Source: a virus. Taken from it: DNA of 29,489 nucleotides. Within the stretch, counting starts at the first letter, position 1. Every line of letters starts with the position of its first letter. Below are positions 1 to 29,489 of this stretch, piece after piece. The translations under genes were made by a program, and so were the position numbers. The stretch is taken from the IMG/VR virus record IMGVR_UViG_3300044970_000716, positions 1 through 29,489 of that record, one strand, 5' to 3'. The notes beneath the pieces were generated by a model, which made no database searches, was not told the origin of the DNA, and saw nothing but the letters and a program-made list of their open reading frames with translations.

Positions 1-1
1 T

Positions 2-211
2 CAAACCGGAACCACCAAGGCGCTGCCGTATGTGCTTTCTTTCTGGGGTACTGGCACGATTACGCTGACTGGTACATCAACCGCCGGGCCGTTGGTTGGT
101 AATGGCGCTGACAATCGCGTCTATCTGGAGTTCACACCGACGGCTGGAACATTAACCGTAACCGTCAGCGGAACCGTGAGCAAGGCGCAGTTGGAGATTG
201 CCAATGAGTAA
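2..211 (+). CDS. C-terminal part of a phage structural (head/tail spike-type) protein, cut by the window edge and by an endonuclease insertion
   Basis: This open frame enters from the left edge and ends at TAA 209-211, giving 69 visible residues. It is rich in Thr, Gly and Val and ends in a beta-strand pattern finishing KAQLEIANE. The xxAQLE-hydrophobic pattern is typical of the carbohydrate-binding-like beta sandwich in phage spike, fibre and decoration proteins, where it is usually followed by a TxYQRV segment. That continuation is absent here but appears as the first residues of the ORF at 1004 (ATPTGYQRV), which is in the same reading frame. I infer that the two are halves of one ancestral gene separated by the GIY-YIG gene. 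Start and N-terminal domain lie outside the window. Confidence 0.75.
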   Translation, partial: QTGTTKALPYVLSFWGTGTITLTGTSTAGPLVGNGADNRVYLEFTPTAGTLTVTVSGTVSKAQLEIANE

Positions 212-1004
212 TTTTTCTAACATGTCTGGCGTTTACCGGATTACTTGTAAACCAACTGGCAACATCTATATCGGCAGCGCACACAACTTCAAGCGCCGAT
301 GGAAACACCACAAGTTTCAGTTGAAACGCGGTTCGCACGACTCCAAGTACATGCAGCATTCTTGGCGCAAATATGGCGCAGAAGCGTTTGCATTTGAAGT
401 GCTGGTGGTGTGCGACAAGTCGCATGTGCTGATGTATGAGCAGATTTTCCTTGACGCGCTGAGTCCGGCGTTCAACACCTGCAAGATGGCGGGAAGCTGC
501 GTTGGCGTAAAGCACACAGAAGCAACTCGCGAAAACTTCAGCAAGGCTCAGCGCAGTTGGCGCAAGAAGTATGAGTGGAATGGCGAAATGCTGTGCCTGT
601 CGGATATAGCCGAGAAAGAAGGGTTTCCGTACAGACTACTGCTTTCCCGTGTCCTGTCTCTTGGCAAAACGCCGCAGGAAGCCATTGCAATGGGCGACGA
701 GGCCCGCGAACGACTGTATGAGCATGATGGCCGGTTTCAGCGCATTAAAGAATTGGCGGCTGAATTTGGAGTGCATCAGGCAAAGTTGCGGCATTACCTT
801 GATCGCGGGCTGAGCATCAAAGAGGCAAAGCACGAAATCGTTTGCTCTGATAAGCGGATGTCTCTGGCTGAACTGTGCAGACTGAACAGCGCCAACCTGC
901 AAACCATTAAATCACGCATTCAGAATGGTGCTTGCGTTATGGCTGCGATAACAACGCCGCCAAGACGAATGGACAACGCATGGCGATATAAGGAGTCCAC
1001 GTAA
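204..1004 (+). CDS. GIY-YIG family homing endonuclease
   Basis: The protein has 266 residues. The N-terminal ~95 residues carry the GIY-YIG nuclease signature: GVY near residue 10, YIG about ten residues later, an Arg-rich helix (FKRRWKHH), a later Glu in MYEQ and an Asn in FNTC. The rest looks like three tandem DNA-contacting helix-turn-helix modules: CLSDIAEKEGFPY, RIKELAAEFGVHQ and SLAELCRLNSANL. I start it at ATG 204, not the in-frame TTG 198, because GGAG at 193-196 lies seven bases upstream; this site is in the last codons of the preceding structural frame. The stop TAA 1002-1004 overlaps the next ATG. Such enzymes cut a specific DNA site and spread their own gene by repair. No intron core fits around it. 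Confidence 0.9.
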   Translation: MSNFSNMSGVYRITCKPTGNIYIGSAHNFKRRWKHHKFQLKRGSHDSKYMQHSWRKYGAEAFAFEVLVVCDKSHVLMYEQIFLDALSPAFNTCKMAGSCVGVKHTEATRENFSKAQRSWRKKYEWNGEMLCLSDIAEKEGFPYRLLLSRVLSLGKTPQEAIAMGDEARERLYEHDGRFQRIKELAAEFGVHQAKLRHYLDRGLSIKEAKHEIVCSDKRMSLAELCRLNSANLQTIKSRIQNGACVMAAITTPPRRMDNAWRYKEST

Positions 1005-1609
1005 TGGCTACACCAACAGGTTATCAGCGCGTCACAACCGCAACTGATTACGATGTGTCGGCGTATCAAATCCATCTGCGCTTCGACGGCGTAGACGATT
1101 TCCTTGTCACAAACAGCATCGACTTCACCGCCACGGACAAGGTGATGGTGGCGGCGGGTGTGCGGAAGTTGAGTGATGCTGCGACGGCGTGTTTAGCGGA
1201 ACTGTCTGCAATTTACTCGTCAAATAACGGCGCATTCCTGTTTGCTGCGCCAGCAGTTAATGGTTTGCCTCGCTACGATTGGTACTCGCGTGGAACATTG
1301 ACAGCCGACACACATACGGCGTCGTCACATGCGGCTCCAGTTACAAGCATTTTATCCGCGCAAGGGAACATCTCCGGCGACTCCGCAATCCTGCGTGTCA
1401 ACGGAACCCAAGCCGCATCCAGCACAACAGACCAAGGCACAGGCAACTACGGCAACTACCCGCTCTACATCGGCAGACGCGCTGGCACTTCGGTGCCATT
1501 CAACGGCCATTTGTACTCGCTAATCATTCGCGGCGCTGCATCTACGGATTCGCAGATTGCCAGCGTGGAGCGGTATATCAACGGCAAGACCAAGGCTTAT
1601 ACAACATGA
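1004..1609 (+). CDS. Lectin/LamG-like virion protein, downstream half of a split structural gene
   Basis: 201 residues with the pattern of a concanavalin A/LamG-like jelly roll: LRFDGVDDFLVT near residues 25-36, a SIDFTATDKV strand, a LRVNGT turn near 130 and PLYIGRR plus FNGHLYSLIIRG near 150-175. Domains of this kind sit on phage heads or fibres and bind glycans or decorate the particle. The first residues (ATPTGYQRVTTATDYDV) look like the inside of a protein, not a natural N-terminus, and complete the truncated frame ending at 211 in the same phase. Translation restarts at ATG 1004 behind AAGGAG 990-995, which lies in the last codons of the endonuclease gene. Its end overlaps the next gene by ATGA. 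Confidence 0.75.
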   Translation: MATPTGYQRVTTATDYDVSAYQIHLRFDGVDDFLVTNSIDFTATDKVMVAAGVRKLSDAATACLAELSAIYSSNNGAFLFAAPAVNGLPRYDWYSRGTLTADTHTASSHAAPVTSILSAQGNISGDSAILRVNGTQAASSTTDQGTGNYGNYPLYIGRRAGTSVPFNGHLYSLIIRGAASTDSQIASVERYINGKTKAYTT

Positions 1610-1803
1610 TTTACAAACTACCAGAAGGTACTTTTGTTATATCAGACGGCGGTACATGGTTGCCGGGTGTCTATGAAACTGAACAAGTCGCGCAAGCTGC
1701 GATTGATATGCATGATGATTCGCTATATGCGCTGTGGGAGTCCGTTCTCGCAGCAGGACGAGACACAATCACGGCACAAGATTTGTGGAAACAACAGAAA
1801 TGA
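1606..1803 (+). CDS. Small conserved-type phage protein of unknown function
   Basis: 65 residues, starting at ATG 1606 in an ATGA overlap with the preceding stop. The upstream in-frame sequence that would extend it runs antiphase through the lectin gene and is not used. It is acidic, with no membrane segment or catalytic motif that I recognise. The WLPGVYETEQVAQAA segment suggests a short beta hairpin followed by a helix, as in small accessory proteins beside phage surface genes. The coupling at both ends (ATGA again at 1800) argues that it is expressed with the structural operon. Function unknown. Confidence 0.7.
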   Translation: MIYKLPEGTFVISDGGTWLPGVYETEQVAQAAIDMHDDSLYALWESVLAAGRDTITAQDLWKQQK

Positions 1804-2180
1804 CACAGTGGATACACCGCAACATCATCGTGCCAGCAGCAGTAGTTGAGCAGGCGCGGCAGATGTGCGCAGGCATTCCCGGAGGTGATGGCATGTTCAC
1901 GGCTCCGTTGTCAGCTGATGGCGCAGAGCCTGCCACGCATTACATATCCGCAGGTCTGATCTGGCCGCAGTTTGCAGACATGCTGCCACTCGACGTACCG
2001 GCCATGGATGATGCCGATGCGCATCGCATACCAGGCGATGCGGCCAAGGCAGCAGAAGCTTTGCCCGGTGCGCCTGTTGAGGCAATACAGGCATTGCTTG
2101 CTGTGGTAACTGTGACCGATGGCGATCCATTTACTACGCTGGATAGAATGGGGCTGCAACTGGTGGGGCCAACTGAATGA
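1800..2180 (+). CDS. Hypothetical phage protein between surface and connector genes
   Basis: 126 residues beginning MTQWIHRNIIVPAA at ATG 1800, which overlaps the upstream TGA (ATGA). It is acidic and Ala/Pro-rich, with no transmembrane stretch and no catalytic motif that I can name. It lies directly upstream of the DUF4054-type connector gene with another ATGA overlap at 2177, so it is probably made with the neck proteins. Proteins of this size and composition are common in this position in contractile-tail phages, but I cannot assign a role. Confidence 0.7.
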   Translation: MTQWIHRNIIVPAAVVEQARQMCAGIPGGDGMFTAPLSADGAEPATHYISAGLIWPQFADMLPLDVPAMDDADAHRIPGDAAKAAEALPGAPVEAIQALLAVVTVTDGDPFTTLDRMGLQLVGPTE

Positions 2181-2527
2181 CAGCACTTGAATATTTCCGA
2201 CTGCTTGCGCCAGAATACGCGGCCACGATTGATGCCACTGTGAATAAGTGGCTGGCAATGGCCGATCTACAGGCGGCAGAAACATGCTTCACGGATGATC
2301 GGGCGGCGATGGCCCAGGCTCTCTATGCTGCGCATTTGCTGGCGCTATCGGAAGGTGGGTCTGTTGGCGGTGGCGCTATCGTATCCGAGCGTGAAGGCGA
2401 TCTGTCACGCACCTACGCAACGATCAAAGGCGGCGATACGTTGCTTGGCTCCACGTCATACGGCCAGCAATATATCGACCTGACGCGGCCATGCTTCGGC
2501 GTGAACATCATGACGCGGGTCATATGA
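2177..2527 (+). CDS. DUF4054-type head-tail connector/adaptor protein
   Basis: 116 residues, mainly helical at the N-terminus (EYFRLLAPEYAATIDATVNKWLAMAD), then an Ala-rich helix (AQALYAAHLLAL) and a C-terminal YGQQYIDLTRPCFGV segment. This order matches the DUF4054 family of small neck proteins. In related phages these attach below the portal and complete the head-to-tail connection. Position supports this: it is followed by the gp10-like, head-closure-like and terminator-like genes and then the sheath. The start ATG and stop TGA both overlap neighbours by four bases. Confidence 0.75.
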   Translation: MTALEYFRLLAPEYAATIDATVNKWLAMADLQAAETCFTDDRAAMAQALYAAHLLALSEGGSVGGGAIVSEREGDLSRTYATIKGGDTLLGSTSYGQQYIDLTRPCFGVNIMTRVI

Positions 2528-2973
2528 CGGTCCAAGATATTGATCGTGGCTGGCAAGCCATCAAGCGCGAAGTTGAAAAGGCGCAAGGCCAGATTGTGGC
2601 AGTTGGCATTCTGTCTGGAGCGGATAACGATGGTGTGAGCATCGCGGAATACGCCACTTACAACGAATACGGCACAAAGAATATACCATCGCGCCCGTTC
2701 ATGGCAATCTCGTTTGATGAGGGTCGCGCAGAGATTGATGCGGATTTTGAGCGCCAGATTGATGCGCTGGTGACAGGTAAGGCAACCGCAAATGTTGCAT
2801 TAACCATCATCGGCCAGAAGCACGTCACGCGGATTAAAAAAACGATTACCGGGCGCAATATTCCGCCTCCACTCTCACCGAAAACCGTTGCGCGCAAAAA
2901 AGGCTCCAGTAAAACATTGGTGGATACCGGCGCAATGGTCAACGCAGTACAGATCGAATTGCGAAACAAATGA
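2524..2973 (+). CDS. HK97 gp10-like / minor neck or tail-completion protein
   Basis: 149 residues from ATG 2524. The central segment VAVGIL-x-GADNDGVSIAEYATYNEYGT followed by IPSRPFMAISFD is characteristic of small morphogenesis proteins related to HK97 gp10, which act at the head-tail joint: a conserved A-x-Y-N-E-[YF]-G-T then P-x-R-P-F. The C-terminal half (PPPLSPKTVARKKG, then LVDTGAM) is also typical, with a TG-[ASE]-[LM] tail. An in-frame upstream extension to 2491 exists, but ATG 2524 forms the ATGA overlap used throughout this operon, so I prefer it. Confidence 0.75.
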   Translation: MTVQDIDRGWQAIKREVEKAQGQIVAVGILSGADNDGVSIAEYATYNEYGTKNIPSRPFMAISFDEGRAEIDADFERQIDALVTGKATANVALTIIGQKHVTRIKKTITGRNIPPPLSPKTVARKKGSSKTLVDTGAMVNAVQIELRNK

Positions 2974-3356
2974 GCACATTCCGCAAGCCGCTTTCCGTAT
3001 TGCATGAAACCACAGGCACATACACCAATGGCGTATGGTCTGGCGGTACGCGCAGTGTTTCATCCGTGCAGATGTCAGCACAGCCGCTAAACTCCGGGCA
3101 GGAAATGGAATCGCTGCCCGAAGGAAGGCACTTGTCCGAAGCCAAGAAATTCTATTCGTCGGTGAAGTTGAAAACCACGGCAGACGGCGAAAACATTCAG
3201 CCTGATATTATTGTGCATGGCGGATATGGCTACGAACTGGTGAGCGCATTTGATAATCAGTCCGGCGTTATTAGTCATTACAAATACATCGGTATTAAAA
3301 TATTCAAAGTCAGTTCCACAACGGATTGGACAAACGGAACATTGAAAAGGCCATAA
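2970..3356 (+). CDS. Putative head-closure/neck protein
   Basis: 128 residues with a predicted beta-rich fold. It starts with PLSVLHETTGTYTNGVWSGG, a pattern resembling head-tail joining (head closure) proteins in which a short strand precedes G-x-[YW]-x-x-G-x-W-x-x-G. It also contains SAQPLNSGQEMESLPEGRHL, similar to the T-x-x-E-x-x-P-E-G-x-[RH] segment of such proteins. It is coupled by ATGA to the gp10-like gene and followed at once by the next ATG (TAA then ATG, no gap). The assignment rests mainly on position and this weak resemblance. Confidence 0.6.
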   Translation: MSTFRKPLSVLHETTGTYTNGVWSGGTRSVSSVQMSAQPLNSGQEMESLPEGRHLSEAKKFYSSVKLKTTADGENIQPDIIVHGGYGYELVSAFDNQSGVISHYKYIGIKIFKVSSTTDWTNGTLKRP

Positions 3357-3947
3357 ATGTCTAGCAATATCGACACCAGCATTCCGCCATTGGGCAATGC
3401 CACGACATCCGGCGTGCGCAACAACTTCACCAGCGCAAAAACAGAAATTGAAGCATTGCAGCAACAGGTCGGATTCGTTGATTACAATGACGCGGCCACT
3501 GGCGTTACGCCTATTTCTGTTTCATCGGACACATGGACTAAGCTGACAAATGACAAGCTGGGACCATTCACGTTCAATGATTCACTACCGGCAGGAATTA
3601 CAACCGTCTGGAATTCGACAACCAACCAATTTGCGTTTTCCGAATTGCCGGTAAAGACAATGGTTGAATTTCGCTCAGACATTGAGGTTACGACAAGCGG
3701 CCCTAGTCAGATGGTTAAGTCTCGTCTGTCATTTGGCATCGGCTCGGCCAGTGCCTTCTATTTGCCAACAACAGAATCAACATTCAAGTCAGCCGCAGCA
3801 CATCAAATGGTGCTGAATATCCCGTTTTATGTCGGAAGCAACGACATCAAAAATTACCCTGCTGAATACCAGATTTACAGCGACGGAGCCTGTACCGTGC
3901 GCGTGAACGGGTGGTATATCCGCGTGATTAAATATCTGTGGGAGTGA
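3357..3947 (+). CDS. Virion surface/decoration-like protein
   Basis: 196 residues. The N-terminal ~35 residues (SIPPLGNATTSGVRNNFTSAKTEI) match a linker found in many phage structural proteins: a P-x-x-G-x-x-T-T-x-x-V-R-x-N-F motif followed by a short coiled segment. The rest looks like a single beta-sandwich domain with alternating hydrophobic strands, ending VNGWYIRVIKYLWE. A head fibre or decoration role is likely; enzyme motifs are absent. It lies among neck genes but, unlike them, does not overlap the preceding gene (stop and start directly abut). Confidence 0.6.
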   Translation: MSSNIDTSIPPLGNATTSGVRNNFTSAKTEIEALQQQVGFVDYNDAATGVTPISVSSDTWTKLTNDKLGPFTFNDSLPAGITTVWNSTTNQFAFSELPVKTMVEFRSDIEVTTSGPSQMVKSRLSFGIGSASAFYLPTTESTFKSAAAHQMVLNIPFYVGSNDIKNYPAEYQIYSDGACTVRVNGWYIRVIKYLWE

Positions 3948-3949
3948 TG

Positions 3950-4126
3950 ATGCCGGTTAAGGTTGTTTCCTGCACAATCAACGGCCAATCCGGATTCAAG
4001 GCCAGCGAAGGCGGCAAGTGCTATACAGGCCCAGCAGCCCGCGAAAAGGCAGTTGCGCATGTGCAGGCTATCAATATAGCCACAGCCCGCAAAAAGGGCG
4101 AGAAATGGGCAAAGAAGCTTAAATGA
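3950..4126 (+). CDS. Small basic Cys-containing phage protein
   Basis: 58 residues from ATG 3950, with GGGAG at 3940-3944 five bases upstream; ATG 3947 is in frame but only two bases from that site. The segment GGKCYTGPAAREKAVAHVQAI is a recurring small phage motif (G-K-C-[YF]-T-x-x-x-A-R-x-K-A-x-x-Q-x-x-A-I), usually near portal or neck genes. Two cysteines (C10 and C26 region) might bind metal. The C-terminus is strongly basic (ARKKGEKWAKKLK). Its function is not known to me. It ends in an ATGA overlap with the following tail terminator-like gene. Confidence 0.7.
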   Translation: MPVKVVSCTINGQSGFKASEGGKCYTGPAAREKAVAHVQAINIATARKKGEKWAKKLK

Positions 4127-4665
4127 ATACCATTAAAGGCAAGCTATATGCGCTCATCAAGGCGCAGATCGGATCGGAAACGCTGATCTTCGCTGACCAG
4201 AATGCACCGAGGCCATCATTGCCGTACTGGACAATGCGCCCTGCATCCATTCGCAAGATCGGGAGCGAGTATTACAGCCAAGGTGTGAATGTGTCTTATC
4301 AGCAAACCGTGCTGGGTGTGCGTGAGGCCACGTTGCAATTGCAAAGAGTGGGCGCAGATTCGGATATCAAAATGATTGATCTGCGCGATAATCTGGCAAA
4401 GACTACTGCAAATGAGGCTTGGCAGGTGCAGAAAATTGCAATTGCCAATATTGGAGAAATTGCCGCAATTCCTTATTTGCTGGACGATGACGCATTTGAG
4501 CCTCGCGCAGCACTGGACATCATTATCAGATTCGGCGCATCGTTGCTGGATACTACGGGTGGCATTGATCAAGTAGGCATTGATGCCGAATATGTGACCA
4601 ATCAAGGCGCAGACATGACGCAAACCAATACAGGACTTGCGGAAACCATAGTCGCAACATTATAA
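4123..4665 (+). CDS. Neck/tail terminator-like protein (LIC_12616-type)
   Basis: 180 residues. It opens with a helix (IKGKLYALIKAQI), then IFADQNAPRPSLPYWTMRP. A conserved P-R-P-x-x-P-Y near residues 29-36 is typical of phage neck terminator proteins that cap the tail tube and sheath at the head end. It continues as a mixed alpha/beta protein with DLRDNLAK and a C-terminal beta region rich in Asp and Gly. It lies directly before the sheath gene, the usual place for a tail terminator. No other fold is suggested by the sequence. Confidence 0.7.
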   Translation: MNTIKGKLYALIKAQIGSETLIFADQNAPRPSLPYWTMRPASIRKIGSEYYSQGVNVSYQQTVLGVREATLQLQRVGADSDIKMIDLRDNLAKTTANEAWQVQKIAIANIGEIAAIPYLLDDDAFEPRAALDIIIRFGASLLDTTGGIDQVGIDAEYVTNQGADMTQTNTGLAETIVATL

Positions 4666-4689
4666 TTTCTGCTATTAGGAGAAAACTTT

Positions 4690-6027
4690 ATGGCAACACT
4701 TGACGATATCGTAAGCGTACAAATTGCGCTGCAAACAACTGGCGTGGTGCGCGGCGATTTCGGCACTCCGATGATTGTTGCGCCGCTCATGACCTTCCCG
4801 GAGCGGGTGCGGGTCTACACCAGCTACGCAGCCGCCGCAGAGGATGATCTGCCGCCCAATGTGCTGACCGCGCTTTCTGATTGCTTCGGCCAGATTCCGC
4901 GCCCACGGCAGGTTAAGGTTGGCCGTCGTGCCGTGCTGACCGGCGTGATTAACGTGGCAAGCTTGATCGCTTCCGGCACTTACTCGCTGAAAGTGACCGG
5001 AGCAGTAACCAATACCTACAGTTACACGGCAGACGCAACACCCACAGCCGCAGAGATTGCAACCGGCCTTGCGCTGGCGATTACCAGCGACGCCGACGAA
5101 GAAATCACAGCAACAGCAGTAGGCGATACTGTTGAGGTGGCATGGATTGGCGCTGCTGGCGCAATTGAGCTGCTCAATGGCCTGTCCTGGGGCGCTATCA
5201 GCCCGCTGGCTGCTGCTACGGCCACTGCCGACGATCTTACCGCCATTGCCGATGAAGACAATAGCTGGTATGGCCTGGTAATGGTTGAGCGTGTGAAGCA
5301 GACTCAATTGGATGCTGCGGAGTGGGTAGAAGCTAACGACAAGCTGTTCATTACGGCCACGGCAGAAGCCGACGTACTGAATGCTGGCGTTACTACCGAT
5401 CTGATTAGCGTTCTTAGCGATTCGCGCTACTACCGCACGGCTGTGCTGTACCACACCAATGCGGCCACTGAATACCCGGATGCGGCGTGGGCTGGCCGCG
5501 TGTTCACGATCAAGCCTGGCGCTGAAACGTGGGCACTGAAGCAGCTTGCCAGCGTTACGCCTTCCAATCTGACCGCTACGCAGAAGCAGACGATCACGAA
5601 CAAGGGCGGCAACACTTTTGAGTTTTACCAGACACAGATTGCGCTTACCGCTCCGGGCAAGGTGGCTTCCGGTGAATGGATTGATGTGATTCGCTTCCGC
5701 GACTGGCTGAAAGACACCATCCAAACCAACATGGCGCAGATGATGATCAATCGCGACAAGGTGCCGTATACCGATGCGGGCATTGCGCTGTGCGTGAACA
5801 ATCTACGCAAGTCACTGCAAGAGGGTCAAACGGCTGGTGGCATTGCGCCGGATGAGTTGGATTCAAATGGTGATTCTGTGCCGGGCTTTGTAATCACTTA
5901 TCCGCGATCTGTTGAGATTGCGCCAAATATCAAGGCTTCGCGTGTTCTGGAATTGGGCTTTGTGGCCCGCATTGCTGGCGCAATTCATATGGTAGAGATT
6001 AACGGCGCACTGGCCTACGAACTGTAA
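4690..6027 (+). CDS. Tail sheath protein (DUF3383 family)
   Basis: 445 residues, the size expected for DUF3383 contractile sheath subunits. The N-terminus (DDIVSVQIALQTTGV, then FGTPMIVAP) and the VRVYTSYAAAAEDDLPPN segment fit the family. A beta module at about residues 95-165 (TYSYTADATPTAAEIATGLA) looks inserted into the sheath core and recurs in the gpJ-like protein at 11569. The C-terminal half (RFRDWLKDTIQ, then MINRDKVPYTDAGI) is the part that contacts neighbouring subunits in related sheaths. A good ribosome binding site, AGGAG 4677-4681, precedes ATG 4690. It is followed by the tube gene, as in other contractile tails. Confidence 0.9.
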   Translation: MATLDDIVSVQIALQTTGVVRGDFGTPMIVAPLMTFPERVRVYTSYAAAAEDDLPPNVLTALSDCFGQIPRPRQVKVGRRAVLTGVINVASLIASGTYSLKVTGAVTNTYSYTADATPTAAEIATGLALAITSDADEEITATAVGDTVEVAWIGAAGAIELLNGLSWGAISPLAAATATADDLTAIADEDNSWYGLVMVERVKQTQLDAAEWVEANDKLFITATAEADVLNAGVTTDLISVLSDSRYYRTAVLYHTNAATEYPDAAWAGRVFTIKPGAETWALKQLASVTPSNLTATQKQTITNKGGNTFEFYQTQIALTAPGKVASGEWIDVIRFRDWLKDTIQTNMAQMMINRDKVPYTDAGIALCVNNLRKSLQEGQTAGGIAPDELDSNGDSVPGFVITYPRSVEIAPNIKASRVLELGFVARIAGAIHMVEINGALAYEL

Positions 6028-6040
6028 TTAAGGGGAAAAT

Positions 6041-6481
6041 ATGACAGCAACACTTACAGGCTCTTATGACCCGGCGCAGGTGATCGTCACCGTTGGCGGT
6101 GTCATTGTGAGCGGTTTTTCTGACGGCGACTCGATTGTTGCGCGGCGCGACGAGGATATGTACTTCACCCGCGTCGGCACTGACGGCGGCGTGGCACGCG
6201 CCAGAAACGCTAACAAGATGGGCGAGTTTGAATTCAAGCTCTTGCAAACCAGCACAGCCAATGATCTGCTTTCAACCTTGCTTGCAACCGACGATCTGAC
6301 AAACGACGGCTTGGCCGTAGTGCCAATCTCGATTGTTGACGGCTCTGGCCGTTCTCTGGCCGCAGCTACGCAGTGCTGGATTAAGACCATCCCTGAAGCC
6401 ATCTTCGGCAAAGAAGTGAGCGAACGCACATGGGTATTCAGTGCGGCAGACTTGCGTATCTTCCACGGCGGCGGGCAATAA
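6041..6481 (+). CDS. Tail tube protein (DUF3277 family)
   Basis: 146 residues forming an all-beta protein: YDPAQVIVTVGG at residues 8-19, SGFSDGDSIVARR, then MYFTRVGTDGG and NKMGEFEFKLLQTS. This is the pattern of DUF3277 inner-tube subunits, which stack as hexamers inside the sheath. It lies directly after the DUF3383 sheath, its usual partner. AGGGGAAAA just upstream of ATG 6041 is a strong ribosome binding site, fitting a protein needed in many copies. Confidence 0.9.
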   Translation: MTATLTGSYDPAQVIVTVGGVIVSGFSDGDSIVARRDEDMYFTRVGTDGGVARARNANKMGEFEFKLLQTSTANDLLSTLLATDDLTNDGLAVVPISIVDGSGRSLAAATQCWIKTIPEAIFGKEVSERTWVFSAADLRIFHGGGQ

Positions 6482-6490
6482 CAAAGGAAC

Positions 6491-6504
6491 GGGGCTTCGG
6501 CCCC
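6491..6504 (+). promoter_or_regulatory. GGGGC-UUCG-GCCCC hairpin between tail tube and tail chaperone genes
   Basis: A perfect 5-bp GC stem closed by a UUCG tetraloop lies between the tube stop (6479-6481) and the chaperone start (6515). There is no following U-run, so it is not a normal intrinsic terminator. AAAGGA (6483-6488) upstream is the only good ribosome binding site for ATG 6515. It lies 26 bases away in sequence but about 12 if the hairpin folds. The structure could therefore bring the site close to the start, or it could protect the 3' end of tube mRNA. Confidence 0.6.
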
Positions 6505-6514
6505 GAATTAACAC

Positions 6515-6970
6515 ATGAAGCAAGAGACATTTATAGTAGGTGGCCGTGAGTTTACTTGCTGCGCCATGAATGCGTTTCAGGCAAACAAGCTCTTGCTGCG
6601 TTTGCAAAAGGTCATTGTTCCGATCTTCGGCGCGATGGCTGGCGGCACAAAGAATATTGGCGATGTGGACGTTAAAGAGGCCGCAGGGGTCATTGCAGCA
6701 AACATTGACGAAAGCGTAATTGATGAAATTGTGCTGCCGATGTTCGCGGCTTCCCGCGTGTACTGTATTGAAAACAAAAAGTTTATCAAAGGTGAAACAG
6801 ATATTGACCAGTGCTTCACGGTCGATACTTTGTTTGATTTCTATGAGCTTGTTTTCCTGGTAGCCCGTTTTCAGTTTGCGCCTTTTTTTCAGGGGCTGGC
6901 CGGGAGATTTGGCAATCTAATCGACGCGCCGAAAACGCAAAAATCCCCGGTCAGCTCAAAGACGAAGTAA
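6515..6970 (+). CDS. Tail assembly chaperone, short (zero-frame) form
   Basis: 151 residues. It lies between tube and tape measure genes, the standard position for the tail assembly chaperone that coats the tape measure during tube assembly. The sequence is mostly helical (MNAFQANKLLLRLQKVIVPI; SVIDEIVLPMFAASRV), and F-x-V-G-G-R-E-F at the N-terminus is typical of phage chaperones of this kind. The zero-frame tail after the T7 slippery run is Lys/Ser-rich (DAPKTQKSPVSSKTK) and looks unstructured. A second open frame begins in the -1 phase exactly over its 3' end, as in lambda G/GT-type arrangements. Confidence 0.8.
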   Translation: MKQETFIVGGREFTCCAMNAFQANKLLLRLQKVIVPIFGAMAGGTKNIGDVDVKEAAGVIAANIDESVIDEIVLPMFAASRVYCIENKKFIKGETDIDQCFTVDTLFDFYELVFLVARFQFAPFFQGLAGRFGNLIDAPKTQKSPVSSKTK

Positions 6971-7134
6971 GCGCGGAATTCTGGATTTGGAGGCCGATTA
7001 TCGCAAAGACGGTCACACTGACAGAAGTAAAAAACGGCACGGCATCCGTTGACGATTTGCTGGTGATCAATGCCTTGTTGGATATGCAGTCTGACATCGA
7101 GGCAGCGGTGTATGAAAGGCTTGATAACAAATGA
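6515..7134 (+). CDS. Tail assembly chaperone, long frameshifted form
   Basis: Predicted product of a -1 frameshift at 6883-6889: 125 zero-frame codons followed by 81 codons in the -1 frame, 206 residues in total. The extension reads SGAGREIWQSNRRAEN..., contains EFWIWRPIIAKT and a helical SVDDLLVINALLDM segment, and ends RLDNK at TGA 7132-7134. That TGA overlaps the tape measure ATG by ATGA, which supports real translation of this frame. The region 6971-7130 would otherwise be an unexplained gap in a densely packed operon. By analogy with lambda gpGT, the extension would recruit tube subunits to the tape measure. Confidence 0.75.
6883..6889 (+). promoter_or_regulatory. T-TTT-TTT slippery site for -1 ribosomal frameshift
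   Basis: In the chaperone frame the codons are CCT TTT TTT CAG, so the seven T residues form the X-XXY-YYZ heptamer T TTT TTT in the correct phase. A -1 slip moves translation into a frame open from 6847 to TGA 7132-7134, without any start codon near its beginning. Both tRNAs re-pair perfectly after the slip. GC-rich sequence follows (CAGGGGCTGGCCGGG), which might fold as a stimulator. The same arrangement of tube, frameshifted chaperone and tape measure is well established in many tailed phages. Confidence 0.8.
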
Positions 7135-8498
7135 TTGTCCGGGAACTGATTACCAAGCTGGGGTTTAGCGTAGACGATTCCGGCATGCGCAAGGCCGAAG
7201 CGGGCATAGACCGGATCAAGAAGCAGGCTGAGTATGCGGCGCAGGCGCTAATGGGCGTTGGCGCTTCGCTTGCTGGCGCAGCATGGGCCAAGTCAGCCAT
7301 TGCCATTGCCGATAGCATGCAGAATATCAGTTCACGCATCGGGATGCTTCCGCAAACCATTGGCGATGTTGGTGAGGCATTCGATGAAGTTGGCCGCAGG
7401 GCCAGCGCAACGGGTATGGCGATTGAGGCATACGCCGGACTTTACACAAGAGTCGGTAACGCGGCAAAGGACTACATTTCCACGCAAGAGGACCTACTCG
7501 GAATCACAGATACGATTGCCAAGGCTCTTGTGGTCGGTGGCGCATCTGCGCAAGAAGCCTCTGCCGTCATGCAGCAATTCTCACAAGCGCTTGCGTCTGG
7601 AGTGTTGCAGGGCGATGAATTCCGCTCCATGGCCGAGGCCGCGCCTCAATACCTAGACCAATTGGCGCTAGCAATGGGCAAGCCGCGTGAGCAACTTAAA
7701 AAGATGGCTAGCGACGGCCAATTGACCGCACGCGAAGTGATCGAAGCCACGCGCAAGATGTCGGCGTATTTTGACGATAACTTCCGCAAAATGCCAATGA
7801 CGGTTAGCCGCGCAACCACGGCAGTCAGCAACCGATACAGCATGATGATCGATCGGATGAACCGAGAAAGTGGGTTCATTTCCGGCCTTGCTGATACGAT
7901 ATTAACCGCGTTTGACAAAATAGAATGGGGCGTAAACAAGCTGGCTGACGCGCTTGGCGGATGGGACCAATTGCTGAAATGGATTGGCGCAGGATTGGGC
8001 GGCGTGTTCGGCGCAACGGCCATATTGCTGATTAAGGCGTTTGGCGCTGCTGTGCTTGCTGTAGCTTTGCCATTCATCATCCTTGCAGCAAAGATCGCCA
8101 TCATTTTGCTGCTGATTGAAGATTTATGGGTGTGGTTCAAAGGCGGGGATTCCGTAATCGGCGGATTGATTGGCAAGTTTGACTGGTGGGCAGCAAGCGC
8201 ACGAGAGGCAATCGCTACTGTGAAACAAGCTTGGACAGACTTTAAAGACTTCATTGCTGCTCCATTCAATATAGCAAGCAATTTTCTAGGCGGCATTACT
8301 GTGCCGTCTGTGCAGACAACACCAGGCGCGGCAGTTGGAAGCAGGCCGAATCTTGTAAACACAACAAACGTAAACGTGACCGTTCCGGCTGGCACGACTG
8401 CGGAGCAGGTACGGGTGCTCAATGGCGCGGCTAACAAAGCATTCCGGGAAACCAGTGATAGCAAGTTTGCGCGTGATGCGGCAATTTACGCAAGGTAA
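7131..8498 (+). CDS. Tail tape measure protein
   Basis: 455 residues. The N-terminus (LITKLGFSVDDSGMRKAEAGIDRIKKQAEYAAQAL) and the GASAQEASAVMQQFSQALASGVLQGDEFRSM segment near residues 140-165 are classic for phage tape measure proteins. It continues with long Ala-rich helices, two or three hydrophobic stretches at about 280-330 (IGAGLGGVFGATAILL; VALPFIILAAKIAIILLLIE) that may enter the host membrane, and a Gly/Thr-rich C-terminus. The length is short for the family; at about 1.5 angstrom per residue it predicts a tail tube of only ~65-70 nm. The start overlaps the frameshifted chaperone stop. Confidence 0.9.
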   Translation: MIVRELITKLGFSVDDSGMRKAEAGIDRIKKQAEYAAQALMGVGASLAGAAWAKSAIAIADSMQNISSRIGMLPQTIGDVGEAFDEVGRRASATGMAIEAYAGLYTRVGNAAKDYISTQEDLLGITDTIAKALVVGGASAQEASAVMQQFSQALASGVLQGDEFRSMAEAAPQYLDQLALAMGKPREQLKKMASDGQLTAREVIEATRKMSAYFDDNFRKMPMTVSRATTAVSNRYSMMIDRMNRESGFISGLADTILTAFDKIEWGVNKLADALGGWDQLLKWIGAGLGGVFGATAILLIKAFGAAVLAVALPFIILAAKIAIILLLIEDLWVWFKGGDSVIGGLIGKFDWWAASAREAIATVKQAWTDFKDFIAAPFNIASNFLGGITVPSVQTTPGAAVGSRPNLVNTTNVNVTVPAGTTAEQVRVLNGAANKAFRETSDSKFARDAAIYAR

Positions 8499-8501
8499 AA
8501 A

Positions 8502-9188
8502 ATGCTCGGTTTATTTTTTGGTGGTCAGAAATTCCAAAGCACATTTGGCAATCAGTACGGCAATATCGAACTGGATGCAATGCTTGATGAGTCGCATGAA
8601 TGGAGCGCAGAGGCCACTAGCAACCCGGTGGAGGATGGTGCGCCGGTCACTGACCATGTGATTGAGCAGGCCGACAAGCTGACTATTCGTGGTGTCGTGA
8701 CTGATGCGCCATTGAATGCCAGCGCGTCTATTCTCGGCTTCATTGGTGGCGGCAGTGCTGACAACAAGACGCAATCCGTTTTCGACCTGCTTAATACGCT
8801 AATCAAGAAGCGCGAAGTGCTGACCGTTTACACCAAGCACAAAACATACGATGACATGGTGCTGACCTCTGTGACCATTCCACGCAGCGCAAGTGTTGGT
8901 GAGGCCGTAGAGTTTCGCGCAGAGTTTATCCATATTCGAAAAGTAGCCACGCAAACCGTCGATGTGCCGGATGGTGTAAGCGCAAGCCCGGATGCGAAGG
9001 CAGGCGGAGCAACTGGTGCGGTATCCAAAAAGGCTTCTGCAACAAAGGCATCTGGCAAAAAGCAGGCGCAGACGATTCAATCTCCGACACAACCAGCCAC
9101 GCAAGCCAATAAGCCGGTGGCCGAGAAAGTCAGCAGATCGGCTGCCAAGTCACTTGTAAACTCTGGCGCAAGTGCATTAGGATTCTAA
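8502..9188 (+). CDS. Dit-like baseplate/distal tail protein
   Basis: 228 residues. The N-terminal ~145 residues form a beta domain of the Dit-like kind: NIELDAMLDESHEWSAEATSNPVEDG followed by VTDHVIEQADKLTIRGVVTDAPL. This S-x-x-V-T-x-[NH]-P-V-E-x-G-x-x-V-x-D-H pattern is common in contractile phage baseplate proteins that join tube to hub. The FDLLNTLIKKREVLTVYTKHKTYDDMVL segment follows. The last ~75 residues are low-complexity Ala/Lys/Thr/Gln and probably disordered. It sits immediately after the tape measure gene. Confidence 0.8.
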   Translation: MLGLFFGGQKFQSTFGNQYGNIELDAMLDESHEWSAEATSNPVEDGAPVTDHVIEQADKLTIRGVVTDAPLNASASILGFIGGGSADNKTQSVFDLLNTLIKKREVLTVYTKHKTYDDMVLTSVTIPRSASVGEAVEFRAEFIHIRKVATQTVDVPDGVSASPDAKAGGATGAVSKKASATKASGKKQAQTIQSPTQPATQANKPVAEKVSRSAAKSLVNSGASALGF

Positions 9189-9617
9189 ATGCTCATTCAA
9201 AAGATACCACTGCTGCCAGCAACAGCCGACCAAACACTAGAAATAGAAATTGGAGGCAATCCGTATATCTTGCGCGTCATGTGGAATGAACGCTTCGGCT
9301 ACTTCTCGTTGTCTATCAATACGGCGGATGATGAGCCGATTCTCACAAATATCAAAATGGTGAAGAATTATGCATTGATCGGCAGATTCAAGAATACGCT
9401 ATTGCCAGTCGGTGACTTCCTGTTTTTGCAGGAAAAAGGCACGACCGGTAGGCCGGGTTATGACGATCTAGCCACGAATTACGGCCTCTATTACTATGAG
9501 ATGGAACAAGAGGCTGTTACTACGATTGCGCTAGAGGCTCCGGCTGTGCTGATTGGAACGACGTGGGATAGCGGCCTGACCAATTGGGACGCAGAAGCTA
9601 CGCTGTGGGATCAATAA
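9189..9617 (+). CDS. Baseplate plug-like protein (Pam3 gp18 type)
   Basis: 142 residues, beta-rich. It starts IPLLPATADQTLEIEIGGNPYILRVMWNERFGYFSLSI, which follows the pattern of phage baseplate plug proteins (I-P-L-x-P-x-x-x-Q-x-x-x-V-x-L-G-G-x-x-Y-x-x-x-x-x-W-N). It then has GDFLFLQ and YYYEMEQEA. The C-terminal WDSGLTNWDAEATLWDQ adds Trp/Asp repeats. It directly follows the Dit-like gene and precedes the hub, as expected for a protein at the centre of the baseplate. TAA 9186-9188 abuts ATG 9189. Confidence 0.7.
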   Translation: MLIQKIPLLPATADQTLEIEIGGNPYILRVMWNERFGYFSLSINTADDEPILTNIKMVKNYALIGRFKNTLLPVGDFLFLQEKGTTGRPGYDDLATNYGLYYYEMEQEAVTTIALEAPAVLIGTTWDSGLTNWDAEATLWDQ

Positions 9618-10547
9618 ATGCTTTTTGATCGGGTTGTTTCTCTGGTGATTGGCGAAGCTGGCGGGAAAGGCAAAGAGCTTTCCGGGCTTCGCATCGCATT
9701 CAATATTGAAAAAGGCGCGACGCAGCGCCCAAATAGCTGCACGGTGCAAGTGTGGAATACAGCGCCAAGCACGCGAACGCTGATCGAGACAATCGGTAAC
9801 GTGCTGATTCTGCAGGCCGGGTACAAAGAAGATATCGGGCTGGCAACTATCTTTAGCGGCAATGTGACGCGGGCGCTTACAACTCGTGAAGGCCCGGATT
9901 GGATAACCGAGCTTGAAATACAAGATGGGTTTCTTGAATTCCGGGATACAAAAACATCGTTGTCGTTCGGCAGCGGCGCAACCGTGCAGCAAGTTATTAC
10001 CAAGATTGCCAGCGAGTTTAAATTGCCAGTTCGCAAGCTGCCTGATGATATTGCACAAAAGACATACCCGGCTGGCTTTGCATTTGTTGGGCGCGTGCGC
10101 GACGCAATGGATAAGGCCTGCGAGAATGCGGGGCTTGAATGGTCTATTCAAAACCGTGAGATTCAGATAATCAAGAAGGGCGGCACGTTTAAGCAGAAAG
10201 CGTATGTTCTTTCCTCTGACTCCGGTATGGTCGGCTCTCCGAAAAAAGAGATAAAGACTATGACCGAGAAAGCTGCCGCTAAAGAAGGAATCACGATCAA
10301 GCAAAAAGGCGTTAGCAAGAGTACGGAAAAGGACGCAGACGGCGAAACGCAGGAAGTGCTACAGGTAGCAGGGTATCAGGTCACAACCATGCTACAGCCC
10401 CTTATAGAGCCTGGCGGCTATGTGCAGATCAAGTCGAAATCCATTGATAAAGAATTCTTCCGGGTTGAGGAAGTAACGCACGTTGGCGATACGCACGGCA
10501 ACGACTGGCACACTAATCTGATTTTGAGGTATCCGAAGAATGGCTGA
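9618..10547 (+). CDS. Baseplate hub protein
   Basis: 309 residues. It begins FDRVVSLVIGEAG with an early FNIEKGATQRPNSCTVQVWN segment: [FI]-x-[VI]-x-K-x-x-x-x-x-P-N-x-x-x-[VI]-x-[IV]-x-N is typical of hub proteins in DUF3383-type contractile tails. Mid-protein VQQVITKIASEFKL and AGLEWSIQNREIQIIKKGG match the hub domain that sits on the tube before the spike. A Lys/Glu-rich stretch (about residues 205-245) may be a flexible insert. The C-terminal YVQIKSKSIDKEFFRVEEVTHVGDTHG fits the same family. It overlaps the spike gene by eight bases. Confidence 0.75.
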   Translation: MLFDRVVSLVIGEAGGKGKELSGLRIAFNIEKGATQRPNSCTVQVWNTAPSTRTLIETIGNVLILQAGYKEDIGLATIFSGNVTRALTTREGPDWITELEIQDGFLEFRDTKTSLSFGSGATVQQVITKIASEFKLPVRKLPDDIAQKTYPAGFAFVGRVRDAMDKACENAGLEWSIQNREIQIIKKGGTFKQKAYVLSSDSGMVGSPKKEIKTMTEKAAAKEGITIKQKGVSKSTEKDADGETQEVLQVAGYQVTTMLQPLIEPGGYVQIKSKSIDKEFFRVEEVTHVGDTHGNDWHTNLILRYPKNG

Positions 10548-11232
10548 AGAATCAAACAGCGCAATTGATGCCTTGAATGGCATGATGAAATCGCATCTGG
10601 CGGATGTGAATACGGCAATCCCGGGAGTGATTGTGTCATATGCAAATGGGCTTGCCAGAGTTGCGCCAACCGGCAAAAAGCGGTTTGCAGATGGCGATGT
10701 GCTGGATTATCCGATAATTCCAAATGTGCGCGTTTGCTGGCCGTCATTCTCTGGCGGCGCTGCTGGTATCAAGGGGCCAGTTAAGCCCGGAGACAGATGC
10801 TTGCTGGTGTTTTCGCAGCAAGCCACCGATGGCACGGATGATCGCAGAATGTTTGATTTACAGGATGCATGTGCGATAATGTGCGATATTGGAAACGCCA
10901 GCGTTTCAGATAGCACAAATAACAACGATCTGACTGTTTATTTCGGCGAAGCGCATATCAGATTGACGGCATTCGGAGAATTGATTATCAATGCTCCGGG
11001 CGGCACCACAATAGAAACACCAAGCACAATGAATACCGGCACACTGACAACTGAAGGGCTTCTGACCTATCAGGGCGGAATGGCCGGTTCTGGTGGCGGT
11101 GGCACGGCCATTACCGGCAACATTACGCATTCTGGCGGAGCCATAACAAGTCTCGGCAAGAAAATCGACGGTGAGCATACGCACGGCGGTGTTGCGGCTG
11201 GTGGCGCGAATACGGCGATTCCGAATGCGTGA
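10540..11232 (+). CDS. Baseplate spike protein (gpV / Gp138-like, membrane-puncturing tip)
   Basis: 230 residues. The N-terminal ~110 residues resemble the OB-fold domain of Gp138-type spikes (IPGVIVSYANGLARVAPTGK, then NVRVCWPSFSGG and VKPGDRCLLVFSQQ). The C-terminal half is a Gly/Thr-rich repetitive beta-helix region (TTIETPSTMNTGTLTTEG; TAITGNITHSGGAITSLG), ending KIDGEHTHGGV. In gpV-type spikes a terminal H-x-H binds iron at the apex, and HTH here matches this. The protein would form the trimeric needle below the hub. It overlaps the hub by eight bases and the gp25-like gene by eight bases. Confidence 0.85.
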   Translation: MAEESNSAIDALNGMMKSHLADVNTAIPGVIVSYANGLARVAPTGKKRFADGDVLDYPIIPNVRVCWPSFSGGAAGIKGPVKPGDRCLLVFSQQATDGTDDRRMFDLQDACAIMCDIGNASVSDSTNNNDLTVYFGEAHIRLTAFGELIINAPGGTTIETPSTMNTGTLTTEGLLTYQGGMAGSGGGGTAITGNITHSGGAITSLGKKIDGEHTHGGVAAGGANTAIPNA

Positions 11233-11572
11233 TATTGCACTTGATACCGATCATGATCTATTGGTCACTGGCATCGATCTGGTGCTGGTGGACGGCGCGG
11301 AGCAAGTGCGCCAGCAATTGCTTATCAAGCTGAAACTGTGGCGTGGGGAATGGTTTCTTGATACTGAATTCGGCACACCATATCTGCAACAGATTCTTGG
11401 CAAGCAGCTAACAATGTCTGGCGCGATTGTGGCGCTACGCAAAAGCATTCTGGAAGTGCAAGGCGTAACGCAGATCATGGCGTTTGATTATAAATTTGAC
11501 CGCGCAAACAGGACTATTAAAGTGCAATTCACGGTAAATACGCCATACGGAATAGTTGAGGTGTCGGCATGA
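11225..11572 (+). CDS. Baseplate wedge protein, gp25-like
   Basis: 115 residues from ATG 11225, which overlaps the spike stop. An upstream in-frame start at 11171 would lie deep in the spike gene and is rejected. The protein has the gp25/GPW signature: DIALDTDHDLLVTG at the start, then VRQQLLIKLKLWRGEWFLDTEFGTPY with the conserved R-G-E-x-x-[FL]-x-x-x-x-G-x-P-[YW], and a terminal VQFTVNTPYGIVEV. gp25-like proteins start sheath polymerisation on the baseplate. It is coupled by ATGA to the gpJ-like gene. Confidence 0.85.
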   Translation: MRDIALDTDHDLLVTGIDLVLVDGAEQVRQQLLIKLKLWRGEWFLDTEFGTPYLQQILGKQLTMSGAIVALRKSILEVQGVTQIMAFDYKFDRANRTIKVQFTVNTPYGIVEVSA

Positions 11573-12996
11573 GTTTGACCGAAGCAGGATTTGAGCGGCC
11601 TAGACTGCTGGAAATCAAGAGCGAATATGATGCATTGTTTGCATCTGTTCTTGGCCCGGTAAACACCAATGCGGATTCCGTTGTCGGTCAGATTATCGGC
11701 ATTTTCTCGGCGGCGCTGGACGATGCTTACGAGGTACTCCAGCATACATACGACAGCATGTATCCGTACAGTGCGGAAGGAACATCGCTCGATGGCGCGG
11801 TGTCTTTCGTGGGTCTGGAAAGGCTTGCCGCTGCGCCGACTACCGTTATTGCAATGTGCTATGGCACAGAAAGCACACTCATTCCTGCCGGGGCCATTGC
11901 GCGGTCTGCCGATAACAAACAGTATGTGGCCGACGCTGACACGGTGATTAGCCGCTCTGCCGCTGGCGATGTGGTTATCACTCCGACAACCGTAACAAGC
12001 CTTGCAACCTATCAAGTAATTGCCGGTGGTGTGAGCGTAGTTTATACGACTGATTCTGACGCAACAGCCGCAGAAATCTGCTCCGGCCTGGCCGCATTGT
12101 TTGACGCAAACGATTTTACGGCAACGGCCAGTGATGGCATGCTGCGATTGCAAAGTGCCGACGGCTATAGCGCGTTTACGCTGACAGTCGATAGCAAGAT
12201 TGAGATTACCACGCTTGGCACTCCGGTATCATTCACTGCTGTGGAGCTTGGCGCGTATGCGCTCCCGGTAGTCGCGCTGAATACGCTGGACACGACCGTT
12301 TACGGATGGGACGCAATCAGCAACTTGATCGAGGGCACAACTGGCCGCTTTGTTGAAAGCGACGAGGAATTGCGCGTGCGCCATGCGGCAAGCGTGCGGG
12401 CTACAGGCGCGGCTACGGTGCAGGCAATCCGCGCTCGGATGCTGGCAGAAGTACAATCAATTGAGTATTGCGCGGTATACGAAAACCGCACTAGCACGCT
12501 TGACGAATATAACCTGCCGCCTCACTCTGTTGAGGTGGTTGTCTCTGGCGGCACAGATCATGATGTGGCCAGCAAGCTATACGAAGTGAAGCCTGCCGGA
12601 ATCGAGACTTACGGCAATACTGATATTGTGGTGTATGACGATAACGGAGACGGCCAGATTGTCAATTTCTCCCGGCCATCCGATAAATACGCATGGGTGC
12701 GCGTGAGTGTAAACACACTCAACGCAGAAGAAGTGCTGACCGTCGAGATTGTGCAGGCGATCAAAGATGCTGTGCTTGCGTATGGGCAATCGCTCGGTGT
12801 CGGCAACGACATTATCACGCAGCGTTTCTACGGGCCAATTTACGCAGCAACTAGCGGCATCGGCTCGATAACGGTAGAGGTGGCAATCACGGAAACCGAA
12901 GTAGGAACGCCAGTCTACAGCACGAACAATGCATCCGTTGCGCGGGCTGAATTGGTGCTGTTCGATGAGGCAAGAATTTCCGTGGTAGGTGTCTAA
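11569..12996 (+). CDS. Baseplate J-like (gpJ/gp6-type) wedge protein
   Basis: 475 residues. N-terminal helices FERPRLLEIKSEYDALF and NADSVVGQIIGIFSAALDDAYEVLQ plus GTSLDGAVSFVGLERLAA are hallmarks of Baseplate_J proteins, as is the LIEGTTGRFVESDEELRVRHAAS segment near residues 260-285. The A-T-V-Q-A-I-R-A-R-M-L segment and V-E-V-V-V-S-G-G follow in the usual order. An extra beta module at about 145-210 (VYTTDSDATAAEICSGLAAL) resembles the one in the sheath at 4690. The protein forms the arms of the baseplate wedge. Its stop overlaps the next start (TAATG). Confidence 0.9.
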   Translation: MSLTEAGFERPRLLEIKSEYDALFASVLGPVNTNADSVVGQIIGIFSAALDDAYEVLQHTYDSMYPYSAEGTSLDGAVSFVGLERLAAAPTTVIAMCYGTESTLIPAGAIARSADNKQYVADADTVISRSAAGDVVITPTTVTSLATYQVIAGGVSVVYTTDSDATAAEICSGLAALFDANDFTATASDGMLRLQSADGYSAFTLTVDSKIEITTLGTPVSFTAVELGAYALPVVALNTLDTTVYGWDAISNLIEGTTGRFVESDEELRVRHAASVRATGAATVQAIRARMLAEVQSIEYCAVYENRTSTLDEYNLPPHSVEVVVSGGTDHDVASKLYEVKPAGIETYGNTDIVVYDDNGDGQIVNFSRPSDKYAWVRVSVNTLNAEEVLTVEIVQAIKDAVLAYGQSLGVGNDIITQRFYGPIYAATSGIGSITVEVAITETEVGTPVYSTNNASVARAELVLFDEARISVVGV

Positions 12997-13724
12997 TGTT
13001 TGATTACGAAACGACTGCGGTATCCAGGCTAACCGGCCAGTTTGAAGGCTCACCAAAGCTGCGGGCGATTGTGGCCGCTATCGTTTCGCAACTGACTACG
13101 CTGGAAAATGTTGCAGACTCATTGATGTCTGACCGATGGATTGATACGGCCATTGGCGCGCAATTGGACGGATGCGGTTATATCGTCGGTGAGCAGCGCA
13201 GCGGGCGCGATGATGAGGCGTACCGCAAAGCGATTAAATTCCGTGTGTTTGTTAACGTCTCAAAAGGCACGCCAGATAATCTGGTAGACGGGCTACGCTT
13301 CCTGACCGACCCGACGGATACACAATATCAGGAAGCATATCCGGCAACGACACTACTATTCACAAATGGCTATTTTGTGGATTACACCATACAGAACGCA
13401 ATGCAGGATATTTCTCCGGCTGGCATTTCTACTGTGCCTGTTGCAGTATCTTTTGCAGATCGGCCATTCCGGTTTTCCAAAAGCCCGCCTCCAGGTGAAT
13501 TGTTTGTAAACAATGCGTCCAGTTACCTTACGGCTGATGGTTCTGATATTCAAGTAACGACCGGAGGCGAAGCGGCAGGAGATTATGCGCTAGGTGGTGT
13601 TGTTCCGGCTGAAATTGAGATTGGCGGTGCTTATCTGGATATTGGCGGGCCGACTCTCGCGGTTTATAATCCAGAGATGCTGCAAACGCTCGGACATGAT
13701 AATTTAACTGGGGTCTTTCAATGA
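12996..13724 (+). CDS. DUF2612-type baseplate wedge/tail protein I analogue
   Basis: 242 residues. The N-terminus (SRLTGQFEGSPKLRAIVAAIVSQLTTLENVADSLM) and DTAIGAQLDGCGYIVGEQRSGRDDEAYRKAIKFRVFVNVSKGTP are characteristic of DUF2612. The motif A-x-G-x-Q-L-D-x-x-G-x-[IVL]-[VI]-G-x-x-R followed by D-[DE]-x-Y-R is shared with P2 gpI-like wedge proteins that link the baseplate to tail fibres. The C-terminal third has LTADGSDIQVTTGGE and IGGAYLDIGG, possibly a fibre docking surface. It lies between gpJ and the first fibre gene, as expected. Confidence 0.85.
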   Translation: MFDYETTAVSRLTGQFEGSPKLRAIVAAIVSQLTTLENVADSLMSDRWIDTAIGAQLDGCGYIVGEQRSGRDDEAYRKAIKFRVFVNVSKGTPDNLVDGLRFLTDPTDTQYQEAYPATTLLFTNGYFVDYTIQNAMQDISPAGISTVPVAVSFADRPFRFSKSPPPGELFVNNASSYLTADGSDIQVTTGGEAAGDYALGGVVPAEIEIGGAYLDIGGPTLAVYNPEMLQTLGHDNLTGVFQ

Positions 13725-14167
13725 CGATTGATTTTGCAGAAACATACATCAGCTACCCTGACGGGCAGCAGAATGTCGGACAGCCGCCTGAGGCTGTTTT
13801 AACAAGTGGATTCATTCCAGAAACTGCAATCGCAAGGGGCCAGCCTTTGCCCGCGCAATGGCTAAATTGGCTGTTGCAAAAGATTTTCCGGCTTATTAAC
13901 CGTGACCGTGTGACTGATGCAAACGGGGTTGGGCTATTTACCGTTCCATATTCCGCCATTCGGCTTGAAGCATTCGACAAAAACGACCCGAACAAGTATC
14001 TGGTGGCAATTGGATATAAAGGCGCTTCCGGGGTTGTCCATTCGTTGAAAATAGTTGCCAGCGCAACATTAACGCTAGGCACTCCAACAGTCGGCGGCAA
14101 CCAGCCTATTTCTGGCGGTTCGGACGTGATTATAATGGCGCAAAGCCGCCAAACTGGGGATATTTGA
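13721..14167 (+). CDS. Tail fibre-associated/adaptor protein
   Basis: 148 residues. The N-terminal half has FIPETAIARGQPLPAQWLNWLLQKIFRLINRD, a motif (G-x-[IP]-x-x-x-P-x-x-x-[FW]-x-N-W-L-x-x-x-[IF]) often found at the base of phage tail fibre and spike proteins. The rest is a short beta domain. There is no collar domain or repeat, so it may be an adaptor between the wedge and the two longer fibre proteins that follow. ATGA overlap upstream and TGATG overlap downstream indicate co-translation. Confidence 0.65.
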   Translation: MTIDFAETYISYPDGQQNVGQPPEAVLTSGFIPETAIARGQPLPAQWLNWLLQKIFRLINRDRVTDANGVGLFTVPYSAIRLEAFDKNDPNKYLVAIGYKGASGVVHSLKIVASATLTLGTPTVGGNQPISGGSDVIIMAQSRQTGDI

Positions 14168-14988
14168 TGGCACTTAGCGCAACAGAAGAAGCATTGATTC
14201 GTGAATTGCTGGACCAGCAAGCGGCTATTTTGTCGCTTGCCAGCGCAGAATCTACGATTATCTCCAAGCTCGGCGCAACCAAAGTAACCGTTCCTGATTT
14301 GGTGGCCGCAAGCAATATCACGGACGCTGATCTGTTCCTGTTGAGCCAGTCCGGTTCGGATAAAAACGTTACTGGTGCGATTCTCAAGGCATACACCACG
14401 CCAACAATTAACAACGCCACGGAATCGGTTTCTGGTATTGTTGAACTGGCTACTGCGGCAGAGACAATTGCCGGGTCAGATGCCACGCGCGCAACGCATC
14501 CGGCTGGTGTAAAGGCGGCAATTTACGCAGCGCATACTGGGCAAGTCGCATTTTTTGCAATGAATACGCCACCGGCGGGATTTTTAACAGCAAATGGCGC
14601 GGAAGTTTCTCGTACTGAATACGCCAATCTATTTGCTGTTATTGGTACTACATACGGCGCGGGCAATGGCGTGTCTACATTTAATTTGCCGCAATTGGGC
14701 GGTGAATTTATCCGGTGTCTTGATAATGGGCGTGGTGTTGATGCAGGGCGCGTGATTGGAAGCGTACAAGGGGACGCGATACGCAATATCACCGGTAATA
14801 TTACTCTTTCGTCAGAGGGTAGTGTAACAATTGATGGTGCATTTGAAGTGACGAGCACATATGGCGATGGTGTTGATGGCGACAAAGGCGCATTTCGACA
14901 AGTCCTTTTTGATGCGTCTAATGTCGTCCCAACAGCAGACGAAAACCGCCCGCGCAACGTGGCTCTTCTAGCCTGCATTAAATATTGA
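14167..14988 (+). CDS. Tail fibre protein with tail-collar domain
   Basis: 273 residues from ATG 14167. The in-frame TTG at 14164 is inside the preceding stop overlap and is not needed. Residues 1-75 form a helical N-terminus (SATEEALIRELLDQQAAILSLASAES) plus a DADLFLLSQSG strand, shared with the next gene. Then comes a SVSGIVELATAAETIAGSDATRA segment typical of fibre shafts. From about residue 120 there is a phage tail-collar domain: VAFFAMNTPPAGFLTANGAEVSRTEYANLFAVIGTTYGAG followed by FNLPQLGGEFIRCLD. It ends ENRPRNVALLACIKY, the usual collar-fibre terminus. It probably contacts the host surface. Confidence 0.9.
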   Translation: MALSATEEALIRELLDQQAAILSLASAESTIISKLGATKVTVPDLVAASNITDADLFLLSQSGSDKNVTGAILKAYTTPTINNATESVSGIVELATAAETIAGSDATRATHPAGVKAAIYAAHTGQVAFFAMNTPPAGFLTANGAEVSRTEYANLFAVIGTTYGAGNGVSTFNLPQLGGEFIRCLDNGRGVDAGRVIGSVQGDAIRNITGNITLSSEGSVTIDGAFEVTSTYGDGVDGDKGAFRQVLFDASNVVPTADENRPRNVALLACIKY

Positions 14989-14996
14989 GGTAAAAC

Positions 14997-15704
14997 ATGG
15001 CACTGACAGATACCGAAGAAGCATTGTTGCGTGACCTGCTGGAAAAGCGGGCAGAATTGATTGCGCTGGCAAATAACGAAACCACAATAACTGCCAAGCT
15101 TGGATCAACCAAAGCCACGATTGATGATCTAACAGCCGCAACAACCGTTGCAGACGCTGACCTGATGATTGTTCGGCAGGGCGGAGTCGATAAGAAGCTG
15201 TCGGTGTCGGTCGTGAAAAGCGATCTTGTCGATTTGTCATCTTACGCGCCAAAGGCATCCCCTGCTCTGACGGGCACGCCTACCGCGCCAACGGCCACGG
15301 CTGGCACGAGCACCACGCAGCTTGCCACGACCGAATTCGTTCAAACAGCCACGGGGGGCCTGCTGACAGACCCGGCTATTACTGGCTGCATCAAAGAAGA
15401 TGTTTATACGATCACCGATGGCGCGGCATTTGAGATTGACCCGGGCAATGGCTCAGTGCAGATTGTAACGTTGGGCGCAAACCGCACGCCAAAGGCAACC
15501 AATTTTGCTGCCGGTGAATCAATAACTTTGATGGTGCTTGATGGTACAGCATACACGATCACATGGACAGATGCAACGTTTGGTGGCTCTGGTGTCGTGT
15601 GGGTCGGTGGGTCTGCGCCTACGCTTGATGTGACCAAATATACAGTTATTCAACTGTGGAAAGTCGGCACGCAAGTGTATGGCGTTTGTCCTGGGGCAGC
15701 ATAA
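14997..15704 (+). CDS. Second tail fibre protein, paralogous N-terminus
   Basis: 235 residues. Its first ~75 residues are a diverged copy of the preceding fibre's N-terminus (TDTEEALLRDLLEKRAELIALAN; VADADLMIVRQGGVDKK), which suggests a shared attachment site on the baseplate. The middle carries a classic fibre shaft motif, SPALTGTPTAPTATAGTSTTQLATTEFV. The C-terminal ~110 residues are a different beta domain (DPGNGSVQIVTLGANRTP; ESITLMVLDGTAYTITWTD) with no collar. It has its own ribosome binding site GAGG at 14987-14990. Duplicated attachment region with different tips is a known way to vary receptor range. Confidence 0.85.
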   Translation: MALTDTEEALLRDLLEKRAELIALANNETTITAKLGSTKATIDDLTAATTVADADLMIVRQGGVDKKLSVSVVKSDLVDLSSYAPKASPALTGTPTAPTATAGTSTTQLATTEFVQTATGGLLTDPAITGCIKEDVYTITDGAAFEIDPGNGSVQIVTLGANRTPKATNFAAGESITLMVLDGTAYTITWTDATFGGSGVVWVGGSAPTLDVTKYTVIQLWKVGTQVYGVCPGAA

Positions 15705-16333
15705 TGAGATTGTGCCAAGCTCTGCGCGGTAGTGGTAAGCGCACATTTACGCCAATCGCAACCGCAACCTCAACTAGCGGAACTATTAGCACTCCGGCCA
15801 GCACTAAAGTCGGTGATTTGTTGATATTGGCCGATCTGTCATACAGAGCAACATTATCCCCAACTGCCGTTACTCCAGCCGGATTTACATCAATAATGAC
15901 AGGAACAATAACCTATAACTCAAATTATTATAGGTCTAATGTTTCATATGGCCTTGCTACTGCAAATGGTACATATTCAATCACAGGAATGGACGCAACA
16001 ACAGACAACAAGGCTTTGCTTGTAATTCGGCCAAGCTCTCCAATTGTTTCTGTGACTGATGGCGTATCTGGGACAATGGCAACCGGATCAGGAACTGAGT
16101 CTTACAACTCGGCTTCTGATATTCCGACAGGGATTGTTATTGTTGGCATGTTTGGCGGTGTAGATACACCAACAACTAACGGGGATGATCAATTGGCGCA
16201 CTCCGGTGGCGCGGCATCCCGATCTGCTATTGCTGCGTGGATGATTAACTCTGCTGGCGATCTTGGTACGCACAGCATGACAGATAATACGTTCTATCTT
16301 GGTAAATTCTCCGGTTATTTGGGGGTTTTGTAA
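15704..16333 (+). CDS. Putative fibre tip/receptor-binding accessory protein
   Basis: 209 residues from ATG 15704, which overlaps the previous stop (TAATG). An upstream in-frame start at 15656 lies within the fibre gene and is not favoured. After a short basic N-terminus the protein is a beta-rich Ser/Thr/Gly domain: STKVGDLLILADLSYRA and VTPAGFTSIMTG follow a G-D-L-L-[IV]-[LAF] then P-x-G-[WF]-T-x-[IL] layout seen in phage tail proteins with a galactose-binding-like fold. The C-terminus is Asn/Gly/Tyr-rich. Position between the fibres and the assembly-type protein suggests a role at the fibre tip. Confidence 0.6.
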   Translation: MRLCQALRGSGKRTFTPIATATSTSGTISTPASTKVGDLLILADLSYRATLSPTAVTPAGFTSIMTGTITYNSNYYRSNVSYGLATANGTYSITGMDATTDNKALLVIRPSSPIVSVTDGVSGTMATGSGTESYNSASDIPTGIVIVGMFGGVDTPTTNGDDQLAHSGGAASRSAIAAWMINSAGDLGTHSMTDNTFYLGKFSGYLGVL

Positions 16334-16843
16334 ATGTACGCATTGATTGAAAACGACGCAATTGTAAAATACCCATATTCGATTTTTGATTACCGACGAG
16401 ATAATCCGCAGGTGTCGCTGCCAAGCGAGCCAACAGAAGAAACATTGTCTAGCATCGGCCTGGTGGTAGTTGCTGAAACCGCGCCACCAGAATATGACGA
16501 AGCAACGCAATCCGTAGAGCAGGTAACGCCAGTCAAAAACAATGGCGCATGGGCGCAAAAATGGGTCGTGCGCCAACTGACGGCGGAAGAATTGAAAGCC
16601 CGTGTGCCTCAAGAAGTAACCATGCGCCAAGCCCGCCTTGCCTTGCTTGCTGCGGGCAAGCTGGCTGGCGTAGATGCGGCGATTGTGTCCATGCCGGAAC
16701 CGCATAAGACTGCGGCCAGCATCGAGTGGGAATACAGCAATGCGCTCCAGCGCAGCAATCCATTCGTGGCGCAACTTGGCGCTGCGCTCGGACTCGATGA
16801 ATCCGGCATTGATGTGCTGTTCGTGGCGGCATCGAAGCTATGA
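16334..16843 (+). CDS. Tail fibre accessory/assembly-type protein
   Basis: 169 residues. The N-terminus (YALIENDAIVKYPYSIFDYRRDNPQVSLPSEPTEETLSSIGLVVV) has the Y-P-Y-x-x-x-x-x-R-x-[DN]-N-P-x-[VT]-S-[FL]-P layout common to small proteins after phage fibre genes. The C-terminus (VTMRQARLALLAAGKLAGVDAAI; IEWEYSNALQRSNPFV; LGLDESGIDVLF) is a helical module that recurs in phage fibre accessory proteins. The role is likely fibre assembly or attachment. It ends in ATGA overlap with the papain-like hydrolase gene, the first of the lysis region. Confidence 0.7.
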   Translation: MYALIENDAIVKYPYSIFDYRRDNPQVSLPSEPTEETLSSIGLVVVAETAPPEYDEATQSVEQVTPVKNNGAWAQKWVVRQLTAEELKARVPQEVTMRQARLALLAAGKLAGVDAAIVSMPEPHKTAASIEWEYSNALQRSNPFVAQLGAALGLDESGIDVLFVAASKL

Positions 16844-17259
16844 CCGGCATCTACGTCGCCTTTCGCCGCACCGCTGCCGTCGGCGCTCCGTGGTGGCAAC
16901 GCGCATTGTGCGCACTGGTGCGCTGGCGGCTGGTGTCGCAGTGGTGCCATGCCGGAATCATGTGTGACGGTGTGCTGCACCACGTTACCGTTACCGATGG
17001 CCTGACCAGCACAGACGACTGGACGCCGAATCGGTGGGAGCTATTCGCCCTGCCTGATTCGTTCCGCGATGAACTGCAAACCGCACTACAAGCGCATGCA
17101 GGCGCGAAATATGACTGGTTTTCCTTGCTGGCCTTCATGCTACCAGGCAGGTGGAGCGACGGCAAGCGCCTGTACTGCTTTGAGCTTCCAGCATTGGTGC
17201 TTGGCATAAGTACTCGCAAGCGTGTGACTCCAGAAAGAATTCTGCATGCCATCCGATAA
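16840..17259 (+). CDS. Permuted NlpC/P60 (YiiX-like) papain-fold hydrolase candidate
   Basis: 139 residues. Two spaced elements suggest the circularly permuted papain-like fold: a His in WCHAGIMCDG near residues 35-44, and a Cys in KRLYCFELPALVLG near 115-125. Between them lies HAGAKYDWFSLLAF, typical of phage NlpC/P60-type proteins that carry Y-D-[WYF]. In the YiiX-type permutation the His precedes the Cys. Enzymes of this fold cut peptide or amide bonds in cell wall or lipid substrates. It could act in tail penetration or lysis. The start is an ATGA overlap; the end overlaps the next gene by 14 bases. Confidence 0.6.
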   Translation: MTGIYVAFRRTAAVGAPWWQRALCALVRWRLVSQWCHAGIMCDGVLHHVTVTDGLTSTDDWTPNRWELFALPDSFRDELQTALQAHAGAKYDWFSLLAFMLPGRWSDGKRLYCFELPALVLGISTRKRVTPERILHAIR

Positions 17260-17470
17260 AGTTTTGCACTTCGTCGCTGGTGCGCTCATTTCCATCTTCG
17301 CCAGCTATCTGTTCGGGGCCATGACTGGCTTTCTGCTGGCGCTGGCCGTTGGCGCTGGCAAGGAACTGCACGACTACCTGCGCCCGGAAACAAACACACC
17401 AGACGTGTTGGATTTTGTCGTTACTGTTTTAGGCGCTGTGGTAGGCGCTGCCCCGTTTCTTATGCGATAA
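17246..17470 (+). CDS. Small two-pass membrane protein, lysis region
   Basis: 74 residues with the start DKVLHFVAGALISIFASYLFGAMTGFLLALAVGAGKELHDY. D-K-x-x-H-F-x-x-G followed by a hydrophobic segment and G-x-x-K-E-x-x-D is a recurrent phage/bacterial membrane family related to YfiM/DUF2279. A second hydrophobic stretch near residues 55-72 (FVVTVLGAVVGAAPFL) gives two membrane passes. Position in the lysis cassette suggests a holin-related role, but no experimental link is implied by the sequence. It overlaps the upstream gene by 14 bases. Confidence 0.65.
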   Translation: MPSDKVLHFVAGALISIFASYLFGAMTGFLLALAVGAGKELHDYLRPETNTPDVLDFVVTVLGAVVGAAPFLMR

Positions 17471-17482
17471 CAAAGGATAAAA

Positions 17483-17881
17483 ATGCCTGACCGCTTGCTA
17501 ACCGCTCAATCATCCTTCGCAGGGTGCTTGTTTCAAAGCGCTTTGTACGGGACATGCCTAAGCCTCTTTGGGATGCCAGTAGATGCCCTGCTGCTGGGCG
17601 CTATCGCCGCTGGCATTGCCCACGGCTTGCGAGAGCAGACAACCAGGCGCAAAGGCTGGTCACGCATCGGCATCGGCACGTTGCTGGCCGGTTCAGGCGC
17701 TCCGGTGGTTGCTGCCGTGGCGCTGCTTGTTGTGGACTTCGGTGAAGCGGCCACTACCGTGCGCCCGGTGGCGCAGGCCCTGTCTGCCATCGTTATCGGC
17801 GCTTCGTGGCCGAACCTGACAGGCGTACTTCTTACTGGATTATCTGACTTGATTGCCAAATTCACCGGAGGGCGAAAGTGA
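17483..17881 (+). CDS. Putative holin
   Basis: 132 residues with three hydrophobic segments: about 12-52 (a Gly/Ala-rich pair of passes around VDALLLGAIAAGIAHGL), 62-85 (IGTLLAGSGAPVVAAVALLVVDF) and 95-118. A polar, basic loop (REQTTRRKGW) lies between the first and second. The size, Gly/Ala-rich membrane segments and charged C-terminus (KFTGGRK) fit phage holins that open the inner membrane at lysis. It has its own ribosome binding site (AAGGA 17473-17477), the first non-coupled start in this area. The stop overlaps the next ATG (TGATG). Confidence 0.65.
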   Translation: MPDRLLTAQSSFAGCLFQSALYGTCLSLFGMPVDALLLGAIAAGIAHGLREQTTRRKGWSRIGIGTLLAGSGAPVVAAVALLVVDFGEAATTVRPVAQALSAIVIGASWPNLTGVLLTGLSDLIAKFTGGRK

Positions 17882-18237
17882 TGCAAGGCGTTGTTATGGC
17901 GTGGGGATACATGCTCTGGGCGGTGAATATGTTGTGCGGCGCGCTGATTGTGCAGCACGCCATCTGCAATCTGTCACGTTGGAAATACACAATACGCAGC
18001 CTTGCCCTGTGGGGCAATGCGCTGATGCTGGGCGGCGGCTTGCGGGTATTGCTGGCGTTTGGCGCACACGAAAACCCCGGCTTCGGGGAAGTGCTTATCA
18101 ATCTCGGCGTGGCGCTGTTGAGCGTGCGAAGCATGCGGCGCATTTACCGGGAATATGCCGACGATCCGAATGGGTTGTGGTCGCATGCTAAAGCCGAAGC
18201 AAGGCGCATTTTTGAAATGATTAGGGCTGGAAAATGA
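17881..18237 (+). CDS. Membrane protein of lysis region, holin/antiholin candidate
   Basis: 118 residues from ATG 17881; a GTG at 17878 is also in frame. It has up to three hydrophobic stretches (VVMAWGYMLWAVNMLCGALIV; LALWGNALMLGGGLRVLLAF; EVLINLGVALLSV) and a highly charged C-terminal tail (RRIYREYADDPNG; KAEARRIFEMIRAGK). That topology is common among second lysis-region membrane proteins, such as antiholins. I do not recognise a named family. The ATGA overlap at its end leads into an HNH-like endonuclease gene that appears inserted ahead of the endolysin. Confidence 0.6.
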   Translation: MQGVVMAWGYMLWAVNMLCGALIVQHAICNLSRWKYTIRSLALWGNALMLGGGLRVLLAFGAHENPGFGEVLINLGVALLSVRSMRRIYREYADDPNGLWSHAKAEARRIFEMIRAGK

Positions 18238-18794
18238 ACATGACTCCAACAGCACGATCATCAAACGGAACGCCGCTTTTTCAAAACCATTGCCCAGATT
18301 GTGGCAAAAACAGAATGAGCGACAAGCGCAGGATTGGCAAACCGTGCATGGCGTGCGCAAACAAAAGGCGCGCAACTCACGGATTGGCTGGACATCCGCT
18401 TTACAAGCTGCTACAGGCAATTAGGGTTAGATGCAATTATCCGTCTGCCACTAATTATGCGTATTACGGCGGCCGCGGAATTTATGTCTGTGACGAATGG
18501 GAGTCAGATCCGCAAGCGTTTGTAGATTGGGCAACAGAAAACGGATATGAGAAAGGTCTAGAGCTTGATCGGATTGATGTCAATGGACCATATTCTCCAT
18601 CTAATTGCAGGTTTCTAGATCATGCGCAAAACAGCCAGTTGCGCCGTAATGCCCAGTGTGACATAGAAAAAGCAAAGCAAGTGAAGCGCGCTATAGGAGA
18701 AGGTAAATCTGTGAAGGATGCCGCTGTTCTGATAGGGGTGCCGTACATGGTTGCGTGGCACATCAGCAAGGGTAATACATGGAGAAATGCATGA
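18234..18794 (+). CDS. Zinc-ribbon HNH-like homing endonuclease
   Basis: 186 residues. A zinc ribbon at about 20-45 has CPDC and CMAC pairs. The core YYGGRGIYVCDEWES, with F-x-x-W, then LELDRIDVNGPYSPSNCRF, matches a large phage family of HNH-type endonucleases: G-R-G-I-x-V-C-x-x-W, then L-D-R-I-D-x-x-G-x-Y-x-P-x-N-C-R-[WF]. The C-terminus (GKSVKDAAVLIGVPYMVAWHISKGNTWR) is a helix-turn-helix used for DNA contact in such mobile genes. It lies between a membrane protein and the endolysin, probably a mobile insertion. It overlaps both neighbours by four bases, so lysis gene translation stays coupled. Confidence 0.8.
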   Translation: MNMTPTARSSNGTPLFQNHCPDCGKNRMSDKRRIGKPCMACANKRRATHGLAGHPLYKLLQAIRVRCNYPSATNYAYYGGRGIYVCDEWESDPQAFVDWATENGYEKGLELDRIDVNGPYSPSNCRFLDHAQNSQLRRNAQCDIEKAKQVKRAIGEGKSVKDAAVLIGVPYMVAWHISKGNTWRNA

Positions 18795-19300
18795 GCCAGC
18801 TTCCGCTTCCAATTTCTCCAAAAACATTTAATGATGTGATAATCACAAAAGCCATGACATTGCTGCCAAAGGCTATGGATACGCCAGAGGCAAGGGTTAT
18901 GCTAGTGGCAATTGCAATGCAGGAATCAAGATTAAAGCATAGAGCACAAATTCTGAATGGCGGCGGAAAGGGTCCGGCAAGAGGATTACTACAATTTGAA
19001 CGGGGCGGCGGCGTTACCGGCGTATTGCGGCATCCGTCTAGCCGCTTCTGGATGCACAGCGTTTGCAATGCAAGGAACGTGCCGGCGCAGCCGATGAATG
19101 TCTGGCTGGCGCTGGAAACCGATGACGTGCTGGCCGCTGCTGCTGCTCGGTTGTTGCTGTTCACAGATGCCGCCAAGCTGCCAGCCATCGGGGAACAGTC
19201 CGAAGCGTGGGGGTATTACCTCCGCAACTGGAGGCCTGGAAAACCACATCCACGCACATGGCCGGAATGCTACGAAACGGCGCTCAAGGCTGTATCATGA
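18791..19300 (+). CDS. Endolysin, lysozyme/lytic-transglycosylase-like
   Basis: 169 residues from ATG 18791; GGAG 18781-18784 lies at good spacing and the start makes an ATGA overlap, so the in-frame ATG 18779 is less likely. The AIAMQESRLKHRAQ segment places a Glu (E45) where lysozyme-fold muramidases carry the catalytic acid. It is followed by GPARGLLQFERGGGVTGVL, the G-P-A-x-G-x-x-Q-F-E motif of a phage endolysin family. No signal peptide is seen, so export depends on the holin. C-terminal AWGYYLRNWRPGKPHPRTWPECY is conserved in these enzymes. It is followed directly by the spanin pair. Confidence 0.8.
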   Translation: MSQLPLPISPKTFNDVIITKAMTLLPKAMDTPEARVMLVAIAMQESRLKHRAQILNGGGKGPARGLLQFERGGGVTGVLRHPSSRFWMHSVCNARNVPAQPMNVWLALETDDVLAAAAARLLLFTDAAKLPAIGEQSEAWGYYLRNWRPGKPHPRTWPECYETALKAVS

Positions 19301-19674
19301 CAGGCGTAATGATTTTCGCGCTCAAGCATTGGCGCTATCTGGCTGGCGCTGCTGTGCTGGCACTCACTGGGTTGATGGTGCATGCCTACGGGCGCAGCCG
19401 CTACAACGCCGGGTCCGCATCGGTGCAGGCCAAGTGGGACGCAGCCAGAGCAGAGCAGGCGCAAATAGCGGCAAGCGCAGCCGCTGCAGACACAACCGCA
19501 GGCCAGCAGGCCAGCAACAGTTATCAGGGGGTGATAATCAATGAGAAAGAACGCATCCGCGTGGTACGTGAAACCGTTATCCGTACCGTTACTGGCCCTT
19601 GTCTTGGGCCTGACAGCGTGCGCGTCGTCAACCAGGCCATCGGTGGCATATCAGCCGCCAGCGCCGCCCGCTGA
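19297..19674 (+). CDS. Rz: Rz-like inner-membrane spanin
   Basis: 125 residues from ATG 19297 (ATGA overlap with the endolysin stop). A single N-terminal membrane anchor (WRYLAGAAVLALTGLMVHAYG, about residues 12-32) is followed by a charged, Ala/Gln-rich periplasmic helix (VQAKWDAARAEQAQIAASAAAAD) and VRETVIRTVTGPCLGP. That layout is typical of i-spanins, which fuse inner and outer membranes in the last lysis step. The o-spanin gene is embedded in another frame from 19541, which strongly supports the assignment. Confidence 0.85.
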   Translation: MTGVMIFALKHWRYLAGAAVLALTGLMVHAYGRSRYNAGSASVQAKWDAARAEQAQIAASAAAADTTAGQQASNSYQGVIINEKERIRVVRETVIRTVTGPCLGPDSVRVVNQAIGGISAASAAR

Positions 19675-19840
19675 TCTGGCCGCGCCGTGTCCAGACTTAC
19701 CGCTGATTGCAGACGGCCAGGCCGTTACTGTAGCGGCGTGGATTGTGGATACTGTTGGTGCTTATAAAGACTGCCAGGCCAAGCAAGCGGGATTAGTACG
19801 CGCTTGGCCCAGTATTTCATTTAGTCAGTTTGTACGTTAG
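19541..19840 (+). CDS. Rz1: Rz1-like outer-membrane spanin lipoprotein
   Basis: 99 residues, starting inside Rz in the +1 frame and running 166 bases past its stop. A lipoprotein signal is clear: a hydrophobic stretch VPLLALVLG followed by lipobox L24-T-A-C27, giving a lipidated Cys27. A Pro-rich mature region (YQPPAPPADLAAPCPDLP) follows, as in o-spanins. AGGGGGTGA at 19526-19534 is a strong ribosome binding site. This nested pair is a hallmark of phages of Gram-negative hosts. The last 20 bases overlap the convergent gene at 19821-20033. Confidence 0.85.
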   Translation: MRKNASAWYVKPLSVPLLALVLGLTACASSTRPSVAYQPPAPPADLAAPCPDLPLIADGQAVTVAAWIVDTVGAYKDCQAKQAGLVRAWPSISFSQFVR

Positions 19841-20033
19841 CCTTTTTCGGCACAAAGCCCCAGAAAATAGTCCGGTCACATCGGCCCTGCAATTGCATTT
19901 CGTACCTGTAGGCATGTGTGCAGTCGTGGCAGATGTTGCAAGACTCGCCGCACATCCTAGCAGATTCGCGCCAAGAGTCGTATTCTTTGCGCGAATCAAA
20001 GCATCGCGGATGGGTCATTTCGTTGATTTGCAT
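19821..20033 (-). CDS. Small Cys-rich phage protein, putative metal binding
   Basis: 70 residues on the minus strand from ATG at 20033. Cysteines occur in CF-D near 11, then MCGESCNICHDC at about 28-38 and QGRC near 50. The C-x-[DN]-C-T-x-x-Y-x-x-[EK]-M-x-x-Q-G-R-C layout is a recurrent small phage family, probably zinc binding. Function unknown. It is the last gene of the leftward operon, overlaps the gene upstream in the operon by 19 bases and overlaps the convergent Rz1 by 20 bases. No terminator lies between the two operons. Confidence 0.7.
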   Translation of the reverse strand: MQINEMTHPRCFDSRKEYDSWRESARMCGESCNICHDCTHAYRYEMQLQGRCDRTIFWGFVPKKANVQTD

Positions 20034-20164
20034 TTCTCATCCCTAATTTGCTTTTGCAACTTTTCAATGTAATCAGCAAGCTCATTGATCTGCTTTGCTG
20101 ATAAATTGACCATTGCTTTTCCTTGAACTATTTTGCGTAGTGTTTCCGGTAGTTTGGTGTTCAT
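20015..20164 (-). CDS. 49-residue coiled-coil small protein
   Basis: I read a minus-strand ORF from ATG 20164 to TGA 20015 encoding 49 residues, beginning MNTKLPETLRKIVQGKAMV. It contains a heptad-like helix (AKQINELADYIEKLQKQIRDE) that could form a short coiled coil, and it is basic overall. The start is an ATGA overlap with the stop of the upstream gene (20161), the junction used all along this operon, which is my main reason to believe it. No family is recognised; a DNA or protein binding role is possible. Confidence 0.65.
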   Translation of the reverse strand: MNTKLPETLRKIVQGKAMVNLSAKQINELADYIEKLQKQIRDEKCKSTK

Positions 20165-20652
20165 TCTGTGATTTCCCTGATAATTTCACCGGCCTTCATG
20201 CGGCGCAGCACCTCATAAACTGCCGCCTTGTAATGCAGCGGCGTAATGTGTTCCAGCAACTCGTCGTACAGCCCGAGCAACTCCCTAACACGCTGCAAGC
20301 CTTCGCCGTCCAGCCCGATGCGTCCGGCGCGGGTGTACCGCGTCTTGGCGTTCAACAGCGCATTGGTTGCCGCGTGGCATACCTCTGAGCATTCGCGCCC
20401 AATCTTTTCTGCAAGCACTTTCGTCACGTTGTACGCAATCGCCATCTGATCGAGGTCTTGCAAAGTGCCTTTGCCGGTGGATATGCGGTGCAACTCCATC
20501 CATCTGGCGGCGCTAATTTCCGCGATGCGCTCTCTGGTGTATGGCCGGTTGTCGGCCACCACTTTCTCAAACAGCAGGCAGTCCTTGATGCGGGCAGTAA
20601 CGCGGCATGCGGGCGGTTTGTAGGCTTTGCGTGGCTTTTTACTGCGGGCCAT
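20161..20652 (-). CDS. Conserved-type phage protein of unknown function
   Basis: 163 residues from ATG 20652. The ten-codon upstream extension to 20682 lies fully in the upstream gene, and GGGGTAACG just before ATG 20652 supports this start. It has a basic N-terminus (ARSKKPRKAYKPP), then a helical body with MAIAYNVTKVLAEKIG and ATNALLNAKTRYTRAGRIGLDGEGL. The same layout (basic tail, helix with V-x-x-[VL]-L-A-E, then R-x-x-x-x-G-x-x-x-x-x-G-E) recurs in phage early regions. I do not know its function; a nucleic-acid binding regulator would fit the basic end. Confidence 0.7.
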   Translation of the reverse strand: MARSKKPRKAYKPPACRVTARIKDCLLFEKVVADNRPYTRERIAEISAARWMELHRISTGKGTLQDLDQMAIAYNVTKVLAEKIGRECSEVCHAATNALLNAKTRYTRAGRIGLDGEGLQRVRELLGLYDELLEHITPLHYKAAVYEVLRRMKAGEIIREITE

Positions 20653-20869
20653 CGTTACCCCTTGCTCGGATTGCCGCTTCAATCTCGACGCTGCCGCCGT
20701 GCAATGCGACGATGTCTATGATGGTTTCGCGCTCGGATGCGGCTACCAGTTCGGCAAAGCGTTCAAGGCGATCAGGTTCTGCAAACGTGAACCCGTGCTG
20801 TTGGATAGACTCGTGCCATTGAGCTAACCCCGCCTCACGCGCCCATCGGATGATGTCATCTTGCGTCAT
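20639..20869 (-). CDS. Small phage early protein, unknown function
   Basis: 76 residues from ATG 20869, chosen because the sequence MTQDDIIRWAREAGL is the typical beginning of a phage accessory family (M-T-[RQ]-[DE]-D-I-I-R-[MW]-A-R-E-A-G). A longer in-frame reading to 21079 covers the upstream gene in another frame and is improbable. The middle LERFAELVAASERETI is also characteristic. It overlaps the upstream gene by 14 bases. No enzyme motif is visible. Confidence 0.7.
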   Translation of the reverse strand: MTQDDIIRWAREAGLAQWHESIQQHGFTFAEPDRLERFAELVAASERETIIDIVALHGGSVEIEAAIRARGNDGPQ

Positions 20870-21128
20870 GCTCTGCTCCAATACCGTGCGCGGCTTCGAT
20901 TGCGCGGGCGAATTCAATGACGCCGCCAACGATGGGCGCGTAGTTGACCCACATTGCGCGCAACTTCTCATCCGGCTTATCGGTTTCCAGCGCATCCTGT
21001 GCGTATTGCGCCATGAGTGCTGCGTGTTTGTGTCCCCTCTTCTCACCGCCGTATTTTGAACAGTGGCTGTAGTGACCATAGTTTGTGCCGCGACATTCTG
21101 GGCAGTTGGTTTCTCCGTATTTAGTCAT
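20856..21128 (-). CDS. Zinc-ribbon-like small protein
   Basis: 90 residues from ATG 21128 (ATGA overlap with the upstream stop). The N-terminus holds CPEC near residues 9-12 and a Cys/His cluster HYSHC near 19-23, consistent with one zinc ribbon. It is followed by a helical region (AALMAQYAQDALE) and VNYAPIVGGVIEFARAIEAAHG. Possible DNA or protein binding; I do not recognise a named family. Confidence 0.65.
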   Translation of the reverse strand: MTKYGETNCPECRGTNYGHYSHCSKYGGEKRGHKHAALMAQYAQDALETDKPDEKLRAMWVNYAPIVGGVIEFARAIEAAHGIGAEHDAR

Positions 21129-21427
21129 TTCTCATCCTTCACGAATGCTCCACCGGCCACCATGCGGCCACGCCGAGCCGTGACTTCATCCGTCACTTTT
21201 GCAAACGCGTCAACCACGTCAATGCCGCTCATGTAGGCCACATTGACCAGGCACACGATCACATCGCCAATACCATCTTCCAAAGCTGTCAAGTCATGCT
21301 TGATAACTGCGTCGGCCACTTCTCCCATTTCAGAAACTGCCTTCAGAGCCTGCGCTTGTACTGTGCTGTGTTCGTAAATGCCCACGTCATATGACCATTT
21401 TTGAATTCGTTCAATGTTCTGTTTCAT
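21125..21427 (-). CDS. MazG-like nucleoside triphosphate pyrophosphohydrolase
   Basis: 100 residues in a single four-helix-type domain. The metal-binding pattern of the all-alpha NTP pyrophosphatase fold is visible: ALKAVSEMGEVADAVIKHD with E-x-x-E-like residues near 32-36, and LEDGIGDVIVCLVNVAY with E/D-G-x-x-D near 49-54. Such enzymes hydrolyse NTPs or dNTPs to monophosphates and are frequent in phages, where they may adjust nucleotide pools or counter host stress signals. GGAG lies a few bases ahead of ATG 21427. The stop overlaps the next gene by ATGA. Confidence 0.85.
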   Translation of the reverse strand: MKQNIERIQKWSYDVGIYEHSTVQAQALKAVSEMGEVADAVIKHDLTALEDGIGDVIVCLVNVAYMSGIDVVDAFAKVTDEVTARRGRMVAGGAFVKDEK

Positions 21428-21592
21428 TCATTTCTCCTTGATTTGCCGGTTGAAAGTCTTTTGATTGGGATTGATCTGTATATGCGCATTCTGGACTTTC
21501 GGCCCGCCCTGCCCGTTGGTACGGCTGCGCTGCACGGACTGCTCCTTTTTGAGCCATGCGCTGATGTCTGGCTTTTTCGTAAATGCGTTCAT
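21428..21592 (-). CDS. 54-residue basic small protein
   Basis: A minus-strand ORF from ATG 21592 to TGA 21428 encodes 54 residues, starting MNAFTKKPDISAWLKKEQSV. It is rich in Lys, Gln and Asn, with a Gly-rich turn (RTNGQGGPK) and no hydrophobic core, so it may be partly disordered or nucleic-acid binding. The start is an ATGA overlap with the upstream HTH gene. The stop is directly followed by the MazG-like ATG, and its last codons contain the GGAG that serves that gene. These junctions support it as a true gene filling an otherwise empty interval. Confidence 0.7.
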   Translation of the reverse strand: MNAFTKKPDISAWLKKEQSVQRSRTNGQGGPKVQNAHIQINPNQKTFNRQIKEK

Positions 21593-22200
21593 CCGATGCC
21601 CACGCTAGGAATGTTTTGATAATCCATTGCGCCAGGTCTTGTTGGTGACCATCCGCCTTTTGGAAGCGGTTCGCGCATCGTGCTATTCATGATTGTGCGT
21701 TGTTGAACAATTTGCACAGGCTCTTGCACCGCCTCTGTTTGCTGTTGCGCTTTGCGTTGCTTATTACCAAGAAAGCAAGCGGCAGACATTCTGGAGCAGC
21801 CAAGATCGGCAGCAATTTCTTTGTGCGTGTGGCCTTGGCTCCGCAGCATAATTGCGCGCTGTTTGTGTTCTTCTGTCCATTCAAAACGCTTCGGCAAAAC
21901 AATGCCTTTGCTGGCGCGGTATTCTCGCGCGTGGTCTCTAATTGTGCTAAAGCTTCGGCCCAGCGCAATGCAAATGGCGCGTGTCCCGTACCCTTCATCC
22001 ATCATTTCGCGCAACTGTTGGACCTCCGAGTCAGACATCATGGATTTAGTCTGCGTGTGGTTTGGGTCGGTTTGCTTGATGCGATAAATAACAGAGCTTT
22101 TGGAAAAGCCTAGCGCCTTTGCAATTGTGTTAAATGATGCGCCGTTGGCGCGCATCAGAAGCGCCTTTTGTGTGTGTGAGCTTTCCCACTGTTGTGACAT
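21589..22200 (-). CDS. Multi-helix-turn-helix DNA-binding protein
   Basis: 203 residues with three tandem helix-turn-helix units: ANGASFNTIAKALGFSKSSV at about 18-37, DEGYGTRAICIALGRSFSTI near 69-88, and SQGHTHKEIAADLGCSRMSA near 120-139. The third, preceded by WTEEHKQRAIML, resembles GcrA-type or resolvase-like DNA-binding modules. The C-terminal ~55 residues are Gln/Pro-rich and probably flexible. No nuclease or recombinase domain is present. A transcription regulator of the phage is the most likely role. A strong GGAGG lies just before ATG 22200, inside the last codons of the small membrane gene upstream. Confidence 0.75.
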   Translation of the reverse strand: MSQQWESSHTQKALLMRANGASFNTIAKALGFSKSSVIYRIKQTDPNHTQTKSMMSDSEVQQLREMMDEGYGTRAICIALGRSFSTIRDHAREYRASKGIVLPKRFEWTEEHKQRAIMLRSQGHTHKEIAADLGCSRMSAACFLGNKQRKAQQQTEAVQEPVQIVQQRTIMNSTMREPLPKGGWSPTRPGAMDYQNIPSVGIG

Positions 22201-22201
22201 T

Positions 22202-22360
22202 TTAGAACCTCCAGAAAACGAAAATTAATGTTATCACCAAAGCCACGAAAATTGCCGATTTGAGAAAACTTTTTCGTGTCGCTTGATGTGCTGGCGCTTG
22301 TTTGTGCTGTATGCGAGACAGTGCGGCGTATGCCTCGCGCTCGTTGCGTGGCGCTTTCAT
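22202..22360 (-). CDS. 52-residue single-pass membrane protein
   Basis: A minus-strand ORF from ATG 22360 to TAA 22202 encodes 52 residues. The N-terminal half is polar and basic (MKAPRNEREAYAALSRIQHK). The C-terminal ~20 residues are a clean membrane segment (SAIFVALVITLIFVFW), giving a tail-anchored or N-in topology. The start is an ATGA overlap with the stop of the upstream gene. Function unknown; small membrane proteins of this kind are frequent in phage early regions. Its final codons contain the GGAGG used by the HTH gene. Confidence 0.7.
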   Translation of the reverse strand: MKAPRNEREAYAALSRIQHKQAPAHQATRKSFLKSAIFVALVITLIFVFWRF

Positions 22361-22668
22361 TCTTCGCTCCCGGTGGCTTTTGCGATGACTGCTTTCCGCG
22401 CCATAACGATTGGCAGAATGGCGTCCCTGTATTCCTGCTCCGTTGTGCAGTACATGATGAGCTTGGCAATCGATGCAGGGCTTCTAGCCGCTTCGCTTAC
22501 CCAAAATCGGAAGCACTCTGCGTCGGTTCTGTCGCTGTCATCGTGATCGTGCGCCAGTGCTTCGCTACACATCTTGATTGCGTTTCTTGCAGACGGGAAA
22601 GGCATCGCATCTTGAATCTGTTCCAGCGCAGAAAGCACCGCCCTCAACGCCTCGTCTTTTGTTGTCAT
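22357..22668 (-). CDS. Hypothetical phage early protein
   Basis: 103 residues from ATG 22668 with AGGAGAAC just upstream. It begins TTKDEALRAVLSALEQIQDA, a helical start common in phage accessory proteins, followed by NAIKMCSEALAHDHDDSDRTDAE, then ECFRFWVSEAARSPASIAKLI. The D-A-x-x-[FY]-R-[FW] pattern with a following helical segment is seen in small phage proteins of unknown function. There is no signal peptide and no recognisable catalytic site. It overlaps the neighbours by ATGA on both sides. Confidence 0.7.
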   Translation of the reverse strand: MTTKDEALRAVLSALEQIQDAMPFPSARNAIKMCSEALAHDHDDSDRTDAECFRFWVSEAARSPASIAKLIMYCTTEQEYRDAILPIVMARKAVIAKATGSEE

Positions 22669-22970
22669 GTTCGTTCTCCTGTGGCTTTTGTGATTGCGGC
22701 ATCCGCCATCTGTTCCGCCTTATCCGTTGCTGCATATCGCAGCTCCTGCAGCGCCTCCAGCAATTCCGGCGCAGCGGCAATCAGGCGGGCGTTAGCAAGC
22801 ATCGCGGCGGTGCCTTCCGCTGGCATGTCTTTGCATCCATATGCACGAGCAAGCCCGCGCCACGTCTGATGACCTACCGTCTGATCAGCATGCAGTGAAT
22901 CAATATCTACGCGCTGTTTCTTGTGGCTGACCTTGCCAACTGACCATGGGCCGGTCGTGTGCTTGCTCAT
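22665..22970 (-). CDS. Conserved phage protein with HTxGPW and ANARLIAAAPELLEAL motifs
   Basis: 101 residues from ATG 22970 (ATGA overlap with the upstream gene; the in-frame ATG at 22982 is less likely). The start KHTTGPWSVGK and the later ANARLIAAAPELLEALQEL form the signature of a very common family in phages and prophages, whose function is still unknown to me. The N-terminal half is a small beta region and the C-terminal half an amphipathic helix. The sequence shows no membrane or catalytic element. Confidence 0.8.
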   Translation of the reverse strand: MSKHTTGPWSVGKVSHKKQRVDIDSLHADQTVGHQTWRGLARAYGCKDMPAEGTAAMLANARLIAAAPELLEALQELRYAATDKAEQMADAAITKATGERT

Positions 22971-23140
22971 ACCAACCCCCATACGAAAAGTGAAACGACT
23001 GCCAGCGCCACCGCTGCAACAGATGCCAGCACAAGCGCCACGTCCGTCACTGCGTCATCCTCTGGCATTGGCTCCAATTGATTGCTGGTGTACGGGCCGA
23101 ACGCCTCGGCCATCGTTCTGGAATATTTGCGGGTGTTCAT
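22967..23140 (-). CDS. 57-residue membrane protein with EAFGPY motif
   Basis: A minus-strand ORF from ATG 23140 to TGA 22967 encodes 57 residues. The N-terminus (MNTRKYSRTMAEAFGPYTSN) has the R-T-x-x-E-A-F-G-P-Y motif recurring at the start of small phage early proteins. It is joined to a C-terminal membrane segment (DVALVLASVAAVALAVVSLFV). That fusion of a soluble motif with a membrane anchor suggests it docks at the inner membrane. Junctions at both ends are ATGA overlaps. Function unknown. Confidence 0.75.
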   Translation of the reverse strand: MNTRKYSRTMAEAFGPYTSNQLEPMPEDDAVTDVALVLASVAAVALAVVSLFVWGLV

Positions 23141-23313
23141 GCTCCCTCCTTCTGCATCAAAGCCAATACCAAATCAATCCGCTTTGCCGCCAATTCGACA
23201 TACAGCGCACTGACTGACTCGCTTTTATCTGTGTCTACAGCCTCCGTTAGAAAATTGCGGGCTGTCCTTATGTTTTCCTCGATGATGTTTTTGATTGCTT
23301 CTTCGCGTGTCAT
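23137..23313 (-). CDS. 58-residue helical small protein
   Basis: A minus-strand ORF from ATG 23313 to TGA 23137 encodes 58 residues, beginning MTREEAIKNIIEENIRTARN. It appears to be an all-helical, acidic protein (AVDTDKSESVSALYVELAAKRIDLVLALM), possibly a two-helix hairpin that dimerises. The ending ATG CAG AAG GAG GGA GCA TGA contains AAGGAGG, the ribosome binding site for the next gene. The start overlaps the upstream stop by ATGA. No family recognised. Confidence 0.7.
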   Translation of the reverse strand: MTREEAIKNIIEENIRTARNFLTEAVDTDKSESVSALYVELAAKRIDLVLALMQKEGA

Positions 23314-23597
23314 ACTTCCTCCACATCGTTTGATTCGTCATAGTCGGACTCATCCGAAAGATTCACGGCAATACGATCTTCCAGCCAATGCACCAGTGAC
23401 TGTGCGATCAATTCGATGGCGTTTCGATTGCCATCGTCGATATAGACCGAGACGATTTCCACCTGCGCGCCTTCTCCTGGGTCCGAATCCAGCGGGTCAG
23501 CGGCATATCGTGGCGCAATGGGCGCTGTGTAAAAATATTCGCCAGTCAGCGAAAAGCCCTCAAATTCGATGGGGCCAAAGATTCTTTCAACTGTCAT
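23310..23597 (-). CDS. Acidic hypothetical protein, first gene of the small-gene train
   Basis: 95 residues, very acidic, especially at the C-terminus (SDESDYDESNDVEEV). The N-terminus is beta-like (IFGPIEFEGFSLTGEYFYTAPI), followed by GAQVEIVSVYIDDGNRNAIELI. The acidic tail and small size resemble DNA-mimic or inhibitor proteins, but I have no direct evidence for that. AAGGAGG lies five bases ahead of ATG 23597, the best ribosome binding site of the leftward genes, and the start is not coupled to an upstream ORF. This fits a new translational unit after the 236-base intergenic region. Confidence 0.7.
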   Translation of the reverse strand: MTVERIFGPIEFEGFSLTGEYFYTAPIAPRYAADPLDSDPGEGAQVEIVSVYIDDGNRNAIELIAQSLVHWLEDRIAVNLSDESDYDESNDVEEV

Positions 23598-23635
23598 GTT
23601 TTCCTCCTTTGCTGTGTTGATGGCTCAATGATATA

Positions 23636-23655
23636 GAAAAAAACGCATTTTTTTC
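23636..23655 (-). repeat. Perfect A7/T7 inverted repeat upstream of the small-gene train
   Basis: On the plus strand the sequence is G, seven A, CGCA, seven T, C, a perfect 8-bp stem with a four-base loop. It lies about 40 bases upstream of ATG 23597 on the minus strand. It is followed on that strand by TATATCAT, which might be a weak -10 element with no good -35. It could be an operator-like palindrome, a bent A-tract, or on the plus strand a weak U-tailed hairpin. It lies four bases from the -35 of the rightward promoter at 23659. Confidence 0.5.
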
Positions 23656-23658
23656 ATC

Positions 23659-23688
23659 TTGAATGTAATTTTTTGTTTCTGTTATAAT
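23659..23688 (+). promoter_or_regulatory. Strong rightward sigma70-type promoter inside the leftward region
   Basis: TTGAAT at 23659-23664 and TATAAT at 23683-23688 are separated by 18 bases. The -10 is preceded by TG one base upstream (TGTTATAAT), an extended -10 element. The -10 hexamer is perfect and the -35 matches four of six consensus bases. Transcription would begin near 23695 and run rightward, opposite to every gene for several kb. It points into the hairpin-rich interval 23695-23830 and then antisense to the VRR-NUC gene. Confidence 0.6.
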
Positions 23689-23694
23689 TTGACC

Positions 23695-23830
23695 ACAGCC
23701 CATACATGACGTGCAGCCCGGCGCGTGTCGGAAGGGCTAAGTTCCGACGATCCTTCACGGCTAGCTGCTATCCGCTCCGGGCGGCAGCGAACGGAGCAGA
23801 TAGTGATCTGCCAGACCAGCGGCCAGCGGC
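23695..23830 (+). ncRNA. Candidate structured small RNA with two hairpins and possible pseudoknot
   Basis: This gene-free interval lies just downstream of the rightward promoter. Hairpin one pairs GTCGGAA 23727-23733 with TTCCGAC 23742-23748 around an eight-base loop. Hairpin two pairs 23768-23779 with 23792-23803 (eleven pairs, one C-A mismatch) around a 12-base loop. The first loop holds GGGCT (23734-23738), which can pair with AGCCC at 23715-23719 or 23697-23701 to form a pseudoknot. I see no U-tailed terminator, so the 3' end is unclear. It could also be a processed spacer in the leftward mRNA. No known RNA family is recognised. Confidence 0.4.
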
Positions 23831-23833
23831 TGA

Positions 23834-24178
23834 TTACGCCTCATACTCGATTTCGATGATCTGGCGCTTAGCATCTTCTGCGCCGCGCGCCACAAAGCAG
23901 CGATAGCCGCACTCGGTCAGATAAGCAATCCACTCCTTTTGATCGGCGCTAACCGTGCCGCCTTTTTCACGCTTCATCTCAATCCAGATGCGCCAGGCAG
24001 GAATAAACAAGTCTGGCACTCCGGCCATTACGCCTTCCGCTTTCAGTCTTGCGGCTGTGGCAATGCTGCGCTGGCCGCCATTTGGTATGGCGATGATGCG
24101 GATTCCGCGATGGCGCTTGCGGAACCAACTCACAAATTCGCGCTGTTCGGCGTGTTCTGATTGTGTTTCGTTTGTCAA
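23834..24178 (-). CDS. VRR-NUC domain nuclease
   Basis: About 114 residues from TTG 24178, which overlaps the upstream TGA and has CGGAG eight bases before it; a GTG at 24208 would add ten residues. Nearly the whole protein is a VRR-NUC (PD-(D/E)XK-like) domain: SEHAEQREFVSWFRK with the early Glu/Gln, AIPNGGQRS, LKAEGVMAGVPDLFIP with the metal-binding Asp, WIEMKREKGG with E-x-K, then SADQKEWIAYLTECGY with the late Gln. In phages such enzymes are stand-alone junction-type or structure-specific nucleases for recombination or replication. It is coupled to the Cys-rich gene upstream. Confidence 0.85.
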   Translation of the reverse strand: MTNETQSEHAEQREFVSWFRKRHRGIRIIAIPNGGQRSIATAARLKAEGVMAGVPDLFIPAWRIWIEMKREKGGTVSADQKEWIAYLTECGYRCFVARGAEDAKRQIIEIEYEA

Positions 24179-24369
24179 AATGGGATCTCCGGTATCCAGT
24201 CCTTGCACTCTCCAACACTATCCGCAAACGCTTGCGGCGGTGTCATTTTGTACTGCCAGCACTCGCCATCTGGCGAATAGTGCTCACATGTGTGGCAGCA
24301 CTTTGGCGGGCCTGCCCGCATCCATTCACGCCACTGCACGAGATATTCCGGCTCTTTTGGTCTGCTCAT
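24175..24369 (-). CDS. Small Cys-rich phage protein (CxxC, zinc-binding type)
   Basis: 64 residues from ATG 24369, an ATGA overlap with the helicase stop. CCHTCEHYSPDGEC at about 24-37 and GECKDW near 54-59 provide four or more cysteines. The order C-x-x-C-x-x-[YF]-x-x-x-[GD]-x-C then P-P-x-x-F then C-x-x-[WF] then the terminal E-I-P-F is a recurrent small family in phage replication regions. It probably binds zinc; function unknown. It lies between a helicase and a nuclease gene with overlaps on both sides. Confidence 0.75.
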   Translation of the reverse strand: MSRPKEPEYLVQWREWMRAGPPKCCHTCEHYSPDGECWQYKMTPPQAFADSVGECKDWIPEIPF

Positions 24370-25970
24370 TTCCACTCCCTGTTTAAGACTCGGGGATACT
24401 TCCCCTCCATACGATATTCAATCAATGCCGGCGACTGTGACAGCGCCATCTTAGCCGCCGCACTATCTAGCCAGCCATCATCTGCGATTGTGCCCGTTAT
24501 TGTCGCGCCAGCCAATCGCTCAATTGTGACCAGCTCACGCATGGCTTTCTGTCCTGCAAACCCATCGTGCGCCACGGGCAGATATTCCGTGATTGGCTTG
24601 TCTGATAGTGCGCCATAATATGTGACAGCCAGCATTTCCTTGCCGCTGCTGCGACTGGTATGCTTTCTCCAGCCCCAGGACGTGACTTCCAGCGTACTGC
24701 GCTCATTGCCCATAATGTCATCGTCACGAAGGTGCAAAACCTTTTTAACCGGCTCCGGGAATTGCGTGCCGCAGCTTGGGCAGATCATGACAGACGGATG
24801 CACCAGTTCGCCGCATTCGTCGCATACCTTTACCGGCGCTTCGCCTGTGCCGTCGCCGCCGCGCTTGGGCGGTTTGATTGCTGTGATTGGGCCATGTGTC
24901 TGCACTGCTCCTGCAAAGTCAAGTACTAGGCAGTCTTTTTTGTCTGGCGCGATTCGCAAGCCACGACCGGCCATCTGACAATACAAACTGGCACTCATAG
25001 TCGGTCGCAGCATGGCAATCATATCAATGCCAGGCGCGTCAAATCCTGTTGTTAAAACCTGCGCGTTAGTCAATGCGCGAATTTCGCCGCGCTTGAATGC
25101 GGCTAGCATTCTTTCCCGCTCGGCTTTTGGTGTCTTGCCGGTTATGCATTCGGCAATGATTCCGTTTTCCTGTAGCAATTCTGCGATATGATCAGAATGA
25201 TCTACTCCGGCGCAAAAAATCAGCCACGACTTGCGATCTGCGCCAAAACGCATGATTTCGCTGACCACTTGCACATTGTTGTCATTGGTATCGACCGCAG
25301 CCTGCAATTCGCTTTCGATGTATTCGCCTCCGCGCTTATGTACGCCTTCAACTGACAATTTTAGGCTTGTGACTTTTGACCGCAGAACAGACAGATAGCC
25401 TTTATAAACCAATTCCTCGATTGTGACCGGCTCAATAAGATCATCGAACAGCGCGGGCTTATCCGTGATTAGGCCGTGGCCCAACCTGTAAGGAGTTGCG
25501 GTTAAGCCTATCACGCGCAAGGCCGGATTGATTGCTTGCAACTGACTAAGCAGCGTCCTGTATCCGCCTTCTTCTTTATGGCTCACGAGGTGGCACTCAT
25601 CAATAATACACAAATCAATATGGCCTATTGCGCTTGATTTATTCCGCACGGATTGGATTCCAGCAAACGTAATCGGCTCACTCAAACATCTGCTGCCAAT
25701 GCTGGCGCTGTAAATGCCCATTGGCGCATTCGGCCATAATGCTCGTAATTTCTCAGAATTTTGTTCTAAAAGTTCTTTTTGATGACACAGCATCAAAACT
25801 CTGGTTTCTGGCCAATTTTGCAAAGCATCTCGCACGATTTCTGCAATAATGACTGATTTTCCTGCGCCAGTAGGAAGAACCATGCAAACATTACCGTAAT
25901 TGTTTTTCAGCCAATCATATAACTGATGAATTGATCTTGATTGATATTCTCTGAGTTGTATTGATGACAT
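24366..25970 (-). CDS. DEAH-type superfamily 2 helicase with C-terminal zinc ribbon
   Basis: 534 residues. SF2 motifs are clear: motif I PTGAGKS (33-39), motif II DECH (124-127), motif III TATP (157-160), LTTGFDAPG (motif V area) and QMAGRGLR (motif VI). The N-terminal LREYQSRSIHQLYDWL is the usual Q-like start of ResIII/UvrB-related helicases. After the helicase core a zinc ribbon appears (CDECGELVHPSVMICPSCG, near 380-400), then a C-terminal domain with EVTSWGWRKH. Phage helicases of this type act in replication or recombination. ATG 25970 is preceded by an AAGAAG site. It lies 13 bases after the nuclease gene. Confidence 0.9.
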   Translation of the reverse strand: MSSIQLREYQSRSIHQLYDWLKNNYGNVCMVLPTGAGKSVIIAEIVRDALQNWPETRVLMLCHQKELLEQNSEKLRALWPNAPMGIYSASIGSRCLSEPITFAGIQSVRNKSSAIGHIDLCIIDECHLVSHKEEGGYRTLLSQLQAINPALRVIGLTATPYRLGHGLITDKPALFDDLIEPVTIEELVYKGYLSVLRSKVTSLKLSVEGVHKRGGEYIESELQAAVDTNDNNVQVVSEIMRFGADRKSWLIFCAGVDHSDHIAELLQENGIIAECITGKTPKAERERMLAAFKRGEIRALTNAQVLTTGFDAPGIDMIAMLRPTMSASLYCQMAGRGLRIAPDKKDCLVLDFAGAVQTHGPITAIKPPKRGGDGTGEAPVKVCDECGELVHPSVMICPSCGTQFPEPVKKVLHLRDDDIMGNERSTLEVTSWGWRKHTSRSSGKEMLAVTYYGALSDKPITEYLPVAHDGFAGQKAMRELVTIERLAGATITGTIADDGWLDSAAAKMALSQSPALIEYRMEGKYPRVLNREWK

Positions 25971-25983
25971 AATTTACTTCTTT

Positions 25984-27015
25984 TCATCCAACTATTGATG
26001 CGCCAAACTGATCACTCACGGCTTCAATAAACTGATGGCCGCTGGCACACAAAGCAGGATTGGCAAGCAATTCCGCGCTGCTATAAACACCAGAACGCGG
26101 CGCGCCATTTGCAACGTCTTTGCCGTCAATCTCATAAATCGCAGTCCATTCGTCTAAACCGTCTTTCTGCTTCCACGGAACCAGATCAGGATGCAAAACG
26201 TGAGACTCGCACCCCTTGCGCTGCCACTCGACAGGAATGCCGTCAGCCTGGTGGCGTTCGCAGCGCCATGTGGAATCTGGTTTCGGCGTGGAGTGGGCGC
26301 AAGTGCGGCAATTGACGCATTTTGTAGGCTCTTTAGCAAAGCACATGGAGTGCGCCGGGCAATACTGGCATTGGTACCATGACGGGTCTGCACTCAATGG
26401 CTCCGGCATCCGTTCGGCCAGCGCAATGCGCTTGCCGCGCTCAAGATACTTTTCCGCCAGTTCTTTATCAAATCGGATGCGTTCTGTATAGATTTCGTCG
26501 GAATCTTTGCAGATGGCGATATAAAAAGCGCGGTCTATGCCTGTTCCAAGCATGTATAGCTGCATCTGGACAAAATGTTGCCACTTGGTTTTCTGTACGC
26601 CATCCTTCGTCAGCTTATCGAACGACTTCCGGTTATAGGTCTTAATCTCAAGAATGTGGCGCTTTTTTGGCGATTCCGGCAATCCAGATTCAATAATGCC
26701 GTCCACGCTGCCGGAAACGTGGCAATCGAATTTGACGCGGGATTGTGATGCGCCGGTAGATTGCACGTCTACGCCAATTGCGCGCAAGTCAGAAACTACG
26801 ACTGATTCCTCATTCTGGCCGCGCCGGAATAGGCGCAGCATGCGGCCAATGAATTGCTCTTGCACGGCGTGCCGGAATGACAGCCATAGGTAACGGTCAC
26901 ACGGGTGGCCTAGTAATGAACAGCCCATATGCGGGCGCGGCGGATCCGCATTGGCCTCGTGATTCCTGTCAATCAGCACGCTGGCGCTGTTTTGTGGTGG
27001 TGGTAGTGCGGTCAT
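25984..27015 (-). CDS. Cas4/RecB-like PD-(D/E)XK exonuclease with iron-sulphur-type cysteines
   Basis: 343 residues from ATG 27015 (ATGA overlap; an in-frame TTG at 27027 is not favoured). Catalytic elements are visible: GSVDGII (motif II Asp) and ILEIKTYN (E-x-K), followed by a Q-x-Q-x-Y-M segment (HFVQMQLYML). One Cys lies near the N-terminus (PCDRYLWL, C39) and three follow the core (CQYCPAHSMC), the layout of the Fe-S cluster in Cas4/AddB-type nucleases. A further C-x-x-C-x-x-C/H cluster (CVNCRTCAH...WRCERH) adds a zinc finger. Likely role: end resection for phage recombination. Confidence 0.85.
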   Translation of the reverse strand: MTALPPPQNSASVLIDRNHEANADPPRPHMGCSLLGHPCDRYLWLSFRHAVQEQFIGRMLRLFRRGQNEESVVVSDLRAIGVDVQSTGASQSRVKFDCHVSGSVDGIIESGLPESPKKRHILEIKTYNRKSFDKLTKDGVQKTKWQHFVQMQLYMLGTGIDRAFYIAICKDSDEIYTERIRFDKELAEKYLERGKRIALAERMPEPLSADPSWYQCQYCPAHSMCFAKEPTKCVNCRTCAHSTPKPDSTWRCERHQADGIPVEWQRKGCESHVLHPDLVPWKQKDGLDEWTAIYEIDGKDVANGAPRSGVYSSAELLANPALCASGHQFIEAVSDQFGASIVG

Positions 27016-27221
27016 TTGTGCAACCAATTAAATGCTCTGCGCACACAATATGAGCGCAAAATGCTGATAACGGTAAACCATGCGCCAATCTGAATATTTG
27101 TGCCAATTGATGCATGGATACCGAATAGCGGGAAAATGGCAATTTGTGATAACAGGGCAATAACGTAGCCGATGGCTACGTTTGCACCTGTCTCAATCAT
27201 GGATTGAATGCGGGTTTGCAT
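27012..27221 (-). CDS. Small two-pass membrane protein (DUF7220-like)
   Basis: 69 residues from ATG 27221, two bases after the stop of the helicase-methyltransferase gene. A longer in-frame reading to 27275 overlaps that gene and is not supported. The sequence (QSMIETGANVAIGYVIALLSQIAIFPLFG; IQIGAWFTVISILRSYCVRRAFNW) shows two membrane segments. It follows the pattern E-x-x-x-N-x-x-x-G-Y-x-x-A then F-P-x-F-G then F-x-x-x-S-x-x-R-x-Y-x-x-R-R-x-F seen in a common small phage membrane family. Function unknown. Confidence 0.8.
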   Translation of the reverse strand: MQTRIQSMIETGANVAIGYVIALLSQIAIFPLFGIHASIGTNIQIGAWFTVISILRSYCVRRAFNWLHK

Positions 27222-27223
27222 GA

Positions 27224-29489
27224 TTAAGCAAATAATCCGGCCTGATCTGTGCGCGCATCTTCTATGTTTTGGCATGCCAACTCATAATAAGATGGCTTCA
27301 ATTCAGTGCCGATAAATCTGCGATGCATTTTGATGGCGCAATATCCCTCTGAGCCAATTCCAGTAAACGGGCTAAATACCAGATCGCCTTTATTTGTCCA
27401 CAGATGAATGCATCGCTCAATCACGTCCAATTGCAACGGGCACATATGCTTGGTGTCGTTTTCATCGCGGGCTGGCAGCTTGTTGAGCGTGCGGCTTTGA
27501 TTGATATCGTCCCAGATCGGGCTTGCATATTTCTGCCACATCAAAACAGGAAGATCATCGCCATGCGTTACGCGATCTTCGCAGTCTCCAGGCTTACGCA
27601 TGGTGACAACATAATCAGGCAGTCCTTGGCGGCACATGGTAGAGTTTTCGCGGATTGTTTTGTGCAGCAAACCGAGTGCCTTTGTGCGCTGCATGGCTAC
27701 AACTGGATCTTTCCAGATGCACACTTCTGAATGGTAAATAAAACCTTCTTCTTGAAACGTGCGAATCAGATCGCCGCGAAAATCGCGCAAACCAATAAAG
27801 CCTTGGCGCATTTTGGTTGTCGGCAAATTCATGCAATGAAACGAAACATTGCGGCCAGGCTTTAATACGCGATATAGCTCTTTTACAAGATATTTAAACT
27901 GATCTGCAAATTCTGTATCGTTTTTGCAATTGCCCATATCATGGTCACTGTTTGAATATGTGAAAAGGTCGGCAAACGGAGGACTAAAAAGTGAATAATC
28001 AATGCTGTTATCTTCCATGCGCTTTGCCAACTTCACGCAATCGCCCAAATGCACTGTATATCCATCGCCAATATGCGTATCTTCACGATATTCGTCTACG
28101 ATGTTTTCTTGGCCCTTTAGTTCATTATTCATAATGTCTTTCATGTGCTCGATCATATTTGCGCTGATCTGATGATGCTGTTCTTCTTTGCGTTTCAGGT
28201 TTGCAAGAATCTGTCCTTCATTTTCAGAAGTGAACAAATGCACTTGCACATTTCGCTTTTGGCCGAAACGATAACACCGCCTTACGGCCTGATAAAACTT
28301 TTCAAATGAATCATCCAGCCCAACAAACGCCATGCGTGCGCAATGTTGCATGTTCAAGCCATATCCGAACATGCGTACCTTAGTCACTAGAACTTGATTA
28401 TTTTTTGTGGCGCCGCAAGTACATTGCGGCTGATTCGAGTCGCTCTGGATTGTCTTGGAATTTTCCAATTCCGAGATTGCATGGTGAGCATAAAAGTCCT
28501 CTGACGGACCCAGAGTTATGGCAGTGATCAACGTGGAATCTTCCTCCTCGACTGTCTCCAGTGTTCTTGCTTCCGCAAATTGCACACCCATGATCTTGCT
28601 CTGCAAGCATTCTTCGATAGTCTTCTCCGGTAATACCGTATTTTTTGACTCTTTGGTTAAGTCTTGCTTCTGGATTTTCTGCTTGCCATTGCTTTGCTTT
28701 TGCGCGTGCAGTGTCTCTGACTTTTGGGTTGTTTGCGTATTGCTCTCTGCGTTTTGCGAGTCTTTCTTCCCTTGTCTTGTCTCTGTACTCTCGCATTTGC
28801 TGCTGCAATTTTTCTTTGTTTGCTGCGTAGTACTTTGCGTTGTATTCGCGTCTTTCATCAGCATTTGCTTTTTGATAAGCTGATGCTTCCGCGATTCGTC
28901 TTTCTCTGTTTTTTGCGTAGTACTCGCGCTGGTAGTTTGGGTTTTGTCTTGATGTTGGCATGATGCCAGTTTAGCACTAAAACGCTTATCGCCGCAAACA
29001 CATTTTTTCCCTGTAAACCAAGCAATCGCGTCTGTTTTAAAGTCATCTTGGTCATTTCCTTGCACATTGACCGCGCGATGGATCAATTTTTCTAGCAATT
29101 CAGCCTCATCATTCAAGTGACACCAAATAATCCATGGCTCTGAAGTATCCGCATTCACCACATCAGCCAAGGCTTTACATCGGGCTTCCAGGCTATCACG
29201 CTGCGCCTTGCGTCGCTCTTGCAGCGTTTGCGCCGGACGCGCAAACAATTCATCGGTGACCGCATTTGCCTCTACTACATGCTCATGGTATTCCAGTGGC
29301 GGCAAGATATATTCCGCTCCATCAAATCCAATATCTTCTGGATTGCGCACCACAACGGCCCACGTTCCCATCCATTCCCAGAAACGAGACTGGCCCCATC
29401 CCTTAAGCCTCCATGTGCCTGTGTCTCCGGTGTCATTGACAAAATACGTTGCCAGCATTTCAGTGCGCGTCATGACTCCCAAATATTCG
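27224..29489 (-). CDS. SNF2-type helicase C-terminal domain fused to DNA methyltransferase; carries an endonuclease-coding insertion; partial at right edge
   Basis: The frame enters from the right edge with an EYLGVMTRTEMLATYF segment that looks internal, so I treat it as partial. It has three parts. First and third, an SNF2-like helicase domain: EPWIIWCHLNDEAELL, then VTKVRMFGYGLNMQHCARM, SFEKFYQAVRRCYRFGQKR (motif VI). Second, between CVCG and CTCG knuckles, a ~190-residue low-complexity stretch rich in Thr, Gln, Lys, Ser and Asn that overlaps the endonuclease at 28398-28961 in another frame. The C-terminal ~280 residues are a beta-class N4/N6 methyltransferase, with SPPF (motif IV) before FSPFTGIGSEG (motif I). 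Likely role: modification and remodelling of phage DNA. Confidence 0.85.
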   Translation of the reverse strand, partial: EYLGVMTRTEMLATYFVNDTGDTGTWRLKGWGQSRFWEWMGTWAVVVRNPEDIGFDGAEYILPPLEYHEHVVEANAVTDELFARPAQTLQERRKAQRDSLEARCKALADVVNADTSEPWIIWCHLNDEAELLEKLIHRAVNVQGNDQDDFKTDAIAWFTGKKCVCGDKRFSAKLASCQHQDKTQTTSASTTQKTEKDESRKHQLIKKQMLMKDANTTQSTTQQTKKNCSSKCESTETRQGKKDSQNAESNTQTTQKSETLHAQKQSNGKQKIQKQDLTKESKNTVLPEKTIEECLQSKIMGVQFAEARTLETVEEEDSTLITAITLGPSEDFYAHHAISELENSKTIQSDSNQPQCTCGATKNNQVLVTKVRMFGYGLNMQHCARMAFVGLDDSFEKFYQAVRRCYRFGQKRNVQVHLFTSENEGQILANLKRKEEQHHQISANMIEHMKDIMNNELKGQENIVDEYREDTHIGDGYTVHLGDCVKLAKRMEDNSIDYSLFSPPFADLFTYSNSDHDMGNCKNDTEFADQFKYLVKELYRVLKPGRNVSFHCMNLPTTKMRQGFIGLRDFRGDLIRTFQEEGFIYHSEVCIWKDPVVAMQRTKALGLLHKTIRENSTMCRQGLPDYVVTMRKPGDCEDRVTHGDDLPVLMWQKYASPIWDDINQSRTLNKLPARDENDTKHMCPLQLDVIERCIHLWTNKGDLVFSPFTGIGSEGYCAIKMHRRFIGTELKPSYYELACQNIEDARTDQAGLFA
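28398..28961 (-). CDS. Endonuclease VII-type HNH endonuclease, nested in another frame
   Basis: 187 residues from ATG 28961; an in-frame TAA lies four codons upstream, so this is the first possible start. The N-terminal ~100 residues are a Lys/Arg/Glu/Tyr-rich helix of short repeats (YYAKNRERRIAEA; YYAANKEKLQQQ). The C-terminal part is a recombination endonuclease VII/HNH core: YGITGEDYRRMLAEQDHGCAICG, then FHVDHCHNSG, then GLLCSPCNLGIG, with two CxxC zinc pairs and the D-H-C-H metal site. The whole gene lies inside the helicase-methyltransferase gene on the same strand in a shifted frame, with no good ribosome binding site. Confidence 0.85.
   Translation of the reverse strand: MPTSRQNPNYQREYYAKNRERRIAEASAYQKANADERREYNAKYYAANKEKLQQQMREYRDKTREERLAKRREQYANNPKVRDTARAKAKQWQAENPEARLNQRVKKYGITGEDYRRMLAEQDHGCAICGSKNTGDSRGGRFHVDHCHNSGSVRGLLCSPCNLGIGKFQDNPERLESAAMYLRRHKK

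Follow-up and report, generated by a model that had tools for sequence, protein, structure and literature searches.

Introduction

The closest described systems are phage genes-in-pieces, in which a coding region is divided by a homing endonuclease gene. In Aeromonas phage Aeh1, a ribonucleotide reductase gene is arranged as nrdA-a, mobE and nrdA-b, and a review of T4-like phages reports that the split gene yields a functional enzyme (Friedrich et al. 2007, as summarised in PMC2988022). The same review lists a split topoisomerase subunit, encoded by gene 60 with mobA in phage T4, and a split DNA polymerase, encoded as 43A, seg43(25) and 43B in Aeromonas phage 25, for which it expresses doubt as to whether the endonuclease made the split or invaded it (PMC2988022).

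Here we analyse an IMG/VR virus fragment of 29,489 nucleotides, referred to as the window, whose first 1.6 kb hold three plus-strand genes with overlapping stops and starts. From its gene organisation, this locus is most likely a genes-in-pieces system like Aeh1 nrdA/mobE, with both halves predicted to be translated. As in Aeh1, a free-standing homing gene lies within a host gene, unaccompanied by an intron or intein, and two polypeptides are predicted. The endonucleases differ, however, MobE being an HNH enzyme and that of the window a GIY-YIG enzyme; moreover, the Aeh1 reductase is cut in a functionally critical region, whereas the putative surface gene described here, which carries a lectin domain, is cut at the linker between two domains. 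The Aeh1 product has been shown to function; that of the window locus is predicted. The coding region of T4 gene 60 is likewise divided by a free-standing endonuclease gene, which shares bases with the ORF before it, but there the endonuclease is of the HNH type and the host gene encodes an enzyme. Phage 25 gene 43 has a Seg-type gene (GIY-YIG, like segD) at the break, and raises the same question of whether the gene made or invaded the split; its host gene is different, and a related phage has an endonuclease-free split, whereas none was found among the relatives of the window gene. The window locus differs from the Aeh1 and T4 examples in its host gene, which encodes a lectin-domain surface protein, in the family of its endonuclease, in being broken within a linker and in that unrelated endonucleases occupy one codon.

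To our knowledge, the phage genes cut by a free-standing endonuclease form a short list, so far mostly of replication and nucleotide enzymes, which a lectin-domain surface gene would now join. A limited keyword search of the literature found no published split of a phage adhesin gene by an endonuclease.

Organisation of the split locus

The first gene in the window is the 3′ end of the upstream half of the putative adhesin gene (2–211, plus strand, from the ORF list), which terminates in TVSGTVSKAQLEIANE and a stop codon. The original prediction took this frame as the upstream piece; the frame is real, but it encodes only the last 69 of 428 residues, the gene being truncated by the start of the contig. 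The complete gene is found at 1446–2732 of L004, which is 99.97% identical to the window over 7606 nt. The second gene (204–1004, plus strand) encodes a GIY-YIG homing endonuclease of 266 residues, identified from Pfam, PHROGs, PDB entry 1mk0 and a homologue in another phage, L026. The third (1004–1609, plus strand) is the downstream half, 201 residues with a LamG (concanavalin-like lectin) domain, identified from Pfam and from its place at the C-terminal end of one continuous ORF in 127 relatives. The start of the endonuclease gene overlaps the stop of the upstream half (ATGAGTAA at 204–211), and the start of the LamG half overlaps the stop of the endonuclease gene (TAATG at 1002–1006). The downstream junction is also present in L005, a sequence from another metagenome that is identical to the window from position 635 onward, implying that the arrangement is not an accident of a single assembly.

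In L004 the 428-residue gene is preceded by genes for a major head protein (phrog_264, 3e-96), a 61-residue protein and an 87-residue protein whose family is labelled tail fibre (phrog_12296, 2.6e-20), and the LamG gene is followed by virion and neck genes. This position between the major head protein and the virion and neck genes, together with the lectin-like C-terminal domain, suggests that the split gene encodes a virion adhesin, which may or may not be a spike as the original prediction had it.

The endonuclease and the absence of an intron or intein

The ORF at 204–1004 matches the Pfam GIY-YIG family (8.3e-10) and phrog_314 (2e-22), with weak MerR matches and a helix-turn-helix-like C-terminal part. 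Like I-TevI and other phage GIY-YIG homing endonucleases, it has the catalytic domain by sequence, and its similarity to I-TevI (PDB 1mk0, E 4.4e-9) is confined to that domain; in contrast with I-TevI, the gene lies outside any intron, and its host gene and target differ. The window and L026 proteins are 52% identical over their full length, and the typical GIY-YIG residues Y11, Y22, R32, E79 and N91 are invariant between them, so that the conserved Tyr, Arg, Glu and Asn of the catalytic domain are all present.

Introns and inteins commonly carry homing endonucleases, and the title of Dassa et al. (2009), cited in PMC10448857, records split inteins in fractured genes. The length of the gap is also divisible by 3, as would suit a self-splicing group I intron housing the endonuclease, or a split intein carried by the two halves, either of which would give one joined protein. 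Such splicing is hardly credible here. Rfam searches of the window, L004 and L026 gave no intron match at the gathering score, and a permissive threshold added one weak, unrelated match outside the gap. The entire gap is coding and is conserved over its full length with L026, third codon positions being the most variable in every full 33-codon block, which leaves no room for an intron core. On the protein side, the upstream half extends no more than two to four residues beyond AQLE-x-x (in the window, two residues beyond those of the linker), and the LamG half begins with Met and linker residues. These are too few on both sides for either half of an intein, and no intein halves were found in Pfam and PHROGs scans. 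We therefore reject both the intron and the split intein, as the original prediction did, and the endonuclease gene stands alone at the break. Programmed bypass or frameshifting over the 804-nt gap was also considered and judged implausible.

Relatives carry one uninterrupted gene

Protein searches, three against IMG/VR and one against bacterial and archaeal genomes, yielded 136 distinct relatives of the LamG half. In 127 of these the gene is fused, six are cut by a contig end and three are split. The LamG frame runs on upstream without a stop in 126 relatives, and in L047 too if TGA is read as glycine; the median upstream extension, counting all relatives scored as fused, is 380 codons. L047 was considered as a fourth split case and rejected, as it is a single ORF under that reading. 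The three split loci are those of the window's phage, L026 and L076, and an endonuclease gene occupies the gap in every one. (L076 was scored as fused by the script, its best match being the second part of its LamG domain, inside the downstream gene.) No split gene free of an endonuclease, the case that would have counted against the original prediction, was found among the 136 relatives, every complete endonuclease-free relative being fused.

The closest intact genes, judged by the upstream domain (L100, L107, L118, L081 and L104; 63–66% identity), have this domain joined to LamG and are unbroken from AQLE, or its equivalent, to YQ. No near-identical allele of the window gene lacking the endonuclease was found, these five being the nearest intact genes. 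Among GenBank phages the LamG half has just two relatives, which are distant and have it in a fused gene. A DNA-pattern scan for starts of the form M-x-x-[PA]-T-x-YQRV returned ten stretches, the real relatives among which were the three known split loci.

The insertion point

The linker from AQLE to YQ is seven residues long in all 21 intact relatives in which it was compared, with the consensus [LTV]GSTATx; one further match to the pattern, in another frame, was excluded as a chance match. Of this linker, the split loci retain two residues behind AQLE in the upstream half and five ahead of YQ in the downstream half. Removal of 203–1006 from the window gives AQLE-IAATPTG-YQRV, removal of 5194–6000 from L026 gives AQLE-LVSTPTT-YQRV and removal of 5402–6296 from L076 gives AQLE-ETSVPTS-YQRV, each with a linker of seven residues. 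We draw the insert at 203–1006 (plus strand) because its excision restores this invariant length. So defined, it comprises 804 nt, the endonuclease ORF with one base before it and two after, and in L026 the GIY-YIG insert is likewise exactly the ORF plus 3 nt.

The original prediction was right that the gap is almost exactly the endonuclease ORF (204–1004 within 203–1006), and the continuity that it proposed, from AQLE to YQRV, is restored; its joined form, AQLEIANE+ATPTGYQRV, has nine linker residues, however, where the relatives have seven. Its call for fused relatives and a defined insertion point is answered by the 127 fused genes and by this linker, which fixes the site. The frames ending at 211 and starting at 1004 do share a phase (2 mod 3), with the GIY-YIG ORF lying where it was placed. 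Equal phase by itself is weak evidence, arising one time in three by chance, and it is not required, since the halves of L076 are in different phases; the real evidence is homology.

The two halves might instead have been separate genes ancestrally, with the endonuclease gene in the space between them and the fused genes elsewhere formed by later fusions. Each half encodes complete domains, phage adhesins are modular, and intergenic space is the usual location of free-standing homing genes. Against this, fused relatives outnumber split ones by 127 to 3, and excising the insert restores the exact seven-residue linker in all three split loci; we regard ancestral separation as highly improbable.

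The break lies between two domains

The downstream half matches Pfam Laminin_G_3 (6.9e-8; 33.2 bits, cut-off 27.6). For mapping the break point we used an AlphaFold model of the intact L104 protein (82 rows, pLDDT 86); a model of the window's LamG half, built from 8 sequences, was poor (pLDDT 42) and was left out. The L104 model has two well-folded domains joined by a low-confidence linker, residues 104–121. The break separates residues 101 and 102, where the last strand of the first domain ends, and adjoins this linker, beyond which is the LamG domain, with pLDDT about 95. Foldseek matches this domain to laminin LG domains, CBM40 and pentraxins, a generic fold match that is silent on ligand. 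Its assignment as a LamG, or concanavalin-like lectin, domain is thus given by the family profile and by the fold, the latter taken from the intact homologue. A sequence search of the PDB with the LamG profile gave only chance matches to antibodies. A break at the interdomain linker should, according to this model, leave two intact domains.

Translation signals

A putative ribosome-binding site for the endonuclease, GGAG, is formed by the GAG codon at 194–196 (plus strand) and the preceding G, 7 nt before the start, and is thus supplied by the Leu-Glu codons of the host gene. Its duplex energy is −6.4 kcal/mol in the window and −5.6 kcal/mol in L026, at equal spacing; this is moderate evidence, since 4.6% of random positions reach −6. 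For the LamG half, a Shine-Dalgarno sequence, AAGGAG (990–995, plus strand), lies 8 nt before the ATG at 1004, within Lys-Glu codons of the endonuclease gene. Its duplex energy is −8.8 kcal/mol, and about 0.6% of random positions reach −8. L026 has the same hexamer at the same spacing (−8.3 kcal/mol), and the adjacent C-terminal residues differ. With overlapping cistrons and these sites before the two downstream ones, each half should thus have a usable start; each piece has its own start and stop, and the constraint seen against L026 indicates that both are conserved.

A second and a third split locus

L026 comes from another metagenome and resembles the window in DNA only within the adhesin-endonuclease cassette. 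Its GC content is 61%, compared with 52% for the window, and its GIY-YIG gene, at 54% GC, is lower than its flanks (60–62%). This gene, a homologue of that in the window, lies at the same codon as the window insert. Both halves of the adhesin gene are open and conserved between the two (76% and 54% identity), with third codon positions varying most.

L076 was recovered from the metagenome that also yielded L026, and trees of either half place the two as sisters (support 89 and 94/91). The gap in L076 holds an antisense HNH gene (Pfam HNH_3, 1.2e-25; phrog_99, 8e-91) that is unrelated to the GIY-YIG gene and lies at the same codon. Either the same codon has been struck more than once, or one endonuclease has been swapped for another. 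The presence of an unrelated endonuclease at this codon raises the possibility that the adhesin gene was already split when the GIY-YIG gene arrived. An older event would then have split the gene once, the gap being colonised later by endonucleases of which that of the window is an occupant and not the cause. A single clade of the three split genes is not rejected by the upstream-domain tree (p-AU 0.23), the trees being compatible with one or with several origins of the split, and PMC2988022 records a like doubt about the split gene 43 in Aeromonas phage 25. An older split nevertheless appears unlikely: no endonuclease-free split gene occurs among the relatives, excision of the insert restores the linker in frame, and the GIY-YIG insert is exactly the ORF plus 3 nt in both phages, with no trace of an older spacer.

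We conclude, from what is directly observed (the intact relatives, the empty-site linker, the homologous occupant in a second phage, the overlapping cistrons and the Shine-Dalgarno site of the downstream half), that a free-standing GIY-YIG gene very probably split an intact adhesin gene at an interdomain linker into two cistrons, giving genes-in-pieces. This was also the reading of the original prediction, and the 127 fused relatives and the endonuclease gene in all three split loci support it, although another endonuclease may have been the first to split the gene in a given lineage. The GIY-YIG gene would have inserted at the linker between a β-sandwich domain and the C-terminal LamG domain, its enzyme cleaving the linker DNA in a co-infecting phage where it was still uninterrupted, and repair then copying the endonuclease gene in. 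With its third codon the insert would bring the upstream frame to a stop, and it would provide the second half with a start codon and a ribosome-binding site, so that the operon could yield three proteins. The two halves could then fold independently of each other and remain of use to the phage, most likely associating non-covalently. The two-piece virion protein of the original prediction is likely; both halves would be translated, come together and be built into the virion.

The limits of the insert are fixed almost to the base, as an ORF plus 3 nt with ribosome-binding sites borrowed in both directions, which offers a simple picture of a tolerated insertion. Two questions follow: can a host-recognition module function when made as a polypeptide of its own, and do homing endonucleases promote the exchange of such modules among phages? 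The finding of unrelated endonucleases at one codon bears on whether an existing split becomes a safe site for others. More tentatively, the linker may be a recurrent landing site for unrelated endonucleases, with the start signal in the GIY-YIG gene keeping the lectin domain translated and the splitting tolerated, or even aiding exchange of lectin domains.

Additional features of the split loci and the window

In L076, the sense strand opposite the antisense HNH gene has an open frame of 296 codons (5403–6293, plus strand) with no Pfam match. It starts at a GTG that overlaps the stop of the upstream half (GTGAGTAA) and terminates at a TAA immediately preceding the ATG of the downstream half. 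This frame could allow translational coupling of the two halves, or could be a by-product of the antisense gene. The LamG domain encoded by the downstream gene of L076 (6294–7466) itself contains an additional domain, inserted in frame after about residue 41 and ending in AQLETGSTATAFQN, the same linker motif; this is a nested domain insertion.

Each of the three split loci has a small gene following the LamG gene, with the shared motif PATHxISxGL (1800–2180, plus strand, in the window; 6612–6959 in L026; 7556–7894 in L076), while the surrounding phage genomes differ. No Pfam family was found for the window and L026 copies. Its product may assist the adhesin, as a partner or in assembly.

Elsewhere in the window, a helicase-methylase gene (29488–27224, minus strand) contains an insert at about 28990–28445 that holds an Endonuclease VII-type ORF in another frame (28961–28398, minus strand; Pfam, 6.8e-25). 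Relatives in S-CBS3 and the Manatee Spring phage are gapless, and residues 165 to about 346 of the query have no counterpart in them. The host frame remains open through the insert as a stretch rich in Lys, Gln, Thr and Ser; this may be chance, since 3–15% of random synonymous-codon trials also stay open. With an HNH endonuclease gene at 18234–18791 (plus strand; phrog_374, 1.6e-36), the number of endonuclease genes in the window comes to at least three, and they belong to different families.

Finally, the adhesin relative L047 (about 4500–6597) has TGA at glycine positions, with 11 in-frame TGA codons in its LamG part, and forms one ORF of 700 codons once these are read. The reading of TGA as glycine is the code of Gracilibacteria and Absconditabacteria.

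Follow-up and report, generated by a model that had tools for sequence, protein, structure and literature searches.

Endonuclease VII-family HNH genes nested within open helicase frames of phages as probable dual-coding insertions

Introduction

The endonuclease of an intein is usually fused to it in frame. In the "fractured genes" of split inteins, by comparison, an endonuclease gene lies between the two halves of a host gene, and these halves are separate genes joined through protein trans-splicing. HNH homing endonuclease genes are also found inside conserved coding sequence, as with mobE in nrdA of Aeromonas phage Aeh1, and mobA in a topoisomerase gene of T4 (PMC2988022). In these closest published cases the host gene is split (PMC2988022), and no description of nested or overprinted homing endonucleases was found in the open-access literature. 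In viral overprinting, the new protein usually arises within an old gene (PMC8227390). This work describes HNH genes of the Endonuclease VII family that lie within other genes, the frames of which stay open through the insert.

Results

The window, by which we mean the whole stretch of DNA analysed, is an entire IMG/VR virus record of 29,489 bases. On its minus strand, a frame open from 29488 to 27224 (754 codons, the 5' end being off the window) carries both the motifs of an SNF2-type helicase and a fused N6/N4 DNA methyltransferase domain (27275 to 27997; PF01555, 2e-17 in a profile search). The helicase motifs align with those of homologues; the Helicase_C match itself, over the motif V-VI region at 28262 to 28405, is weak (PF00271, 0.0067) and under the curated cut-off. 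A second IMG/VR contig, L002, matches the window with 100% identity along 1987 nt and reaches further upstream, supplying the helicase 5' end and a complete outer ORF of 933 aa in a single frame with its own ATG. Through the same bases, at a one-base offset (the outer frame being the HNH frame +1), runs a second minus-strand ORF, from 28961 to 28398, of 187 aa plus a stop. Its product matches Endonuclease_7 (PF02945, 6.8e-25 in a profile search), with the DHCH catalytic motif and zinc CxxC pairs intact.

Alignment with homologues lacking the insert places it at 28397 to 29002 on the minus strand, with its ends uncertain by a few bases. It therefore spans about 606 nt, or 202 outer codons, of which 564 nt are the HNH ORF. 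The 3' junction is the position of the HNH stop codon, directly followed by the motif V-VI region, whereas the 5' leader (28962 to 29002, minus strand) lies outside the HNH ORF and contains TTTAGTGCTAAACTGGCATC-ATG. In the outer frame, the insert reads as a loop rich in T, Q, K, S and N immediately before helicase motif V. The earlier note on this DNA had reported a 188-codon endonuclease frame with both motifs intact, an SNF2-methyltransferase frame open through the same bases with a one-base shift, and a Thr/Gln/Lys/Ser/Asn-rich outer reading, all of which are borne out here. Elsewhere in the window, a GIY-YIG-like ORF at the left end (198 to 1004) and an HNH-like ORF (18234 to 18794) look like mobile endonucleases by eye only.

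Close homologues of the helicase, with C-terminal halves that are 80-86% identical, were found in about 80 viral contigs, and all were uninterrupted at the insert site: the window reads ...FTGKK, then the insert, then QVLVTKVRMFGYG, versus ...FAHGDIRVLVSKPKIAGFG in the homologues. Among phage records, the best matches by coverage to the window HNH were in the isolate Gordonia phages Malisha and Squiddly, where a 176-aa HNH is nested within a 619-aa helicase ORF, in the same relative frame as in the window. In the related phage Holliday, the helicase is 431 aa long and lacks the HNH. Hence the presence/absence criterion of a homing endonuclease is met twice, by the empty sites of the viral contigs and by the comparison of Malisha with Holliday. 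The insertion sites differ, being before motif IV in Malisha and before motif V in the window, and the HNH proteins share only about 43% identity, despite a nearly identical leader common to both, TTT[A/G]GTGCTAAACTGGCA[T/A]C-ATG. A scan of viral contigs for the leader GTGCTAAACTGGCANCATG had the L002 contig as its sole match. Malisha gp71 and Squiddly gp64 are annotated only as DNA helicase, meaning automatic annotation overlooks the nested HNH. Searching bacterial genomes for the helicase returned no matches in 369 and four in 385. In one locus (L069, 1685-3449), a helicase homologue is interrupted close to the N terminus by extra DNA of about 1.4 kb with three unrelated ORFs, which may be a rearrangement or misassembly.

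A survey of viral contigs, bacterial genomes and phages scored Endonuclease VII loci for an open host frame. Among the 235 Endonuclease VII ORFs examined, 16 were nested in an open host frame, representing 15 independent loci, in the sense of different contigs with divergent sequences rather than proven separate insertion events. The hosts of these 15 were 13 SNF2 helicases or helicase-methyltransferases, one terminase large subunit and one terminase intein. Besides the window and Malisha/Squiddly, the SNF2-helicase cases were L240-L243, L245, L246, L248, L259, L317, L323 and L380. All other nested HNHs scanned matched PF02945 (invariant residues in A2); the HNH ORFs of L317, L323, L380 and L390 were identified by homology only, without a profile scan. 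In the terminase large subunit gene of L202 (1922-4291; PF03354 and PF20441), the HNH (2815-3318) separates the ATPase domain from the nuclease domain within an open outer frame, and terminases with an empty site were found. In L390 (1868-4342), an HNH (2833-3426) is nested in a terminase large subunit intein (PF14890), out of frame with the intein. In a tree of the HNH proteins, the nearest relatives of nested genes include free-standing ones, and the nested state changes 12 times; with its deep branches unresolved, the tree neither shows nor excludes a single origin of nesting.

Several superficially similar arrangements were set aside. Plasmid hits with long gaps (H101 and H102) had extra genes between helicase and methyltransferase, with no nested HNH, and the HNHs overlapping tail or virion genes in phage hits H198, H205, H246 and H249 were ordinary intergenic genes. 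In the Azospirillum and Rhodoplanes plasmids (L170 and L171), the helicase and methyltransferase genes are separated by an extra gene, which encodes a hypothetical protein in Azospirillum and a DNA cytosine methyltransferase in Rhodoplanes.

The open outer frames could in principle reflect ordinary gene-splitting insertions that disrupted the helicase, with openness arising by chance, aided by the Lys/Arg/Gln-rich composition of the HNH; known precedents such as mobE do split their host (PMC2988022). In simulations that fixed the HNH protein and sampled synonymous codons at the usage of the flanking host gene, the outer frame was open with a probability of between 0.0002 and 0.36 per locus. 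For the window, this probability was 0.03 with the codons of the flanking gene, and 0.10 when those of the HNH itself were used, making the openness of this locus alone suggestive only; at the GC-rich Malisha and L317 loci, where it was about 0.35 each, single-locus openness could be chance. Shuffling a nested gene's own codons is, alone, a weak test, because its codon choice already avoids stops. Against chance, firstly, the summed log10 P was -22.8 over the 15 loci, and about -19 (a combined P of ~1e-19) for the 13 helicase loci that remain without L202 and L390. Secondly, the +1 frame contained at least one stop in all 219 of the other, non-nested Endonuclease VII ORFs; the HNH of L244, between a complete helicase gene and a methyltransferase gene, has four +1 stops. 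Thirdly, the open frame is not confined to one offset, being +1 in 12 of the 15 loci and +2 in three (L248, L259 and L323). Fourthly, because openness itself defines nesting, loci were also selected by position alone, as Endonuclease VII ORFs with the N half of a helicase upstream and the C half downstream: the outer frame was open and in phase through the insert in 14/14 such loci (13/13 independent). The criterion for gene splitting, a host frame ending at or in the insert, was thus not met. Hence it is the recurrence, and not the window alone, that puts openness far beyond chance, and gene splitting is an improbable account of these loci. Past the insert, L241 has an in-frame TAA (position 3643) about 35 codons downstream, in a conserved helicase motif, after which the frame resumes into the methyltransferase; the outer gene of L241 may be broken, the TAA being a nonsense mutation, a sequencing error or a site of recoding.

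Slightly more doubtful than gene splitting is removal of the insert from the RNA or protein, by a self-splicing intron, an intein or ribosomal bypass, such that the outer frame would not be read through. HNH endonucleases are frequent in group I introns and inteins, and intein splicing motifs surround the nested HNH of L390. However, Rfam searches of the window and 16 related loci, at permissive and gathering thresholds, gave no credible intron or structured RNA, and only about 42 nt of the window insert lie outside the HNH ORF, too few for a group I ribozyme. Profile scans of the outer frames of the helicases likewise detected no intein family, the terminase of L390 being the sole exception overall. 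Furthermore, neither splicing nor bypass needs an open outer frame, yet the outer frame was always open.

The third alternative, that programmed frameshifting fuses the N half of the helicase to the endonuclease, draws on the HNH frame coming after that of the helicase, on the same strand, at a one- or two-base offset. Nevertheless, the nearest upstream stop in the HNH frame precedes the start of the HNH by no more than 19 codons in 13 of 15 loci, and in the window it is a TAA in the leader, three codons upstream, meaning that a shift upstream of the stop would terminate. Frameshifting also leaves the open outer frame unexplained, and is very unlikely. The proximity of these stops instead makes it probable that the HNH is translated from its own start. 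At L317, this is a GTG with an upstream TAA in the HNH frame. A Shine-Dalgarno-like match was present at the HNH start in 8 of the 15 loci; the window HNH start had no good match. Finally, although the window and L002 are both metagenomic assemblies that could come from related samples, an assembly artefact or sequencing error is effectively refuted by the same architecture in the separately deposited isolate genomes of Malisha and Squiddly, as well as in many divergent contigs.

The constraint on the two frames was compared in one close pair of nested genes, those of Malisha and L317. The HNH proteins are 76% identical, versus 50% when the same codons are read in the outer frame. The differences by HNH codon position number 34, 23 and 76, being mostly at third positions, which are the second positions of the outer frame. 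This pattern is therefore indicative of protein-level selection on the HNH, albeit in a single pair. The outer frame, judged from the same pair of sequences, appears to be required mainly to stay open.

In the aligned helicases, inserts occur at only two sites, the turns leading into the strands of motifs IV and V. An AlphaFold model of the window helicase with its insert had pLDDT mostly of 80-95 in the flanking lobes and below 60 for most of the insert, which is accordingly predicted to be a disordered loop between well-folded helicase lobes. At the 5' base of the loop, the outer frame encodes CVCG (28991 to 29002, minus strand), a possible metal-binding half-site inferred from the residues themselves, and at the 3' base CTCG (28412 to 28423, minus strand), which overprints the HNH residues MYLRR. 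Similar CxC and CxCG motifs occur in L246 and L241, such that these pairs are present in three of the five motif-V insertions; that they form a metal-binding clamp at the loop base is a guess.

Discussion

The nested open frames, empty sites, recurrence and conservation of the HNH protein observed here, without recognisable introns, are probably best explained by mobile endonuclease genes persisting as dual-coding insertions; translation of both frames, activity of the loop-bearing helicase and homing are inferred. A mobile Endonuclease VII-type HNH gene would have entered the helicase gene where it encodes a surface loop immediately ahead of motif V, in a manner that preserved the total frame and introduced no stops into that of the host. 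Ribosomes starting at the helicase ATG would then read through the outer frame, generating a helicase-methyltransferase with a disordered loop of about 200 residues, while those starting within the insert would make the endonuclease. The endonuclease would presumably cut insert-free helicase genes of co-infecting phages, and spread by repair, its mobility being inferred from patchy distribution only.

The further proposals of the earlier note are also supported. Its inference that an endonuclease gene had been inserted with the host left continuous, to be checked against homologues with and without the insert, agrees both with the empty sites and with nested cases in other phages, which extend to 13 independent SNF2 helicases and two loop positions. 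Its view of the outer frame as a disordered loop is supported by the low model confidence across the insert, which remains a prediction for an inferred translation, and its expectation that neither intron nor intein splicing is needed fits the searches of the helicase loci. It had suggested comparing constraint in both frames, and in the one pair compared the outer sequence was much freer than the HNH; it would have been refuted by outer frames routinely broken by stops, and none was broken within the insert among the 14 loci between helicase halves.

If dual coding is correct, a selfish gene can inhabit an important gene without splicing machinery, by keeping a second frame readable. These loci would then constitute a natural experiment, in which alleles from before and after the acquisition of dual coding are clearly distinguished, and would explain low-complexity loops in phage helicases. 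By extension, some "disordered inserts" in annotated proteins may be the shadows of hidden genes. We lean, with rather less assurance than for dual coding itself, towards a separate homing-endonuclease lifestyle, in which the endonuclease gene itself forms the insert that is tolerated, its second frame kept as an open disordered linker of the host. The endonuclease family would have taken up such a lifestyle repeatedly, using either alternate frame, with helicases, terminases and an intein as hosts, and a cysteine knuckle (CxC...CxCG) may seal the loop at its base.

The arrangement shares features with each of several known systems. As in split-intein "fractured genes", there is an intervening endonuclease gene, although there the halves are separate and depend on protein trans-splicing. 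As with intron- and intein-encoded homing endonucleases, an intragenic endonuclease coexists with a preserved host product, but the helicase cases involve neither intron nor intein; L390, in a terminase, does have an intein, though its endonuclease is not in frame with it. Free-standing Endonuclease VII-type HNH genes, such as the 13.5-type genes of T7-like phages, belong to the same family (PF02945), but sit between genes, and their alternate frame has stops in the sample examined. The mobE and mobA genes are likewise inserted within host coding sequence, outside introns and inteins (PMC2988022), but there the host is split into polypeptides that must reassemble, whereas here the host frame is continuous through the other, open frame of the insert. 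Lastly, viral overprinted genes similarly have two open frames on the same DNA (PMC8227390), yet the roles are exchanged: here it is the old protein, the HNH, that is imported, and the host frame that gains new, apparently disposable sequence.
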